Of a stretch of DNA of 64,000 nucleotides, positions 1-64,000 are shown one piece after another. The first letter of the stretch is position 1; every line of letters starts with the position of its first letter. The stretch lies in NCBI RefSeq assembly GCF_014651375.1, contig NZ_BMWT01000002.1, positions 563,477 through 627,476 on the forward strand, given 5' to 3'. This DNA is from Tateyamaria omphalii (GTDB lineage: Bacteria; Pseudomonadota; Alphaproteobacteria; Rhodobacterales; Rhodobacteraceae). Under the pieces are notes generated by a model. The model saw only the letters and a list, made by a program, of their open reading frames with translations. It did no database searches and was not told the DNA's origin. Position numbers and translations under genes: made by a program.

Positions 1-560
1 TGGATGAAGAGATTTTCGGTCAGTCGCTTTTGACGTTCGAAGAAAACCTGCAAGTGCTGACGGCGCCCGCCGACATGATCCCTCTGGATCTTGTCACTCC
101 CGAGGATGTGACACGGGTGATTGACATGGCCCGCGCGCACTTCGACTACGTCGTCGTTGATATGCCATCAACGCTCGTCCAATGGACCGAAACCGTGCTG
201 AATGCATCGCATCTCTACTTCACGACGCTCGAAATGGACATGCGGTCGGCCCAGAATACGTTGCGCTTCAAACGCGCGCTGCAAGCCGAAGACCTGCCGA
301 TCGAAAAACTGCGCTACGTACTGAACCGCGCGCCGAAATTCACTGACTTGGGCGGCAAGGCACGAGTCAAGCGCTTGTCGGAAAGCCTGGACATCTCAGT
401 CGAGGTGCAGTTGCCAGAAGGAGGCAAGCCTATCAGCCAGGGGGCTGATCACGGTGTACCGCTGGCAAGCTCCGCAGCCAAAAACCCTTTGCGTCGAGAA
501 ATCGCCAAACTGGCCGCGTCCATCCATGAACTCAGCGAGGATCACGCCAAGGCGGCGTGA
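1..560 (+). CDS. cpaE: CpaE-like pilus assembly ATPase, C-terminal part (5' truncated by window edge)
   Basis: The reading frame is open from base 3 with no start in the window, so this is the end of a longer gene. It carries the second half of a MinD/ParA-like fold: a Walker B-type strand (FDYVVVDMPS) followed by the alternating helix and strand pattern of that family. CpaE proteins of Tad/Flp pilus clusters are MinD-like ATPases thought to position the secretion apparatus at the inner membrane. The gene ends 22 bases before cpaF and the order cpaE-cpaF-tadB-tadC is the standard one, which supports the call more than the fragment itself. The Walker A motif would lie upstream of the window. 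Confidence 0.85.
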   Translation, partial: DEEIFGQSLLTFEENLQVLTAPADMIPLDLVTPEDVTRVIDMARAHFDYVVVDMPSTLVQWTETVLNASHLYFTTLEMDMRSAQNTLRFKRALQAEDLPIEKLRYVLNRAPKFTDLGGKARVKRLSESLDISVEVQLPEGGKPISQGADHGVPLASSAAKNPLRREIAKLAASIHELSEDHAKAA

Positions 561-582
561 TCTGGCAACCGGGGGTCACTCG

Positions 583-2013
583 ATGTTTTCCAAATACAAA
601 AAAGCCGAAGCCAAACCTGCCGCAGCACCTGCGGACAAGGTTGCCGAGATGCCCAAGGCAGACGCGTCCAAGAAAATTGCACGCAAACCGGCTCCGTCAA
701 AATCCGCGACAGTCACCCCTATGGACAAGGAACGCAAGCGCAAGGAGCGCATGGGCGAGATCAAGCTCGAACTCCATCGTGCGCTTTTGGACAACCTGAA
801 CCTCGCCGCGCTCGAACATGCGACTGAACAGGACCTGCGTCAGGAAATCAGCGCAATTTCGACCGAAGTGCTGACAGAAAAGAACATCATCCTGAACCGT
901 GAGGATCGCCAGACCCTCAATCAGGAACTGTTTGACGAAGTGACGGGGCTCGGCCCCCTTGAAACGCTTCTGAAAGATGAATCTGTCAACGATATTCTGG
1001 TCAACGGGCCTCAGCAGATATTTGTCGAACGGTCGGGTAAGCTGGAACTGACCGACGTCACGTTCAAGGACGAACGACACCTCCTGCGCATCATCGACAA
1101 GATCGTGAGCGCGGTGGGCCGTCGTGTTGACGAATCCAACCCTTATGTGGACGCCCGTTTGCAGGACGGTTCGCGTTTCAACGCCATGGTGCCCCCCATT
1201 GCGGTGGACGGTAGCCTTGTGTCCATTCGTAAGTTCAAAAAGGACAAGCTGGGCATCGACGACCTGGTGAATTTCGGTGCCTTTACCGAAGAGATGGCTG
1301 CTTATCTTCAGGCTGCCGTTGCCACGCGCCTGAACGTCATCGTGTCGGGTGGTACCGGGTCCGGGAAAACGACCACGCTCAATGCTCTGTCATCCTTCAT
1401 CGACAATGCCGAACGTATCCTGACAATCGAAGACACCGCCGAACTCCAACTGCAACAGACCCATGTGGGCCGGATGGAAAGCCGACCACCTAACGTTGAG
1501 GGCAAGGGCGAAGTGTCACCACGCGACTGTTTGAAAAACGCCCTTCGTATGCGCCCTGACCGCATCATCGTGGGCGAGACGCGGGGCGAGGAAGTCATCG
1601 ACATGCTCCAGGCCATGAACACTGGCCACGACGGATCGATGACCACGATCCACGCCAACTCTGCGCGTGACGGCGTAAGCCGTTTGGAAAATATGATTGC
1701 CATGGCCGGGATCGAAATGCCGATCAAGGCGGTGCGGTCTCAGATCTCGTCGGCTGTGAACCTGATCGTGCAGGCGTCGCGTCTACAGGACGGGTCACGC
1801 CGTATGACATCGATCACCGAAATCACCGGGATGGAGGGTGACGTGATCTCGATGCAGGAAGTTTTCCGCTTCCAGCGCGTCGGCCTCACGCCCGACAACA
1901 AGATCATAGGCCACTTCACCGCCACCGGCGTCCGTTCACACTATTCCGAACGGTTCCGTCTGTGGGGCTATGACTTGCCCGCTTCCATCTATGAACCCGT
2001 TGCCGCCGAGTAA
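583..2013 (+). CDS. cpaF: CpaF/TadA-type secretion ATPase of the Tad pilus
   Basis: Hexameric cytoplasmic ATPase that powers Flp pilin assembly. The 476-residue protein has a charged, Ala/Lys/Pro-rich N terminus (about 1-60), then a type II/IV secretion ATPase domain. Walker A is GGTGSGKT at 256-263, the Walker B region [11 protein letters not shown] lies at about 322-332, and the His box [10 protein letters not shown] is at 351-360. The ATG at 583 is preferred over an upstream in-frame start because the upstream reading lies inside cpaE and gives no family sequence. The neighbour downstream is tadB, 12 bases after the stop, so the genes form one operon. Confidence 0.96.
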
Positions 2014-2025
2014 GGACCTGAAACG

Positions 2026-2991
2026 ATGAGTGCAGAACCAATTATCTACGGCCTGATCTTCATCGGCGTTCTGGTGCTGGTCGAAGGCCTGTACCTTGTC
2101 GCCTTTGGCAAATCGATCAGCCTGAACAGCCGGGTGAACCGTCGTCTGGAGATGCTGAACAAGGCCGGTGGGCGTCGCGAAGAAGTGCTTGAACAGCTCC
2201 GCAAGGAGATGCAGCAGCACATGGGCGCACGGTCCATCCCACTCTACTCGCTGCTGGCGGACAAGGCGCAAAAGGCGGCCATCGCGTTCACACCGCAACA
2301 GCTGATCATGATCATGGCTGGACTTTCAGTTGTGGCCTTTGTCGGGCTGAGCGTCGGAACCGAAACGGACACGCCGGTGCGCATTCTCATGTCCATAGGC
2401 ATCGGCATCGGTGCGGTCTATTTCTGGGTGGCCTCCAAGGCCGGCAAACGGCTGGGTATGATCGAAGAACAACTGCCTGATGCCGTGGAACTCATGGTGC
2501 GGTCGTTGCGCGTGGGTCACCCCTTCAGCTCGGCCATCCAGATCGTCTCGAAAGAGGTACAGGACCCCCTGGCTTCGGAATTTGGACTTATCGCCGATGA
2601 ATCCGCTTTTGGGCGCGACGTGGGTGAAAGCCTTAAGGATATGGCCGAACGGCTCGACATGCAGGATTTACGCTTCCTTTCGGTGGCCGTGACGATCCAG
2701 CAGCAATCCGGTGGTAACCTCGCCGAAATCCTCGCCGGTCTGGCCAAGGTGATCCGGGCACGCTTCCGCCTGTTCCGTCGGGTCAAAGCGATCACGGCCG
2801 AAGCCAAGTGGTCCGGCAAGTTCCTGTCAGCCTTCCCCATCGTGGCGCTGATCGTCATCAACGTGACCGACCCGCATTACTACGATGAAGTGCGCGATCA
2901 CCCCTACTTCATTCCTGCCTGCTTTGCCGTGGGTATCTTCCTGGCCGCGAACCTGATGGTGATGCGCGTCCTGACCAACATCAAAGTGTAA
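2026..2991 (+). CDS. tadB: TadB, Tad pilus inner-membrane platform protein
   Basis: Polytopic inner-membrane protein with a type II secretion F domain, which forms the platform engaged by CpaF. The 321-residue protein starts with a hydrophobic helix (about 4-26), has a second hydrophobic pair at about 90-130, then the amphipathic F-domain segment containing LMVRSLRVGHPFSSAI, and ends in two transmembrane helices. Length matches the family. It is spaced 12 bases from cpaF and 10 bases from tadC, with AAGGAGCC before tadC, so the pair is translated from one message. Confidence 0.94.
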   Translation: MSAEPIIYGLIFIGVLVLVEGLYLVAFGKSISLNSRVNRRLEMLNKAGGRREEVLEQLRKEMQQHMGARSIPLYSLLADKAQKAAIAFTPQQLIMIMAGLSVVAFVGLSVGTETDTPVRILMSIGIGIGAVYFWVASKAGKRLGMIEEQLPDAVELMVRSLRVGHPFSSAIQIVSKEVQDPLASEFGLIADESAFGRDVGESLKDMAERLDMQDLRFLSVAVTIQQQSGGNLAEILAGLAKVIRARFRLFRRVKAITAEAKWSGKFLSAFPIVALIVINVTDPHYYDEVRDHPYFIPACFAVGIFLAANLMVMRVLTNIKV

Positions 2992-3001
2992 GGAGCCTGC
3001 T

Positions 3002-3982
3002 ATGGACGCCCTAATGCAATCCATAACGGACACGCTTGGCCCGCTTGGCTTTATTGTCCTGGCCGGCGTGCTTGGCGTGATGATGGTCGCAATCGTGGTC
3101 ATCATGATGCTGCGGCAGCCCGAGGACCCGCTGACCAAACTCAAGAAATCCAGCCAGATGGCCACGACGACTGGCCCGGGCAAAGAACGCCTGCGCCAGG
3201 GTGCGCGGAACGAACAGCTTGAGCGTTTTTCAAAATTCCTTGAACCCGAGGATGTCGCCGAGCTGTCCAAACGCCAGCTGACACTGCGCCAGGCGGGCTA
3301 CCAATCCCGTGACGCGGTGCGCATGTTCCATGCAGCCCAGTTTCTATTGGGTGTCCTTGGCCTCGCCTTGGGGGTTGTCTATACCAACTTCATCGTTGGC
3401 ACCGACAACATGACGACGCAAAAAATCATCATGTTCACCATCGGTCCGGGCGGCGCGGGTTACTACCTACCCCAATACTGGGTGACACGCCGCGTCGAGA
3501 TGCGAAAAGAACAGATCACGCAAGGCTTCCCCGACTCGTTGGACATGCTTCTGGTGTGCGTCGAAGCGGGCCAATCGCTTGATCAGGCCATCACTCGCGT
3601 TGCCGGAGAATTGCGGGCCTCCTATCCCGCACTGGCGGATGAATTCATGGTGGTCAGCCTTGAAATGAAGGCTGGTAAGGACAAGGTAACCGTGCTGAAC
3701 GACATGGGCGAACGCTGCGGCGTGCAGGATGTAGCCAGCTTTGTGACAGTGTTGGTGCAGTCCGCCAGCTTCGGTACATCCATCGCCGAGGCGCTGCGGG
3801 TCTACGCGGGCGAGATGCGCGACAAACGCGTCATGCGCGCCGAAGAGGCCGCCAACAAGTTGCCAACCAAGATGACGCTCGCCACCATGATGCTGACGGT
3901 TCCGCCGCTGTTGCTGATCCTTGTGGGTCCATCCGCACACGGTATCACGCAACTTGGCAATATGAACGCACTCGGCAACTAG
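3002..3982 (+). CDS. tadC: TadC, second Tad pilus platform protein
   Basis: A 326-residue paralogue of TadB with the same F-domain architecture: an N-terminal transmembrane helix (about 15-37), a basic cytoplasmic stretch, a hydrophobic pair near 115-155, the F-domain core (SLDMLLVCVEAGQSLDQAI) and a C-terminal hydrophobic helix. TadB and TadC together form the inner-membrane platform of Tad pili. It follows a strong AAGGAG ribosome-binding site at the end of tadB. A 90-base gap separates it from the following lipoprotein gene. Confidence 0.94.
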   Translation: MDALMQSITDTLGPLGFIVLAGVLGVMMVAIVVIMMLRQPEDPLTKLKKSSQMATTTGPGKERLRQGARNEQLERFSKFLEPEDVAELSKRQLTLRQAGYQSRDAVRMFHAAQFLLGVLGLALGVVYTNFIVGTDNMTTQKIIMFTIGPGGAGYYLPQYWVTRRVEMRKEQITQGFPDSLDMLLVCVEAGQSLDQAITRVAGELRASYPALADEFMVVSLEMKAGKDKVTVLNDMGERCGVQDVASFVTVLVQSASFGTSIAEALRVYAGEMRDKRVMRAEEAANKLPTKMTLATMMLTVPPLLLILVGPSAHGITQLGNMNALGN

Positions 3983-4072
3983 GCCAACCGCCTGAGCCGT
4001 GGTACAAGACAACACCGCGCGTCCATTTCGGGCGAGCGGTGCAGTCAATTTTGAGGCGTGGCGAAGACCACA

Positions 4073-4642
4073 ATGATCACAGGCATCCGGGCGTTTCTCG
4101 CTCTCTTTCTTGCGTTTGTCCTGACCGCTTGCGGTGAACGAGGCATTGATGCGTCTCAGACCGGACCATTTGCCCCCGGCGTCGACCGCCGTGCGGATGG
4201 GGTTGACGGGGTTGAAGTGGGCCACCGCCTGATTGCTGCGGGCGAATTTGAATTGGCCATCAAATCCTTCAATCGTGCGGCGCTCGACCGCGGTGGATTT
4301 GACGCCGAGATACTGTCCGGGCTGGGAACGGCCAATCTCGGACTGGGGCGTCTGAACCAGGCCGAAAAACTTCTGCGCCGCGCCACAACGGAATATGATC
4401 CGGTCCCCTCCGACCTCAACAACCTTGGTGTTGTACTGATGGAGCAGGGCGAAACGTCCGAAGCCGTCCAGATCTTTCGCCGTGCCTTTGCCCTGGATGA
4501 CGGAGAAAGCACACTTATTCGGGATAATTTGCGCTTGGCACTCGCAAAATCTGAAAATTCTGATACCGTAGAAATCAATGAGAGCCAGTACAAACTGGTC
4601 CGTCGAGGCAGCAGCGACTTTTTGATCCGCACTGCATCTTGA
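4073..4642 (+). CDS. tadD: TadD-like TPR lipoprotein (first of two)
   Basis: TadD proteins are TPR lipoproteins needed for Tad pilus assembly, probably as outer-membrane pilotins. With the ATG at 4073 the signal peptide ends in the lipobox LTAC (Cys 20); an in-frame GTG at 4058 would only add five residues. The rest (about 45-150) is two or three TPR units, recognisable from LIAAGEFELAIKSFNRAAL and LNNLGVVLMEQGETSEAVQIF. It sits between tadC and a second lipoprotein of the same type, so the assignment of the TadD name to this one is by position. Confidence 0.85.
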   Translation: MITGIRAFLALFLAFVLTACGERGIDASQTGPFAPGVDRRADGVDGVEVGHRLIAAGEFELAIKSFNRAALDRGGFDAEILSGLGTANLGLGRLNQAEKLLRRATTEYDPVPSDLNNLGVVLMEQGETSEAVQIFRRAFALDDGESTLIRDNLRLALAKSENSDTVEINESQYKLVRRGSSDFLIRTAS

Positions 4643-4749
4643 TTTTTCCACCTTCGGGTGGGTGTGAGGTTGCGCTGTCACAGGCGCGAAAGGGATGCGA
4701 CCGGGCAGCAAAAAGCACGGCGCGAACGAGCAGGAAAAAGGACGCAAAC

Positions 4750-5613
4750 ATGCGCCACTCTGTATTCATGGCTGTCGCTCTTTCGGGCGCTATGGCCCTT
4801 GCCGCTTGCGACCAGAAAAACGCCGACGAAACCGTGGAACGGGCCTTTCAAGACGTGAATGTCGTAGATGAAAGCGACCTGAACGACGTGATGCTGACCG
4901 TAGCGGACCCGAATGAGGCGGTTGCCTACTTCAGCCGTACGACGAAGGAAAACCCGAACCGAATTGACGCACAACGTGGGCTTGCCGTCAGCCTTGTACG
5001 CGCCAAACGCTATACAGAGGCCAGTTCAGCCTATGCCAAACTGGTAAAGCTCGACGGCGTGACCAATGATGACCGCGTAGACTTTGCTGATGCCCTGTTG
5101 CGATCAGGTGATTGGGCACGGGCCGAAGAAGAGCTGGACAAGGTTCCCCCGACTGTCGAGACCTTCAAGCGCTATCGCCTCGAAGCCCTTGTTGCTGACA
5201 GCAACAAAGAATGGAAGAAAGCGGACAGCTTCTACGAAACAGCCGTCGGCCTGACGACACGCCCCTCCGGTGTGTTGAACAACTGGGGGTACTCCAAGCT
5301 CACGCGCGGCGACTTCAACGATGCAGAGCGTTTGTTCACTGATGCAATCCGTCAGGACCCCAGCCTGTTCACAGCCAAGAACAACCTCATCCTCGCCCGT
5401 GGCGCGCAAGGCAACTACAGCCTGCCAGTGATCCCCATGGATCAGACAGAACGCGCGCAGTTGCTGCACACGCTGGGCTTGGCTGCCGTGAAACAGGGCA
5501 ACCTCGAAACAGGCAAGGGCCTCTTGCGCGACGCCATCGAAACGCACCCGCAGCACTTCGAAGCCGCAGTGCGGTCTCTGCGTGCGCTCGAGAACAACGT
5601 CTCGAACGGATAA
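4750..5613 (+). CDS. TPR lipoprotein of the Tad cluster (second of two)
   Basis: A 287-residue lipoprotein with lipobox LAAC (Cys 20) followed by several TPR-like repeats over about 50-280 (for example AVAYFSRTTKENPNRIDAQ, ASSAYAKLVKLDG, DAERLFTDAIRQDPSLFTAK). The reading frame stays open 111 bases upstream, but only the ATG at 4750 gives a signal peptide. It is likely an outer-membrane partner of the pilus secretin alongside the first TPR lipoprotein. The prepilin peptidase gene starts three bases after its stop. Confidence 0.85.
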   Translation: MRHSVFMAVALSGAMALAACDQKNADETVERAFQDVNVVDESDLNDVMLTVADPNEAVAYFSRTTKENPNRIDAQRGLAVSLVRAKRYTEASSAYAKLVKLDGVTNDDRVDFADALLRSGDWARAEEELDKVPPTVETFKRYRLEALVADSNKEWKKADSFYETAVGLTTRPSGVLNNWGYSKLTRGDFNDAERLFTDAIRQDPSLFTAKNNLILARGAQGNYSLPVIPMDQTERAQLLHTLGLAAVKQGNLETGKGLLRDAIETHPQHFEAAVRSLRALENNVSNG

Positions 5614-5616
5614 GAC

Positions 5617-6117
5617 ATGATTGCGCTTTCGGCCACAGCCGCCCTGTGGTTCATGCCGCTTATGGTGCCGATCTGTCTGTATGTCGCTTACACCGACCTT
5701 GCAGAGATGCGGATCACCAATCCAACAGTCCTGACGATGGCCGCCATCTTTGCGGCCATGGGGCCGTTTTTCTATTCCCTTGATGCCTATCTGTGGCAGC
5801 TCGCCCAGTTGGCCATCGTGCTGGTTGCGGGCATCATCCTCAATGCTGCTGGAACCATGGGGGCCGGAGACGCCAAATTCCTCGCAGCCGCAGCACCCTA
5901 TGTCGCCCTCGGAGATATCCATTTGCTCATGGCGCTCTTTGCCGCCGTGCTTCTGGCCGCCTACAGTGCGCACACCATTGCAAAGCACACCTCTCTGCGC
6001 ACATTTGCACCCGACTGGGCCAGTTGGAGCCAAGAAGGGCGCAGATTCCCTATGGGCTTTGCACTTGGCCCTACCCTTGCGATCTACCTCGGGCTGGCAG
6101 CGCTGTACGGCTCTTGA
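5617..6117 (+). CDS. cpaA: Prepilin peptidase CpaA/TadV (A24 aspartic protease)
   Basis: Inner-membrane aspartic peptidase that cleaves the leader of Flp prepilin and TadE/F-type pseudopilins. The 166-residue protein is hydrophobic throughout, with the two catalytic aspartates in their expected settings: Asp27 in YTDLAEMRI and Asp85 in the GAGDAK motif (82-87). It is the short CpaA type without the N-terminal methyltransferase domain of PilD. Its placement three bases after the TPR lipoprotein gene makes it the last recognisable Tad gene here; the pilin gene itself is not in the window. Confidence 0.93.
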   Translation: MIALSATAALWFMPLMVPICLYVAYTDLAEMRITNPTVLTMAAIFAAMGPFFYSLDAYLWQLAQLAIVLVAGIILNAAGTMGAGDAKFLAAAAPYVALGDIHLLMALFAAVLLAAYSAHTIAKHTSLRTFAPDWASWSQEGRRFPMGFALGPTLAIYLGLAALYGS

Positions 6118-6194
6118 CCTGTTGCGGCCACATTTTGGCCGAAGTGCTGCGATAAGCCAAGCACAACAAAACGCAGCAGAACACAGGCCACCCC

Positions 6195-7502
6195 ATGAAC
6201 ATGCAAGTCTCGGACGTGATTGCGCCGCCGGCTCCCAAACGACTGGAAGAGATGAAACTGCCCGTCGTGATGATGCGAGACATCTTGCTGAAAACCATGT
6301 TCCGCAAGAACCTCGACATGGTGTCCGACCTCAGCCCGGCGCTGTGTTTACCCATCCCGGTGGTTCAGGAACTCATCGACATGTGCCGCGACCAGCGGCT
6401 GATGGAGGCAACCGGTACGCTCAATGCCAACAATGGCAATGAAATGGGCTACCAGCTGACGGACGGCGGCAAGGCGCGCGCCCTGGATGCCCTGGCCCAA
6501 TCCGAGTATTTCGGCGCTATGCCCGTCCCACTGGATGTCTATCGCGAACAGGTCAAACGCCAATCCATCCGCAACATCATGGTCACACGCCAGCAGCTGA
6601 CTGGGGCTATGGGCCACCTCGTCCTGCCCGACGACCTTCTGGACCAGCTTGGTCCGGCGGTCAGCGCAGGCCGGTCGATCCTGATGTATGGCCCTCCGGG
6701 CAACGGTAAATCGTCTATCTCGAACGGCATCCGCGACGCGTTGGGGGACAACGTCTTTGTCCCACGTGCCATCGAATATGCGGGCCAGGTGATTACGGTC
6801 TATGACCCGATCGTACACGTGCTGGCCCCGGAAGACGCTCAGGACCCTACATCGCTGCGCCGCAAGACGCCCTATGACAAGCGCTACGTCAAATGCGAAC
6901 GTCCTACGGTGATCACCGGGGGGGAACTGTCGCTGGACATGCTGGACCTCGTCTACAACCCCACGGCACGGACCTACCAGGCGCCTCTGCAACTGAAATC
7001 CACCGGAGGCATCTTCATCGTGGACGACCTTGGCCGTCAGGCCGAACCGCCACAGGCGCTGGTTAACCGCTGGATCGTTCCGCTCGAAGAATCCAAAGAC
7101 ATCCTCGCCCTGCAATCAGGTGAGAAATTCGAGGTGCCCTTCGACACGCTGGTCGTCTTCTCGACCAACTTCCACCCCAACGAAATCTTCGACCAAGCCG
7201 CCCTGCGCCGGATCTTCTTCAAGATCAAGATCGACGGCCCAAACCAGGCAAACTTCCTGAAAATCTTTGCCATGGTCGCCAAGAAGAAAGGGATGGCCCT
7301 GAACGAAGAAGCGCTCGTATACCTGCTCAAGGTGAAGTATCCGACGATCGACAATATCTACGCCAACTACCAGCCGAACTTCCTGGTGGATCAGATGGTC
7401 GCCACCTGCAACTTCGAAGGCATCCCGTTGCAGATGACCCCACAGCTGATCGACCGGGCCTGGGCCAACATGTTCGTCAAGGACGAACATATCGTCAAAT
7501 GA
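6195..7502 (+). CDS. AAA ATPase of unknown role, adjacent to the Tad cluster
   Basis: A 435-residue protein whose N-terminal third (about 25-105) looks like a winged-helix region with the sequence GYQLTDGGKARALDAL. An AAA ATPase core follows: Walker A GPPGNGKS at 166-173, a Walker B-like IFIVDDLGRQ near 275-285, and a sensor-type TNFHPNE later. It is same-strand with the Tad genes, 77 bases downstream of cpaA, and overlaps the next gene by four bases (ATGA). I do not know a Tad function for it. The family appears to be a stand-alone ATPase that couples a DNA-binding-like domain to AAA remodelling; that reading is inference. Confidence 0.85.
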   Translation: MNMQVSDVIAPPAPKRLEEMKLPVVMMRDILLKTMFRKNLDMVSDLSPALCLPIPVVQELIDMCRDQRLMEATGTLNANNGNEMGYQLTDGGKARALDALAQSEYFGAMPVPLDVYREQVKRQSIRNIMVTRQQLTGAMGHLVLPDDLLDQLGPAVSAGRSILMYGPPGNGKSSISNGIRDALGDNVFVPRAIEYAGQVITVYDPIVHVLAPEDAQDPTSLRRKTPYDKRYVKCERPTVITGGELSLDMLDLVYNPTARTYQAPLQLKSTGGIFIVDDLGRQAEPPQALVNRWIVPLEESKDILALQSGEKFEVPFDTLVVFSTNFHPNEIFDQAALRRIFFKIKIDGPNQANFLKIFAMVAKKKGMALNEEALVYLLKVKYPTIDNIYANYQPNFLVDQMVATCNFEGIPLQMTPQLIDRAWANMFVKDEHIVK

Positions 7503-8287
7503 TTGGTCTCGCGGGCTGCGGGCGCATGGGGCTGCCAATGCTGGCCGCCCTGCGCGACGGAGGCACGCGGGCCAAAGGCTTTGATGTTGTGGACAAGGGC
7601 CTGCCCCACACCACCACAAACATCATGGCCTTTGCCCCCGAAGTGGAAACCCTATTTTCCGTGGTCCGGGATGAAGAGGAAACCAACGCTCTTCTGTTTG
7701 ACACCCAGAACCTTATGGGCACCGCACCCAAGCTGCGGCGCATCTTCATTTGCTCCACTCTTTCACCGCGCTACGTTCTCGGCCTGCGCGACAGGGTGCC
7801 GGACCACATCACCCTGATCGACGCACCCATGTCCGGTGCGGTCATCGCCGCCGAAAACCGCACGCTCAGCTTCATGCTTGGCGGCACACAAGCCGACATC
7901 GACGATGCCAAGCTGCTGCTTGCCCTCATGGGTCAACACTTCCACCACATGGGCGCATATGGTGCCGGGATGCAGGCCAAGGTTTTGAACAACCTGCTCG
8001 CGGCGTCTCACACTGCAATGACCCGGCTTGTACTGGACTGGGCGGATGAGGCCGGGCTCGACACTCAGCACCTCCTGAACCTGATCGAAACATCATCGGG
8101 CCAAAACTGGCTCGCCTCAGGCTTCGACACAATCGAATTTGCCAAACACGGCTATGCTCCCGACAACTCCATCGGCATTCTGGTCAAGGACGTGGCAGCA
8201 GCCCTCGACGCCGCCCCAGACGGCGCTGACACATCGCTTCCCAAACAGGTCCAGGCCAGTGTCAGGGCTTTGCAACCTCGCCGCTGA
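7499..8287 (+). CDS. NAD(P)-dependent dehydrogenase of the 3-hydroxyisobutyrate family
   Basis: A 262-residue beta-hydroxyacid dehydrogenase-like protein. The N terminus has the Rossmann motif GCGRMG (6-11), a middle substrate-binding patch is PMSGAVIAAENRTLSFMLGG, and AKVLNN carries the lysine that is catalytic in this family. It is about 30 residues shorter than typical members (290-300). It overlaps the AAA ATPase stop by four bases, so the two are translationally coupled, an unusual pairing. The substrate cannot be read from the context. Confidence 0.85.
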   Translation: MIGLAGCGRMGLPMLAALRDGGTRAKGFDVVDKGLPHTTTNIMAFAPEVETLFSVVRDEEETNALLFDTQNLMGTAPKLRRIFICSTLSPRYVLGLRDRVPDHITLIDAPMSGAVIAAENRTLSFMLGGTQADIDDAKLLLALMGQHFHHMGAYGAGMQAKVLNNLLAASHTAMTRLVLDWADEAGLDTQHLLNLIETSSGQNWLASGFDTIEFAKHGYAPDNSIGILVKDVAAALDAAPDGADTSLPKQVQASVRALQPRR

Positions 8288-8310
8288 GCCAATTCCACTC
8301 TCATACCCAG

Positions 8311-8868
8311 TCAGCGCTTCATCGCAGCCTGCAACAGCTTTGTCGTCTCTTCCTTCCACAAGGACCGCTTCGCATAGTGAATGGGCTGCGCAGGCGTGTA
8401 TTCTGCATCATAGGCATGTGGATCAGCACCGCAGGCGAGAAGATGCCGGACCACGGCAGGCGACGAAATCATCGCAGCCCGATGCAAGGCGGTCTCATCC
8501 AGCGTGTGACGAAAGTTCACGTCCGCTCCTGCCTCGATCAGCCTGTCAATCCAGGTGATGATCTCCCTTGCACTCAAGGCGTTCGCGACAGACCTTTCCA
8601 TTTCCAACAACGACTTCAGAGGACTGTATCCTTCGTCATCACAAAAATTTGCAGGTCCCCCCTGGGCCAAAACCCAATCGAAAACCGCGAACTGGCGCGC
8701 GTGTATCGCGTGGGTGACCCAGGATCGCGTAAATGTTGTGTCCTGCCCAAATGGGAAAGGTGGGTAAGCCTCGGCAACAAACTTCAAAAACGCGAGTTTT
8801 CCTTCGCGCATCGCCTCAAAGACCTCATTGAAAAGGTCTTTCGGGACACCAGGCTCAAATTCTGACAT
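8311..8868 (-). CDS. Ankyrin-repeat protein
   Basis: The 185-residue protein from the ATG at 8868 has at least three ankyrin units in its C-terminal half, seen in SPLKSLLEMERS, LIEAGADVNFRHTLDETALHRAAM and VVRHLLACGADPHAYD, with a last helix before the stop. The N-terminal half is helical without a clear motif. There is no signal peptide, so it is probably cytoplasmic. A longer in-frame start at 8952 would add 28 residues that look unlike protein. It is convergent with the dehydrogenase gene and divergent from the helicase gene. Such proteins usually act by protein binding; the partner is unknown. Confidence 0.8.
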   Translation of the reverse strand: MSEFEPGVPKDLFNEVFEAMREGKLAFLKFVAEAYPPFPFGQDTTFTRSWVTHAIHARQFAVFDWVLAQGGPANFCDDEGYSPLKSLLEMERSVANALSAREIITWIDRLIEAGADVNFRHTLDETALHRAAMISSPAVVRHLLACGADPHAYDAEYTPAQPIHYAKRSLWKEETTKLLQAAMKR

Positions 8869-9178
8869 GCGCGAGCATTGGCATGAACATACATCACTGC
8901 CAAGGCAAAGGCTGCCCGCACGACACAAGCGCTTCGCGGTGGCCAAGGTCACACCGGTTCACCGTGCGTTGCGTTAACCTCACCACGACCGTCCGTTGGG
9001 GGTGTAAAGGGGGTGTACGGATGCTGCACGGGGGGTGACACCCTGCCATACGCGCTTAACCTCCCTGAACACTGGGTAAATCCCCGTACGAGTCATCTCC
9101 CCCTTCCCTGTTTTAAAAAAATCCCCGCCGGAGGCTCCCACACTTCCCACCTGCGCCACACCCGCTACATTGCGCCCC
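8869..9178. promoter_or_regulatory. Divergent intergenic region between ankyrin and Lhr-helicase genes
   Basis: About 310 bases with no convincing coding sequence. It must hold the promoters of both flanking genes. It contains a cluster of GGGGGTG boxes (8998-9039), two TTAACCTC boxes (within 8971-8983 and 9051-9064), and one near-match to the alphaproteobacterial LexA pattern GTTC-N7-GTTC (GTTC at 8957, GTTG at 8968). I cannot place a promoter with confidence. Confidence 0.4.
8998..9039 (+). repeat. Phased GGGGGTG boxes
   Basis: GGGGGTGTA occurs at 8998-9006 and 9009-9017, and GGGGGTGAC at 9031-9039. The starts are 11 and 22 bases apart, that is one and two helical turns, so the boxes face the same side of the DNA. 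Confidence 0.6.
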
Positions 9179-11620
9179 ATGACTGCCACCCTCCCACGCA
9201 TCTTCACCGACTGGTTCTCCTCCAAAGGGTGGAACATCCACCCTCACCAGCAAGAGATGCTGGAACGCGCAAATGACCCCGCCATCCTGCTGATCGCGCC
9301 CACGGGTGGCGGCAAGACACTGGCCGGTTTCCTGCCAACACTGGCCGATCTGGCAGAGAATGGTCACGAAGGGTTGCACACGCTCTACATTTCCCCACTC
9401 AAGGCGTTAGCCGCTGATATCAAAAGAAATCTCCGGACACCTGTAAGCGAAATGCACCTCGGTATCCAGATCGAGGACCGCACCGGCGACACCTCCGCCA
9501 CTCAGAAAAAACGACAGCGCGCCGACCCACCGCACATCCTGCTGACGACACCGGAAAGCCTTGCGCTGCTCACATCCTACGAAGACGCGCCGCGCATGTT
9601 CGCAGGCCTCAAACGCGTGATCGTCGATGAGATCCACGCGCTTGCGGAAAGCAAACGCGGCGACCAGATGTTTCTCGCGCTCAGCCGCCTCCAAGCCCTC
9701 CGCCCCGATCTCAAGCGTGTCGGCCTCTCCGCCACAGTCGAGGACCCACAGGCCATTGCTCACCTATTGGCAAAACACCCCGACCCTTGCGACATACTCC
9801 ATGCAGACCCCGGCCCACCGCCGGACATCAAGATGCTGGTGACAGACGAGCCTCCCCCATGGTCTGGGTCGGGCGGCAAATACGCGATCCCGGCGGTGCT
9901 GGAAGAGGTCAAGAAACACAAGACCACCCTCATCTTCCACAACACCCGCGCCCAGGCCGAGCTCTATTTCCATAACATCTGGCTTGCCAATGAAGACCAG
10001 CTTCCCATCGGCATCCACCATGGCTCGCTTGATCGCCAACAACGCGAAAAAGTCGAACAGGCCATGGTTGACGGCCAACTCAAGGCCATCGTCTGTACCG
10101 GTACGCTCGATCTGGGTATCGACTGGGGTGACGTTGACCTGATTATCCAGGTCGGCGCACCCAAGAACGTCAAACGTCTGGTGCAACGGATCGGCCGCGC
10201 CAACCACCGCTACAACGCACCCTCCAAGGCATTGCTGGTACCTGCCAACCGCTTCGAAGTGGTGGAGTGCGTGGCCGCTCTGGACGCTGTGAAAGCTGGA
10301 GCATTGGACGGCGATCCCCGCGGTCCCGGCCCCCGCGACGTTCTCTGCCAACACATCCTGATCCGTGCCTGCGCAGGCCCCTTTGATGCAACGACCCTCT
10401 ACGAAGAGGTCAAAAGCACCGGCGCCTATAGCACACTGAGTAAAGAAGAGTTCGACGCTTGCCTCGATTTCTGTGCCACTGGCGGTTACGCCCTGCGCGC
10501 CTATGATCAATGGAAGCGGTTGCAACAGCGCCCTGACGGTCAATGGCAACTCCGCGATCCGCGCAGCGCCCAACGCATCCGTATGAACATTGGTACCATT
10601 CAGGACACCGACACGCTCAAGGTCCGCTACAAGGGCCGTGGCGGCAAACCTTTGGGAGAGATCGAGGAAGGCTTTGCTGCCTCACTCACACCGGGCGACA
10701 CATTCCTGATCGGCGGGCAGATTGTCCGCTACGATTCCTTGCGCGAAATGACAGTTCAGGTGACCCGAGACGCCGCAAAGAAGCCCAAGATTGCCACCTT
10801 CCTCGGCACCAAATTTGCCACCTCGACGCAGCTCAGCCACCGCATCATCGAGATGTTCCAGCAAGACACATGGCCTGCCCTGCCGCCACACACATCCGAA
10901 TGGCTGACCCTGCAACGCCAAGTCAGCCGCCTGCCCGAACCGGGCCGCCTTCTCATTGAAAGCTTCCCGCATGACAACCGGATCCACACAGCCGTTTACG
11001 GCTTTGCGGGCCGTAACGCCATGCAAACACTCGGACTTCTCCTGACCAAACGAATGGAGGAAACGGGCCTGAACCCCCTCGGCTTTCTCGCCACCGACTA
11101 TGCGACACTGATCTGGGGTCTGAACAAGATCACTGACCCGGCCCCGCTGTTTGACATCGACGCCCTGCGGGACGGGCTCGACCGTTGGCTTGCGGGCAAC
11201 GCCGTTATGAAACGCACCTTCCGCGCGTCCGCCACGATCGCCGGATTGATCGAACGCAACCTGCCCTCCAACCGCAAGACTGGACGACAAGCCACCTTCA
11301 GCTCCGACATCCTCTACGACACGCTCGCCAAATACGACCCAGACCATCTCATGCTGCAGATCACGCGCGAAGAAGCGATGCGTGGTCTTGTCGACTTTGG
11401 CCGGATCGAAGAAATGTGCGCGCGCATCGGCACCCGCATCGACCTGATTGAACACGACCGCATCACGCCCCTGGCGGCCCCGCTGATGCTCGAAGTGGGT
11501 CGTGTGCCCATCAAGGGGCTCGCCGAAGAAAAGCTGCTCGCCGAAGAAGCAGAACGGTTAATGACCACTGCGGGCCTGCCGCCCGAACCAAGGAAAAGGG
11601 AATGGCGCGTCCCCTTCTAG
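9179..11620 (+). CDS. Lhr-type DEXH-box helicase (ligase-associated DNA damage response)
   Basis: An 813-residue superfamily 2 helicase. Walker A is PTGGGKT (41-47), the DEXH box is DEIH (150-153), motif III is LSATV, and the C-terminal RecA lobe contains VQRIGRANHR (motif VI). A long C-terminal region of the Lhr type follows. Length and the downstream PdeM gene match the bacterial ligase-associated helicase subfamily, which is proposed to unwind DNA during repair with an ATP-dependent ligase and a metallo-beta-lactamase exonuclease. Those last two partners are not in this window. ATG at 9179 is used; the frame also offers TTG three codons upstream. Confidence 0.9.
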   Translation: MTATLPRIFTDWFSSKGWNIHPHQQEMLERANDPAILLIAPTGGGKTLAGFLPTLADLAENGHEGLHTLYISPLKALAADIKRNLRTPVSEMHLGIQIEDRTGDTSATQKKRQRADPPHILLTTPESLALLTSYEDAPRMFAGLKRVIVDEIHALAESKRGDQMFLALSRLQALRPDLKRVGLSATVEDPQAIAHLLAKHPDPCDILHADPGPPPDIKMLVTDEPPPWSGSGGKYAIPAVLEEVKKHKTTLIFHNTRAQAELYFHNIWLANEDQLPIGIHHGSLDRQQREKVEQAMVDGQLKAIVCTGTLDLGIDWGDVDLIIQVGAPKNVKRLVQRIGRANHRYNAPSKALLVPANRFEVVECVAALDAVKAGALDGDPRGPGPRDVLCQHILIRACAGPFDATTLYEEVKSTGAYSTLSKEEFDACLDFCATGGYALRAYDQWKRLQQRPDGQWQLRDPRSAQRIRMNIGTIQDTDTLKVRYKGRGGKPLGEIEEGFAASLTPGDTFLIGGQIVRYDSLREMTVQVTRDAAKKPKIATFLGTKFATSTQLSHRIIEMFQQDTWPALPPHTSEWLTLQRQVSRLPEPGRLLIESFPHDNRIHTAVYGFAGRNAMQTLGLLLTKRMEETGLNPLGFLATDYATLIWGLNKITDPAPLFDIDALRDGLDRWLAGNAVMKRTFRASATIAGLIERNLPSNRKTGRQATFSSDILYDTLAKYDPDHLMLQITREEAMRGLVDFGRIEEMCARIGTRIDLIEHDRITPLAAPLMLEVGRVPIKGLAEEKLLAEEAERLMTTAGLPPEPRKREWRVPF

Positions 11621-11721
11621 TCCCCAGCTTCTTCTGACCGGAAATACCACGGGGTTTGGGGCAGCGCCCCAACCGCAAGGCGCATCTTGATGCGCCCCGC
11701 CTCCACCGCTATGAACAAAAT

Positions 11722-12393
11722 ATGAACACGTGCGATCTCTCTCTCGCTGGCGCAGCGCTCAAGGCGCTTGGATCCGGTGCACTCTATTGGCCCGATCAAA
11801 ACCTGCTCTGCATCTCGGACCTGCATCTGGGCAAGGCCGAACGCATCGCCAGACGCAGCGGTATGCAACTGCCTCCGTACGAGACGCGCGATACCCTCAC
11901 CCGCCTCGCCTCTGATCTGGAAACGACAGGCGCACGCACGGTTGTCTGCCTTGGTGATAGCTTCGATGACCTCACCGCGGCACGCACCCTGCCCGAAGAG
12001 GAACGGCTTTGGATCACCAAACTGCAGGCAGGTCGCCGCTGGGTTTGGATCGAGGGCAATCACGATCCCGGCCCGATAGAATTCGGCGGCACGCACCTGG
12101 CTGAACTGCCCATCGGGGCGCTCACCTTCCGCCATATCGCCAAGCCCGGCGCCAGTGGCGAGGTGTCCGGGCACTACCACCCAAAGGCGACGTTACAGAC
12201 ACGAGCACGCGCCATCTCGCGTCCTGCCTTTTTGATCGACAGCGACAAGCTGATCCTGCCCGCCTACGGCACGTATACCGGCGGCCTACGCAGCCACAGC
12301 CATACGCTAAGCCAACTGATGCGTCCCGATGCAAGCGCCGTGCTCACCGGTCCCCGGCCAGTGCAAGTGCCCATGCCCCGTGGGGCTGCATGA
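11722..12393 (+). CDS. pdeM: Ligase-associated phosphoesterase PdeM
   Basis: A 223-residue calcineurin-like metallophosphoesterase. The metal-binding signatures are SDLHLGK (32-38), GDSFDD, EGNHDPG and GHYHPKA, in the order expected for the fold. In this family the gene sits beside a large Lhr helicase and the product is predicted to be a DNA repair phosphodiesterase or endonuclease. The reading frame extends 66 bases upstream but those residues are not protein-like, so the ATG at 11722 is preferred. It overlaps the thioesterase gene by four bases (ATGA). Confidence 0.88.
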   Translation: MNTCDLSLAGAALKALGSGALYWPDQNLLCISDLHLGKAERIARRSGMQLPPYETRDTLTRLASDLETTGARTVVCLGDSFDDLTAARTLPEEERLWITKLQAGRRWVWIEGNHDPGPIEFGGTHLAELPIGALTFRHIAKPGASGEVSGHYHPKATLQTRARAISRPAFLIDSDKLILPAYGTYTGGLRSHSHTLSQLMRPDASAVLTGPRPVQVPMPRGAA

Positions 12394-12797
12394 AGGACCG
12401 GATCAAAGCCAGTTTTGCACGGCAAAGCATGATGCAGACCTTTGGTGCCACTCTGGACGCTATCGAAGCAGGTCTCGTTACTATCTCGGCCCCGATCCTG
12501 CCCAGCAGCCGCCAACAACAGGGCTTTGCCCACGCAGCGCTCACCTTCGGCCTTGGGGATAGCGCGGCAGGCTATGCCGCACTCACCACTCTCCCCGAAG
12601 ACCAGGAAGTTGTCACCGCAGAGATCAAGATCAACCTCATTGCGCCCGCAACGGGCGAGCGGCTCCGGGCAAAAGGCCGGGTCGTGAAACCCGGCCGTCG
12701 CTTGATTGTAGTCACATCAGAGGTGTTCGCCGTAACCGGGGGCAAAGAAACACTGGCCGCCATCTTGCAGGGCACGATGGTCCCGGTGAAGACGTAA
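12390..12797 (+). CDS. PaaI-family hot-dog thioesterase
   Basis: A 135-residue single hot-dog domain protein. The PaaI-type features are QQGFAHAALTFGLGDSAAGYAAL (helix with the usual Gly-His-Ala pattern), then EIKINLIAPATGERLRAKGRVV on the next strands. Members hydrolyse acyl-CoA or hydroxyphenylacetyl-CoA esters in the cytoplasm. Its four-base overlap with pdeM suggests one transcript, though a functional link to DNA repair is not evident. Its TAA stop codon is contained within copy 1 of the intergenic hairpin repeat. Confidence 0.85.
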   Translation: MKDRIKASFARQSMMQTFGATLDAIEAGLVTISAPILPSSRQQQGFAHAALTFGLGDSAAGYAALTTLPEDQEVVTAEIKINLIAPATGERLRAKGRVVKPGRRLIVVTSEVFAVTGGKETLAAILQGTMVPVKT

Positions 12798-12816
12798 GGC
12801 GGAGGTGTCCTCGGCC
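12794..12816 (+). repeat. Intergenic hairpin repeat, copy 1
   Basis: GTAA leader, stem arm GGCGGAG, loop GTGTC, stem arm CTCGGCC. The stem has one mismatch. The TAA of the thioesterase stop codon (12795-12797) is the TAA of the leader. Confidence 0.75.
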
Positions 12817-12823
12817 CCGCGCG

Positions 12824-13726
12824 TCAGGCTGTCAGGCCTTCCGGTTCCGCCAACCCGTTTGCACGACAGCACGCCGTCACGGTATTCGCCAACAGACACG
12901 CGATGGTCATCGGCCCCACACCACCCGGCACGGGCGTGATGGCGCCCGCCACGTCGGCGCAGCTGTCATAGTGGCAGTCCCCCACCAGCCGCGTCTTGCC
13001 CTCACCTTTCTCGGGCGCATCAATCCGGTTGATGCCGACGTCGATCACCGTGGCACCGGGCTTGATCCACTCACCGGTCACCATCTCTGGCCGCCCAACA
13101 GCCGCCACGACAACGTCCGCACCTCGCACGACATCTTGAATGTCTTTCGTCCGTGAATGCGCAATCGTCACGGTACAGCTATCGCCCAGCAGCAACTGCG
13201 CCATCGGCTTACCAACGATGTTTGACCGGCCAATAACCACGGCATTCAAACCCGACAGCGAGCCATGATGATCGCGCAGCATCATCAGGCAGCCCAGCGG
13301 TGTGCAGGGCACCATCGACTTCTGCCCGGTTCCCAGCAGACCCACATTCGAGATGTGGAACCCATCTACATCCTTGGCCGGATCGATGGAGTTGATCACC
13401 AGATCCTCATTCAAATGGCCGGGCAACGGCAATTGCACCAGAATACCGTGGATCTCCGGGTCCTCGTTCAGCGACTTTACAACTGCCAGAAGGTCTTCTT
13501 CGGACGTGTCGGCATCCAGCTTGTGCTCAACACTCTTCATGCCGACCTCAACGGTCATCTTGCCCTTGGACCGAACATAGACCTGGCTTGCCGGGTCTTC
13601 GCCCACCAACACAACGGCAAGACCGGGCGTGATCCCATGCGCTTCTTTCAGGCGGGCCACATGGTCAGCCACTTGGCCCCGCACTTTGGCCGCAAAGGCC
13701 TTGCCATCAATTACAGTCGCGGTCAT
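12824..13726 (-). CDS. folD: Methylene-THF dehydrogenase / methenyl-THF cyclohydrolase FolD
   Basis: Bifunctional cytoplasmic enzyme that interconverts 5,10-methylene-THF and 10-formyl-THF with NADP. The 300-residue protein has the catalytic region with Tyr50 and Lys54 (QVYVRSKGK), the substrate loop GILVQLPLP, the nucleotide-binding [11 protein letters not shown] and the C-terminal [10 protein letters not shown] signature. It lies upstream of fhs on the same strand, with a secreted protein gene between, so both arms of 10-formyl-THF synthesis are close together. ATG start, with GGAG upstream. Confidence 0.97.
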
Positions 13727-13745
13727 GTCGATTGGATCTCCTCAC

Positions 13746-14219
13746 TTATCGGACAAAATTCACCTGATGCGCCCAGGTTTCGCCATCGCTGATCACCAGT
13801 GTGTCGAATTCCATCAGTTGCAGCAGATCAAAGAAGGTTGCTACGAATTGCAGCTCTTGCGCGCGAAAGAAGTCATTGTTGCGCATATTGGAAGTCATTT
13901 GCGCCAACACAGCGCGGGCACGGAACAGGGTCGAAAAAACGTCATCGTCCAGCGCAATGACAGTCAGATGCTTCGCGTCTGCCCCCTTGGCAAAAAACAC
14001 AAATCGCGGGCTTTCGGGGGCGGCCAATTGGGCCACTGTCAGGTTCGTTACGAACTCGACCCGCACGCCCTTGCTGGAATCAGGCGCCTCGCGGATCACA
14101 CGGGTGAAATCCTCTGTCGAGGTCACATCCGGGTAGTAGTACCCCTCATATCGCTCCTGCGCCTGGGCCGTCGCGGCGGCAAAGACAAGGGTGGCAATCA
14201 GTGCAAGCAATCTGGTCAT
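13746..14219 (-). CDS. Secreted protein of unknown function
   Basis: A 157-residue protein with a clear Sec signal peptide (MTRLLALIATLVFAAATAQA, cleavage after about residue 20). The mature part has no motif I can name; it has mixed alpha/beta character (TLVISDGETWAHQVNFV at the end). It lies 19 bases upstream of folD on the same strand and downstream of fhs, so it may share their transcript, but a periplasmic protein is an odd companion for folate enzymes. Confidence 0.75.
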   Translation of the reverse strand: MTRLLALIATLVFAAATAQAQERYEGYYYPDVTSTEDFTRVIREAPDSSKGVRVEFVTNLTVAQLAAPESPRFVFFAKGADAKHLTVIALDDDVFSTLFRARAVLAQMTSNMRNNDFFRAQELQFVATFFDLLQLMEFDTLVISDGETWAHQVNFVR

Positions 14220-14285
14220 AGGTCGTCCTCCAAGTAATGGAGAGCACGCTGACCGCCGGAGCGGTGTCGGGTCAATGAGATTTCA

Positions 14286-14311
14286 GCCCCGTCATCGCTT
14301 TGTGACGGGGC
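14286..14311 (-). terminator. Hairpin downstream of fhs
   Basis: GCCCCGTCA (14286-14294) pairs perfectly with TGACGGGGC (14303-14311) over an 8-base loop, 18 bases past the fhs stop on the minus strand. The run of T after it is weak (TGAAATCT), so termination may be partial. Confidence 0.55.
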
Positions 14312-14328
14312 CGAGAGGTGATGTGTGA

Positions 14329-16005
14329 TCAGAACAGGCCTTCGATCTGACCATCATCGTTCAGCATGATGTTTTCCGCAGACGGTACGCGGGGCAGACC
14401 GGGCATCGTCATGATCTCACCGCAGACAGCGACGATAAAGCCTGCACCGGCACTCAGACGCACTTCGCGTACCGGCACTGAGTGGCCCGTGGGCGCACCG
14501 CGCAAGTTCGGATCGGTCGAGAAAGAGTATTGCGTCTTCGCCATGCAGACCGGCAGGTTGCCATAGCCCTGTTCTTCCCACAGCTTCAGCTGATCACGGA
14601 TTTTCTTGTCCATGAGCGCCTCGTCCGCGCGATAGATGCGCTTGGCAATGGTCTGGATCTTCTCCGCAAGAGGCATGTCGTCGGGGTAGATGGGCGCAAA
14701 GTTCGCGGTATCGGCATCCGCCAGTTCCGCCACTTTGGTTGCCAGATCCGCAGAACCTTCCGAGCCCAGTTCCCAGTGACGCGACAGGATGGCGTCGGCT
14801 CCTTGCTCGGCCACGAAGTCCTTGACCGCCTGAATTTCAGCATCGGTGTCGGTGACAAAGTGGTTGATCGCCACGACGACCGGCACGCCAAAGGATTTCA
14901 GATTTTCGATGTGGCGCCCCAGGTTCGGGCAACCCGCCTTGACCGCATCCACATTCTCTTCGCCCAAATCGGCCTTGGCCACGCCACCGTTCATCTTCAT
15001 GGCGCGCACGGTCGCAACACAAACAACGACAGAGGGCGCGAGGCCCGCTTTGCGGCACTTGATGTTCATGAATTTCTCGGCACCAAGGTCCGCTCCAAAG
15101 CCCGCTTCGGTCACAACGTAGTCAGCCAGTTTCAAAGCCGTTGTGGTGGCGATGACGGAGTTACAGCCATGTGCGATATTGGCGAACGGACCGCCGTGGA
15201 CGAAGGCCGGGTTGTTTTCCAGCGTCTGCACAATGTTTGGCTGCATTGCATCCTTGAGCAGAACGGTCATTGCACCATCGGCCTTGATGTCGCGCGCAAA
15301 GACGGGGCTGCGGTCGCGGCGGTAGGCCACGATCATGTCACCCAGACGCTTTTGCAGGTCCTTGAGGTCCTTGGCGAGGCACAGGATCGCCATGACCTCG
15401 GACGCCACGGTGATGTCAAAGCCTGCCTCACGTGGGAAGCCATTGGCAACGCCGCCGAGCGACGCCGTGATCTGGCGCAGCGCCCGGTCGTTCATGTCGA
15501 CGACGCGGCGCCACACGACGCGGCGTGTGTCGATCTCGAGCTCGTTGCCCCAGTAGATATGGTTGTCGATCATCGCCGACAGCAGCGAGTGGGCCGAAGT
15601 GATGGCATGGAAGTCACCTGTGAAATGCAGGTTCATCTCTTCCATCGGCACAACCTGGGCATAGCCACCACCTGCGGCCCCGCCCTTCATCCCGAAATTC
15701 GGGCCAAGCGACGCCTCGCGGATGCAAACGCACGCGTTCTTGCCGATGCGGTTCAGACCATCACCCAGACCCACGGTGGTCGTCGTCTTGCCTTCACCGG
15801 CAGGCGTGGGGTTGATGGCCGTCACAAGGATCAGTTTGCCATTCTCGCGATCCTGCACCGAGTTGATGAAGGACTGAGACACCTTGGCCTTGTCATGCCC
15901 ATAGGGCAGCAGATCGGCACTTTCGATACCCAGCTTGGCCCCGATCTCCTGGATCGGTTTCTTTTGCGCCTCGCGCGCGATTTCGATGTCGGATTTATAG
16001 GCCAT
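14329..16005 (-). CDS. fhs: Formate-tetrahydrofolate ligase
   Basis: ATP-dependent cytoplasmic enzyme that activates formate as 10-formyl-THF. The 558-residue protein carries the P-loop TPAGEGKTT (67-75) and the family pattern [26 protein letters not shown] in pieces further on, plus [17 protein letters not shown] near the C terminus. The frame is open 147 bases upstream, but [11 protein letters not shown] at 16005 is the usual N terminus of the family. In marine alphaproteobacteria this gene often serves oxidation or assimilation of methyl groups; that is inference here. Four hairpin repeats lie upstream. Confidence 0.97.
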
Positions 16006-16172
16006 GGTCGCTCCCCGCAGTCCTGAATGGGCATGTCTTTCGTGGCCTGCATACAGGCGTATGCCTAGGGGATATGCGTGCGATTCCGACATTTTGGGAC
16101 GTTGCAGCGGCCCAATCACAGTCGCCGGTTTCATTTCGGAAACGGTGGGCATGAACGCGAAACCCGTCCGGT

Positions 16173-16195
16173 GGCGGAGGGCACCTCCGCCTTAC
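16173..16195 (-). repeat. Intergenic hairpin repeat, copy 2
   Basis: On the minus strand: GTAA leader, stem GGCGGAG / CTCCGCC with loop GTGCC. Perfect 7-bp stem. Confidence 0.8.
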
Positions 16196-16212
16196 GACCA
16201 AGATGTGACACC

Positions 16213-16234
16213 GTAAGGCGCAGTTCACTGCGCC
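16213..16234 (+). repeat. Intergenic hairpin repeat, copy 3
   Basis: GTAA leader, stem GGCGCAG / CTGCGCC, perfect 7 bp. The loop is shortened to TTCA, the only copy with a changed loop length. Confidence 0.8.
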
Positions 16235-16239
16235 CGCGC

Positions 16240-16262
16240 GGCAGAGGACACCTCTGCCTTAC
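16240..16262 (-). repeat. Intergenic hairpin repeat, copy 4
   Basis: On the minus strand: GTAA leader, stem GGCAGAG / CTCTGCC with loop GTGTC. The A at stem position 4 is matched by a T on the other arm. Confidence 0.8.
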
Positions 16263-16276
16263 GAGGGATCAAACCT

Positions 16277-16299
16277 GTAAGGCGCAGGTGTCCTGCGCC
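16277..16299 (+). repeat. Intergenic hairpin repeat, copy 5
   Basis: GTAA leader, stem GGCGCAG / CTGCGCC with loop GTGTC, perfect 7-bp stem. Copies 2-5 alternate strand and fill the 300 bases between the MOSC gene and fhs. Confidence 0.8.
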
Positions 16300-16307
16300 C
16301 CTTCTGG

Positions 16308-16907
16308 TTAGCCTGCGCGCGCCGCTTCCAGATGTGGCCAGACCGGCTGATCGGGCACGTGCAGGGTCAGCACATCCCCAACCGCCAACCGCCCACCATG
16401 TTCGACCCAGGCCGTCACACCACGCCGTCCCTTGGCCGCTGGCTTGTACAGCTTCCCCAGACCCTGTGCCTCTTCCTCAATCTCCTTGCCGGGATAGATG
16501 CAGGGACGGTTTTCAATATCAATGGCAAGACCCACGCCGCTTTCCGACATCAAGCGAGAGGCCGGGGGCACATGGGTAAAATTAGGAATCCCCTCAATCA
16601 CCAGGGACGCTCCGACCCATGCAGGATCAATGTGCTCCAACCCCATCTCGGTCGCTGTCGCGGCCAGTTCCTCGGCACTCAGGATCGACAATTGGCGCGT
16701 GTTACGTATCTCTGTTCCGGGCGTATATTGCGACCGTACGCGCACGCAAGATGGACGCGTCGGTCCACCATGATCCTCACCCGGAAAGCCATCCAACGTG
16801 ACGTCGACAGATCGGGCAGGCACAGCGCGCAAGCTGGCCTCCCGGCTTGGAACGTGCCCCAGCCACGTGATCTTTGCCGTAAAGGATGTCGGTTTCAGTG
16901 CAGGCAT
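16308..16907 (-). CDS. MOSC-domain protein
   Basis: A 199-residue protein matching MOSC domains (molybdenum cofactor sulfurase C-terminal): DGFPGEDHGGPTRPSCVRVRSQYTPGTEIRNTRQ in pieces near the N terminus, then RGVTAWVEHGGRLAVGDVLTLHVP with the conserved Gly-rich end. MOSC proteins bind or transfer sulfur or the molybdenum cofactor; stand-alone bacterial members are mostly uncharacterised. No molybdenum enzyme is visible nearby. The length is usual for the YiiM-like subgroup. Confidence 0.85.
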   Translation of the reverse strand: MPALKPTSFTAKITWLGHVPSREASLRAVPARSVDVTLDGFPGEDHGGPTRPSCVRVRSQYTPGTEIRNTRQLSILSAEELAATATEMGLEHIDPAWVGASLVIEGIPNFTHVPPASRLMSESGVGLAIDIENRPCIYPGKEIEEEAQGLGKLYKPAAKGRRGVTAWVEHGGRLAVGDVLTLHVPDQPVWPHLEAARAG

Positions 16908-17003
16908 GTCGACCCCTCAATCAAGTGTTTCCAGGGTCCTATCAGCGCGCTGCCTGCATGACCAATGACGCTTTGCTACCGCGCGCGCACAATTCGTGAT
17001 GAC

Positions 17004-17621
17004 TTACGGCTGGATCGGTCTGCGCATACGACGCAAGGCCGGGCGGACCAACAGCGGCGCCAGGCAAACACAGCACCAGAAGATCGATCGACCAACATAC
17101 CAATCCAGCAAGTACCAATGCCACAGCGCGAGTGCGGCAGCAGGATAGACCAGCAGATGCAGGGATTTCCATTTCCGCCCCAAGCGCCGCACCGACCAGT
17201 TGTTCGACGTCAATGCGAGAACAACAAAAAAAGCAAAACTCAACCAGGCAACGGCAAATTCCAGGTGCCACATATCGAAAAGGACAGCAGTCAGACTGCG
17301 TTCATCTGCCAAGTAGTACCATAGATGCAGCGCCGCATAGGTTGCGCTGCCGAGGCCCAGATGCCGCCGTCTGCGCAACAGCCAACGTCCGAATCCCTGC
17401 CCGCCCCCAATACGGTTGATCAATAGCAAGGTCGGGGTGACTGAAAGCGTCGCGATCAACAACCACACCGACCAAACGCCGCTGTCAAACATCAGAGCCG
17501 GGTAGTATGCGTCAGCGTTCCATAATCCGCGAAAGGCGCTTTGTCCCGGCCACAGCATGGCGAGGTAGAAAACAGGAACGGACTGTACTGTCGCCTGCAA
17601 AAGAGCCATTGGGGACCACAT
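17004..17621 (-). CDS. MsrQ-like ferric-reductase-type membrane protein
   Basis: A 205-residue membrane protein with six predicted hydrophobic segments and histidines in membrane helices (RRHLGLGSATYAALHLWYYL and KSLHLLVYPAAALALWHWYLL), the arrangement of b-type haem ligands in the ferric-reductase-like transmembrane family. MsrQ is the haem partner of the periplasmic methionine sulfoxide reductase MsrP. No msrP is adjacent in this window, so the msrQ name is not applied. It is upstream of a terminator that separates it from ftsH. Confidence 0.75.
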   Translation of the reverse strand: MWSPMALLQATVQSVPVFYLAMLWPGQSAFRGLWNADAYYPALMFDSGVWSVWLLIATLSVTPTLLLINRIGGGQGFGRWLLRRRRHLGLGSATYAALHLWYYLADERSLTAVLFDMWHLEFAVAWLSFAFFVVLALTSNNWSVRRLGRKWKSLHLLVYPAAALALWHWYLLDWYVGRSIFWCCVCLAPLLVRPALRRMRRPIQP

Positions 17622-17693
17622 GGTTCAAAACCTGGCAGTCTTGGAGAAACGCTACAAGCCCGCTCGCACGGACGTGATGGCAAGCATCAAAGA

Positions 17694-17721
17694 AAAAGGC
17701 CCACTCAGAAGCGGGCCTTTT
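17694..17721 (-). terminator. Intrinsic terminator downstream of ftsH
   Basis: AAAAGGCCC (17694-17702) pairs with GGGCCTTTT (17713-17721) over a 10-base loop. On the minus strand it follows the ftsH stop by 18 bases and ends in TTTTTC. The symmetric A and T flanks mean it could act on both strands. Confidence 0.85.
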
Positions 17722-17739
17722 CACATATCTGGATCGGGA

Positions 17740-19659
17740 TCAGCCTGTGGGCTCGGGCTCCATCCCACCATCGCCGGACGGGCCCGACTTTTTCTTCGCC
17801 TTGGGAATAGCCGTCAGGCTGGGCTTCTTGTCCTCAACCGCTGATCCGCCATCCTCATCATCAGGCGCATGTGGTGGCTCACCGTTCATGACGCGTTCGA
17901 TCTCTTCGCCGGTCAGGGTTTCGTATTCCAAGAGACCCTGCGCCAGACGCTCAAACTTCTCTTCATTCTCGGTGATGACCTTCAGTGCCCAGTCGTACCC
18001 ATCCTGAATGAACTTCTGAACTTCCTGCTCCACCAACTCCTTGGTGTTGGCAGAGACCGAGAAACCAGCCGTGTTGCCCTGATAGCCCTGTGCGGCTTCG
18101 GAATAGTCGATGTTGCCGACCTTGTCTGACATGCCCCATTGCAGCACCATCGCACGCGCGAGAGCTGAAGCTTGCTGAATATCGCCCGCCGGACCGTTGG
18201 ACACGGAATCGGGGCCATATTTGTGGATTTCGGCCGCTTTGCCGGCCATTGTCATGGCCAGACGCTGGTGACATTCATCCTTGAACATATTCAGGCGGTC
18301 CATCTCGGGCAGGCTCATCACCATGCCGAGCGCACCACCACGCGGAATGATCGTCGCCTTGTAGACAGGGTCGCACTTGGGCAGCAGGTGCCCGACCAGC
18401 GCGTGCCCAGCCTCGTGATAGGCGGTCATTTCCTTCTGCTCAGGCGTCATGACCATGCTGCGGCGCTCGGGGCCCATCATGACCTTGTCCTTGGCGGATT
18501 CAAAATCGATCATTGTGACGAACCGACGACCCACGCGGGCCGCCATCAAAGCCGCCTCATTCACAAGGTTGGCTAGGTCCGCACCCGAGAACCCGGGCGT
18601 GCCGCGCGCGATGATGCGCAGATCAACATCAGGACCCAGCGGCGTCTTGCGGGCATGTACGCCCAAAATCTTCTCACGGCCCTTGATATCGGGGTTGCCC
18701 ACAGTGACCTGACGGTCAAAACGGCCCGGGCGCAGCAGCGCGGGGTCCAACACGTCCTTACGGTTGGTGGCCGCGATGATGATCACACCTTCGTTGGCTT
18801 CAAATCCGTCCATCTCGACCAGCAGCTGGTTGAGCGTCTGTTCACGCTCGTCATTGCCGCCGCCATAGCCCGCGCCCCGGTGGCGACCCACAGCGTCGAT
18901 CTCGTCGATGAACACGATACAGGGCGCGTTTTTCTTGGCCTGTTCGAACATGTCGCGCACACGGGACGCACCCACACCCACGAACATTTCAACAAAGTCA
19001 GAACCAGAGATGGTGAAGAACGGCACACCCGCCTCACCGGCAACGGCGCGAGCCAACAACGTCTTACCTGTGCCCGGAGGGCCCACCAGCAGCGCACCTT
19101 TGGGGATTTTTCCGCCCAAACGGCTGAACTTCTGCGGGTTGCGTAAGAACTCGACGATCTCGTCCAGTTCGTCCTTGGCCTCGTCAATGCCAGCCACGTC
19201 ATCAAAGGTCACGCGGCCATGCTTTTCGGTCAGCATCTTGGCCTTGGACTTGCCAAAGCCCATGGCCCCGCCTTTGCCGCCACCCTGCATCCGGTTCATG
19301 AAGTAAATCCACACACCGATCAGCAACAGGAAGGGCAAGAGCGACAGGATAAACGTTTGGAACCCGGACTGTTGCTGCGGTTCAACTTGTACAGGCACCT
19401 CGTTTGCGATCAGCAACTCGGTGATCGCCGCATCTTCGGGCTTGATGGTCACGAAGTCATCCGTTCCACGGCGAAAGCGCACCTGCTCGCCATCAAGGGT
19501 CACCTGCGTGACCGATCCGTCTTCGACAGCGGACACAAATTCGGAATAGGTGATCTCACGGCTTTGCAGTGTATTGCCCGACCCGCCAAACAGGTTGAAC
19601 AGCGCGAGGATCAGCAGAAACAGAACAACCCAGAAGGCGATATTACGTGCGTTTCCCAA
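17740..19659 (-). CDS. ftsH: ATP-dependent zinc metalloprotease FtsH
   Basis: Membrane-anchored AAA protease that degrades misfolded membrane proteins and regulators such as sigma-32 and LpxC. The 639-residue protein has two transmembrane helices (about 7-24 and 103-121), Walker A GPPGTGKT (193-200), Walker [10 protein letters not shown] (247-255), the second region of homology around 300-316 and the zinc motif HEAGH (415-419). Translation starts at TTG (19657-19659), with AGGAG about nine bases upstream; no ATG or GTG lies in a better position. It follows tilS by 77 bases, the usual alphaproteobacterial order. Confidence 0.98.
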
Positions 19660-19736
19660 GGAAAGTCTCCTGATTACATCGGCACGCGGCCATCGCCCGC
19701 ACCGTTTCCCTTAAGATAGACATGCTGCGCACATGT

Positions 19737-20984
19737 TCAATGCGATAAAAGTGCTGCAAAAAAGGCATCTTTTCCACCGTCCAACTCCGCACTCCACTCA
19801 TCATCGAGCCCAACAAAGGGCGCCGCGACCAGACGGCCCTCATACCAAACCGCCGGAGAGGCGGCCAGTGCAGCGCGCGGAAGGCCAAAATTGCGCCACC
19901 CTTCGATGTTTGCCAGTGCTTCATATCCCAACGGCCTGACCTCAAAATCCGGATCGTCTTCGGGCCCGGCAATCACCCAACGGTCATCCCACATGTCACC
20001 CACTTCAGACACTATGTCCTTGACCGCGTTCAATTCGCGAAACACCCAGATCATCCCGTTTTCTACACAGATGTGGCAGCCATCCAAGGTTGCGGTCCCA
20101 CCACCCCGAACAGCGGAAATGGTGCGCGCCACCGCATCCTTGCGCGGCGGATAAGTGCTGTGAGACGTCCAGCTGAGCGTGTGCAACATGAGCCTGCGCG
20201 CAATTTCCTGCGGCAGCAGTCGAAACTTGGCCAAATCAATGGAGATCACCCCGTGCACGACGTCCGCCATTTCGCGAGCGGCCAGAAAAGTTTGCCAGTC
20301 CAGCGCGTCGCGCGCGCGCGCCATGTGATCCGCCACTTCCACCAGTTTCCCTGTCGTCACACCAAGTGGATTCAGGACGGCCAAGGCCTCGCGCACGCGA
20401 ACGCGTTCAAAATCATGGGATAGGTTGCTAGGGTCGTCACACCAGTTGATCCCTGCGTCCCGCAAAACATCCCGCAACGTCATGCGCTCAATCTCAAGAA
20501 AAGGGCGCACCCAAGTAATGCCGTGACGAATCCGCCTTGGCGCCATGGCACTCAAACCGTCGACACCTGATCCACGGGCCAATCGCATCACGAAGGTTTC
20601 GGCCTGATCATCTGCCGTATGGCCAACTGCAATATGCCCGATACGATTGGCACAGGCCCAGTTTGCAATAAGTTCGTACCGGGCATCCCGAGCAGCAGCC
20701 TGCAAATTGCCCTGGCCATCCCAACCAACCCAGTACTCGACATGGTGCGGCAGGTTCCAACGGATACACAGGTCAGTAACAAGGGCAATCTCGTCTCGGG
20801 CTTCCTCGCGCAAGCCATGATCCACGGTAATCACGTGCAGTTCGACGTCTTTGTCCCGGCAATAAGGGACCAATGCGGCCAATAGCGCGACCGAATCTCC
20901 TCCACCCGACACGGCCACGGCCATACGCTCAGGCGGGTTTGCCCCCATGTGCGCCTCAATGGCAGCGATCAGGGGGGCAATCAT
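19737..20984 (-). CDS. tilS: tRNA(Ile)-lysidine synthetase TilS
   Basis: Modifies C34 of tRNA-Ile2 to lysidine so that the CAU anticodon reads AUA. The 415-residue protein has the PP-loop motif SGGGDS (26-31), the region VGHTADDQAETFVMRLARGSG typical of TilS, and an extended C-terminal half. It is three bases downstream of the cpoB stop and ends 77 bases before ftsH, consistent with an envelope and translation gene block transcribed together. Confidence 0.95.
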   Translation of the reverse strand: MIAPLIAAIEAHMGANPPERMAVAVSGGGDSVALLAALVPYCRDKDVELHVITVDHGLREEARDEIALVTDLCIRWNLPHHVEYWVGWDGQGNLQAAARDARYELIANWACANRIGHIAVGHTADDQAETFVMRLARGSGVDGLSAMAPRRIRHGITWVRPFLEIERMTLRDVLRDAGINWCDDPSNLSHDFERVRVREALAVLNPLGVTTGKLVEVADHMARARDALDWQTFLAAREMADVVHGVISIDLAKFRLLPQEIARRLMLHTLSWTSHSTYPPRKDAVARTISAVRGGGTATLDGCHICVENGMIWVFRELNAVKDIVSEVGDMWDDRWVIAGPEDDPDFEVRPLGYEALANIEGWRNFGLPRAALAASPAVWYEGRLVAAPFVGLDDEWSAELDGGKDAFFAALLSH

Positions 20985-20987
20985 GTT

Positions 20988-21815
20988 TCAGGAACAGCCG
21001 ATATTGCGCATCGCGTTCTGGGCATCGGCAATGACCGCAGCGCCGGGAAAGCGCACTCCAACCTCGGCCAATGTCACGCATGCCTCTTGGGTCTGCCCCA
21101 ACCGGCCCAGTGCCGCACCAAGCTTGAACAACGCTTCAGGGGCCATTGGCCCCTGCGGCGACAGAGTGAACGCGGACAGGAATGCACGCGCACCTTCCCG
21201 CACGTCGCCCAGCCCCTCCAATGCATCACCGCGGCGCAGTTCAGCCTCTATTGCGAGCGGTCCACCCGGGTAGGTCTGATTGAAGGTCGCAAACTGGTCT
21301 GCGGCGGAGCGAAAGTCACCGGAAGCGAGCGCCTCCTGCGCCCGCTCGAAATCTGCTTTTTCCTGTGTTGCCAGTTGTGGCGCATCCGTTGAAGGTTGCT
21401 GGACGACGGGCGCGGTTGCCGTCGGCGCCTCGCCGCCGCCCAGTGTCGGGGTATCACCGAGGGCAGAGATGTCACAGCCCTCTTCCAGCTCACAGAGACG
21501 GAACTCCAGATCGCCAACCCGGTTGGTGCCATCGGTCACAACACTGTTGATGCGAAACTCCAGTTGCTCGGTCTTGTCCGTTAGGCGCCGCAACTCGACC
21601 TCAATGGTGTTGACACGGTCCAATACGGACCCGCCTGCCGCACCGCCGCCCACACCACCGGTTGTGGACAGCTCGCGCTTCAGGCGCTGCACTTCGGTGT
21701 TGAGAACCACCAGTTCCTGCCGGATATCGGCAAGGGTCTGATCCTGCGCCAGCGCCGGGCCTGTCAGGCTGACCGCCAGCGCTATTGTGACAAAATACCG
21801 TTTCACCAAAGACAT
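20988..21815 (-). CDS. cpoB: Tol-Pal coordinator CpoB (YbgF)
   Basis: Periplasmic TPR protein that coordinates the Tol machine with peptidoglycan synthesis at division. The 275-residue protein has a signal peptide (cleavage near ALA-QDQ, residue 23-24), an N-terminal coiled coil with heptad leucines (about 28-95), a Gly/Pro/Ala linker, and a C-terminal TPR domain from about 150 (FERAQEALASGDFRSAADQF). It lies 16 bases after pal in the order expected for tol-pal operons. Confidence 0.93.
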   Translation of the reverse strand: MSLVKRYFVTIALAVSLTGPALAQDQTLADIRQELVVLNTEVQRLKRELSTTGGVGGGAAGGSVLDRVNTIEVELRRLTDKTEQLEFRINSVVTDGTNRVGDLEFRLCELEEGCDISALGDTPTLGGGEAPTATAPVVQQPSTDAPQLATQEKADFERAQEALASGDFRSAADQFATFNQTYPGGPLAIEAELRRGDALEGLGDVREGARAFLSAFTLSPQGPMAPEALFKLGAALGRLGQTQEACVTLAEVGVRFPGAAVIADAQNAMRNIGCS

Positions 21816-21831
21816 TCCCCGTCGTGTTTTT

Positions 21832-22347
21832 CTAGCTCGTCAAGCCGCCCGCAAGCACGGTGACAGCGCGACGGTTCTTGGCGTAGCAGGCTTCCTCGCT
21901 GCATACCTCGATCGGGCGCTCTTTGCCAAAGCTGACGACCTGTAGGCGGCGTGCTTGTACACCCTGGCTGACCAGATAAGCACGGGCCGCATCAGCGCGA
22001 CGCGCACCAAGGGCAAGGTTGTACTCCCGTGTACCCTGCTCGTCCGCGTGCCCTTCGATCACGGCGGTGTAGTCCGCGTTCTGCAACAACCATACGGCTT
22101 GGCCGTCCAACGTTGCACGCCCTTCGGCGGTCAGCGTTGACTGATCCACTGCAAACAGCACACGATCCCCTACGGCCTGCTGGAAATAGGCGGGCGACGC
22201 AGGGTCCGACGCGCTGCCAGGAACCACCCCGCCAGTGTTGGCCGACGGATCGGTTCCATCAGCCCCGCCACCAAATCGGGCGGGATCAGTACATGCGGCC
22301 AGACTCAAGGCCGCACAGATCATCACGATCGAAGATTTCATTTTCAT
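21832..22347 (-). CDS. pal: Peptidoglycan-associated lipoprotein Pal
   Basis: Outer-membrane lipoprotein that binds peptidoglycan and cycles with TolB. From the ATG at 22347 (GAGGC about 8 bases upstream) the lipobox is LAAC (Cys 19). The OmpA-like domain follows, with FAVDQSTLTAEGRATLDGQA and EGHADEQGTREYNLALGARRADA, where the Asp and Arg that bind diaminopimelate are conserved. An alternative ATG at 22341 would shorten it by two residues. The upstream frame extension to 22416 gives no signal peptide. Confidence 0.96.
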   Translation of the reverse strand: MKMKSSIVMICAALSLAACTDPARFGGGADGTDPSANTGGVVPGSASDPASPAYFQQAVGDRVLFAVDQSTLTAEGRATLDGQAVWLLQNADYTAVIEGHADEQGTREYNLALGARRADAARAYLVSQGVQARRLQVVSFGKERPIEVCSEEACYAKNRRAVTVLAGGLTS

Positions 22348-22434
22348 GGCCTGTGCCTCTCTGCTTGTCGCGCCAACTGCTTGGCGTCTTTCCGTTTGTT
22401 TATCACGTTCTTCCAAACAAGAAAACGTGGAGCG

Positions 22435-23751
22435 TCATCTCTGAAGCGGTCCCCAAGACGGATCCGAGCCGCCATCAGGTGTACGCACAGGGCGCAGGTT
22501 CCTACCGCTGATGTCAACCGAATACAGTGTTGATCGCCCGGCCGCCCCTTGGGTTTCGCGCGCAAACATTATGACGCGGCCATTCGGGGACCATGTCGGG
22601 CCTTCATCCAGAAAAGACGCCGTCAGCAATCGTTCTTCACTGCCATCTGTGCGCATGACACCGATATGAAAACGGCCCTTGGATTGCTTGGTAAAGGCGA
22701 TCAAATCCCCGCGAGGCGACCAAACAGGGGTGCCATAGCGCCCCTCGCCAAAGGATATGCGCCGCGCCTCGCCACCACCGGCAGGCATGACATACAGCTG
22801 CTGTGTACCGGACCGGTCGCTTTCAAAAACAATTTGGCTGCCATCCGGGCTGAAACTCGGGGCCGTCTCGATCGCCGGGGTCGATGTCAGGCGCTGCGAT
22901 TGCCCCGATCCGATGTTCATGGACCAGATATCCGTATTGGCCCCTTGGGTCAGCGAATAGACCACCGTTTGCCCATTTGGAGCAAATCGGGGGGCAAAAC
23001 TCATCGTGCCTTGCTGACTTTCCAGCACGCGACGCTGCACGCTCCCAACGTCCAAAACATAGATGCGCGGGAACCCGGTTTCATAGCTGGTGTACAGCAC
23101 GCGATCGCCTGTGGCTGAAAACCGCGGCGCCAGCACAATATCCTCGGACCCGGTAAGGTACTGGATATTCGCGCCGTCATAGTCCATGACAGCCAACCGC
23201 TTGCGGCGGCTGTCCTTAGGGCCCGTTTCGCTGACAAAGACGACACGGCTATCAAAATACCCTGTCTCACCTGTGATACGACTGTAGACCACGTCCGCCA
23301 TCTTGTGCGCGATACGACGCCAGGCGTCGGTCGTGCCCGCCAGTTGCAAGCCTTCACCCAGCTCTGCGCCCGAGAAAACGTCGTACAGCCGGAATTTTAC
23401 CGAAATCTGGTTTCCGTTCACGCTAACCGCACCCGCAACAAGCGCCTGTGCATTGATCGCTTTCCAGTCGGCATATTGCACGGGTGCTGCGAAGCTGCTG
23501 ACCTGACTGATAAAGGCTGAGGACGGGATCTCCCGGAACAGCCCTGTGCCCGTCAGGTCTTCGGCGACGACTCGAGCAATGCGCTGTCCCCAATCGCCAG
23601 TGGCACCGCCTTCGGGCACCAGATCAGGTATCGCAACGGGTAAGGGCTCGATGACACCTTCGGTGATTTCGATCCGTAAGGGACCATTCTGTGCCACGGC
23701 CCAGATCGGGGTAAAACACATCAGGACCAGAAAAAGCGCTCGAACTATCAT
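22435..23751 (-). CDS. tolB: TolB, periplasmic beta-propeller of Tol-Pal
   Basis: Periplasmic six-bladed propeller protein that binds Pal. The 438-residue protein starts at the ATG 23751, which overlaps the tolA stop (ATGA); a longer frame start adds nothing. The signal peptide ends at [12 protein letters not shown]. Blade repeats of the WD/PD40 type recur from about 200: [55 protein letters not shown]. Length agrees with the family. A 87-base gap to pal may hold an internal promoter. Confidence 0.97.
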
Positions 23752-24857
23752 TTGATACGCATCCTTTCGGGATTGAACGTCATCTCGATTTCCTTCCACT
23801 GCCCGTACTTCTCGGCAGGTAGATCATATCCATCGCGTGTGCAGCGGATAATGGCACGTCGCGCAGCTTCAAAGGCCTGCTGCGCAGCGGCCTGGCTGCC
23901 ACCCGAACTTGAGGCAAGGCGGATCGAAGGGATCACCGGCTTGCCATCCTGTGCCATGTCCACAGTGACAACCACCGTGGTCTGCAATGCCTCGGACGAC
24001 AACGATCCGACATTCCAGCAATTCGACACCGCAACACGCAGCGCGTCCTTTTCTCCAGCAGACAAAGGAGGGCCCTGCGGCACCTCTTGGTCCGCGCCAC
24101 CCAGCGCCTCACGCAAAGCATCGTTGACATCATCTGTTGTATCCGAAGGCTCTGCCGACGGAGTGCTCGGTGTCTCGGGCTCTGGCTCCGGCGCCGGTTC
24201 GGCAGTCTGCACGGGCGGGCTGGGGCGACGCGCCGGGGGGCGCAAGGACCTTGTCGGCGCGCCCGCGGGTTCTTCCGCTTCGGTCACGATTTCGGTTGTC
24301 GCCTCTTCCGGCGCTGTCGAGTCCTGCTCCTCGGCTTGCGTCTCGCCCGTTTCGCTTTCAGTTACGGCATCCTGCTGAACGTCGTCCGGCGTGGCCTCCG
24401 GCTCGGGCGGCGCGACGGGTTCGGGTGCAACCCGCTCAGCGGCGCGCGGAACAGGGCGCGGCGCAACATCCGGCACAACAACAGCCTGATCCTGAGGCGC
24501 CGGCTGCACGGGCGCATCATCAACAACCTCCGGCTCGGGCTCCGGTGCGGGTGACTCAGGGACAACATCGGGTTGCGGTGCGGGGGTTGGTTCGGGCGGT
24601 TCTGCCTCGACAGCTTGATCCGGCACAGGTGTTTCGACGGGGTCAGGTTGTACGTCAGGCTCCACAGGCAAGGCGACGTCAGTTGCGGTATCAGGCGTTG
24701 GTCCGCTGGGCAGTAACGCCTCAAACGCATCCGAGGAAATGACCGAGACCTCGGTGACTTCGAATGGCAACGGCTCTGACTGAAAGGACCCGCCAAACAG
24801 CATCCAGCCGATCAGGCCCGCGTGCCCGATGCCCGATATGACCTGCCCGGTGTTCAA
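23748..24857 (-). CDS. tolA: TolA-like energy transducer with a proline/acid-rich linker
   Basis: TolA spans the periplasm and couples TolQR to TolB-Pal. The 369-residue protein has one N-terminal transmembrane helix (about 5-24), a linker of about 210 residues that is rich in Pro, Glu, Ala and Val (PEP and EPE repeats), and a C-terminal TonB/TolA-type domain from about 255 ([28 protein letters not shown]). The E. coli linker is a long Ala/Lys helix; here it should be extended instead. It is between tolR and tolB, with a four-base overlap to tolB. Confidence 0.93.
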
Positions 24858-24860
24858 GGG

Positions 24861-25331
24861 TTACTCCCCCTCGCCATCCAGCGTCGGGCCGCCAATATCC
24901 GTCACAAGACCGATGTTGGAAAAGCCACCCGCATTGAGGGCCCCCATCACCTGCATGACCTGTTCGTAAGGCACGGCGCCGTCCGCGCGCAGGAACACAC
25001 GGTCGCTGTCACGCTCGGCCGCGATGGCCCGGAGACGACCGACCAGATCGGCGCGCTCAACGGCTGTGGTCTGGATCTGCACCTCGCCTGTGGCGGTCAC
25101 GGTGATCGTCAGTGGTTCTTCCTGATCAGTGGGCAACGCATTGGCCGCCGTCTCAGGCAGGTTCACCGGCACACCCACGGTCAGCAACGGGGCCGCAACC
25201 ATGAAGATGATCAAAAGCACCAGCATCACGTCCACAAAAGGCGTGACGTTGATCTCGGACATCGGACGCGCCCGGCTGCGCTTGCGCCGCCGGGACCCGC
25301 CGCCATCTTTTTGAATGACACCTGCACCCAT
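24861..25331 (-). CDS. tolR: TolR, proton-channel partner of TolQ
   Basis: A 156-residue ExbD/TolR protein: a basic N terminus, one transmembrane helix (about 30-52) with the channel aspartate in PFVDVMLVLLIIFMV, and a periplasmic domain that ends the protein. Members use the proton motive force with TolQ to energise TolA. Spacing to tolA and tolQ is three bases on each side, so expression is tightly coupled. Confidence 0.96.
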   Translation of the reverse strand: MGAGVIQKDGGGSRRRKRSRARPMSEINVTPFVDVMLVLLIIFMVAAPLLTVGVPVNLPETAANALPTDQEEPLTITVTATGEVQIQTTAVERADLVGRLRAIAAERDSDRVFLRADGAVPYEQVMQVMGALNAGGFSNIGLVTDIGGPTLDGEGE

Positions 25332-25334
25332 GGC

Positions 25335-26030
25335 TCAGCCGTCCAACTGGCGGCTCAGGATGGTGGCAAACTCGTCCGAGAACGCCTCGTATCCCGCCAC
25401 GATGCGGTCACTGTCCGCGCTCAGCTTGTTGTAGAAAATCACCGCCGGAATAGCGGCCAACAGGCCCAAACCGGTCGCCAGCAATGCCTCGGCAATACCC
25501 GGGGCGACAACAGCCAGGTTGGTATTCTGTTGCTCCGCAATCTCGATAAACGCGTTCATGATACCGATCACGGTGCCAAACAGACCAATGAACGGCGCGG
25601 AGGAGCCGACAGTCGCCAGCACGGTCAACCCGCCCTGCAAACTCTCAGCCTCTTTCGCAATCGCAACGTCCATGCTGCGATCGATCCGACTGGTGGCCCC
25701 TGCAATCAACCCGCCATCCTCGCGGTGCGAGCGCTGCCATTCGATCATGCCCGAGGCAAAGACCTTTTCCGAGGCCCCATCGGGCTCCGGCCCAATCTTC
25801 TCGAATAGGCCGTCCAACGGCTCACCCGACCAGAACGCGCGATCAAATCGATCCGCTTCAGCCCGTGCACGACGGTAAACCAGCAATTTCTGAATGATGA
25901 TGCCCCACGCCCAGAACGATGCAACGATCAGCACGATCATCACCAATTTCACCGTAAAGGTCGCGCGCAAGAAAAGCCCCCACATCGAGAAATCAACCTC
26001 GTGCGCCAGGGCGAGCGTTTCTGCTTCCAT
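25335..26030 (-). CDS. tolQ: TolQ, proton-channel subunit
   Basis: A 231-residue MotA/TolQ/ExbB protein. Three transmembrane helices can be seen (about 15-38, 130-155 and 170-195); the last two contain APFIGLFGTVIGIMNAF and APGIAEALLATGLGLLAAIPAVIFYN, the signatures of the channel. It starts the coupled tolQRAB set; ybgC is 100 bases upstream. Confidence 0.97.
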   Translation of the reverse strand: MEAETLALAHEVDFSMWGLFLRATFTVKLVMIVLIVASFWAWGIIIQKLLVYRRARAEADRFDRAFWSGEPLDGLFEKIGPEPDGASEKVFASGMIEWQRSHREDGGLIAGATSRIDRSMDVAIAKEAESLQGGLTVLATVGSSAPFIGLFGTVIGIMNAFIEIAEQQNTNLAVVAPGIAEALLATGLGLLAAIPAVIFYNKLSADSDRIVAGYEAFSDEFATILSRQLDG

Positions 26031-26130
26031 ACTGCCTGCTCTTTTGTTTGGCCGCTTGTTCGGCTCTTGTCTGGCGCAAACACTAAGGGAAACCCAAGGG
26101 GAAAGCTATCACTTCGGCGTCAGAACACGC

Positions 26131-26523
26131 CTATTTCGCAAGAATTGCGCGGATTTCCGCGGGCAAACGTACCGGTTTGCCCTCCGTCGTCATGGTGACG
26201 GCGACAACATGCGCACGGAACAGCACCTGCCCGCCCCGCTGCACTTCCTGATCAAAGGTCCACCGCACGGCGCCCGCGGCTTGGTGCGTCGTGACCACTT
26301 CCAACCGATCCCCCATGCGCGCGGGAGAGATGTAATCGGCCTCGACACGCGTGACGACAAACACAATGCCCTTTTCGCGCATCGCGTTCTGATCCAGCCC
26401 CATCTCCTCCACAATGGTCGACCGGGCCCGCTCGATATAGCGCAGGTAATTGGCGTAATAGACGACACCGGCCATATCGGTGTCTTCGTAATAGACGATG
26501 ATGGGAAAGCGGTGCGGGGTCAT
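26131..26523 (-). CDS. ybgC: Tol-Pal-associated acyl-CoA thioesterase YbgC
   Basis: A 130-residue hot-dog thioesterase of the 4-hydroxybenzoyl-CoA type with the signature YYEDTDMAGVVYYANYLRYIERAR, where the aspartate in EDTD is catalytic. It hydrolyses short or acyl-ACP-type thioesters and may link phospholipid synthesis with the Tol system. It is the first gene of the tol-pal operon, as in many proteobacteria. Confidence 0.95.
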   Translation of the reverse strand: MTPHRFPIIVYYEDTDMAGVVYYANYLRYIERARSTIVEEMGLDQNAMREKGIVFVVTRVEADYISPARMGDRLEVVTTHQAAGAVRWTFDQEVQRGGQVLFRAHVVAVTMTTEGKPVRLPAEIRAILAK

Positions 26524-26642
26524 GGGGCCTGCTCAGGTTGGGTATGGCCATAGATACCGACCAGTGAAAGGCGTGCAAGCCCACGCGCCACCTGTTTGCC
26601 TGACAACAAGAACCGCCGACACATCGACCGGATCACCGGTGA

Positions 26643-27275
26643 TCACTCATCGTATAACCGGTTTTCCTCGTTGTTGCGCAAATGTGCATGCATCTCCTCA
26701 TAATCCACATCCAGCTTGCCATGCGCGATCAATGCTTCCGCATAGGTGGGCAGATGCGTTGGTTCCGGATGGGTGTCAGGCTGCCACAGCCCCGAGCGGA
26801 TGATGGACTTTCCGCAATGATAAAAGGCTTCCTCGACACGTGTGAGAATGGCAAAATCCGGAACTCTTCCGTTGATCTCGCAGGCCTGCCGCACGGGCAT
26901 ATCCCGGATCACCTGTGCATGCCCGTTCACCCGCACCACTTCCTTGCGATGCGGCACCAGGAACACAAGACCGATGCGTCCCGTCTCCATAATGTTCTGG
27001 AACCCGTCGTAGCGGTGATTGCCCGGACGGTCGGGAATTGCGAGCGTCTTGTCATCCAGAACCTTCACAAAGCCCGCTGGATCCCCCTTCGGAGAAACAT
27101 CCATGTTTCCCTTCGCATCCACCGTTGCCATCGTCAGAAAGGTGCTGCATTCGATCCACGCGCGAATGTGGCGGTCAATTCTGTCGATGAACTTCGATGT
27201 TTGACTGACATAGGGGCGGCGCATGTCCCGGTACACATCGTCAATCGAGGTGACCACATCCGTGGGTTGGTACAT
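26643..27275 (-). CDS. Pyridoxamine 5'-phosphate oxidase-family protein
   Basis: A 210-residue protein with an FMN-binding split-barrel fold: FLTMATVDAKGNMDVSPKGDPAGFVKVLDDKTLAIPDRPGN (in pieces) is the characteristic strand pattern, followed by NIMETGRIGLVFLVPHRKEVVRVNGHAQV. Many such stand-alone proteins reduce or bind flavin or heme-like substrates; none of the true PdxH substrate residues can be assigned here. It ends 119 bases before the ybgC start and is not obviously part of the tol operon. Confidence 0.8.
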   Translation of the reverse strand: MYQPTDVVTSIDDVYRDMRRPYVSQTSKFIDRIDRHIRAWIECSTFLTMATVDAKGNMDVSPKGDPAGFVKVLDDKTLAIPDRPGNHRYDGFQNIMETGRIGLVFLVPHRKEVVRVNGHAQVIRDMPVRQACEINGRVPDFAILTRVEEAFYHCGKSIIRSGLWQPDTHPEPTHLPTYAEALIAHGKLDVDYEEMHAHLRNNEENRLYDE

Positions 27276-27372
27276 TGCGTGTCTCCTTTGCTGCGGCGCC
27301 TGCAGACGTTGGGAGAATTAGACCTCGTTACGACAAAACCGGTCAACAAAAACACGGCGCGCACCTGTTCAT

Positions 27373-27829
27373 CTACCAATCGGGCTTGCCGTGCTCATCA
27401 GGTATCAATGCCCAGTCTACATGCGCCTTGGTGCGGTACGCCTTCGATTGCAAACACATGCGCTCGGGCACACGACCGTTGATGGTGTTTCAGGTGGCTG
27501 CCTCCTGTACCGGCATATTCTCGGCGTTCGGGACGTGAACACGGGAAACCGGCGCGGTGCCCGGCTCTTCCAGAAACCAGTGATGGCCAAAAAGCTTTGA
27601 ACGCGTTACCGATGTCCAAAAGCAGATCATGATGCAGGTCGAAATCAAAACGTCGGTTCGTGATCAGTTCGCGACTGTTGCGATCAAGGTCATGCACCAA
27701 GAACACACCCGGTGTCAGCCCTCAGGATAACAGGTGTCAGACCGCATGAATCCGATGACGCCGAGACCGTCGTGCACCTCCAATCCACAATCGCGCAGGA
27801 AGGACACATATTTGAAGCACCCAAGCGTT
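27373..27829 (-). pseudogene. Decayed, frame-shifted gene of unrecognised family
   Basis: Minus-strand translation gives four protein-like pieces in different frames: FLRDCGLEVHDGLGVIGFM (within 27723-27829), GVFLVHDLDRNSRELITNRR continuing to NAFK (about 27600-27715), FGHHWFLEEPGTAPVSRVH (about 27496-27590) and TINGRVPERMCLQSKAYR continuing to a stop at 27373 (27373-27486). Read in order they give one plausible C-terminal region, broken by shifts and stops. No start is left; the neighbouring ABC permease gene ends five bases upstream of the first piece. I could not name the family. Confidence 0.5.
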
Positions 27830-27833
27830 CAGG

Positions 27834-28634
27834 TCACGTGCGCCAGTCCAGAAGACGGCGCTCTATCACTCCGATAAGCGCGCTGACCAAAACACCCAAC
27901 AGGGACAAGATCACAACACCGGCAAAGAGCCGCTCCAGATCATAGAGTGAACCGGCCTGGAGGATGTACGCCCCAATCCCGTATTCCGCGCCAAGCATTT
28001 CAGCAGCCACCAACAGGATGATGGCAATGGCCAGACTGATGCGAAGGCCCGAAAGGATACCCGGCATTGCCCCCGGCAACACGATCTTGCGCACGATGGA
28101 AAACCAGGTCAGGCCAAAGCTTTGCCCCATCCGGATCAGCGTCCGGTCCACATTGTCGACCGCGCCATATGTGGCGACCACCGTTGGGGTGAAGGTGCCA
28201 AAAGCAATCAGCGCATATTTGGACCCTTCGCCAATGCCGAACCAGATCACGAACAATGGCAGCAGGGCGATTTTCGGAATGGGAAAGAGTGCCGCAACCA
28301 ACGGGACAAGGCCCGAACGGATGTAGGATGACAGCCCGATCAGAATGCCGACACTGATACCGATGCTTGCCCCGATGGCCGCACCGACAACCAGCCGCGA
28401 CAGCGATGGCCCAAGATGCTTGAACAAAAGGCCGCTTTGATAGAGCTCCCGGAAGGTGGCCAGCACGTCCGAGGGTTTGGGTAGCGTGAGTGCCGAAATC
28501 CACCCGGCCCGGGTGCCCCACTCGGCGACCAGGATCAGGCCGAGGAACACCGCAAAGCCAACCCAACGGCGCGGTCTCGGCGCAAAGCCACCGCCGCGAA
28601 AGGCAACCGCCTTCTCTTTCGCAGCTTCAGACAT
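27834..28634 (-). CDS. ABC transporter permease, NitT/TauT/SsuC type
   Basis: A 266-residue permease with six hydrophobic helices and the cytoplasmic EAA-type loop (MGQSFGLTWFSIVRKIVLPGAMPGILSGLR in pieces, about 165-195), which contacts the ATPase. The family imports nitrate, taurine, alkanesulfonates, or pyrimidine and thiamine precursors. Its start overlaps the ATPase stop by eight bases. No sulfonate monooxygenase or other catabolic gene lies nearby, so the substrate is open. Confidence 0.9.
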   Translation of the reverse strand: MSEAAKEKAVAFRGGGFAPRPRRWVGFAVFLGLILVAEWGTRAGWISALTLPKPSDVLATFRELYQSGLLFKHLGPSLSRLVVGAAIGASIGISVGILIGLSSYIRSGLVPLVAALFPIPKIALLPLFVIWFGIGEGSKYALIAFGTFTPTVVATYGAVDNVDRTLIRMGQSFGLTWFSIVRKIVLPGAMPGILSGLRISLAIAIILLVAAEMLGAEYGIGAYILQAGSLYDLERLFAGVVILSLLGVLVSALIGVIERRLLDWRT

Positions 28635-29394
28635 TGATCAACTCTGCATCCGCCGCACGCGCCTCGTCGCGCATCAGGTGCCACAGATGCTTCTGATACG
28701 CATCCAGATCGGCGTCACCGAATTCGCGCTGCGCAAGAGGTTTGTCTATTTCGACCACTTCGCGGATTTGTCCGGGTCGCCGTGACAGTACAACGACGCG
28801 ATGGCCAAGCCGCACCGCCTCGGCCAGGTTGTGGGTGACATAGACCGCCGTGAACGGCTGCCGCGTCCATAAATCGACAAGGTCATCCATCAGAAGTTCC
28901 CGTGTCTGGCTGTCGAGCGCAGACAACGGTTCGTCCATCAGCATGACGGCCGGGTTTACGGCCAGGGCACGCGCTATCGCGACCCGCTGCTTCATCCCCC
29001 CCGACAGTTGCTTCGGCAACGCCTTGGCAAAATCCGTCAGCTTGGTCCGGGCCAGAACGTCATCAATGATCCTCCGTGTGTCCGCCCCCTTGATACCGTG
29101 GTCTTCCAAGACAAGAGACACGTTCCCAGCCACGCTTCGCCACGGCAGAAGCGCGAAATCCTGGAATATATAGGTCAGCGGGTTAAGGCACCCTGCAGGC
29201 GGCGCGCCCAGTTGCAGAACGCGCCCGGAAGCCGGACGTTCCAATCCACCAATGAACCGCAGAAGCGTGGACTTCCCACAGCCAGAAGGCCCCACGATAC
29301 ACACAATCTGCCCGCTGGGAATATCCAGTGAGATGTCTCGCATGACGTCGAAGTCATCATAGGAATGGCTGATGTTGTCGAGCCGTATGTCCAT
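28627..29394 (-). CDS. ABC transporter ATPase, NitT/TauT/SsuB type
   Basis: A 255-residue ATPase with Walker A GPSGCGKST (35-43), signature LSGGMKQRV, Walker B VMLMDEPLSALD and switch His in YVTHNLAEA. The ATG at 29394 is preferred because the 37 residues upstream in frame do not belong to the family. It pairs with the overlapping permease and the binding protein gene 49 bases upstream. Confidence 0.93.
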   Translation of the reverse strand: MDIRLDNISHSYDDFDVMRDISLDIPSGQIVCIVGPSGCGKSTLLRFIGGLERPASGRVLQLGAPPAGCLNPLTYIFQDFALLPWRSVAGNVSLVLEDHGIKGADTRRIIDDVLARTKLTDFAKALPKQLSGGMKQRVAIARALAVNPAVMLMDEPLSALDSQTRELLMDDLVDLWTRQPFTAVYVTHNLAEAVRLGHRVVVLSRRPGQIREVVEIDKPLAQREFGDADLDAYQKHLWHLMRDEARAADAELINV

Positions 29395-29443
29395 GGGATA
29401 CCGCCAGCAAGGGCCGACCGAAGCCGGCCCTGCTTGAGAAGGG

Positions 29444-30457
29444 TTATGCGCCGAGAATGTCGACGTAGGATTGATCGACAACCTGGTCGATACTGATATC
29501 GGCATCGACCAACCCTTCGGCCTGGAACCAGCTCAGCTGATCCTGGATCGATGCAATATTCAGTGACGCACCCGCATTTAGCCGCATTGTGCCATTCACA
29601 ATGGATGGCGCAGCCTTTTCGCGCGGGCGATCCGTGTACACGTACTTGTGGATCAGGTCGATCATCGCTTCCTGATCCGCCGTCTTGTCGATCATGGCCG
29701 CCGCATAGTCATCCACACCCTTGGAAAAGCCTGCCAGGAAGCTTTCCGTCAGGCCGCGCTCGTTCGCGGCATTCCCGGCCGAGGTAAAGACAGTGGTAAC
29801 CTGATAATCGGGAAGATAATCCGCCACGTTGCCAATGATGTGCACAGCCCCCGATCCCGCCAGGGGTTTCGCGATATGCGGCACGATCGACCAGCCGTCA
29901 ACCTGCCCGGATTTCATGGCACCAATGATCGCACCAACCTTTTGCAAGGGGGTGAATGACATGTCGATCCCCTCTGCCTGCGCCATTTTTGCGCCCATGT
30001 AGTGGAACGAAGATCCCGCCTGCGTGACAGCAAATTTCTTGCCTGCAAGGTCCTTTGGCGTTTTGACACCGGTTTGAAAAGCGGCATCCGAGGCCAGGAA
30101 TTTCTGCCCGTCAATCCCGGCTTCTTCGCTGAGTGCACCGCCAATAATCTTGATGGCACCCTTGTCCGCCAGACTGATCAACCCACCCGACATGGCAGTT
30201 ACGGCATAATCCACATCACCCGACGCAATGGCCACCGCCATCGGCTGGGCCGCCTGAAAAAACTCGAATTCCACATCCAGCCCGGCTTCGGCAAAATAGC
30301 CACGTTCAAACGCAACGAAATTGCCCGAATGCGAGGTAAAGCGCAGGGCACCAACCTTGATCTTCTTGTTTGAAGCAAGCGCCGGAGCGGCAAGCCCCGA
30401 TGCAGCAACCGTACCCCCTATAAGGGCCAATGCTTTGCGGCGATTGAATGGTGTCAT
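29444..30457 (-). CDS. ABC substrate-binding protein, NitT/TauT/SsuA type
   Basis: A 337-residue periplasmic binding protein of the NMT1/THI5-like fold. The N terminus NRRKALALIGGTVAASGLA contains a twin arginine before a hydrophobic stretch and ends ALA-SNKKIKVG, so Tat export is possible although Lys replaces the usual Phe. Lobe I begins KVGALRFTSHSGNF and the region GDVDYAVTAMSGG carries typical ligand-site glycines. The first gene of this three-gene operon; a 628-base gap lies upstream. Confidence 0.88.
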   Translation of the reverse strand: MTPFNRRKALALIGGTVAASGLAAPALASNKKIKVGALRFTSHSGNFVAFERGYFAEAGLDVEFEFFQAAQPMAVAIASGDVDYAVTAMSGGLISLADKGAIKIIGGALSEEAGIDGQKFLASDAAFQTGVKTPKDLAGKKFAVTQAGSSFHYMGAKMAQAEGIDMSFTPLQKVGAIIGAMKSGQVDGWSIVPHIAKPLAGSGAVHIIGNVADYLPDYQVTTVFTSAGNAANERGLTESFLAGFSKGVDDYAAAMIDKTADQEAMIDLIHKYVYTDRPREKAAPSIVNGTMRLNAGASLNIASIQDQLSWFQAEGLVDADISIDQVVDQSYVDILGA

Positions 30458-31085
30458 AATGTCCTCCTGTCGTCCTCAGTTCGTATTCAATTCAGGCACT
30501 TACTCTTCTTGCGCCCAGACGGTAAGCCGCTCGTTCGTCTTGAGCAAGAACCGTCCCCAAAGCCCCTTCTGCCGGAAGTTCGGCGCCTGCCACCGCACAT
30601 CGCAACCCATGGCAAAACCGGCTCTGGCAAATGCCGGCGATGCAATTCCATCGGACGCGGGCTGTCGCAAGCGCCGACCGTCTTATTGTGGAACGGCGAC
30701 ACAGTTGCTCATGCCATGTCACACCAAAGCGAACGAGTCAGCAACTCGAAAATTGGGGTGCACGAGTCCTTTTGTTGGACTGTATCGCTCTTGTTCCATC
30801 GGCTCAGGACCAAGACGGGTGCAAGTGATCAAACAGCTCCTCAGCATAGTCTTTGCCCGAACAGTCTTGTCTTGCGCGTCAGCCATCACCCTCTGCGCAA
30901 AGCGTTCTGTCGGCACATAGGCTGCCAGTCTGCCTCCGTTGCGGACCTGTCAGCAAACCATATACCAACTGCGGTAACCAACACGCCGGCACCGCCGTGA
31001 AACCGCCGACATACACACGCAACCTTTGCAGGACGCCCGGCACAAGCTACGTTCGCCGCAGCAGTAGACAAAAAGCAGGCCACGC
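30458..31085. other. 628-base gap without an intact gene
   Basis: Short open frames exist on both strands, but none has a family signature, and the most protein-like piece on the minus strand (ending GTVLAQDERAAYRLGARRVS, about 30492-30620) has no adequate start and changes frame upstream. It may hold an eroded gene, plus the promoters of the ABC operon (minus) and the transglycosylase gene (plus). Confidence 0.45.
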
Positions 31086-32228
31086 ATGTATCCCAACCGC
31101 AGAACTGTCCTTCTTGGGCTTGGCGCTCTCTCCCTTTCTGCCTGCGGAGCGACCACATCGGTGCCGCAAAGCACTGGCAGCACTGGCCTGCCAGCAGACC
31201 TGCGCCCCACCCCAAATGCCGCCTACGACGCATGGGTCGCCAGCTTCCGCGGCAGGGCCGCGAGCGCAGGCATTTCGCAATCCACGCTCAACGCCGCGTT
31301 CCGCGGCACGGGCTATCTGCCGGGCGTTGTGCGGCGCGACCGCAACCAGACCGAATTTACCCGCACGCTCGAAGACTACCTGTCCATCGCAGCCTCGGAC
31401 GAACGTGTTTCCAAGGGCCGTGCCGCCTATGCCCGCCACCGCAGCACTCTGAACGCGGTCGAGGCGCGCTATGGCGTACCCGCCAATATCGTGACCGCGA
31501 TCTGGGGGTTGGAGAGTTTTTACGGTGAACGGCGCGGCGATGTGCCCGTGATCTCGGCTACCTCCACCCTTGCGTTTGACGGACGGCGCGGAGCCTTCTT
31601 TGAAAAGCAATTGATCGAGGCGCTGCGCATCCTGCAATCGGGCGACGTGAGCCCCGCCAACATGACCGGGTCATGGGCCGGGGCCATGGGGCACACACAG
31701 TTCATCCCGACATCCTATCAGGCCTTTGCCGTGGATTTCACGGGCGACGGGCGGCGGGACATCTGGTCGGATGACCCGTCTGACAGTCTTGCCTCTACCG
31801 CCGCGTATCTGTCACGCAATGGTTGGCAATCGGGCCAAAGCTGGGGGCGCGAAGTAACGGGCGACGCCTCGGGCACCGTGATCCAGCCTCAACCTGGCGG
31901 GCCACGCTTTGCCGTCACGCGCAATTTCAGGGTGATCAAGACATACAACAACTCCGACAGCTACGCGATTGGCGTGGGCCATCTGGCCGACCGCATTGCA
32001 GGTGGCGGCCCTTTGCGTGGCAGTTTCCCGCCCGACCGTTACGGGCTGACCAAGGATGACCGCGTCGATCTGCAACGCCGCTTGACAGCCCAAGGGTTTG
32101 ACACGGACGGCGCAGATGGGGTTCTGGGGCCAAAGTCCCGTGCGGCAATCACCGCCTACCAGACCAGCCGCGGCCTGCCCGCCACCGGGGATCCATCGGT
32201 TGAGTTGCTGCGGTCTTTGGGTGGCTAA
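31086..32228 (+). CDS. Lytic murein transglycosylase, MltB-like, with peptidoglycan-binding domain
   Basis: A 380-residue lipoprotein. The lipobox is LSAC (Cys 20) after an RR-containing signal. The SLT_2 (MltB) domain covers about 45-290 and has the catalytic glutamate Glu143 in GLESFYG (141-147), then GSWAGAMGHTQFIPTSY. A peptidoglycan-binding 1 domain covers about 317-380 (DDRVDLQRRLTAQGFDTDGA). It cleaves glycan strands in the periplasm to give anhydromuropeptides. No neighbour shares a function. Confidence 0.93.
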   Translation: MYPNRRTVLLGLGALSLSACGATTSVPQSTGSTGLPADLRPTPNAAYDAWVASFRGRAASAGISQSTLNAAFRGTGYLPGVVRRDRNQTEFTRTLEDYLSIAASDERVSKGRAAYARHRSTLNAVEARYGVPANIVTAIWGLESFYGERRGDVPVISATSTLAFDGRRGAFFEKQLIEALRILQSGDVSPANMTGSWAGAMGHTQFIPTSYQAFAVDFTGDGRRDIWSDDPSDSLASTAAYLSRNGWQSGQSWGREVTGDASGTVIQPQPGGPRFAVTRNFRVIKTYNNSDSYAIGVGHLADRIAGGGPLRGSFPPDRYGLTKDDRVDLQRRLTAQGFDTDGADGVLGPKSRAAITAYQTSRGLPATGDPSVELLRSLGG

Positions 32229-32366
32229 ACCGCGCCGCCCGTCTTCGGCGCCAGCATGGGCTGCGTATGGTTAATTTCCGCTTATGCAACAGTGCGTTGC
32301 CGCAAGCCATTGAAATGGCGCGAGGATCACAAACCGATTGAAATCCTGTGGATGGACCGAACAGGC

Positions 32367-32382
32367 TGTCCCCGCGGGGACA
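32367..32382. repeat. Perfect 16-bp palindrome between convergent genes
   Basis: TGTCCCCGCGGGGACA reads the same on both strands. It ends two bases before the stop of the minus-strand gene at 32385 and about 140 bases after the plus-strand stop at 32228. It could form a short hairpin with a CGCG loop, but no T run follows on either side, so a terminator role is weak. Confidence 0.6.
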
Positions 32383-32384
32383 AA

Positions 32385-33014
32385 TCAGCTTGCGGCTGTC
32401 ACACGGGCGCTCAAACGCAGAGCGTGGGAGGCGTCATCGGCCGCAACTGGCATCACCGGATCATAGGCCGCGCGGATCAACGCCGCGATGTCGGGCCGCA
32501 GCACGGTCGTCTCTCCCGCAACAGCCAACGGCGAACGATCCCGAAAGGCCAAGTCGGACCACAGCAGCATCGACTGCACCACCTGGCTCAGGGTCAGCGT
32601 CTCCGCGGGGACCTTGCTCAGATGCTGGTCCATCCGCAGGAAAACAAAGCACGCCTTGATCGCACCTGCCTCGTCAAACCGGAAAATCCGATATTGGTTT
32701 GCGTCGGCCTTGTGCAGGCGTGCCACCAATGGTTCAAGATCGGGCACAAGCCTGTCCAGCCCGGGCACCTCGGGCAACTCGGCCCAGTCGGAAAAGAAGA
32801 ACCACATGAAGTTCGACCCCAGCTCAGGGTCCGTCTCCGCCATGTCGTGACCGGCCAACTGGCACACCGCCTCAACCGCGCCCTTGATCGTACCAAGCGT
32901 TTCATCCAGCACCCCGAACACCACTGGCGCGATCGGGCGGCCCCAACGGGCAAAGGCATAGTCGCCGCTTTCGCGCCGGAACAGCGCTTCGATATCATCT
33001 GCTGTCATGTGCAT
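32385..33014 (-). CDS. Conserved-looking cytoplasmic protein of unknown function
   Basis: A 209-residue acidic protein with no signal or membrane segment. It begins with a possible helical TADDIEALFRRESGDYAFARWGRP. The aromatic stretch FMWFFFSDWAELPEVPGLDRL is distinctive. I recognise no catalytic motif. It starts three bases after the ruvB stop, so it is the last gene of the priA-ruvC-ruvA-ruvB run. A role in DNA metabolism would be guilt by position only. Confidence 0.75.
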   Translation of the reverse strand: MHMTADDIEALFRRESGDYAFARWGRPIAPVVFGVLDETLGTIKGAVEAVCQLAGHDMAETDPELGSNFMWFFFSDWAELPEVPGLDRLVPDLEPLVARLHKADANQYRIFRFDEAGAIKACFVFLRMDQHLSKVPAETLTLSQVVQSMLLWSDLAFRDRSPLAVAGETTVLRPDIAALIRAAYDPVMPVAADDASHALRLSARVTAAS

Positions 33015-33017
33015 ATC

Positions 33018-34055
33018 CTAGTCGAACAGGTCGCCCGATGATTTCGGCGCCTCAAGCCCCAGATGCCGCCACGCCCGCTGCGCCAGCATCCGTCCCCGCG
33101 GGGTCCTTTGAATCAGGCCCTGCTGCAGCAGATAGGGCTCGATGACCTCTTCCAATGCATCACGGCTTTCACTCAGTGCCGCGCTCAGGGTTTCGACGCC
33201 CACCGGTCCGCCGCCATAGTGATCCGCCATGAGTTGCAAGTATCGACGGTCCGCGCCGTCCAGACCAAGATGATCAACGCCAAGACGCGTCAGCGCTGCA
33301 TCCGCCAACTCCCGCGTCACACGACCATCGCCATCCACGACGGCAAAATCCACGACCCGGCGCAACAAGCGTCCCGCGATCCGAGGCGTGCCGCGCGCAC
33401 GACGCGCAATCTCACGCGCACCGCCCTCGTCTGCAGGGGCGCCGAGGGTGCGGGCGTTGCGCTCCACAATCGTGAACAATTCGTCTTCGGTATAAAACTG
33501 CAGACGGGTAGGAATACCGAACCGGTCCCTCAAGGGCGTTGTTAGCAGACCCATACGGGTTGTCGCGCCAACCAAGGTAAAGGGCTGCAATTCGATCCGA
33601 ACCGTCCGGGCGGCTGGGCCTTCGCCGATCACAAGGTCCAGTTCGAAATCTTCCATCGCGGGATAGAGGACCTCCTCGACCGCCGGATTCAGACGGTGAA
33701 TCTCGTCAATGAACAACACATCGCGGGCTTCGAGATTGGTCAGGATCGCGGCCAGATCACCGGCCTTTGCCAGCACAGGGCCAGATGTCATGCGGAAATT
33801 CACGCCCAACTCGCGCGCCATGATCTGCGCAAGCGTCGTCTTGCCCAGACCGGGCGGGCCATGGAAGAGCGTATGATCCATCGCTTCGCCCCGCTGCTTG
33901 GCAGACTGGATGAAGACGCGCAGGTTTGCACGGGCCTCGGCCTGACCCACGAAATCTTCGAGAAGCTGTGGACGCAGGGCACGGTCGAAACCGCCCGCAT
34001 CATCATCAAGCAAAGGCGCTCCGCGCAGGGTGGGATCAGAGGCGTCGGTCATCAT
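33018..34055 (-). CDS. ruvB: Holliday junction DNA helicase RuvB
   Basis: AAA motor of the RuvAB branch migration complex. The 345-residue protein has Walker [10 protein letters not shown], Walker [11 protein letters not shown], sensor I GATTRMG and the arginine finger region RDRFGIP, with a C-terminal winged helix ([13 protein letters not shown]). The second Met (34052) is an equally good start. A hairpin repeat (copy 6) lies in the 36 bases that separate it from ruvA. Confidence 0.98.
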
Positions 34056-34063
34056 CTTCTTTC

Positions 34064-34086
34064 GTAAGGCGGACGTGTCGTCCGCC
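34064..34086 (+). repeat. Intergenic hairpin repeat, copy 6
   Basis: GTAA leader, stem GGCGGAC / GTCCGCC with loop GTGTC, perfect 7-bp stem. It occupies most of the ruvA-ruvB spacer, so on the polycistronic mRNA it would form a hairpin between the two coding regions. Confidence 0.8.
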
Positions 34087-34091
34087 CACCC

Positions 34092-34751
34092 CTACCCTTT
34101 CGGTGCCAGAAGTTTCAACGCCGCACGGATCAGGGCAGGCGTGTCGGCGCCCGGGTCCTCTCCTGCGGCTTGGGCCACGGCGGCTGCGGCATCGGACGGG
34201 CCGTAGCCCAGGTTGCCCAAGGCCGACAGCGCATCGGCCTGTGCGGAGGACGGTGGGGCGGCTGCGGGCATGGGTTCGATCACCTCGGCGGCAGCTTGGG
34301 CCACGACATCGCCGGTTGCTTCAGCCACCGTGCCGCCCATGGCCATCACAGACGGGGCCTTGTCTTTGAGATCAAGCACGATGCGTTGCGCGATCTTGGG
34401 GCCGATGCCCTTGGCCGCTTTCACCGCGTTCCAGTCGCCCAAGGCGATGGCCCGGCTGGTCCCATCTGTGCCCAGCGTGCCAAGAATGGCGAGCGACGCC
34501 TTGGCGCCCACGCCCTGCACGGACATGAGCAGGCGGTGCCATTCCTTTTCCGCAAGCGTCGGGAAGCCAAAGAGTTGCATCAGGTCCTCGCGCACCACGA
34601 GGTCTGTGAACAGCGCGCAAGCCTGTCCCACCGGGGGCAGTGCCGCAAGCGTCCGGTCCGAGCAATAGACGACATAGCCCACACCGCGCACGTCGATCAG
34701 GATGTGATCGGTGGCCTTGTAGTCGATACGGCCCGAGAGTTTTCCGATCAT
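34092..34751 (-). CDS. ruvA: Holliday junction binding protein RuvA
   Basis: Tetrameric junction-binding protein that loads RuvB. The 219-residue protein has the OB-fold N terminus ([20 protein letters not shown]), two helix-hairpin-helix units ([17 protein letters not shown] and [19 protein letters not shown]) and a C-terminal UBA-like domain ([20 protein letters not shown]). An Ala-rich linker makes it slightly longer than the E. coli protein. Its ATG overlaps the ruvC stop by four bases. Confidence 0.97.
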
Positions 34752-35251
34752 GCCCGCGCCCTCGCCACAGCGGCGGCCAACCTCTGCCCCGCGCCGTGAT
34801 GGGCGTGACAGATGGCGATAGCCAGCGCGTCGGCCGCATCCGGTCCGGCGATATCGACGCCGGGCAATTGCACCCGAACCATATGCGCCACCTGCCGCTT
34901 GTCCGCGTGGCCCACGCCCACCACCGTTTTCTTAACGGCGTTCGGAGCATATTCCCCAACCGACAACCCGGCGCGGGCTGGTGCAAGCATGGCAATGCCA
35001 CGCGCCTGCCCCAGCTTCAGGGTGCCCGACCCATCTTTGTTTACAAAGGTCTGCTCCACGGCGGCAGCCTGCGGGGCGTGATCTGCGATCACGGTGCTGA
35101 GTTGGTCAAACAAACTCAGCAGGCGCAAAGACAGATCATCGCCCGTTGAATGGCAGATCCCGTTGGCCACGTGGCGCAGGCGCGGACCATCAGCGTCGAT
35201 GATCCCCCACCCCATGTGGCGCAAGCCGGGGTCGATCCCCAAGATTCGCAT
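34748..35251 (-). CDS. ruvC: Holliday junction resolvase RuvC
   Basis: Endonuclease that cuts Holliday junctions. From the ATG at 35251 the protein is 167 residues, the family length, and opens with [16 protein letters not shown], where Asp7 is catalytic. [24 protein letters not shown] carries the Glu of the site, and [15 protein letters not shown] the last two acidic residues. The 50 residues upstream in frame are not protein-like. It overlaps ruvA. Confidence 0.97.
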
Positions 35252-35325
35252 GATGTTCTGCCCTCGCCCGATTTTGTTTTGGCTTTTGTCCGTCAGTAGC
35301 ACGAAACGCGAACATCCGCCAAGTG

Positions 35326-35348
35326 GTAAGGCGCACGTGTCGTGCGCC
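35326..35348 (+). repeat. Intergenic hairpin repeat, copy 7
   Basis: GTAA leader, stem GGCGCAC / GTGCGCC with loop GTGTC, perfect 7-bp stem. It lies in the 103-base gap between the priA stop and the ruvC start. Confidence 0.8.
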
Positions 35349-35354
35349 GCCCTG

Positions 35355-37547
35355 CTAGTAAAAGCTTTGTGGGTCGATATCGACGGCAAGCCGCAGATCA
35401 CCCTTCAGACGCAATTGTCCGATCCATTGCGCGATCGCCCCTTGCAGAGCGACACCTTTGCCCGCCTTCACCAGCAGACGCACACGGTGCCGACCGCGAA
35501 TGCGGGCGATGGGCGCAGGGGCTGGGCCAAAGACTTGCGCGCCCACTCTCGTCAGCGCGCCCGCATTCCTTGCCAGCGCGTTCGCGGCGTCAAACACCTG
35601 CGCGACGTCCGGCCCGCTGAAGATGATGCCAGCCATCCGTCCATAGGGCGGCACGCCTGCCGCCTCGCGTTGCGCGGCCTCGGCACGCCAGAACCCTTCC
35701 TCGTCGCCTGCCAGAATGGCACGGATCACCGGATGTTCCGGTTGATAGGTCTGCAACAGCGCAGTCCCCGGCTTTTCTGCTCGACCCGCCCGCCCTGCGA
35801 CCTGTCGCATCAACTGGAATGTCCGTTCCGCGGCGCGCAGGTCCGACCCTTGCAGGCCTAGGTCTGAGTCGATCACACCCACTAGTGTCAGGTTCGGGAA
35901 GTTGTGCCCCTTTGCCACCAGTTGCGTGCCGATGATAACGTCGGCGCCGCCCTCGGCAATCTGTTCGATTTCGGCCTTCAGCGCCCGGGCCGAGCCATAC
36001 ATGTCCGAACTGAGTACGGCCACGCGAGCCTCCGGGAACAGCTCCACCGCCTCTTCGCCGAGCCGTTCGACGCCCGGGCCGACGGGGGCCATCCGGTCCT
36101 CGGCCCCGCAAGACGGACAAACGGTTGGCATCGGTTTCGTTTCGCCACATTGGTGGCACATCAGCCGTTTGAGAAAGCGGTGTTCGACCATGCGCGCATC
36201 GCATTGATCACAGCCCACCTGGTGCCCGCACGCCCGACACAAGGTGATGGGGGCATAGCCGCGCCGGTTCAGGAACAGCATGGCCTGCTCACCTGCGGCC
36301 AGCCGCGCCTCGACTGCGCGTTTCAATTCTTCGGACACCCAACGGTTCGACGGCAGTTTTTCAGCGCGCATGTCGATCGTTTGCATCGTCGGCATGACCG
36401 CAGGCCCAAAGCGCGCTTCGAGATCGAGCCGCGTATATTTGCCGCTTTCGGCATTTGCCCAGCTTTCAAGCGATGGCGTGGCCGAGGCCAGAACGACCTG
36501 CGCCCCGAGCAGCGAGGCCCGTAGCACCGCCATGTCGCGGGCGTTGTAGAGCACCCCGTCTTCCTGCTTGTAGGAGGTGTCGTGTTCCTCATCCACAACG
36601 ATCAGGCCGAGGTTCTGGTACGGGAGGAACAGGGCAGAGCGTGCGCCGATCACCAGTTGCGCGTTGCCCTGTCCGACCATGCGCCAGATGCGCCGCCTTT
36701 CGGTCATGGTCGCACCCGAGTGCCATTCGGCAGGGCGCGCGCCGAACCGTTCCTCGACCCTTTTCAGAAATTCGGCTGTCAGAGCGATTTCCGGCAGAAG
36801 GACAAGCGCTTGTCGTCCGGCGCTGAGGCAGGCGGCAACCGCTTCGAGGTACACCTCGGTCTTGCCCGAACCTGTCACGCCGCGCAGGAGCGTGGTGCCG
36901 TAAGTGCCGGATTGCACTGCCGTTGCGATGTGCCGTGCTGCCTTTGCCTGATCCTCTGTCAGTTCTTTACCAGGTCGAGCGGGATCCATGGGCGGGAATG
37001 GCAGGTCGCGGGGGCTGTCTTCTTCGGCCACGGCTCCCTGTTTCACCAACCCCTTGATGACCGAAGATGTCACACCGGAGAGTTCAGCCAGCTCCTTAAG
37101 TGTGAATGACAAATCCCCGTATTCATTGAGAAAATCCAGCACGCGTCTGCGGGCATCCGTCATGCGATCCGGTTCGGATAGGCCGCGGCGGTAGACCTTG
37201 CGCATGGACGGCGGATCACCCAACCCCGGCGCCCGCGTCGCGAGCCGTAGCATGGCGGGCATGGGGGTCAGAGTATAGGCGGCAGATTTTTCCAGAAATG
37301 CGCGCATTTCGTCCCGCATGGGTGCGGCATCCAGCACCCGCAGGACCGCGCGTATCTTGTTGTAATCATAGTCCCCCTTGCCGGGTCCCCACACCACGCC
37401 CAGTACTTTGCGGGGGCCAAGCGGCACCTCGACAAAGGCGCCCAGATGGCAGCCGCCTTCGGGCGCCTTGTAGTCCAGCGCCCGGTCCAGCGGTTGCGTG
37501 GTCATCACGGCCACCAACGCGCCTTCGTCATAAAACGACGGCGTCAT
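35355..37547 (-). CDS. priA: Primosomal protein N' (PriA helicase)
   Basis: Restart helicase that reloads the replisome at stalled forks and D-loops. The 730-residue protein has an N-terminal DNA-binding domain, Walker [12 protein letters not shown], the DEXH motif VVDEEHD, four Cys pairs for zinc ([17 protein letters not shown] and [18 protein letters not shown]) and the motif VI region [13 protein letters not shown]. It is divergent from the transaldolase gene and upstream of the ruv genes, so replication restart and junction processing may be expressed together. Confidence 0.97.
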
Positions 37548-37636
37548 GTTAGCGCCAACATATGAGGGGTTCAGTATTCACGCAGCCTGAGGTAAAGGCA
37601 TCACAAGCAAACGCCAAGCCATCTAGGGGACCGCAT

Positions 37637-38290
37637 ATGAAATTCTTTGTAGATACTGCCGAGATTGATGCCATCGCAGAACTCAACGACCTTGGAATGG
37701 TCGACGGTGTCACCACGAACCCATCGCTGATCCTGAAATCGGGGCGCGATATTCTGGAAGTGACCAAGGAAATCTGTGACCTAGTGGACGGGCCGGTCAG
37801 CGCGGAAGTGGTCGCGCTGGAAGCCGACGCCATGATCGCCGAGGGGCGCAAGCTGGCCGAGATCGCGGAAAACATCACCGTCAAACTACCACTGACTTGG
37901 GACGGTCTGAAGGCCTGCAAGGTGCTGTCGGGCGAAGGCAAGATGGTGAACGTCACGCTTTGCTTCTCGGCCAACCAGGCGCTGCTGGCGGCCAAGGCCG
38001 GGGCCAGCTTCATCTCGCCCTTCATCGGACGGTTGGATGACATCCACCTCGATGGGCTGGAGCTGATCGAAGACATCCGCACCATTTACGACAACTACGG
38101 GTTCGAGACAGAAATCCTTGCCGCGTCCATCCGGTCAGTGAACCACATTCAGGATTGCGCCAAGATCGGCGCCGACGTCATCACCTCGCCCCCGGATGTG
38201 ATCAAGAAGCTGGCCAGCCACCCGCTGACCGACAAGGGCCTTGATGCCTTTATGAAAGACTGGGCCAAGACGGGTCAGAAGATCCTGTAA
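37637..38290 (+). CDS. Transaldolase, TalC / fructose-6-phosphate aldolase-like
   Basis: A 217-residue class I aldolase with a TIM-barrel. The Schiff-base lysine is in [12 protein letters not shown] (near residue 86), and the signature GVTTNPSLI is at about 26-34. The short form is typical of bacterial type 3B transaldolases. The start at 37637 has AGGGGA nine bases upstream; the longer frame from 37562 is not needed. It would act in the non-oxidative pentose phosphate pathway. Fructose-6-phosphate aldolase activity cannot be excluded from sequence alone. Confidence 0.93.
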
Positions 38291-38573
38291 TTCAGGCCTC
38301 TCTGGCCCGTCTCAGCATCACCCGAAGCGCAATTGGTCCCAAGGGAAATATCTCGGGGCCGATTTCGTGAGTGGTGGCTTCGCGTGCTTGTGTCATGAAA
38401 CGTGTATTACAGGGTGCATTTTCCCGTTCACGGGGAGAAAACCGACGGCCTTCCCCGGTCGTAGCGTCACTTGGCAACATCGCGCTGCATTCTGAACAAT
38501 TATTCCAAGTTCGGTGGAGATTTCGGGAATCCGCTGTGCTATGGAAACGGCCAAGAAAAACGACAGGTACGGT

Positions 38574-39281
38574 ATGAGCAGCCAGCCCAAGATTGATGAC
38601 GCCCTGAGAGAGGCGATCATTTCGCGTCCGGACGTCATTCTGGACGATAAGGATCTGATGCATGCCCTGATCGCTGCGAATGAGCGGGCGATGGGTGGCA
38701 ACATCGTCGATCTGCGGGGCCTTGCGATGGAGCGGCTCGAGGCGCGGTTGGACCGGTTGGAGGATACGCACCGTTCGGTTATCGCCGCCGCCTATGAAAA
38801 CCTGGCCGGGACCAATCAGATCCACCGTGCGATTCTGCGGATGCTGGACCCGATGGAATTTGAACCTTTCCTGCGCGATCTGGGTGGGGAAGTGGCGGAA
38901 ATCCTGCGGGTGGATGCCGTCAAACTGGTACTCGAATCCGTGCAGAATGACAGTGATCCAGCCGTCCAACGGTTGGGCGAAGTTCTGAGCGTGGCCGAGC
39001 CCGGTTTCATCGACGACTACCTGACCGACGGGCGTGGCGGCAATGTAAGGCAAGTCACCCTGCGCCAAGTGCAGGATGCCGACCCGGAAATCTACGGCGA
39101 TGACGCAACCTGGATCCGATCCGAGGCGTGCCTGAAGCTCGATTTCGGCGATGGCCGCCTGCCGGGCCTTTTGGTCATGGGCGCCGAGGACCCGCACATG
39201 TTTGGCCCGCAGCAAGGCACTGACCTTCTGGCCTTTTTCACCGGGGTGTTCGAACGGGCCATGCGGCGCTGGTTGGGATGA
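38574..39281 (+). CDS. DUF484-family (GAF-like) protein
   Basis: A 235-residue protein of the DUF484 family, recognisable from the N-terminal helix pattern (LREAIISRPDVILDDKDLMHALI), a coiled segment (LRGLAMERLEARLDRLEDTHRS) and a GAF-like C-terminal half ending LLAFFTGVFERAMRRWL. In many proteobacteria it is directly upstream of xerC, as here with a four-base overlap. Function is not established. ATG at 38541 would add 11 residues; 38574 has the better-spaced ACAGG. Confidence 0.88.
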   Translation: MSSQPKIDDALREAIISRPDVILDDKDLMHALIAANERAMGGNIVDLRGLAMERLEARLDRLEDTHRSVIAAAYENLAGTNQIHRAILRMLDPMEFEPFLRDLGGEVAEILRVDAVKLVLESVQNDSDPAVQRLGEVLSVAEPGFIDDYLTDGRGGNVRQVTLRQVQDADPEIYGDDATWIRSEACLKLDFGDGRLPGLLVMGAEDPHMFGPQQGTDLLAFFTGVFERAMRRWLG

Positions 39282-40198
39282 GCCTGATTTCCCCAGCCGC
39301 CCGCGACGCGCTCGAAGGGTTTCTGGCGCATCAACGTGCGATCAAGGGGGCGGCTGAGAACACCGTCATCGCCTATGGCAATGACATCACCGAATTCCTT
39401 GCCTTCATGACCGAGCACTCGGGACAGACACAGGGGCTGGGGGCCTTGGCGCGCATTGATACACGCGACATGCGTGCGTGGATGGCCCGCACACGGGCAG
39501 GCGGGGTCGGCGCGCGGTCACTGGCGCGCAAACTGTCGGCGGTCAAGGCGTTTTACAAGTGGTTGGCTGCGCGGGAAGGGTTTGAACCCACTGCGGTCCT
39601 GAGTACGCGCGCCCCGAAGTTTACCAAAAAGCTGCCGCGCCCACTGGACGAGTCGGCGGCGCGAGAGCTTTTGGACATCACGCCCTTGCAATCAGACAAG
39701 CCGTGGATCGGCGAGCGCGACACCGCTGTTCTGACCCTGCTGTGGGGTTGCGGGCTGCGCATATCCGAAGCGCTGTCCCTGACGGCGGGCCAAGCGCCCC
39801 TGCCCCAAGTTCTGCGCATCGTCGGCAAGGGCGGCAAGGAACGGATTGTGCCGGTGATTGATGCAGCGCGTGATGCGGTCGATGCCTATATGTCCGCCTG
39901 TCCCTATGACCTGCCCGCGGACGGGCCGCTTTTTCGCGCGGTACGCGGGGGTGCGCTGGCGCCGCGCGCCATTCAAAAGGTGATGGCCAACGCCCGTATG
40001 CAACTGGGCCTGCCCGCCAGTGCGACACCCCACGCCATGCGCCACAGCTTTGCCACGCATCTGTTGAATGCGGGCGGCGATCTGCGCGCAATTCAGGAAT
40101 TGTTGGGCCACGCGTCTCTCTCGACCACACAAGCATACACCGCGGTCGATACGGTTCGGCTGATGGAAGTGTATGCCAAGGCGCATCCGAAGGCCTAA
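39278..40198 (+). CDS. xerC: Tyrosine recombinase XerC
   Basis: Site-specific recombinase that resolves chromosome dimers at dif with XerD. The 306-residue protein has the N-terminal SAM-like domain (FLAHQRAIKGAAENTVIAYGNDITEFLAFM) and the catalytic residues: Arg in WGCGLRISEAL, Lys in GKGGKERIV, HxxR in HAMRHSFATHLLNAGG, His in LGHASLSTTQAYTAV and the Tyr nucleophile in that last block. The partner gene and dif are not in this window. It is an ordinary chromosomal XerC, not an integron or phage integrase, judged by its DUF484 neighbour. Confidence 0.95.
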   Translation: MSLISPAARDALEGFLAHQRAIKGAAENTVIAYGNDITEFLAFMTEHSGQTQGLGALARIDTRDMRAWMARTRAGGVGARSLARKLSAVKAFYKWLAAREGFEPTAVLSTRAPKFTKKLPRPLDESAARELLDITPLQSDKPWIGERDTAVLTLLWGCGLRISEALSLTAGQAPLPQVLRIVGKGGKERIVPVIDAARDAVDAYMSACPYDLPADGPLFRAVRGGALAPRAIQKVMANARMQLGLPASATPHAMRHSFATHLLNAGGDLRAIQELLGHASLSTTQAYTAVDTVRLMEVYAKAHPKA

Positions 40199-40316
40199 GT
40201 TCTGCCGACCCTCACGCTATTGTGCATAAAAGGTGATCGCCCATGGACTATGCGCGCGGTCATCCTTCCGTCAGCATGCCATTGCATACAAAACCAACAC
40301 GGAGGGGACGCAAAGC

Positions 40317-40898
40317 ATGCTACGCAAGCTAACATACGCAGCCGTTTTTGCGATAACTGCTGGGGCCGCCAGCGCAGAAGAATGTACAGCCATTACGGTA
40401 GAGGACGCTTTTGACCTGACCGAAGATCAGATCGGCGTTCTATACAACTGTCTTCAAGAGAAGATGGCAACGGGCTATGCCAAAGAAGGTGACGAGATTG
40501 GCTCCAACTATCGCAACTGGGCGCCGACAGCATCGCGCGCTGCGGTTGCTGGGCCGCACGGCAATCGCCTTCTGAACACATTTGCCAATGACGTGGCCGC
40601 AGAACAGTATCTGAAGTTCGAGGAAGAAGGCTTTGAAATGCCAGTGGGATCGATCCTGGCCAAGGAGTCGATCACCATCTCGATCAAGAAGAAAGCCGCG
40701 CGCCCGGGCCCGCTGTTTATCATGACGAAGGTGGGCACAGACGAGGCGCCCGACACCGCCGGATGGCTCTATGCCGGGCTGCAGCCCAATGGCAAGGTGA
40801 TGAAGGTCAAGCAGAGCTTCTGCCATGACTGTCACGCAGGCTGGGAAGCGCAGGACTACCTGGGTTACCCGCTCGAAGAAGTGCGCCTGGGCCAGTAG
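40317..40898 (+). CDS. Cytochrome P460-family protein
   Basis: A 193-residue secreted haem protein. From the ATG at 40317 (GGAGGGGA upstream) a signal peptide ends ASA-EECTAITV near residue 19. The single haem motif CHDCH (CxxCH) lies near the C terminus in SFCHDCHAGWE. The P460 family includes enzymes that oxidise hydroxylamine through a lysine cross-linked haem, and cytochrome c'-beta forms that bind NO; the cross-link lysine cannot be assigned from this sequence alone. It ends in a strong terminator. Confidence 0.85.
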   Translation: MLRKLTYAAVFAITAGAASAEECTAITVEDAFDLTEDQIGVLYNCLQEKMATGYAKEGDEIGSNYRNWAPTASRAAVAGPHGNRLLNTFANDVAAEQYLKFEEEGFEMPVGSILAKESITISIKKKAARPGPLFIMTKVGTDEAPDTAGWLYAGLQPNGKVMKVKQSFCHDCHAGWEAQDYLGYPLEEVRLGQ

Positions 40899-40930
40899 CC
40901 AGCACACGGGCTATTTTGGCCTTGCACCTG

Positions 40931-40958
40931 ACCGCGCCGACCCCTTCGGCGCGGTTTT
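40931..40958 (+). terminator. Intrinsic terminator after the P460 gene
   Basis: ACCGCGCCGA (40931-40940) pairs with TCGGCGCGGT (40946-40955) over loop CCCCT, followed by TTTT (40955-40958). It lies about 30 bases past the stop. Confidence 0.9.
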
Positions 40959-40979
40959 GCATTTGCAACCCTGCGCATC

Positions 40980-41687
40980 ATGCCGCATGACAGGCAAATG
41001 ACACTGCAAATGCGCGCCTTGAGCGTTCACCTTCTGACGGCCACCGGAGCCGTGTTCGCAATGCTGGCCATGCTGGCTGCGGTCGAGGCGAAATGGGACC
41101 TGATGTTCCTGTGGCTCGTCGTTGCGTTTTTCGTGGATGGCATAGACGGCCCTCTGGCCAGAAAATACAACGTCAAAACCAATGCGCCCGAGTTCGATGG
41201 CGTTTTGCTTGACCTGATCATCGACTATCTGACGTATGTTTTCATCCCGGCCTTTGCGCTGTTTGCATCAGGCCTGATGGCTGGGTGGACCGGCTGGGTC
41301 GCGATCATTCTGATCACCTTTGCATCGGCGATGTATTTCGCCGACACCCGCATGAAAACAAAGGACAATTCGTTTTCAGGCTTTCCAGGGTGCTGGAACA
41401 TGGTGGTGCTGGTCATCTTTGCACTTGAGCCGAATTTTTGGGTGTCTTTGGCCCTTGTGAGCGTGCTGGCTGTCGGGATGTTCCTGCCGATCAAATTCAT
41501 CCACCCAGTGCGTACCGAACGCTGGCGTTGGTTGAGCTTGCCGATGGCTCTGGCGTGGACCTTCTTTGCCGGTTGGGCGGCATGGGTCGACTTCCACCCC
41601 GAAAGCTGGGCGCATTGGGGGCTGGTAATCACGTCGCTGTATCTGGTCTTTGCCGGTATAGCGCAGCAGTTGATCCCGCAACGCTAG
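40980..41687 (+). CDS. pcs: Phosphatidylcholine synthase
   Basis: Membrane enzyme that condenses CDP-diacylglycerol with choline to give phosphatidylcholine in one step. The 235-residue protein has eight or so hydrophobic helices and the CDP-alcohol phosphotransferase motif, seen as DGPLARKYNV then DGVLLDLIIDY (Asp-Gly-x2-Ala-Arg ... Gly-x3-Asp-x3-Asp). Its length and the SFSGFPGCWNMVV stretch fit Pcs rather than other members. The second Met (40998) may be the true start. Its stop overlaps that of the convergent ogt gene. Confidence 0.93.
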   Translation: MPHDRQMTLQMRALSVHLLTATGAVFAMLAMLAAVEAKWDLMFLWLVVAFFVDGIDGPLARKYNVKTNAPEFDGVLLDLIIDYLTYVFIPAFALFASGLMAGWTGWVAIILITFASAMYFADTRMKTKDNSFSGFPGCWNMVVLVIFALEPNFWVSLALVSVLAVGMFLPIKFIHPVRTERWRWLSLPMALAWTFFAGWAAWVDFHPESWAHWGLVITSLYLVFAGIAQQLIPQR

Positions 41688-42133
41688 ATCAGGAACCCGC
41701 CTTCGTGGCGCAGAAGGGCCACCTTGGTTTCGACCCCGCCTGCCCCGGAAAACCCGGTCAGACCCTTTGCCCCCATCACACGGTGGCAGGGAATGATGAT
41801 GGGAATAGGATTGCCGCCACACGCCTGACCGATGGCCTGTGCAGGCACCCCAAGCGTCTTGGCAATGTCGCCATAGGTGATGGTCTGACCAAAGGGGATC
41901 TTGGACATTTCGGCGCAGACATCCTGCTGCAGCTGCGAGCCGCGCACGGCAAGGGGCAGATCGAATGTCTCCAACTCACCCGTATCGTAAGCTTGCAGTT
42001 GCGAAACAGCAGCGTCGAGCGCATCTGACCGGTCGTGACACCCGGACACGCCCCAAGACACACGAATGATCGCCCCGCGATCTTCGGTTACGGTCAGGTC
42101 TCCAAATTGGGTGTGAACATCGACCTGTTTCAT
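41684..42133 (-). CDS. ogt: Methylated-DNA-protein cysteine methyltransferase (Ogt)
   Basis: Suicide repair protein that removes O6-alkyl groups from guanine. From the ATG at 42133 it is 149 residues. The active-site motif is IIPCHRVMGAKG, with the acceptor Cys, and the helix-turn-helix region is FGQTITYGDIAKTLGVPAQAIGQACGGNP. It is the short form, without an Ada-type regulatory domain. It stands alone between a convergent lipid gene and a same-strand regulator gene. Confidence 0.94.
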   Translation of the reverse strand: MKQVDVHTQFGDLTVTEDRGAIIRVSWGVSGCHDRSDALDAAVSQLQAYDTGELETFDLPLAVRGSQLQQDVCAEMSKIPFGQTITYGDIAKTLGVPAQAIGQACGGNPIPIIIPCHRVMGAKGLTGFSGAGGVETKVALLRHEGGFLI

Positions 42134-42188
42134 TTGCGCATTGTGGCGCAGCCAGTGACTTCCCGCAATCCGAAGCTTGTGCAACCGC

Positions 42189-42638
42189 TCATTCAATCAG
42201 CGGCGGAGGGCGCATGGGCACCGGGCTGGATTTGACGATGGCGGTTTGTGTGGATGCGTGTGCTGTAAACGGCTCCAGCAAACCGTCCAGTTCCGCGATG
42301 TCCCGCAGCAACATGCGAGCGACGAAGGCGTCTTCGCCCGTCACCTTGTCACATTGAACGATCCGATCCGTGGCAATGATCCTGTCGGCAAGTATGTGGA
42401 CCTTACCGGGAAATGGCTTGAAGCGCACAATGGCTTCAAGCCCATAGCCCAATGCCCTTGGAGAAAGCTCAGCCACAAAACCCTGAATAAGGCCTGTATC
42501 TTCGAGCCGACGGACGCGGTCCCGCACGGTCGGCGCAGACACCCCTGCGCGCGCCGCAAGCTCACTCCACCCAAGTCGGGCGTCGCGGGTCAGCTCTTTC
42601 AGTATCAATTGATCGAGCGCATCAAGGGTATCATTCAT
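42189..42638 (-). CDS. Lrp/AsnC-family transcriptional regulator
   Basis: A 149-residue regulator with an N-terminal winged helix-turn-helix (about 5-60: LDALDQLILKELTRDARLGWSELAARAGVSAPTVRDRVRRLE in pieces) and a C-terminal RAM-type ligand domain (AIVRFKPFPGKVHIL, GEDAFVARMLL). It is divergent from a LysE-type exporter gene with a 147-base shared intergenic region; regulation of the exporter by an amino acid is the usual arrangement. Confidence 0.93.
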   Translation of the reverse strand: MNDTLDALDQLILKELTRDARLGWSELAARAGVSAPTVRDRVRRLEDTGLIQGFVAELSPRALGYGLEAIVRFKPFPGKVHILADRIIATDRIVQCDKVTGEDAFVARMLLRDIAELDGLLEPFTAHASTQTAIVKSSPVPMRPPPLIE

Positions 42639-42785
42639 TTCAGATGCCTGATTCCTATTTTTGCTTCGATACAGTTGGGGAATTGCACATCCACTTCTGA
42701 GATGCAGGAGATTTCATCGTCCCACCCCTCCTAGACTGAAGTTGTACCCGCAAGCAATGCGGTGTCAAAGGATGGAGTGCAAGAC
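42639..42785. promoter_or_regulatory. Divergent promoter region of the lrp-type and lysE-type genes
   Basis: An AT-richer stretch between two divergent genes. It holds imperfectly repeated TTTCAGATGC and TTCTGAGATGC boxes that could be regulator sites. No promoter element was fixed. Confidence 0.4.
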
Positions 42786-43403
42786 ATGGCTTGGGCCATA
42801 TGGCTATCATTTGTGACCGTATCAGCGGCAAACATCGTCACACCGGGACCTGCCAATATGAACACGCTGCGCCGCGCGCTTCAGTTGGGTTTTGTTCCGG
42901 TTCTTCCCACGATCCTGGGCAACGCGTTGGGATTGGCGATCGGAGGCGTGATCTGCGCCACCGGGGTTGCCACTTTTGTCGTTGGGTCACCGACGCTTTG
43001 GCTGCTGTTCCATGGCTTTGGGGTCGCCTACCTGGGGTGGCTTGGCCTCAAACTCATCTTCAAACGCGAGTCGATATCATTCGGAAGTGGGGCTGTGGGG
43101 TTGGTGCCAAGACATGTCTTGTTCAAGGAAGCACTCGTGCTGGCAGCGACAAACCCCAAAGCACTGCTGTTCTACGTCGCCCTGTTTCCACAAGTGATGA
43201 ACCCGGACAAAACGCTATGGACCCAATCCCTGTTGCTGGTGACGACATATTGCGCGCTGTCGATCCTTTCCCTTTGCACATATGCGGCAACGGCAAGCTG
43301 CATCCGGGGCAGTTTTCTAACGCAAGCACGCTACACCGCCTTCCGGGTGCTCTCTGGTCTTATTCTTTTGGGGTTCTCTGTGGCACTCGCCCGGTCAACG
43401 TAA
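42786..43403 (+). CDS. LysE/RhtB-family amino-acid exporter
   Basis: A 205-residue inner-membrane protein with six hydrophobic segments and the family signature VTPGPANMNTLRRALQLG near the N terminus. The start at 42786 has GGAG eight bases upstream. LysE-type proteins export basic or hydrophobic amino acids or homoserine lactone. The divergent Lrp-like regulator points to an amino acid as substrate. Confidence 0.9.
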   Translation: MAWAIWLSFVTVSAANIVTPGPANMNTLRRALQLGFVPVLPTILGNALGLAIGGVICATGVATFVVGSPTLWLLFHGFGVAYLGWLGLKLIFKRESISFGSGAVGLVPRHVLFKEALVLAATNPKALLFYVALFPQVMNPDKTLWTQSLLLVTTYCALSILSLCTYAATASCIRGSFLTQARYTAFRVLSGLILLGFSVALARST

Positions 43404-43444
43404 GCGGCGAATGCAAGCTTTGACACTATGATAGCAAAGCGAAT

Positions 43445-43470
43445 GCGCCACCCCGAGCATGGGATGGCGC
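43445..43470 (-). terminator. Hairpin after the last gene of the tandem ABC array
   Basis: GCGCCACCCC (43445-43454) pairs with GGGATGGCGC (43461-43470), with one mismatch, over loop GAGCAT. It is nine bases beyond the stop of the LuxP-like gene on the minus strand. T-richness downstream is low (ATTCGCTTTGC). Confidence 0.6.
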
Positions 43471-43479
43471 AAACAGGTT

Positions 43480-44616
43480 TTATCGCTTGAGGGCGCCAAC
43501 GCCGGAGAAGCGGAAGGCTTCCTGTTCCAGCGCATCGATTTCGTCCGCGCTCATTTGGTCATGGGCCACGGTGATCCGGCCAAGGAAGACGAATGGCAGC
43601 TCATCCGCACGTCCTTCCAGATCGGCCTTGATCGCCTCGGCTGTGGCTGCACCCACGTCGTCCCCCATCCGCATTGGGGTCGCGTCCAACTCACCACGAC
43701 GAATGGCGTCCAGCTCAAGGCCCGTGCCGCCCCAACCGGTTGAGAAGATGTCCTTCTCTTTGCCAACTGAAACCTGCGCTTCGACCGATCCCATCGCCAT
43801 CGCGGTGTTCGCGTTGTGGATGATCGTGGCTTCGGGGTAAGATTGCAGGATCAGCGATGTACCGGCAAAGCCGCCTTCGCGCTGATACTCACCATAGTGT
43901 TCGTACACGGTGGTCCAGCCCGCCTTTTCCTCAACACAGGCTTTGAAGTCACCTGAACGCTGGTTGTCCGTGATGCCGGGGATGCCGCGGTTCATCGCCA
44001 TGGTCACGCCTTCGCCCAGACGCCCAATCATGTAGTCACACATGGTCAGGGCACCAGCAGCCGACGAGAAGTCGAACCATGCTGCAGGCTGATGCGCGAG
44101 GTCTTTCAACGGGGTGTGAAACGCCCAGACATAGGTGGTCAGGTCGTCTTTCTCCGCCGCCAGTTTCGCGATGTTATCGCCCTGAATGGCCAGTTCAGAC
44201 GGGCCAAAGACGACATAATCATAGATGTCCTTGTCCAGAACCACCTGGTTGGCATAGGTCGTTTGCAACGAGTGTTCGATCTGGCGTGATGCAAACTCGG
44301 TTGTCTCGTACTGGATACCCAGCTGATCAAGACGCTTGGTCATCGCCAGATAGTTGCGTGCCCAGAAGTCCGATGTGTCGGACGACGGGTAGATGAGCGC
44401 AATCTGAATAGGCGCGTCCTGCGAGCCGCTGAACTTCACCGCTTCCGCGCCGACAACGGCTTGCATCGCTTCCAGCTTGCCTTCGGCATTCACTTCGTCC
44501 GGGACCCAGTAATCGCGCTCTGCGATATCCGGCAATTCCTTCAATGGCAGACCCTCGGCCAGCGCCATTCCGGTCATCGCTGTTGCCACGAGGGCTGTGG
44601 TTGCTAAAAATCTCAT
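43480..44616 (-). CDS. LuxP-like periplasmic binding protein in an ABC importer operon
   Basis: A 378-residue exported protein (signal to about residue 20, ALA-EGLPL) of the ribose-binding fold. It resembles Vibrio LuxP along its length as I recall it: IYPSSDTSDFW (75-85), GWGGTGLELDAIRRGELD (294-311), MRMGDDVGAATAEAIKADLE (315-334) and the C-terminal EIDALEQEAFRFS. Of the LuxP residues that bind autoinducer-2, Ser82, Trp85, Arg220, Thr271, Trp295 and Arg316 are present, but Gln77 becomes Asp80, Asp267 becomes Ala272, and the Thr134 and Asn159 equivalents are also changed. It is the last gene of the tandem importer operon, after its permease. Confidence 0.85.
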   Translation of the reverse strand: MRFLATTALVATAMTGMALAEGLPLKELPDIAERDYWVPDEVNAEGKLEAMQAVVGAEAVKFSGSQDAPIQIALIYPSSDTSDFWARNYLAMTKRLDQLGIQYETTEFASRQIEHSLQTTYANQVVLDKDIYDYVVFGPSELAIQGDNIAKLAAEKDDLTTYVWAFHTPLKDLAHQPAAWFDFSSAAGALTMCDYMIGRLGEGVTMAMNRGIPGITDNQRSGDFKACVEEKAGWTTVYEHYGEYQREGGFAGTSLILQSYPEATIIHNANTAMAMGSVEAQVSVGKEKDIFSTGWGGTGLELDAIRRGELDATPMRMGDDVGAATAEAIKADLEGRADELPFVFLGRITVAHDQMSADEIDALEQEAFRFSGVGALKR

Positions 44617-44701
44617 CTTGGTTCCTCCCTTTGCAATGAGAGCGGGGCCATCGGTCGGGTCGGGGCTGCACCCCCGGCCCGGCCACCCCGCATTGGCCGG
44701 T

Positions 44702-45829
44702 TTAACCGCTTGGTGCGATATCCCCGGCAAAGACGCCTCCGATAGCCAAGAGGGCTATCAGGGTGCCGATCAGTAGCGCAGAAAAGCGCACCAATTTCTG
44801 ACCTTCCGATGTTTTGAGATCGGCGAACCAGCCGCCTGCACCGTCACGGTCCTTTTTCTGGATCCAGGCGTACAGCGCGACCGAGCTGATGATCACGAAG
44901 CCTGACGCCACGGGCTGCCAGAAGAATTCAATGCGCAATGTCACAAGCGCGTTCAGCATCATGGCAAGCAGCAGCACGCCCGAGAACGATCCAATAATCG
45001 ACGCGCGACCACCAAAGAGCGATGTACCACCAACAACAACCGCCGCAATGACGTGCAGGTTGAAGAAGGGCGCCATGGTCGCCTGAATGGCGTTCTGTTT
45101 GCCGGTCAGCATCAGGCCCGCAAGGGCTGCACATGCTCCGCACAACACGTAGGCGTACACTTTATGCCGCTTCACACCGATGCCCGTCAGCTCTGCCGAT
45201 TCAGGGCTGGAGCCGATGGCGACCGTGTACCGGCCAAAGTGGGTCCGTTGCAAAATGTAGTAGCCCGCCACCATGGTCAGGATGCCGATCACCGCGGGAG
45301 TGGGTATGAAGAACGGCGTCTGACCACGGCCCATTTCTGTCAGGATGTCGGGGAAACGGGCCAGCACCAGCCCTTTGGCCAACAGAAGCGCCAAGCCCTT
45401 GTAGACCAGGTCCATCGCCAACGTGCCAATCAGATCAGGCACGTTGAAACGTGTGATGACCAAACCGTTGATGAGGCCCAGAAGCGCCCCAATGGTCAGG
45501 GCAATCGGAATGCCCACATAGATCGAAAACCCGTATTGCTTGACGAGAAACGCCATGATTATGGCTGACAACACCGCCACCGACCCGACGGACAGGTCAA
45601 TGCCGCGTTGCGTGATGACAAAGGTCATCGCCATCGCCATCGGCATATACAGGGCTGCGTCCTGCAGGATCAGCTCAAGATTGCTGATCCGGTAAAACCG
45701 ATCCGGCGACGCCACGGCCATGAACAGGAAGATGGCGATGATCATCGCCAGTGGCGCTATGACCGCCATGTAAGGCTCAAGCCGTTCGCTCAGCGGTGGC
45801 TTGTAGTCTGTGTCAACTGCGGTGTTCAT
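44702..45829 (-). CDS. Ribose-type ABC permease (second importer)
   Basis: A 375-residue RbsC-family permease with about ten hydrophobic helices. AMTFVITQRGIDLSVGSVAVLSA and VVVGGTSLFGGRASIIGSFSGV are hallmark family stretches. Its start overlaps the single-domain ATPase stop by four bases (ATGA), and the LuxP-like gene follows 85 bases after its stop, so these three form one importer. Ribose-type permeases move sugars, polyols or, for Lsr, autoinducer-2. Confidence 0.92.
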   Translation of the reverse strand: MNTAVDTDYKPPLSERLEPYMAVIAPLAMIIAIFLFMAVASPDRFYRISNLELILQDAALYMPMAMAMTFVITQRGIDLSVGSVAVLSAIIMAFLVKQYGFSIYVGIPIALTIGALLGLINGLVITRFNVPDLIGTLAMDLVYKGLALLLAKGLVLARFPDILTEMGRGQTPFFIPTPAVIGILTMVAGYYILQRTHFGRYTVAIGSSPESAELTGIGVKRHKVYAYVLCGACAALAGLMLTGKQNAIQATMAPFFNLHVIAAVVVGGTSLFGGRASIIGSFSGVLLLAMMLNALVTLRIEFFWQPVASGFVIISSVALYAWIQKKDRDGAGGWFADLKTSEGQKLVRFSALLIGTLIALLAIGGVFAGDIAPSG

Positions 45830-46587
45830 GCGGCGTCCTCCTTGGCACCAACGATCATGCCCAGCACTTCCTGGGTCGAGCTTTCAGCGGTGAGGGCCAC
45901 ACCCACACATTGGCCACGGCGCTGTACGTGAACACGGTCTGCGACCTCGAACACGTCATCCAGCGAATGGCTGATGAGGATCACGGCGAGGCCTTGCGCT
46001 TTCAGCGCTTTGATCAGCTTGAGTGTCCGTGCGGTTTCCTGGGGACCCAAGGCGGCGGTGGGTTCATCCATGACAAGCACCCGCAACCCTTCGTGGTACA
46101 CGGCGCGTGCGATGGCGACGGCCTGACGTTGACCGCCAGACAGGCTGTCGGTCGGTGCATCCAGCGATTTGAGACGCACACCCAAACGTTCCATCAGCAC
46201 CCGTTCTGTTTCCGAGCGCATCTTCTTGTTGTCGAGCACGGTGATGCCGAACACTTTCTTGGTCAGTTCGTTGCCCAGGAACATGTTGGCAGCGGGATCC
46301 AGGTGATCGGCCAGTGCAAGGGTTTGATAGACGGCATCAATGCCAGCTTTTGCAGCATCCGCGTGGTTCGAGAACTCGGTTTTCTCGCCGTCAATGTAAA
46401 TGTCACCCTCGGTCGGCTGGTAGACGCCTGTCAGAACCTTGATCAGGGTCGATTTTCCCGCACCGTTGTCGCCCACAATGGCCAGTACTTCCCCGGCATA
46501 AGCGCTCAGGTCGACATTTTGCAGGGCGGTTACGCCGCCGAAACGTTTGGTGATCCCGCGCATCTGCACGAGTGGCGTATCAGCCAT
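45826..46587 (-). CDS. Single-domain ribose-type ABC ATPase (second importer)
   Basis: A 253-residue protein with one nucleotide-binding domain: Walker A GDNGAGKST, signature LSGGQRQAV, Walker B VLVMDEPTAALG and switch His in ISHSL. In contrast with RbsA it has one domain, so it must work as a homodimer. The ATG at 46587 follows GGAGG at the right distance; the frame upstream is unlikely to be coding. It overlaps the permease by four bases. Confidence 0.93.
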   Translation of the reverse strand: MADTPLVQMRGITKRFGGVTALQNVDLSAYAGEVLAIVGDNGAGKSTLIKVLTGVYQPTEGDIYIDGEKTEFSNHADAAKAGIDAVYQTLALADHLDPAANMFLGNELTKKVFGITVLDNKKMRSETERVLMERLGVRLKSLDAPTDSLSGGQRQAVAIARAVYHEGLRVLVMDEPTAALGPQETARTLKLIKALKAQGLAVILISHSLDDVFEVADRVHVQRRGQCVGVALTAESSTQEVLGMIVGAKEDAA

Positions 46588-46653
46588 ATCTCTTTCCTCC
46601 GGTGACTCGGATAGATCGGGCTGCGCACGCGCCCTTGCTATTCGGATTAAGGT

Positions 46654-46683
46654 GCGGGGCCAGACCTTGCCGCCCGACCCCGC
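46654..46683 (-). promoter_or_regulatory. Hairpin between first binding protein and second ATPase genes
   Basis: GCGGGG (46654-46659) and CCCCGC (46678-46683) bracket an 18-base loop in the spacer downstream of the first binding-protein gene. Such hairpins after binding-protein genes often protect the upstream mRNA and give excess binding protein; here this is inference. Confidence 0.45.
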
Positions 46684-46693
46684 GGGGGGAGAA

Positions 46694-47743
46694 CTATTTG
46701 CCCCAGATCGTGGCGTAGGCGTCCCGGTAGGGAATGTCCGGATCGAACGCGTTGCTGTCGCCCAGCTTCGCCAACCCTTCGGGTGTGACCAGCGCAGGTG
46801 ATGTGACATAGCCCGAGCAGGCCTCGCCCTGGATGGCGCGGTTCAGCTCGTCCACCAGCTGCCAGCCTTGCAGGTTCAGCGGCTCGGCCACGGTGATGGC
46901 CTGGTAGCCATTGGATCGGATGCGCTGGAACGCAGCCTCGGATCCGTCACCCGCGGAACCGGCAAGTGGGCCGGCGTCAGGCGCCAGACCGGCAGCGGCC
47001 AGTGATGGGCCCATGAAGTCGAAATACAGGTCGTTGATCGCCAGCGCGTGGGTCCAGCTTTCACCGTATTTCTGCAACAGCGACGTGGTCAGCGGCCCCA
47101 TACGGGTCGATGTGTCGGCAATCGGCGTATCCACGTATTCCAGAACCTTGCCGCCCGCAGCCTCGACCGTCTCTTTCAGCCGGTCCGCTTTGTCGATGGC
47201 GATCTGGTACGTGCTGTCGGTGAAGATCACCACGCCGATCTCTTCGCCTTGCGCCTTGGCATCGTCGATGGCCCATTCAGCGGCCACTTCGGACACCGTC
47301 ATGGCATCGGTGGACACGTTCGCGAAAATACCGCCGGGTGCATCACAGCCGATGACAGGGCCGGAGTGCCAGGCAACCATCGGTACGCCTGCGTCGACAA
47401 CGCCTTCCAGTGCCGCTTGTTGTTCCACGGCGTCAAAGCCGTTGATGATGATACCGTCCGCCTTCAATGCCAGCGCCTGACCAATCGCCGCTGTCCGACC
47501 CTGAATGGAGCCTGCGCCGTCCAGCACGCGGACTTCCCAGCCGATCTTGGCCGCGGCTTCCTCGACACCCGTGGTGACACCCAGGATTCCGCCATTTTTC
47601 AGATCGCCCGCGACGACGACAATGGATTTTCCGTCAGCCGCGGCAGGCCCGGTTGTCGGTCCGTCCCATTCCGCCGCCAAGGCTGGCACGGCGGTCATCA
47701 ATGTCGTGGCCAGCAGTCCGGCCATGAATGTACGTTTTTGCAT
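46694..47743 (-). CDS. Ribose-type ABC substrate-binding protein (first importer)
   Basis: A 349-residue periplasmic protein with signal peptide MQKRTFMAGLLATTLMTAVP (cleavage about ALA-AEWDG). It has the two-lobed periplasmic-binding-protein type 1 fold: IVVVAGDLKNGGILGVTTGVEEAAAKIGWEV and IGQALALKADGIIINGF in lobe I, and the hinge region near AEPLNLQGWQLVDELNRAI. Unlike the LuxP-like partner it has no strong match to a specific ligand family. It precedes the second importer's ATPase by 106 bases. Confidence 0.9.
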   Translation of the reverse strand: MQKRTFMAGLLATTLMTAVPALAAEWDGPTTGPAAADGKSIVVVAGDLKNGGILGVTTGVEEAAAKIGWEVRVLDGAGSIQGRTAAIGQALALKADGIIINGFDAVEQQAALEGVVDAGVPMVAWHSGPVIGCDAPGGIFANVSTDAMTVSEVAAEWAIDDAKAQGEEIGVVIFTDSTYQIAIDKADRLKETVEAAGGKVLEYVDTPIADTSTRMGPLTTSLLQKYGESWTHALAINDLYFDFMGPSLAAAGLAPDAGPLAGSAGDGSEAAFQRIRSNGYQAITVAEPLNLQGWQLVDELNRAIQGEACSGYVTSPALVTPEGLAKLGDSNAFDPDIPYRDAYATIWGK

Positions 47744-47827
47744 AGTTTCCTCCCTTTGCAATGCTTCTTTCTTGTCGTGCAGTTTGGCCCAAAAACCGGC
47801 TCCCACTTTTTGGACTGCACTTGTGCG

Positions 47828-48856
47828 TCAGCGCTTGTCTGCACCTTTTTTGCGCTGCGCGTATCCTGCGATGCCAATGGCAACCAGCAGGGTTACTCCG
47901 TTAAAGAGCGGCTCGACCCAGAAGGAGCCGCCGAATTGTTGAATGCCTGAAATGCCCACAGCCAGGATGACGACACCGACAACAGTGCCCCAGACATTGA
48001 CCCGTCCGGGTTTGATGGTCGTTGAGCCCAGGAAGGCACCGACAAGCGCAGGCAGCAGGAATTCAAGCCCCACCGACGCCTGCCCGATCCGCAGCTTTGC
48101 CGCGAGCAGCACACCAGCAAGCGCAGTCATTGTGCCCGAGGCGACAAACGCGCCGATCACATATTTCCGGGTAGGAATACCGTTCAGTTGCGCGGCTCTT
48201 TGGTTCGCGCCAATGGCATAGAGGTATCGTCCGACGGGCGTGTATTCGAGAACGATCCACATCACGACAGTAATGACGACCAAATAGTAAGCCGTGATGG
48301 GAAGGCCGAACACAAAGGTGGTGTTCAGGGCATAGAATCCATCAGGCAACAGCCCCACCATTTGCCGCCCGCCAGTATGCCATAGCGCCAGCGCGTAAAG
48401 CACAGTCCCGGTGCCAAGCGTTGCGATAAAGCTGTCGATCTTGGCAACTTCGACCAACAGCCCGTTGAGAAATCCTGTCACGGCGCCAAGCAACAGTACA
48501 ATCGCCACCGCAATGGGCCACGGAAGACCCAGCATCGTTTGCAAGCTGATGGCGAGGATGTGCCACAGCACGATCCCGTACCCAACGGTCAGGTCGATCC
48601 GCCCCGCCGCCATCGGGATCATCGCCCCAAGCGACAACAGCGCGATGATCGCCTTGTCCGAGATGATGGACCGTAAGTTCAGCATCGTCGGGAATGTGTT
48701 GGGCAACAGAACCGAGAACAGGCCAATCAGGAACACGGTCAGAATGACCAGACCGTAGACCGGCAGGAACCGCATCAGACGCTTGCCCATGGGCAGTCCT
48801 TTGAGTTCGGCCTTGGTCGGTTCGAGTGCGCTGGATTCAAGCGACTGCATTCGCAC
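47828..48856 (-). CDS. Ribose-type ABC permease (first importer)
   Basis: A 342-residue RbsC-family permease with about ten membrane helices (ALLSLGAMIPMAAGRIDLTVGYG and FLGSTTIKPGRVNVWGTVVGVVIL are typical). The coding region begins inside the last bases of the ATPase gene (20-base overlap with start 48856, or 14 with the Met at 48850). The binding protein gene follows 84 bases downstream. Together with the two-domain ATPase it makes a complete importer. Confidence 0.92.
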   Translation of the reverse strand: MRMQSLESSALEPTKAELKGLPMGKRLMRFLPVYGLVILTVFLIGLFSVLLPNTFPTMLNLRSIISDKAIIALLSLGAMIPMAAGRIDLTVGYGIVLWHILAISLQTMLGLPWPIAVAIVLLLGAVTGFLNGLLVEVAKIDSFIATLGTGTVLYALALWHTGGRQMVGLLPDGFYALNTTFVFGLPITAYYLVVITVVMWIVLEYTPVGRYLYAIGANQRAAQLNGIPTRKYVIGAFVASGTMTALAGVLLAAKLRIGQASVGLEFLLPALVGAFLGSTTIKPGRVNVWGTVVGVVILAVGISGIQQFGGSFWVEPLFNGVTLLVAIGIAGYAQRKKGADKR

Positions 48857-50363
48857 CGCTCCCTTCTGTCTTGATATTCCCGGCCGAGGCCGACTGGATC
48901 AGGTTTTCAGTTGTCAGCCGCGTGCCGCTGAGTTCATCGACAATCGCCCCTTGGCTGAAGACAATGGCCCGGTGGCAAATCGTGGCGATCTCTTCGAAAT
49001 CGGTGGACATGATCAGGATCGCAACACCGTCCCCAAGGGCGCGGTTGAGCAGGGCGTAAATCTCGGACTTGGCCCCGACATCCACACCCGCTGTCGGGTC
49101 TTCGCAGATCAGAAGCTTGCGCTTGGTGGCGAGCCAGCGGCCAATGACGACCTTCTGTTGGTTGCCGCCCGACAGCGCCTCAATCGCGAGGGTCGGGTCA
49201 TTGGGCGACAGGCCCAACTCGGCCCCGATGATAGCGGCCTGTTCGGCTTCGAGCCGTGGTGACAGCATGCTCAGCAGTTTCCGGCCAATGCCGTCGGGGT
49301 TGAGAAAGGTATTTTCCCGGATCGACAGGCTCATTGCTACGGATTCTTCGGTCCGATCCTTGGCGACCAGGCCAACACCGGAATGAAGCGCCTTCTGCGG
49401 GTTTGACAGATCGGGCTGAACCCCGCCCAGCGTCACCTCTCCGTCGAAGGGCAGCAACCCAAAGAGGGCACGCGAGATTGCCTCGTGCCCTGCCCCGCGC
49501 AAGCCCACAAGACCCAAAACCTCGTTCTTCTGCAGATCGAAATCCAGTTTCTGCATCCCCGCCACTTCGAAGTTGCGCAAGGATAGGACCGCGTCGCCGA
49601 TCGCATCCGTCGCCTTGACCGTCTCGCGGGTTTTGCGACCCACGATTTTTTGCACCAGTTCTTCGGGCGTTGTGTGGTCGATGCTGCGCACGCCCACCAT
49701 CGCGCCATCGCGGAGCACGGCCACGCGGTCCGCGATCTGGAAAATCTCGTCCAGACGGTGGGACACATAGATCATCCCGACGCCCTTTTCGCGCAATGGC
49801 CGGATGGCCGCGAACAGGCGTTCCACTTCATCGGCGGGAAGCGATGCCGTGGGTTCGTCCAAAACCAGAAACTCGCTGTCCACGGCTAGCGCACGGGCAA
49901 TCGCCACCAGTGATTTTTCGGTCCGTGTCAGGTCTTCGACGCGCGCGGTTGGGTCAAATTCGGCATCCACCTTGCGGAGTGCTTCCACCGCGAAGTGTTC
50001 GACATCCTTCCAGCGGATCAGCCCGTTCTTCTTCGAAAAGCCGAGCGCGAGGCCAATATTTTCCGCCACCGTCATCCATTCGATCAGGCCCAGGTCCTGG
50101 TGGATGAAGGCCACCTTCTGTCGCTCGCCAAACCCTGCCGGCTTGTGTTGGTACGGTTCGCCATCGATCAGCACGCGGCCAGCGTCTGCCGTATGGATGC
50201 CACCAAGTACTTTGATCAGGGTCGACTTGCCTGCGCCGTTCTCACCCAGAAGGGCGACAATCTCGCCACGGCCCACGGTCAACGAAACATCCTTGAGCGC
50301 ATAGGTGCCGCCAAAATGTTTGTCGATGCTGTCGAAAAACAAACCTGTCTGCAGGTCTGGCAT
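48837..50363 (-). CDS. Two-domain RbsA-like ABC ATPase (first importer)
   Basis: A 508-residue protein with two nucleotide-binding domains, as in RbsA. Domain 1 has a good Walker A (GENGAGKST) and Walker B (FLVLDEPTASLP), but the signature is LTRTEKSLVAIARAL in place of LSGGQ. Domain 2 has a weak P-loop (GLRGAGHEAIS), a good signature (LSGGNQQKVVIG) and an inverted Walker B end, CEDPTAGVD in place of DEPT. The composite sites may therefore be unequal. It is the first gene after the twin-operator promoter. Confidence 0.94.
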   Translation of the reverse strand: MPDLQTGLFFDSIDKHFGGTYALKDVSLTVGRGEIVALLGENGAGKSTLIKVLGGIHTADAGRVLIDGEPYQHKPAGFGERQKVAFIHQDLGLIEWMTVAENIGLALGFSKKNGLIRWKDVEHFAVEALRKVDAEFDPTARVEDLTRTEKSLVAIARALAVDSEFLVLDEPTASLPADEVERLFAAIRPLREKGVGMIYVSHRLDEIFQIADRVAVLRDGAMVGVRSIDHTTPEELVQKIVGRKTRETVKATDAIGDAVLSLRNFEVAGMQKLDFDLQKNEVLGLVGLRGAGHEAISRALFGLLPFDGEVTLGGVQPDLSNPQKALHSGVGLVAKDRTEESVAMSLSIRENTFLNPDGIGRKLLSMLSPRLEAEQAAIIGAELGLSPNDPTLAIEALSGGNQQKVVIGRWLATKRKLLICEDPTAGVDVGAKSEIYALLNRALGDGVAILIMSTDFEEIATICHRAIVFSQGAIVDELSGTRLTTENLIQSASAGNIKTEGSGANAVA

Positions 50364-50404
50364 GGCGTCTCCTCCGGGGTGACGGGTCCCAACCTCCCCG
50401 TTGA

Positions 50405-50416
50405 GTTACCCGTAAC
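50405..50416. promoter_or_regulatory. GntR-type operator, site 1
   Basis: GTTACCCGTAAC, a palindrome of 5-base half-sites around CC, upstream of the ABC array. It equals the core of the E. coli GntR/IdnR operator as I recall it. The second copy is 57 bases away. Confidence 0.75.
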
Positions 50417-50461
50417 ATTCCGCTAGCATCAGGTCAGAGCACAGGCTCTGTCAAGGCTTAA

Positions 50462-50473
50462 GTTACCCGTAAC
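50462..50473. promoter_or_regulatory. GntR-type operator, site 2
   Basis: Exact second copy of GTTACCCGTAAC, 18 bases before the GTG of the regulator gene. Both copies fall between the divergent ABC array and regulator genes, so the regulator probably controls both directions by looping or blocking. Confidence 0.75.
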
Positions 50474-50490
50474 GTAAGATGGCGTGAAAC

Positions 50491-51522
50491 GTGGAAAAAA
50501 GCAGTAAGAACAACAAAGTAAGCCTATCCGAGGTTGCTCGGGCCGCAGGCGTGTCGAAAATGACGGCCAGCCGGGTTGTGCGTGGTGAGGGCGGGTATTC
50601 GGAAAAAACCCGCGTCAAGGTGATGGAGCAGGTGGACGTCCTTGGCTACCTACCGAATCGTTTGGCGACCGTGTTTGCAGGCGATCAGAACTCGACCTTC
50701 ATCGGTGTATCGATCCCGGATCTGGGAAACGAGGTTTTTGCCCAGGTGCTCGAAGGGATCGACCGCAAGCTGGGAACGTTTGGATACCAATCCGTTCTGG
50801 GCCTCACACAACACACCCAACAAGAAGAAGAAAACTGGATCAGGACCGTGCTGTCGTGGCAACCAGCGGGCCTCATTCTAACCGGCCGCTACCATTCTCC
50901 CCGCGCCATGGACATGCTGCGGAACGCCGGTATTCCAGTGGTTGAGATTTGGGATTTGAACTCCAGCCCCCTCGACATGAGCGTGGGCATCAATCACTTC
51001 GACAGCGGGTTTGATATGGGGCGGTATCTGACATCGCTTGGCTATCAGAACATCGGCTATGTCGGAACATCGCATGACACGGCAAACGCAGCTACAGAGC
51101 GGCTTAGCGGCTTCTGCAAGGCGGTCGAGGGTGCGGGCGGCGCGGTCGTAAAGCAGCTTTGCCTGCATGACACCGCCACGTACTACCCGGGCTTTTACGG
51201 AACTGAGCAGTTGCTGGCGGCTGCCCGCGATATCGAGTGCATCTTTTATCAGAACGACGCGATGGCCTTTGGCGGTTTGCAGTATTGCGCGGCCAAGGGG
51301 CTGTCCGTGCCGGATGACATTGGTATCGCCGGATGGGGTGACCTACCGATTGCATCGGTGATGAACCGGCGCCTCACCTCGTGCCATGTCTCACATCTGA
51401 AGCTTGGCCAGAAAGCGGCCGAAATGATGATGGGACGTTTGACCGACGAGCCCGTACCGACCTGCACCGATATCGGCTTTCGCCTGATCCCCGGGTCGAC
51501 GGTTCGCAACAGCGGGGTGTAG
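50491..51522 (+). CDS. LacI-family regulator, GntR-like
   Basis: A 343-residue repressor. The helix-turn-helix and hinge helix occupy about 10-60 (VSLSEVARAAGVSKMTASRVV), then a periplasmic-binding-like sensor domain, ending with ASVMNRRLTSCHVSHLKLG and FRLIPGSTVR, similar to E. coli GntR (gluconate repressor). The start is GTG at 50491; the ATG at 50479 would hit a stop at once. It is divergent from the tandem ABC importer array and is almost certainly its regulator. The inducer is not known; gluconate-like sugars or a phosphorylated sugar are possible. Confidence 0.93.
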   Translation: MEKSSKNNKVSLSEVARAAGVSKMTASRVVRGEGGYSEKTRVKVMEQVDVLGYLPNRLATVFAGDQNSTFIGVSIPDLGNEVFAQVLEGIDRKLGTFGYQSVLGLTQHTQQEEENWIRTVLSWQPAGLILTGRYHSPRAMDMLRNAGIPVVEIWDLNSSPLDMSVGINHFDSGFDMGRYLTSLGYQNIGYVGTSHDTANAATERLSGFCKAVEGAGGAVVKQLCLHDTATYYPGFYGTEQLLAAARDIECIFYQNDAMAFGGLQYCAAKGLSVPDDIGIAGWGDLPIASVMNRRLTSCHVSHLKLGQKAAEMMMGRLTDEPVPTCTDIGFRLIPGSTVRNSGV

Positions 51523-51570
51523 CGCGGCGCGGACATCCATAGAATGCCCGCGCTGTCCCTTGCCGTGCGG

Positions 51571-52284
51571 CTAGGCTGCCTGATCAACCTGAAGCTTGCC
51601 ATTGTGCAGGAAGCAGACTTTGTCGAAGATCGACAGATCGAGCGGGTTGGGCAGACGAACATCTGACAGGTCGGGCATGGGCTTGTCGCTCAGGTCAAAT
51701 GACCGGTTAACCTGCGAGATCACCACACATATCCCACCGGTCGCCTTCACATACGTTCGTAGAGACGTGATCTGGTCCTGAAGGTCTGGATTTGTGCGTC
51801 TTTGGTCGAGGAGTTGAAGGTAGTCGATCACGGCCATCACCGGGGTGTCGAAGCATTCGAGGCGACCGATAACATAGTCGGCGGATACTTCATCCGATGT
51901 ATCCACTTCGACTGTCTTCTGGACGGACATCTGGTCAATTCCCAAATCTGCGAACCGGTCCGCGACGTCCCGCATGTGGTAGTCGAGGGTAAAGAAGAAC
52001 CCCGTCCTGTTCAAAGTTGCCGCCTTGGACGCCAATTCCAGACCCAGAAGCGTTTTGCCCTGACCCGGCCTTGCACCAAGAAGAACAAGGTCACCTGGTT
52101 GAAGTTGCGACAAGACGACATCAGCGGGCAGCCCTGCCGATGCCGACGACGCAAGGTGCCCCCAACTTTGGAAGCCTTCAGTTGTCGCGATCTGGTCCAG
52201 CGCTTTGTGCAATGGCATGTCGCGCTGGCGGGCCAACAGCTTGGCCTGTCGTTTCAATTGATAGATAGGCGCAGAGAGATGCAT
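51571..52284 (-). CDS. DnaB-like RecA-fold mini-ATPase
   Basis: A 237-residue protein matching the C-terminal helicase domain of DnaB: Walker A GARPGQGKT (70-78), a Walker B-like MAVIDYLQLLDQRR (about 149-162), a conserved VVISQVNR and a C-terminal part that resembles the DnaB H4 region. It lacks the N-terminal primase-binding domain of DnaB. The N terminus (8-46: YQLKRQAKLLARQRDMPLHKALDQIATTEGFQSWGHL in parts) resembles the small helical domain found on some glyoxalase-related proteins. It does not overlap other genes and its role is unknown. Confidence 0.8.
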   Translation of the reverse strand: MHLSAPIYQLKRQAKLLARQRDMPLHKALDQIATTEGFQSWGHLASSASAGLPADVVLSQLQPGDLVLLGARPGQGKTLLGLELASKAATLNRTGFFFTLDYHMRDVADRFADLGIDQMSVQKTVEVDTSDEVSADYVIGRLECFDTPVMAVIDYLQLLDQRRTNPDLQDQITSLRTYVKATGGICVVISQVNRSFDLSDKPMPDLSDVRLPNPLDLSIFDKVCFLHNGKLQVDQAA

Positions 52285-52575
52285 TGTGTCCTCCTCTTTC
52301 GAGCCACCTCCGCAATCCCTCCTTATGCACGCGCTCGAACGAGACAGGTTAAATCATTTCGCTCTGCATGTCAGATGCTTCCCAGATGGAGGGCGGAGGC
52401 CCGAGCAAGGCCCGACCCAACTGTGTCCGAACAGATCGCAGATTTCAACATGGCAAAGGTGCTGGGTTGGGATGTTGAAGGGCGATTGAAGCAAGCCTGG
52501 GGCTTGAGGCAGCGACGTTCGTGCCAAGCGCTGTTCCATGGCGCAATAAGTCCAACCAGTCTGTGAGCACACGTC

Positions 52576-53097
52576 TCAAGCGCACTGCGCAAGGATTTGA
52601 TCCACGACGTCATCAAGCGTCGCGGTTGCGTCGATGACAGTACTTTGCGCTGGAATGTCCTGTTTCGTGTTGTGGAGTATCAGGATGAACTCTTGCTCCT
52701 CTGCCTGCCCTCCGAACACGTCGTGGTCGCGCAGAGCGAGCCGTCGCCTCAGTGTTTCCTGATCCACGTCCAGCACAAAGACTTCATCAAACAAGTGAAT
52801 GACATGGCCGTGGTTTCGAAATCCACCGCAGAAAAATGACATTTCGGAACCTTTGTATCCGATTTGGGACATGACCTTGTCCACATCCCATACATGCTGG
52901 CCGTGCATCCATGCCGCGCGCGCGACGCTGCCCTCTGGTCCCGCTTCGGACAACGACGGCTGCTGTTGGGGTGTTTCGTCAGGGATCAACTCTCTGTCGC
53001 CGTCAATCGCATGATATCCGCGCCGACGCAGTTCGTCGCACACCGACGTTTTACCGCTGCCCGAGACACCTTCGATCAGATAGTTTCGCTTCCCCAT
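52576..53097 (-). CDS. Small P-loop kinase-like protein
   Basis: A 173-residue protein from the ATG at 53097 with an N-terminal Walker A GVSGSGKT and an adenylate- or shikimate-kinase-like layout: YHAIDGDRELIPDE after the P-loop, and a later LRRRLALRDHDVFG like the lid region. It has no signal peptide. Substrates of such unassigned P-loop kinases are often nucleosides, nucleotides or small acids. It is 91 bases from the divergent MFS gene; the two ends share a promoter region. Confidence 0.75.
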   Translation of the reverse strand: MGKRNYLIEGVSGSGKTSVCDELRRRGYHAIDGDRELIPDETPQQQPSLSEAGPEGSVARAAWMHGQHVWDVDKVMSQIGYKGSEMSFFCGGFRNHGHVIHLFDEVFVLDVDQETLRRRLALRDHDVFGGQAEEQEFILILHNTKQDIPAQSTVIDATATLDDVVDQILAQCA

Positions 53098-53197
53098 GCC
53101 CACAACATATCCTGTGACAGCCCGGTGGAAAACACATGTGCTTCCTTGCACATACCGTGCCCTCGCCAAGGCCGATCAAAAGGCGTAGTTGCAAGTC

Positions 53198-54430
53198 ATG
53201 GCTAAGCACGTTTCCCTTGATGACGCAGGCAGTCTGCCCGTTTGGCGTCGCCCCATTGCGCTTTTGTTCCTGATGGCATTTGCCATGCCCATCGGATTCT
53301 CAGTCTGGCTCGCCCTGCTGAACAACTTTGTCGTGGATGCCGCAAATTTCGACGGGGCCGATATCGGGTTACTGCATGCGATCCGTGAAATACCAGGCTT
53401 CTTGGCCGTCGGTGTCATCGTTGTCATCATGTTCATGCGCGAACAGGTGTTGGCACTCATCTCGCTTGTCATGCTGGGTGTCGCCACCGCACTGACAGCC
53501 CAGTTTCCATCGATGGGCGGCATTCTGGCGCTGACCTTCATCAGCTCGATCGGATTTCACTACTACGAAACAGTGAACCAATCCCTGCAATTGCAATGGC
53601 TACCCAAGGACCGTGCCCCGCAAATGCTGGGCTGGTTGCTGGCGGCAGGATCGACAGCCACCTTACTGGTGTATTTCGTCATCATGGTGCTGTGGGAACC
53701 GCTGGGCCTGACGTACAACGTTGTTTACATCGTCGGTGGCGGCATCACGGCGGCGATCGCGGCGTTTGCGATGTTTGCGTACCCGCAGTTCGAAGCCCCC
53801 ACGCCGCAGCTGAAAACCTTCGTGCTGCGCAAACGCTATTGGCTGTACTACGCGTTGCAATTCATGTCTGGCGCGCGGCGGCAGATTTTCATGGTCTTTG
53901 CCGGCTTCATGATGGTCGAGAAGTTCGGCTTCGAGGTGCATGAGCTGACTGCCCTGTACCTGATCAACCTGATGGTCAATATTCTGATAGCACCGATCCT
54001 GGGGCGCATCGTGGCCCACTTTGGAGAGCAAAAGGCGCTGGTTTTTGAATACACTGGCTTGGTCTGTGTGTTTCTGGCTTACGGTGGTGTGTACTTCATG
54101 GGCTGGGGATTGATGATTGCCGCCGCCCTCTATGTATTGGACCACATCTTTTTCGGTTTGGCGCTTGCGCTCAAAACCTATTTCCAGAAGATCGCGGACC
54201 CGGCGGATATTGCACCGACAGCCGCCGTTGCGTTTACGATCAACCATATTGCCGCCGTGGGCCTGCCCGTTCCATTGGGCCTCTTGTGGCTGTTCTCACC
54301 CGGGGCTGTGTTTCTGCTGGCTGCGGGGATGGCTGCAACGTCTCTGTGCCTTGCCCTGCTCATTCCGCGCCACCCGGTGCCTGGCCATGAGACCCGGCTG
54401 GGTGCCAAGCTGCCTGCCCCGGCGGAATAG
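53198..54430 (+). CDS. MFS transporter
   Basis: A 410-residue membrane protein with about twelve hydrophobic helices in two halves. It begins KHVSLDDAGSLPVWRRP, then the first helix FLMAFAMPIGFSVWLAL, and has GFLAVGVIVVIMFMREQVLALISLVMLG. No family-specific motif was found to suggest a substrate, and it has no catabolic neighbours. It lies upstream of prmA on the same strand. Confidence 0.85.
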   Translation: MAKHVSLDDAGSLPVWRRPIALLFLMAFAMPIGFSVWLALLNNFVVDAANFDGADIGLLHAIREIPGFLAVGVIVVIMFMREQVLALISLVMLGVATALTAQFPSMGGILALTFISSIGFHYYETVNQSLQLQWLPKDRAPQMLGWLLAAGSTATLLVYFVIMVLWEPLGLTYNVVYIVGGGITAAIAAFAMFAYPQFEAPTPQLKTFVLRKRYWLYYALQFMSGARRQIFMVFAGFMMVEKFGFEVHELTALYLINLMVNILIAPILGRIVAHFGEQKALVFEYTGLVCVFLAYGGVYFMGWGLMIAAALYVLDHIFFGLALALKTYFQKIADPADIAPTAAVAFTINHIAAVGLPVPLGLLWLFSPGAVFLLAAGMAATSLCLALLIPRHPVPGHETRLGAKLPAPAE

Positions 54431-54490
54431 CGCACCACTTGCTGCTTACACTTGTGGGCGCTAAGGCTCCGGCAACAAACGGAGACTGAC

Positions 54491-55357
54491 ATGACCACAT
54501 GGACCGCCCTTACAACGCTGGAAGGCAAGGCACAGGCTGAAGCGCTCGGCGCGGCCCTTGAGAACATGACACCCGAGCCAACGGGCATAGGTGTGTTCGA
54601 GGTCGAGGATGACAGCGGACTTTGGGAAGTGGGTGCCTATTTCACGGACCAGCCGGATGACACCGCTCTCTTGCTGCTGACCACAGCCCTTGGCGCAAAA
54701 CCTTTCACGGTTTCGGAACTGCCAGAAACCGACTGGGTCGCGCATGTGAAACGAGAGTTGGCGCCGGTCGAAGCCGGTCGCTTCTTCGTTTATGGATCGC
54801 ATGATGCTGACAAGGTGCCCGCCGGCAAGCATCCCCTGCTGATCGAAGCCGCGATGGCTTTTGGTACTGGGCACCATGGCACGACGCTGGGCTGTCTGAA
54901 GGCGTTGGATCGCTTGGCCGATGGTGGTTTTCAAGGGAAGCGCGTCGCGGACATTGGCTGCGGTACAGCCGTGCTTGCCATGGGCGCCGCTGCGATCTGG
55001 GACGCAGACATCATAGCAAGTGACATAGATGCACAGGCTGTCGATGTGGCGCGGGCAAATCTGGACGCAAACGGGATGACCACCAAGGTCAAACTGGCCG
55101 AGGCGGCAGGCTTTGACCACCCTGACCTATCCGGGCCTTTTGATCTGATCTTTGCCAATATTCTCAAGGGGCCGCTTATCGCGCTGGCACCTGATCTGAG
55201 CGCCCGCCTCGCAGACGGTGGATATGCGATTCTTTCAGGAATTTTGAACGAACAGGCAGATGAAGTCGTGGCGCATTATGTCGATCAAGGAAACAGTCTG
55301 GTCCATCGGGAAGAGATTGGAGAGTGGACTACGCTCACCCTAGGTAGAAAGCCATAA
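54491..55357 (+). CDS. prmA: Ribosomal protein L11 methyltransferase PrmA
   Basis: A 288-residue SAM-dependent methyltransferase that trimethylates L11. The N-terminal substrate domain is about 1-100; the catalytic domain has AMAFGTGHHGTTLGCLKALD, the SAM motif VADIGCGTAVLAMGAAAIWDADIIASDID (split) and the motif FDLIFANILKGPLI. The start at 54491 follows GGAG. It is a stand-alone copy beside unrelated genes. Confidence 0.95.
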   Translation: MTTWTALTTLEGKAQAEALGAALENMTPEPTGIGVFEVEDDSGLWEVGAYFTDQPDDTALLLLTTALGAKPFTVSELPETDWVAHVKRELAPVEAGRFFVYGSHDADKVPAGKHPLLIEAAMAFGTGHHGTTLGCLKALDRLADGGFQGKRVADIGCGTAVLAMGAAAIWDADIIASDIDAQAVDVARANLDANGMTTKVKLAEAAGFDHPDLSGPFDLIFANILKGPLIALAPDLSARLADGGYAILSGILNEQADEVVAHYVDQGNSLVHREEIGEWTTLTLGRKP

Positions 55358-55468
55358 TTCGTCAGAGTTTTTAGCGGCTTTTGACGCATTTGCCCAGATT
55401 TTGCCACAATTGGATCGCACCTTGGCTGCCGAAATCGGTGGGGGCCGTTTCGATGTAACGAGGCTGCG

Positions 55469-55816
55469 ATGGTTGAAACCCGCCAGACTTTTGAACAGCG
55501 CCTGACAACGCTTGGCCGCAAACACGCGGCATTGGGAAATGGATACACGACCCAGCTGCGTGGCGACGGTCTTATTGTGCTGAAACCCAAGCGCAGGCTG
55601 GCCCGGAATTTTCCAATGCGCGGCCTTCTTGCACTCATCGCCGGGTTCTTCGTGTTCAAGGGCCTGATGCTCGCGTCGCTCGGGGACATCACCTACAACG
55701 AACGCGTCGCAAAGTTGCAACAAGGTGGCCATCTGGAACAATTCAGTTCCTACATGATGCAGATCGACCCTGTGACGCAGTTTGCAGCCGGTTTCCTCGA
55801 ACCTCTCGTAGACTGA
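55469..55816 (+). CDS. Small membrane protein of unknown function
   Basis: A 115-residue protein with a single hydrophobic helix (about 50-72: RGLLALIAGFFVFKGLMLASLGD) between a basic N-terminal region and a soluble C-terminal segment. No motif identified. A perfect hairpin terminator follows it. The initial Met is preceded by a weak ribosome site. Confidence 0.65.
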   Translation: MVETRQTFEQRLTTLGRKHAALGNGYTTQLRGDGLIVLKPKRRLARNFPMRGLLALIAGFFVFKGLMLASLGDITYNERVAKLQQGGHLEQFSSYMMQIDPVTQFAAGFLEPLVD

Positions 55817-55835
55817 CGCCAAGGCCCTCCAAAAG

Positions 55836-55871
55836 AAAAGCCGCGGTGCCTACTCTTAGGCCCGCGGCTTT
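55836..55871. terminator. Intrinsic terminator downstream of the small membrane protein gene
   Basis: AAAGCCGCGG (55837-55846) and CCGCGGCTTT (55862-55871) pair over a 15-base loop. T-rich on the plus strand (TTTCGCTCTT) and A-rich on the other side, so it can serve both the plus gene and the minus DUF1127 gene. Confidence 0.85.
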
Positions 55872-55913
55872 CGCTCTTGTCAGAGCGCGTCCAAAGGGGA
55901 GGATTGGAACGTC

Positions 55914-56123
55914 TTAGTGGCGGTTTGCCACGTCATCGATGTCGCCACGGACCAGACCGATGTCTTCAAGCTCGCGGTCAGTCAGGGCGTTCAGGGCGTT
56001 GCGGGTCAAGCGGGCATGGTTCCAGGCAGCCACTTGGGCAACCAATTTGGAAAACAAACCGGAGAATTGGCCTGCAACAGGAGCAGCGCCATATGCGGGG
56101 CGGGTGGTGTCGAAAGCAGCCAT
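55914..56123 (-). CDS. DUF1127-family small protein
   Basis: A 69-residue protein ending in the DUF1127 core (NALNALTDRELEDIGLVRGDIDDVA), a short helical domain found at the C terminus of many alphaproteobacterial stress-induced proteins, some of which bind RNA. The ATG at 56123 has AAAGGAC upstream; an in-frame extension to 56180 lacks domain sequence. It is monocistronic and a candidate heat-shock promoter lies just upstream. Confidence 0.88.
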   Translation of the reverse strand: MAAFDTTRPAYGAAPVAGQFSGLFSKLVAQVAAWNHARLTRNALNALTDRELEDIGLVRGDIDDVANRH

Positions 56124-56178
56124 TGCAGCAGTCCTTTTTTCGATAGTGAATGCTGATCTTGTCAGCGTTGTGCTGCTC

Positions 56179-56207
56179 ATTTAGGCGCGATGAAAACACC
56201 CTTCAAG
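56179..56207 (-). promoter_or_regulatory. Candidate heat-shock (sigma-32-like) promoter of the DUF1127 gene
   Basis: On the minus strand, CTTGAA (56207-56202) and CTAAAT (56184-56179) are separated by 17 bases, about 55 bases upstream of the start codon. The -35 matches the alphaproteobacterial RpoH pattern CTTGAA; the -10 is a loose match to both RpoH and housekeeping forms. Confidence 0.4.
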
Positions 56208-56698
56208 CGGTGAAAAGTCATATGTGCCTTGCGTTTTTTGCATGTCAGAAAACAAGGCATAAGCATCTGTTTTTACAATATATATCTCGTTTTCCTGGCC
56301 AATGCCGGTCGCGACCGCTGGAATTCAAACCGAGTTTTGAGCATGTTTTCGCCCTGTTAGCACCGTGAAACACTCCCATCGGTCAAATGTGATCCTGACT
56401 CACCGCAACTCTACCGTATGGTCACTGTCAGAGCTCAACCTGCGCCGCGCATCGAAGCATTGGCTGTTATCGCCCGTTCAAAGAGTTGAAAAGCCCAACG
56501 CAACGCCGTAAATTAAACGCATCGAAGTGGAGAGTTTATGTCCCGGTAAGGCGGGGAGGCAACAGTCCTCCCAATGCAAAATGAGCGACCAAATGGTTCC
56601 GTCATTCTTTGACGGATGCGTGCTGTATTTTGCGCCTTTTCTTCCCCTACCGTTTGAACTCATGCACCTGCATGATCGAGACATGGAATTTTCTTCCA
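56208..56698. other. About 490-base gene-free stretch with an AT-rich patch
   Basis: No open frame with family sequence. The segment 56240-56295 is unusually AT-rich for this genome (including ACAATATATATCTCG). A GTAAGGC leader at 56546-56552 followed by GGGAGG/CCTCCC (56554-56572) may be a worn hairpin repeat copy. Confidence 0.4.
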
Positions 56699-57781
56699 AT
56701 GACACGTGACTATTCACAATTCTTCCCAAAATCATCTCCTCCAAAGGCGAACGCACCGTCTTTGTCGCCGCTTACCGCGCTAGGCTGGCAATCTTTCTTT
56801 GCCCAGCAAACTGACGTCGATGAGTTGACCCAAACCCCTCCCGTTCGGGTCGCAGAAGTTCACCGCAATGCTTTGCATGTGCGCGGGGACGGCGTGGATG
56901 ACGTCATCCCGCCTGTAGATGACGCAACCGTTGGCGATTGGTTGATGCTTGATCGCGATCACCCGAAATCCAGCCGGGTTTTGGACCGAAAAAGCCTGAT
57001 CAAGCGGCGTGCGCCGGGGACAGATCGCCGCGAACAATTGATCGCGGCAAATGTCGACACGGCCTTTGTCGTCACGTCCTGCAATCAGGACTTCAAAGTC
57101 GCACGACTGGAACGTTACGTCGCGCTCGCCTTCGAGGCTCAAATCACGCCGGTCATCATCCTGACCAAAACCGATCTGGCGCCCGATCACCAGCACTACG
57201 TCGACGCGGCCCGCGCGATTTCCGATCACATTACCATTGTCGCGCTGGACGCAACGGGAGACGCGCCAAGATCACAGTTGGCTGCGTGGTGCAAGCCCGG
57301 GGCCACCGTGGCTTTTCTTGGGTCGTCCGGGGTTGGAAAGTCGACCCTCACAAATGCGCTTCTGGGGGCAGAAACGCTCGCGACGCAATCCATCCGCGAG
57401 GATGATGCAAAGGGGCGGCATACGACGACGCGACGACAGCTTTTTGCAATACCCAACGGATGTTTGGTGCTGGACACACCGGGGATGCGGGAATTGCAAC
57501 TGACCGACGCGGCTTCCGGCATACGGGACGTTTTCTCGGACATGGATGATTTGTCTGGGCAGTGCCGGTTCAAGGATTGCAAACACGAAACCGAACCGGG
57601 ATGTGCTGTGCTTGAGGCCGTCGAGAGTGGCCACATTGACCCGTCCCGCCTTGCGCGATGGCGCAAACTGATGGCCGAAGACGCGTTCAACTCGGCCAGC
57701 CTGTCCGAGCGCCGCGCCAAGGACAAAGCATTCGGAAAGATGGTGCGCGAGATCACGAAGCAGAAAAGCAAAAGGAGGTAG
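56699..57781 (+). CDS. rsgA: Ribosome-assembly GTPase RsgA
   Basis: A circularly permuted GTPase that matures the 30S subunit. The 360-residue protein has the OB-fold N-terminal half, the G4 motif TKTD, the G1 P-loop GSSGVGKST and the G3 motif DTPGMRELQL, in the permuted G4-G1-G3 order that marks the family. The C-terminal zinc motif is CRFKDCKHETEPGC. The ATG at 56699 is the first reasonable start; 30 residues upstream in frame are not protein-like. It is followed by a VOC gene four bases after its stop. Confidence 0.96.
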   Translation: MTRDYSQFFPKSSPPKANAPSLSPLTALGWQSFFAQQTDVDELTQTPPVRVAEVHRNALHVRGDGVDDVIPPVDDATVGDWLMLDRDHPKSSRVLDRKSLIKRRAPGTDRREQLIAANVDTAFVVTSCNQDFKVARLERYVALAFEAQITPVIILTKTDLAPDHQHYVDAARAISDHITIVALDATGDAPRSQLAAWCKPGATVAFLGSSGVGKSTLTNALLGAETLATQSIREDDAKGRHTTTRRQLFAIPNGCLVLDTPGMRELQLTDAASGIRDVFSDMDDLSGQCRFKDCKHETEPGCAVLEAVESGHIDPSRLARWRKLMAEDAFNSASLSERRAKDKAFGKMVREITKQKSKRR

Positions 57782-57785
57782 TCGG

Positions 57786-58559
57786 ATGGCAGATGACAAA
57801 TGTGGTCAGATTGTCTGGCACGATCTCTTTTCGGCTGACCGGCAAAGTTCAATGACATTTTATGAACGTGTCGCCGGGTGGTCCTTCGCGATCGAGCATG
57901 CCGCGGATTTTGCCTGGGGCGGCGGTGAACGGGACTTTGTCCTCGCCGCCGCAGCAGGCGAAGCCGGTGCTGGCATGATAGAAAGCCGTGGCAACATGCC
58001 GGTTGGTTGGATTGCCTATGTCGAAGTGTCGGATGTGGATGTCGCCACCGAACGTGCGGAAAGGCTCGGAGGTGAGGTTGTCCGTCCCCCCTTCGATGTG
58101 CCCGGCGTTGGGCGGAACGCGCTGGTACGCGATCCGTTGGGGGCATTGATTGGCATCTCGACGTCTCAGCATGAATTTCCGGTGCCCAAACGGCAGTTTG
58201 GTGTCGAAAGTTATCTGGCAGATGCAGATGTGTTTCCTCAACGCTTCTACGCGGGCGTGTTCGACTGGTCGCTGCGCGCCGGCGATAGGCCGACAAGTGG
58301 CGGTGTTTCGATCTTGACCCGTTCAGGCAAAAGCGTTGCCTGTCATCGATCAGGATTGCGTCAATCGGACAGTGACGCCATGTGGGTCCCAAGTATCAAA
58401 GTGGCGGATCTCGCCTCAGCAAAGCAAGCGGCCATCGAACTGGTTGCAAGCCAGTTGAAAATTGCGAACATGATACAGCCCGGGGCCTGTCACACCCTGA
58501 TTCGTGACGCCGATGGCGCTGTTTTTCGAATTTCTGCGAACGGGCAAGACGGCGCTTAG
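57786..58559 (+). CDS. VOC-superfamily protein with two glyoxalase-like domains
   Basis: A 257-residue protein with two vicinal-oxygen-chelate modules: SSMTFYERVAGWSFAIEHAADF in the first, DVFPQRFYAGVFDWSLRAGD in the second. Metal ligands cannot be assigned firmly, so glyoxalase I activity is not claimed. It follows rsgA by four bases with an AGGAGG site that overlaps the rsgA end, so they are co-translated. Confidence 0.88.
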   Translation: MADDKCGQIVWHDLFSADRQSSMTFYERVAGWSFAIEHAADFAWGGGERDFVLAAAAGEAGAGMIESRGNMPVGWIAYVEVSDVDVATERAERLGGEVVRPPFDVPGVGRNALVRDPLGALIGISTSQHEFPVPKRQFGVESYLADADVFPQRFYAGVFDWSLRAGDRPTSGGVSILTRSGKSVACHRSGLRQSDSDAMWVPSIKVADLASAKQAAIELVASQLKIANMIQPGACHTLIRDADGAVFRISANGQDGA

Positions 58560-58653
58560 ACCCACCACCTTGCCCGCAACAAGATGCAAACATCCTGCGG
58601 CGGATGATGACAATCCACCGCCGGAGACGAAAATCTACACAATAGGCCTCAGC

Positions 58654-61641
58654 TCAGCCCAGGGCGTCCTCGCAGCGTCCACAGACACCCTCGTGGCTAT
58701 GCGTGCCCACATCGGGCAGCACTTTCCAACAGCGGGCGCATTTCGTGCCCTCTGCCTTGGCAAAGACCACCGCCACGCCGGGCACCTCAGGCAACCGGAA
58801 TGCGTCTGACGGCGCTGCGTCCGTTGTCACGTTGATCTGCGATGTGATGCAGATGTCAGCAAAGGGCAACGTGGTCAGAGATGCAGCAAGCTCTGCATCC
58901 TCGATATAGACAACCGGGGCCGCTTCAAGCGATGCACCAATGACCTTATCGGTCCGCTGGATTTCCAGAGCCGCCGTCACCACACGGCGCGCGCTACGCA
59001 CCCCCGCCCACTTTGCGGCCAATGCTTCGTCGCGCCACGCGGCGGATGTTTCGGGAATGTCAGTTAGGTGAACAGAACTTTCATCGCTCGGATACCGCTC
59101 AAGCCACACCTCTTCCATCGTGAAGACGAGGATCGGGGCCAGCCATGTAGTCAACCGGTGATAAAGCAGATCAAGCACCGTACGCGCCGCACGCCGTTCG
59201 GGCGTATCACCGTCGCAGTACAGCGCATCCTTGCGAATATCGAAATAGTAGGCCGACAGGTCCACGGTTGCGAAAGTGAACACGGATGAGAACACGCGCT
59301 GGAAATCGAACGCGGCGTAGCCTTCGCGCACAGTCTGGTCCAGTTCGGCCAAACGGTGCAGCACCCAGCGTTCCAGTTCCGGCATGTCTGCGGGGTCCGT
59401 GCGATCCGCCTCGGTGAAGTCCGATAATGACCCCAGCATGAACCGCATCGTGTTGCGCAAACGACGATAGCTGTCGGCCACTCCTTTCAGGATCTCCGGC
59501 CCGATCCGCTGATCGGCGGTGTAATCCGTCTGCGCCACCCAGAGCCGCAGGATGTCGGCCCCGTATTGCTTGACCACTTCCTCGGGCACGATGGTGTTGC
59601 CGATGGACTTCGACATCTTGAAGCCCTTTTCGTCGAGCGTCATGCCATGCGTCACCACGTTGCGGTAAGGCGCGTGACCCGTCGTGCCGACCGATTGCAG
59701 CAAGGACGAGTGGAACCAGCCCCGGTGCTGGTCGGTGCCTTCCATGTAGACATCCGCCACGCCATCCTCGGTCCCATCCGCGCGGTCGCGCAGGACAAAG
59801 GCGTGGGTGGACCCTGAGTCAAACCACACATCAAGGATGTCGGTCACCTGCTCATAATCGTCAGGGTTCACGATCCCCTCGAGGAAACGCTGCTTGGCAT
59901 CCTCGTCGTACCACGCATCAGCGCCTTCCGCTTCGAACGCGGAAGTGATGCGGCGGTTGACCTGCGGGTTGCGCAGCAGGAAATCTTCATCCGTGGGCAG
60001 CGCGCCCTTCTTGGTGAAGCAGGTCAGCGGCACACCCCACGCGCGTTGACGCGACAGCACCCAGTCGGGGCGCGCCTCCATCATCGAATGCAGACGGTTA
60101 CGGCCTGATTTGGGCGTCCAGTTGACGTTGTCGATTTCGGTCAGCGCGCGTTCGCGGATCGTGGTGCCATGCGTGTCCTGCCCATCGCCCACCGGCTTGT
60201 CGATCGCGGCAAACCATTGTGGTGTGTTGCGGTAGATCACTGGCGCTTTCGACCGCCAGGAATGCGGGTAACTGTGCTTGATCTTGCCGCGGGCCAATAG
60301 CCCGCCCACTTCGGCCAGCTTGTCGATGACAGCCGCGTTGGCGTTGCCCTCTTTCCCGTTGGGTTTCAAGATCGCCTTGCCGCCGAAGAACGGCAGATCA
60401 TCGCGGAACCTCCCGTCGGGGTTCACGTTGTAGGTGATGACCTGCTCGAGCATGCCCAGTTCACGGTAGAGCTCGTATTCGTCCATGCCGTGGGACGGCG
60501 CGCAATGTACGAAACCGGTGCCTTCGGTGTCAGTGACAAAGTCGGCAGCGCGGAAGTCGCGGATATCGTCCCATTCGCCGTTTGCGTCCTCAGCCCCTTT
60601 GAGAGGGTGAGTCAGCCGTACATGGCTCAACTCATCAGCAGTCACATCGCGCAGGCGGCGGTACATCGTGTCCTCAAGCCGCGCGCGGCCCAGAACGTCC
60701 GATGCGAGGTTATCGGCAAGGATGTAGCGATCACCGATATTTGCCCAGCACTCTTCAGGGCGGCCCGTAACTTCGTAAAGGCCGTAGGAGATGTCAGGGC
60801 CATAAACGACGGCTTTGTTCGACGGCATTGTCCATGGCGTCGTGGTCCAGATCACCACTTGAGCACCTTCTAGGTCGCCCAGCGGCGCGACATGGCCTTT
60901 GGTATCCTCAAGCGTAACCGCTGGCAGATCTTGCCCGGCGACGACTTTGAACTTCACCCAGATCGTGAAGCTGTCCTTGTCGTGGTACTCGACCTCCGCC
61001 TCGGCCAGAGCCGTTTGCTCAACCGGCGACCACATCACGGGCTTTGATCCCTGATAGAGTGTGCCGTTCATCAGAAACTTCATGAACTCCTCCGCAATCA
61101 CACGCTCGGCGTGGAAATCCATGGTCAGGTAGGGTTCGTCCCAATTGCCGGTGATGCCCAGCCGCTTGAATTCTTCGCGCTGGATGTCGACCCAGCCCGC
61201 AGCAAAGTCCCGGCACTCGGCACGGAACTCATTGATCGGCACCTGATCCTTGTCCCGACCCTTCTTGCGGTACTGTTCCTCGATCTTCCATTCGATGGGC
61301 AGGCCGTGGCAGTCCCAACCGGGGATGTAGCGCGCGTCGCGGCCCATCATCTGGTGGCTGCGCACGATCATGTCCTTGATCGTCTTGTTCAACGCGTGTC
61401 CGATATGCAGGTGGCCGTTCGCATAAGGAGGGCCATCATGCAGCGTGAAGGGCTCCCGCACCTTTTCTTGTCCGGTCCCCTTTCGGGCGAGGTCAGCTTT
61501 CTCGCGCAGGCGGTTATAGACCCCGATCCGCGCCCAACGTTCCAACCATCCGGGCTCGCGCTTGGGCAGCCCTGCACGCATCGGAAAGTCGGTCTTGGGC
61601 AGGTTGAGGGTGTGTTTGTATTCAGGCGTGTCGGCGCACAT
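58654..61641 (-). CDS. ileS: Isoleucyl-tRNA synthetase
   Basis: A 995-residue class Ia aminoacyl-tRNA synthetase. The HIGH motif is HLHIGH (77-82), KMSKS is at 675-679, the editing domain with WTTTPWTMPSN and VTDTEGTGFVHCAPSHGMDEYE lies between, and the C-terminal zinc ribbon is CARCWKVLPDVGTHSHEGVCGRCE. Length is slightly above 940 of E. coli. It is the bacterial-type enzyme. No lspA is adjacent, and its leader region is 253 bases long without a recognisable T-box. Confidence 0.98.
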   Translation of the reverse strand: MCADTPEYKHTLNLPKTDFPMRAGLPKREPGWLERWARIGVYNRLREKADLARKGTGQEKVREPFTLHDGPPYANGHLHIGHALNKTIKDMIVRSHQMMGRDARYIPGWDCHGLPIEWKIEEQYRKKGRDKDQVPINEFRAECRDFAAGWVDIQREEFKRLGITGNWDEPYLTMDFHAERVIAEEFMKFLMNGTLYQGSKPVMWSPVEQTALAEAEVEYHDKDSFTIWVKFKVVAGQDLPAVTLEDTKGHVAPLGDLEGAQVVIWTTTPWTMPSNKAVVYGPDISYGLYEVTGRPEECWANIGDRYILADNLASDVLGRARLEDTMYRRLRDVTADELSHVRLTHPLKGAEDANGEWDDIRDFRAADFVTDTEGTGFVHCAPSHGMDEYELYRELGMLEQVITYNVNPDGRFRDDLPFFGGKAILKPNGKEGNANAAVIDKLAEVGGLLARGKIKHSYPHSWRSKAPVIYRNTPQWFAAIDKPVGDGQDTHGTTIRERALTEIDNVNWTPKSGRNRLHSMMEARPDWVLSRQRAWGVPLTCFTKKGALPTDEDFLLRNPQVNRRITSAFEAEGADAWYDEDAKQRFLEGIVNPDDYEQVTDILDVWFDSGSTHAFVLRDRADGTEDGVADVYMEGTDQHRGWFHSSLLQSVGTTGHAPYRNVVTHGMTLDEKGFKMSKSIGNTIVPEEVVKQYGADILRLWVAQTDYTADQRIGPEILKGVADSYRRLRNTMRFMLGSLSDFTEADRTDPADMPELERWVLHRLAELDQTVREGYAAFDFQRVFSSVFTFATVDLSAYYFDIRKDALYCDGDTPERRAARTVLDLLYHRLTTWLAPILVFTMEEVWLERYPSDESSVHLTDIPETSAAWRDEALAAKWAGVRSARRVVTAALEIQRTDKVIGASLEAAPVVYIEDAELAASLTTLPFADICITSQINVTTDAAPSDAFRLPEVPGVAVVFAKAEGTKCARCWKVLPDVGTHSHEGVCGRCEDALG

Positions 61642-61894
61642 GGGTGGCGTCCTTTGTCGGTCATATATCTTGCAAAACGGAGAGGTGCGGCGCGAGTGGT
61701 CTCAAGCACCTTTACCCGGCGTCTCAGTGGTTGGTCAGAGCGCCGGGGATATAATTCGCAGAATGATGATCGTGTGCATCATGGCCGCCTTATAGGCGTG
61801 GGCTGTCGAGGCGTCCAGTGGGCCAAGATGCCTCATTTCACGTAAAGCACAAATGCCTACGGTGACGCAAACACGCGTCAGAACGGAACGGGAC

Positions 61895-63070
61895 ATGAAG
61901 ATCGCAATTGCAGGGGCCGGTATCGGCGGGTTGGCCGCGGCCATCCTGCTGCGTCAGCGCGGCGTTGAGGTGACTGTTTTCGACCAGTTTAGTGCACCCG
62001 AACCGGTGGGATCAGGGCTGGTCATTCAACCTGTCGGGCAAGCGGTTCTGGGGGCGTGCGGGGTGCTCGATCAGGTGGTGGCGACGGGCAACCGCGTGAC
62101 CCGGATGCTGGGCCATGAGGCAGACAACGGCCGGCGTGTTCTTGATGTTTGGTATGACCGGCGCAAAGGCAACAACTTCGGGCTTGCCCTGCATCGCAAC
62201 GCCCTGTTTTCAGCGCTTTGGGACAAAGCCACCGCCGAAGGCGCTACGATGCGCTTAAAGGCCAAGGTGATCGGTGCAGGCGACGGATGTCTAGACCTTG
62301 AGGGCGGGGAGAAAGCGGCAGGTTTCGATCTGGTCATCGACGCGCTTGGTGCACGTTCCCCGGTGACACCGATCCGCTCTGTCCAGCTGTCCTACGGCGC
62401 GTTGTGGGCCAACGTGGCTTGGCCCGATGGTACCGAGCTTCCATTGGACCATTTGCGCCAGAGCTACCGCAAGGCCAGCAACATGGTGGGTGTGCTGCCC
62501 ATTGGCGTACCACCCGGTGCAACTGGGCCGATGGCGGCGATCTTCTGGTCTTTGCCTCGTGATGGGTACGCCGCGTGGCGCGCCGCGGGTCTGGACGCGT
62601 GGAAGGAACAGGCATCCGCGCTGTGGCCAGCTTTTGCGGCCTTTGCCGATCAGATCACTGATCCCGATCAACTGACCATGGCGAGGTATGCACATGGCAC
62701 ACTCAGGGTGCCTTACAGGCCCGGCGTGGTGCATATCGGGGACTCCGCGCATCGCGCCAGCCCGCAACTGGGCCAAGGCGCTAACATGGCGTTGCTGGAC
62801 GCATATGCACTGGCCCGGGCCATTGAAGCGCACGGCCCGAAAGCCGCCCTGCCCGCCTATGCCAAGGCAAGGCGCTGGCATGTGCGCGCTTACCAGACGA
62901 TGAGTTGGGCCTTCACGCCGCAATACCAATCCGACAGCCGTTGGTTGCCGGTCTTGCGTGACAGGGTGTTGTTTCCGGTATCGATGATCCCACCGGTGCC
63001 GCGCATCCTGTCCCACTTGGTTTGCGGCACGTTGTTGCCAGCCTTCCCGAAAGGTGATCCGCTGCGCTAG
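61895..63070 (+). CDS. FAD-dependent monooxygenase
   Basis: A 391-residue flavoprotein of the para-hydroxybenzoate hydroxylase type: the N-terminal FAD-binding IAGAGIGGLAAAILLRQRG, the internal DG-like region FDLVIDALGARSPV, and the third motif VVHIGDSAHRASPQLGQGANMALLDA. The start at 61895 follows GGAACGGGA. The substrate is unknown; the same-strand region lacks pathway genes. Its end overlaps the convergent DUF2339 gene by four bases. Confidence 0.9.
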   Translation: MKIAIAGAGIGGLAAAILLRQRGVEVTVFDQFSAPEPVGSGLVIQPVGQAVLGACGVLDQVVATGNRVTRMLGHEADNGRRVLDVWYDRRKGNNFGLALHRNALFSALWDKATAEGATMRLKAKVIGAGDGCLDLEGGEKAAGFDLVIDALGARSPVTPIRSVQLSYGALWANVAWPDGTELPLDHLRQSYRKASNMVGVLPIGVPPGATGPMAAIFWSLPRDGYAAWRAAGLDAWKEQASALWPAFAAFADQITDPDQLTMARYAHGTLRVPYRPGVVHIGDSAHRASPQLGQGANMALLDAYALARAIEAHGPKAALPAYAKARRWHVRAYQTMSWAFTPQYQSDSRWLPVLRDRVLFPVSMIPPVPRILSHLVCGTLLPAFPKGDPLR

Positions 63071-64000
63071 TCCACGGGTGCGGATTTGCTCTGCGCCCAA
63101 CGATTGAGCCACGCGAGCCCGGACAGCGACAGGCCCAGAACCACAAGGGACAACACGCGCGTCAGCCCTTCCAGCCCGGAAATGTCGATCAGGAACACCT
63201 TGGCCACCGCCAGACCAATCACAGCCAGTCCCGCACGACGCAGGGCCGTCGCGTTGCGGGCAAGCGATTGATAGAACAGCACGGCACCGGTCAGCAGGAT
63301 TGCCACCGTGTAGCTGTAAAGCTCGGGTTGCAGGAAGCCATTGTCCAATTCCATCCCCTGCGCGCCTTGCCAAAGGTGGCGCACAGTCGCAAAGGCCCAA
63401 TAAACCGCGACGCCGACCGCCACGGTTCCCAGCCCCCAACGCAACACCTGATGCCGCAAGCGCCACACACCAAAACCAAGAAGAAGCGCGGGAAGAAGAT
63501 AGGCCGGGATCAGCGTGTTCACTACAGGGGGCCCTGCAACGTCGTCACCCCATGTACTCAGAAGAGGCGATAGAATGGTCAAACCAAGCCCCAATGCGCC
63601 AAACCCGATCAAACCAAACACAAGCGCCAACCCACCACGAACAAAGGCCAGGATACCACCCAACCCTTCGATGCGCAGAAGCTGTACCAGCATCAGGCCC
63701 AGCCAGATGACGGCAAACAGGCCCATAGCCCAGTGGCTGTCGGTGTGGTGGCCGGGCAGCACGTCATCGAGGAACCGGATGAGCAGCAACGACACCAACA
63801 TCCCTCCCGTCGACCACGCCGCCGTGTCCAAGATGAGGGTTGCTGTTTTTCGTACCATCCCGCGCAACAACGCCATTGCCGCGACAAAGGCCGCCAGTGA
63901 ACCGGCATAGGCCAGCACCATTTCCCAAAGCGGTGCGTCCAGCGCCCAAAACAATCCCGGATCGCCGACCAAGCGCGCACCGACCGCCGCAACGCCAATG
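63067..64000 (-). CDS. DUF2339-type multi-spanning membrane protein, 3' part
   Basis: The reading frame stays open to the window edge, so the 5' end is missing. The visible 311 residues contain about ten hydrophobic helices (LRGMVRKTATLILDTAAW, GGMLVSLLLIRFLDDVLP and others), the long polytopic pattern of DUF2339 proteins, which end with the LAVIGLAVAKVFLIDISGLEGLTRVLSLVVLGLSLSGLAWLNR stretch in parts. Function is not known. Confidence 0.8.
   Translation of the reverse strand, partial: IGVAAVGARLVGDPGLFWALDAPLWEMVLAYAGSLAAFVAAMALLRGMVRKTATLILDTAAWSTGGMLVSLLLIRFLDDVLPGHHTDSHWAMGLFAVIWLGLMLVQLLRIEGLGGILAFVRGGLALVFGLIGFGALGLGLTILSPLLSTWGDDVAGPPVVNTLIPAYLLPALLLGFGVWRLRHQVLRWGLGTVAVGVAVYWAFATVRHLWQGAQGMELDNGFLQPELYSYTVAILLTGAVLFYQSLARNATALRRAGLAVIGLAVAKVFLIDISGLEGLTRVLSLVVLGLSLSGLAWLNRWAQSKSAPVD

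Follow-up and report, generated by a model that had tools for sequence, protein, structure and literature searches.

Within a 64,000-nucleotide stretch of the Tateyamaria omphalii genome (here called the window), six genes follow one another in the order two-domain ATPase, permease, second substrate-binding protein (SBPb), single-domain ATPase (NBD1), permease (TMD2), and LuxP-like protein. All six lie on the minus strand. A LacI-family regulator gene diverges from them, and two copies of GTTACCCGTAAC flank the likely promoter of the importer genes (Table 1). The gene encoding the LuxP-like protein is an open reading frame of 378 codons that begins with ATG, has GGGAGG ahead of its start, and lies 85 bp behind the TMD2 gene; the plus strand of the same interval is interrupted by stops.

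Table 1. Features of the LuxP-like importer locus, in window coordinates.
Feature	Position	Strand	Basis or remark
LuxP-like periplasmic substrate-binding protein, 378 aa	43480..44616	-	last gene of the operon; Peripla_BP_4 above cut-off
CUT2-type permease TMD2, partner of the LuxP-like protein	44702..45829	-	BPD_transp_2, 121 bits
Single-domain ABC ATPase NBD1	45826..46587	-	ABC_tran
SBPb, second substrate-binding protein (companion importer)	46694..47743	-	Peripla_BP_4, 72.8 bits
CUT2-type permease TMD1 (companion importer)	47828..48856	-	BPD_transp_2, 99 bits
Two-domain sugar ABC ATPase, AraG/RbsA-like (companion importer)	48837..50363	-	two ABC_tran stretches
Operator 1, GTTACCCGTAAC	50405..50416	.	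downstream of the importer promoter
Likely -35 box TTGACA, importer promoter	50449..50454	-	between the two operators; read by eye
Operator 2, GTTACCCGTAAC	50462..50473	.	upstream of the importer promoter
Divergent LacI-family regulator, nearest GntR/IdnR (gluconate/idonate) repressors	50491..51522	+	NCBIfam profiles

The operon combines a Peripla_BP_4 protein, a BPD_transp_2 permease, and an ABC ATPase, the composition of a CUT2 importer. Thus, the claim of the initial annotation that the binding protein is encoded inside an ABC importer operon is borne out, and an import function for the LuxP-like operon is near certain. NBD1 aligns to the N-terminal half alone of AlsA/YtfR/RbsA-type ATPases. 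The list of open reading frames places its start at 46809; an ATG preceded by GGAGG lies at 46587. The two-domain ATPase of the companion importer scores 389 bits against AraG, under the cut-off of 689. SBPb carries a conserved DGPT..GP stretch behind its signal peptide. No close relative of it has a solved structure (at best 24 bits in a profile search), and the top fold match, 18% identical and a binder of galactofuranose, supplies no specific ligand clue.

The two best families for the divergent regulator are GntR (246 bits, cut-off 400) and IdnR (216 bits, cut-off 500), both under cut-off, and its identity to Escherichia coli IdnR is 30%. GTTACCCGTAAC did not occur once in 100 shuffles of the window, and the two operators are the only GTTACSSGTAAC sites genome-wide. 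We take these operators to resemble the E. coli GntR/IdnR box.

With respect to sequence, LuxP is the top match of the binding protein among all PDB chains (phmmer, 128 bits, E 4e-36, residues 49-371), and E. coli RbsB comes next at 35 bits. A profile built from eight relatives gives 198 bits for LuxP versus 64 bits for RbsB, and the RbsB equivalog model scores 34.8 bits on the window protein against a cut-off of 337. LuxP is likewise the best PDB match by fold, and the LuxP-like fold is present including its N-terminal extension; LsrB is missing among the 50 PDB fold matches listed, an absence that carries no weight. The initial annotation had noted a whole-length match to Vibrio LuxP. That match is real and nearly whole-length, and every motif it named is present: GWGG (294-297), ELDAIRRGELD, MRMGDD, and the C-terminal EIDALEQEAFRFS.

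Similarity to LuxP does not make the window protein a LuxP. In a tree of 44 rows, kinase-linked LuxP (9 rows, support 100/99), a group whose genes are linked to lsr homologs (8 rows, 100/99), and the window group (22 rows, 99/99 here and 98-99 over two tree analyses) form three clades joined at 97/96, and the window protein falls outside the kinase-linked LuxP clade, which is separate from its own. The best tree tentatively pairs the lsr-linked and LuxP clades at 73/38; the alternatives have p-AU values of 0.354 and 0.107. The branches of RbsB, TorT, LsrB, and SBPb are long to very long; LsrB, whose branch is very long, falls far from the 40 rows of the LuxP-like group. Because such branches say only that a protein is far, we rely on the bit scores instead. 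By sequence, then, the protein is a member of one of three well-supported LuxP-like clades, and the comparison with LuxP, LsrB, RbsB, and TorT that the initial annotation called for places its clade next to LuxP and the others far away. The annotation had also suggested a third arrangement in which a LuxP-type receptor feeds a transporter. The ABC operon is real, yet more than one further arrangement exists: LuxP-type proteins are also found with GGDEF-EAL proteins in Vibrio and with LsrK, LsrG, and LsrR homologs in other Rhodobacteraceae.

The binding pocket separates the clades. Ten LuxP pocket positions had been compared in the initial annotation, and the alignment agrees with it at each. 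Six are kept, with S82, W85, R220, T271, W295, and R316 of the window protein corresponding to LuxP S79, W82, R215, T266, W289, and R310. Four are changed (LuxP to window): Q77 to D80, T134 to P139, N159 to A165, and D267 to A272. In a smaller alignment the partner of T134 is G138, likewise a change. Seven of the ten positions we take to be contacts of autoinducer-2 (AI-2). For the other three, Asn159, Arg215, and Arg310, hydrogen bonds to AI-2 are stated in the accessible text of one report (PMC6452917), and the window protein lacks the full trio: both arginines are kept, and Asn159 is replaced by Ala. The same two LuxP arginines that grip the borate ester are proposed to grip sulfone inhibitors, according to the accessible part of another (PMC3794749).

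Our comparison used an alignment of 362 rows, in which rows P0001-P0240 may hold the same cluster under two identifiers; the 240 window-clade database rows were the nearest to the window and Vibrio queries. LuxP position 77 is Gln in 12 of 13 LuxP-clade rows (the other has a gap), Glu in 69/69 lsr-linked rows, and Asp in 240/240 window-clade rows. Position 159 is Asn in 13/13 LuxP-clade and 69/69 lsr-linked rows and Ala in all 240 window-clade database rows. Position 267 is Asp in 13/13 LuxP-clade rows, Ala in 66/69 lsr-linked rows, and Ala in 239/240 window-clade rows. In window numbering, D80, A165, R220, and R316 are fixed in 240/240 database rows. Across all groups, Ser79, Trp82, Arg215, Thr266, Trp289, and Arg310 are almost invariant; the chief departure is Phe at Trp82 in 8/69 lsr-linked rows. 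Position 159 varies in deep rows of the window clade: L175, L176, and P0310 have Asn, L029 has Gly (and additionally Phe in place of Trp82), and L189 has Ser. Asp at 77 and the two arginines are retained in each of these five rows. These rows rule out Ala159 as a mark of the whole window clade. The clade is thus recognized by Asp77, and its main branch, to which the window protein belongs, by the loss of Asn159. This variation leaves the odds on the ligand unchanged because the window protein itself has Ala. L175 and L176 (genomes G668 and G847) form a deep branch at 53% identity, with their own permease and ATPase, an SDR gene, and Asn159 kept; this branch is possibly an intermediate between clades. 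Overall, four changes in ten support the proposal of the initial annotation that the ligand is related to, but different from, that of LuxP.

The clades also differ in their partners. All seven neighbors scanned in the LuxP clade (L034, L035, L038, L041, L043, L045, and L046) are histidine kinases; the LuxQ-periplasm domain is found in six of the seven at E <= 0.001, with L038 below the gathering score and L045 giving no match. One LuxP-clade gene (L019/L040, genome G611) carries an in-frame stop. The window protein, for its part, adjoins ABC permease and ATPase genes and has no LuxQ-type sensor kinase beside it. Pocket, clade, and partner together rule out a strict LuxP identity. Both protein types can coexist: each of the genomes G344, G372, and G518 encodes two LuxP-side proteins, one a LuxP at about 30% that adjoins a kinase-sized open reading frame (LuxQ by Pfam at L035, from G344), the other a window-type protein at 55-60%, which in 3/3 cases lies beside an SBPb homolog (~41%) and a GGDEF-EAL protein. 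Vibrio sp. THAF191d carries these three genes as well. Four Vibrio loci (L031, L032, L033, and L142) hold the same two binding proteins as the window operon together with a c-di-GMP-type output; no NBD1 or TMD2 homolog was called within those stretches.

The lsr-linked clade offers a different partnership. Its exemplar in Roseicitreum antarcticum (WP_092888894; locus L143:6268-16164) is 39-40% identical to the window protein and, like it, is encoded with an ABC importer that has one permease and one single-domain ATPase; a class II aldolase gene is also present. This clade differs from that of the window in sitting beside LsrK, LsrG, LsrR, and RbsD homologs and in having Asn159 kept and Glu at position 77. 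R. antarcticum LsrK scores 784 bits, above the cut-off of 528; LsrG (110, cut-off 135), LsrR (292, cut-off 486), and the RbsD-like protein (87, cut-off 93) fall below theirs. The same gene set is present in 4/4 lsr-linked loci (L143, L172, L173, and L174); in L174, the frame of the binding protein was missed by the gene caller and was placed by its genome search match. Seventy protein clusters match, the last of which falls in the window clade in the tree, and the named matches come from Rhodobacteraceae/Paracoccaceae, Rhodospirillales, Anaerolineales, and Georgenia. Among 385 alphaproteobacterial genomes searched at E <= 1e-40, nine have matches, none above 39% identity, and thus no further lsr-linked member was found there.

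Of the genes for making and processing AI-2, LuxS has no match in the window genome (5/14 control genomes match) or in any of 25 alphaproteobacterial genomes, and among 29 genomes searched it is present in the four Vibrio-like ones. LsrK exceeds its cut-off in 4/29 genomes, exactly those with an lsr-linked protein (784-806 bits); the best score in the window genome is 158.7 bits. The window organism thus has neither LuxS nor an LsrK passing the cut-off, although a diverged kinase is possible. By gene content and pocket, the lsr-linked clade is a better candidate than the window clade for a LuxP-type AI-2 importer. Published accounts, in their accessible text, place LuxPQ in Vibrionales, report moderate LuxP homologs from Oceanospirillales and from two deltaproteobacteria, and assign LsrB to Rhodobacter (Rezzonico and Duffy, PMC2561040); mention 28 LuxP candidates, two of them alphaproteobacterial (PMC11069264); or speak of LuxP in Vibrio only (PMC7584622). 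Within the accessible literature, which mostly excludes subscription journals, no specific LuxP-type ABC importer or lsr-linked arrangement is described.

To place the window operon among its relatives, we searched a protein database, in which the 7,999 candidates sharing the most words were scored and 1,106 proteins matched at E <= 0.001, and scanned one genome per species for encoding loci. The best 80 of 191 such loci (L047-L126) were used as the relatives; they span Tateyamaria, Roseobacter, Ruegeria, Shimia, Roseibium, Hoeflea, Kiloniellaceae, and others. By our own gene caller, and with some loci ending at contig ends, the NBD1-TMD2-LuxP-like trio is contiguous in 68/80, and the six-gene order recurs in 43/80, or 56/80 when one missed or inserted gene is allowed. 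The operators are conserved as well. Among 60 intergenic regions between the regulator (LacIa) and ATPase genes (57 of the 80 loci plus L027, L028, and the window), at least one site is present in 57 and at least two in 47. Across 84 loci, 98 of 165 pattern matches are concentrated in these intergenic regions, which make up 6,122 of 1,627,413 bp. Orthologous operons, each with two operators, lie on the megaplasmid of Ruegeria pomeroyi DSS-3 (84%; binding protein SPO_RS21100) and on a plasmid of Phaeobacter inhibens (80%). At large, the window clade is uncommon: in a class-wide sample, 8/289 genomes match at E <= 1e-20, and a window-type protein is present only in the window's own genome and in G252. 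Within the window's family, at least 24/394 genomes carry a member of the group at E <= 1e-25 with the Roseicitreum protein as query, a lower bound since at most four candidates per genome were scored. From gene maps, tree rows, and match identity, 21 of these genomes read as window-clade, among them G725, which has both types, and three as lsr-linked only.

The neighborhoods of the relatives point to gluconate/idonate-type sugar acids. Recurrent beside the operon are genes for a gluconokinase (TIGR01313, 186.7 bits, above the cut-off of 113.75), a 6-phosphogluconate dehydrogenase (601 bits, above 413), a gluconate 5-dehydrogenase-like SDR (295 bits, below 408), an L-idonate 5-dehydrogenase-like (IdnD-like) enzyme (361 bits, below 469), a beta-hydroxyacid dehydrogenase, a 2-hydroxyacid dehydrogenase, and an SMP-30/gluconolactonase protein, together with a second LacI regulator and a CUT1 importer. 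At least one of the seven gluconate/idonate genes lies within the fetched stretch at 53/80 loci and at least two at 37/80; for full-length loci, the counts are 46/65 and 33/65. Per gene, the 80 loci hold 43 SMP-30/gluconolactonase, 35 beta-hydroxyacid dehydrogenase, 23 gluconokinase, 19 gluconate 5-dehydrogenase-like, 8 2-hydroxyacid dehydrogenase, 8 IdnD-like, and 7 6-phosphogluconate dehydrogenase matches. None of the seven was found at 13 kinase-linked LuxP-clade, 4 lsr-linked, or 3 Vibrio control loci, zeros that are partly expected because the cluster representatives used as queries were drawn from the relatives' loci. For that reason, we repeated the count with independent E. coli proteins, which found IdnK at 22/80, IdnO at 22/80, and IdnD at 10/80 loci. 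Queries with E. coli RbsK, RbsD, LsrF, and LsrG matched 0/80, and homologs of LsrK and LsrG were likewise found at 0/80.

None of the seven genes lies nearby at 19/65 full-length relatives' loci, at the closest relative (L047), or in the window itself, where the sole trace is a weak 29% match to the beta-hydroxyacid dehydrogenase at 7817-8242. The IdnD, IdnO, and IdnK homologs that are linked to the transporter in part of the 80 loci are on another contig (C7) in the window genome. There, IdnD-, 2-hydroxyacid dehydrogenase-, IdnO-, IdnK-, and beta-hydroxyacid dehydrogenase-like genes accompany a second LacI gene, an operator-like GTTATCGATAAC lies between divergent halves, and 6-phosphogluconate dehydrogenase, SMP-30/gluconolactonase, and CUT1 genes are near. 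Other associations occur. The transporter of L029 and L030, a more distant member of the window clade, adjoins genes for Ldh_2, an HpcH/HpaI aldolase, and an alpha/beta hydrolase in place of gluconate genes. A 3-oxo-tetronate kinase is among the genes near L121 and L124 (Kiloniellaceae) and passes its cut-off in L121.

We propose that the window operon probably imports a gluconate/idonate-type sugar acid, lactone, or keto-acid, a proposal built on pocket, regulator, and gene neighborhood. In this mechanism, the LuxP-like protein would serve a CUT2 ABC importer (NBD1-TMD2-LuxP-like) as its periplasmic receptor and would not be a signaling receptor; the pocket of its clade is retuned relative to that of LuxP. 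Arg220 and Arg316, whose LuxP counterparts hold the anionic borate ester, would most likely hold a carboxylate, and an anion-gripping pair in changed surroundings fits one. If so, the ligand is most likely a sugar acid, a lactone, or a cyclic (furanose) keto form. The imported substrate would then pass through oxidation and reduction by the idonate 5-dehydrogenase-, gluconate 5-dehydrogenase-, and 2-hydroxyacid dehydrogenase-like enzymes to gluconokinase. A GntR/IdnR-like repressor acting on the two promoter-flanking operators would presumably keep the operon off when substrate is lacking. Such a system would resemble that of E. coli, whose IdnD, IdnO, and IdnK have counterparts at 44-51% identity in part of the relatives' loci and in the window genome, and would differ from it in using ABC importers for uptake, not the IdnT permease. 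The initial annotation had imagined a related furanosyl or sugar molecule; the pocket supports a different ligand, and the neighborhoods refine the suggestion to sugar acids of the gluconate/idonate type. Counting against a sugar acid are the loci, the window among them, with none of the seven genes close by; the variation of the pocket at position 159 over the whole clade; a published ribose label for the R. pomeroyi operon, taken up below; the SBPb and CUT1 importers, which share the neighborhood and could serve the gluconate genes instead; the IdnD-like and gluconate 5-dehydrogenase matches and the regulator, which fall below their equivalog cut-offs; and the relatives near other organic-acid or sugar-acid genes (L029/L030, L121/L124).

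The main rival is an importer of ribose or another neutral pentose or hexose, which we consider unlikely. One study, in its accessible text, assigns R. pomeroyi SPOA0253, 0254, and 0256-0258 to ribose and treats them as an experimentally verified system, citing a transcriptome paper (PMC9038784, Table 2); in diatom co-culture, noon levels of the ribose-labeled system exceeded those at night 21- to 56-fold (PMC9038784). Judging by gene order, SPOA0253-0258 would be the orthologous operon L140. The label may derive from the gene names rbsA and rbsC. In the accessible parts of two other R. pomeroyi papers (PMC9870897, PMC10041152), none of the SPOA02 tags shown is SPOA0253-0258. The window system shares the CUT2 architecture of RbsABC, and RbsB is the next best family of its binding protein; against this stand the RbsB score far under cut-off and the missing RbsK and RbsD homologs at the relatives' loci. 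The regulator, too, looks GntR/IdnR-like, as the operators appear to. A small but appreciable chance belongs to some other sugar-like anion or polyol, such as a sugar-borate ester, a hexonolactone, or a branched sugar acid, with the gluconate genes serving the companion importers. The SBPb set is present in 63/80 loci and the CUT1 set in 29/80, an L-rhamnonate dehydratase-like gene in 11/80, and some relatives also have PdxA- and aldolase-like genes, or Ldh_2 with the HpcH/HpaI aldolase. However, 14/84 loci have the NBD1 gene with neither an SBPb nor a CUT1 set found, and gluconate-type genes occur in eight of those 14, six of the seven in five (L091, L098, L101, L178, and L191).

Import of AI-2 or a close furanosyl borate, with a LuxP-type protein recruited to an Lsr-like role, was rejected as the main reading and strikes us as quite unlikely. 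In its favor, LuxP is the nearest solved relative, and both borate arginines are among the six kept positions; LuxP also accepts sugar-borates, by the titles of solved complexes (4yr7, 4yp9), and borate is present in seawater. One survey, in its accessible text, reports AI-2 binding by three proteins called LuxP and says that LuxP and LsrB bind AI-2 for import (PMC12268683), and the deepest window-clade branch retains Asn159. The Lsr system (LsrACDB, LsrK, LsrFG) is itself a CUT2-type ABC importer with a periplasmic binding protein, but LsrB is distant, the regulator is LacI-family and nearest GntR/IdnR, not LsrR, and LuxS, a passing LsrK, neighboring LsrK, LsrF, and LsrG genes, and Asn159 in the window's branch are all missing from the sets searched above. 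Finally, a signaling receptor whose output partner is encoded elsewhere seems highly improbable. LuxP relatives do signal via kinases, and Vibrio members of the same clade adjoin a GGDEF-EAL protein; the window protein, however, follows its own ATPase and permease in a trio that relatives conserve. LuxQ-periplasm (PF09308) has no match genome-wide here, a search that matched in no control genome either, so absence is not demonstrated.

The preferred reading, sugar-acid import, combines ordinary machinery with an unusual receptor: the transporter is a CUT2 importer, and its binding protein represents a conserved clade next to LuxP, known in solved form as the Vibrio AI-2 receptor (1jx6, 1zhh), that is probably for sugar acids. 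More tentatively, and with the balance against it, three branches may share one anion-gripping arginine pair: LuxP, for borated AI-2 and a kinase; the lsr-linked branch, LuxP-type and not LsrB, for AI-2 import to LsrK without LuxS; and the window's branch, with sugar acids as its cargo among Roseobacters and GGDEF-EAL proteins as its partners in Vibrio. If true, a sugar-acid importer and the AI-2 receptor go back to a common origin, and AI-2 import through a LuxP-type system has so far been overlooked. The lsr-linked clade makes such an uptake route directly testable.

These distinctions bear on how such proteins are named. Many are called "autoinducer 2-binding protein LuxP" in databases (jgi and some ncbi names), and a recent survey, in its accessible text, picked its LuxP receptors by search term (PMC12268683). 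LuxP position 77 provides a simple sorting test, with Gln for LuxP, Glu for the lsr-linked clade, and Asp for the window clade; position 159 is helpful, though variable in deep branches of the window clade. Should sugar acids be the cargo of the window clade, many marine "AI-2 receptors" would in fact import nutrients, and maps would overstate how widely AI-2 is listened for in the ocean.
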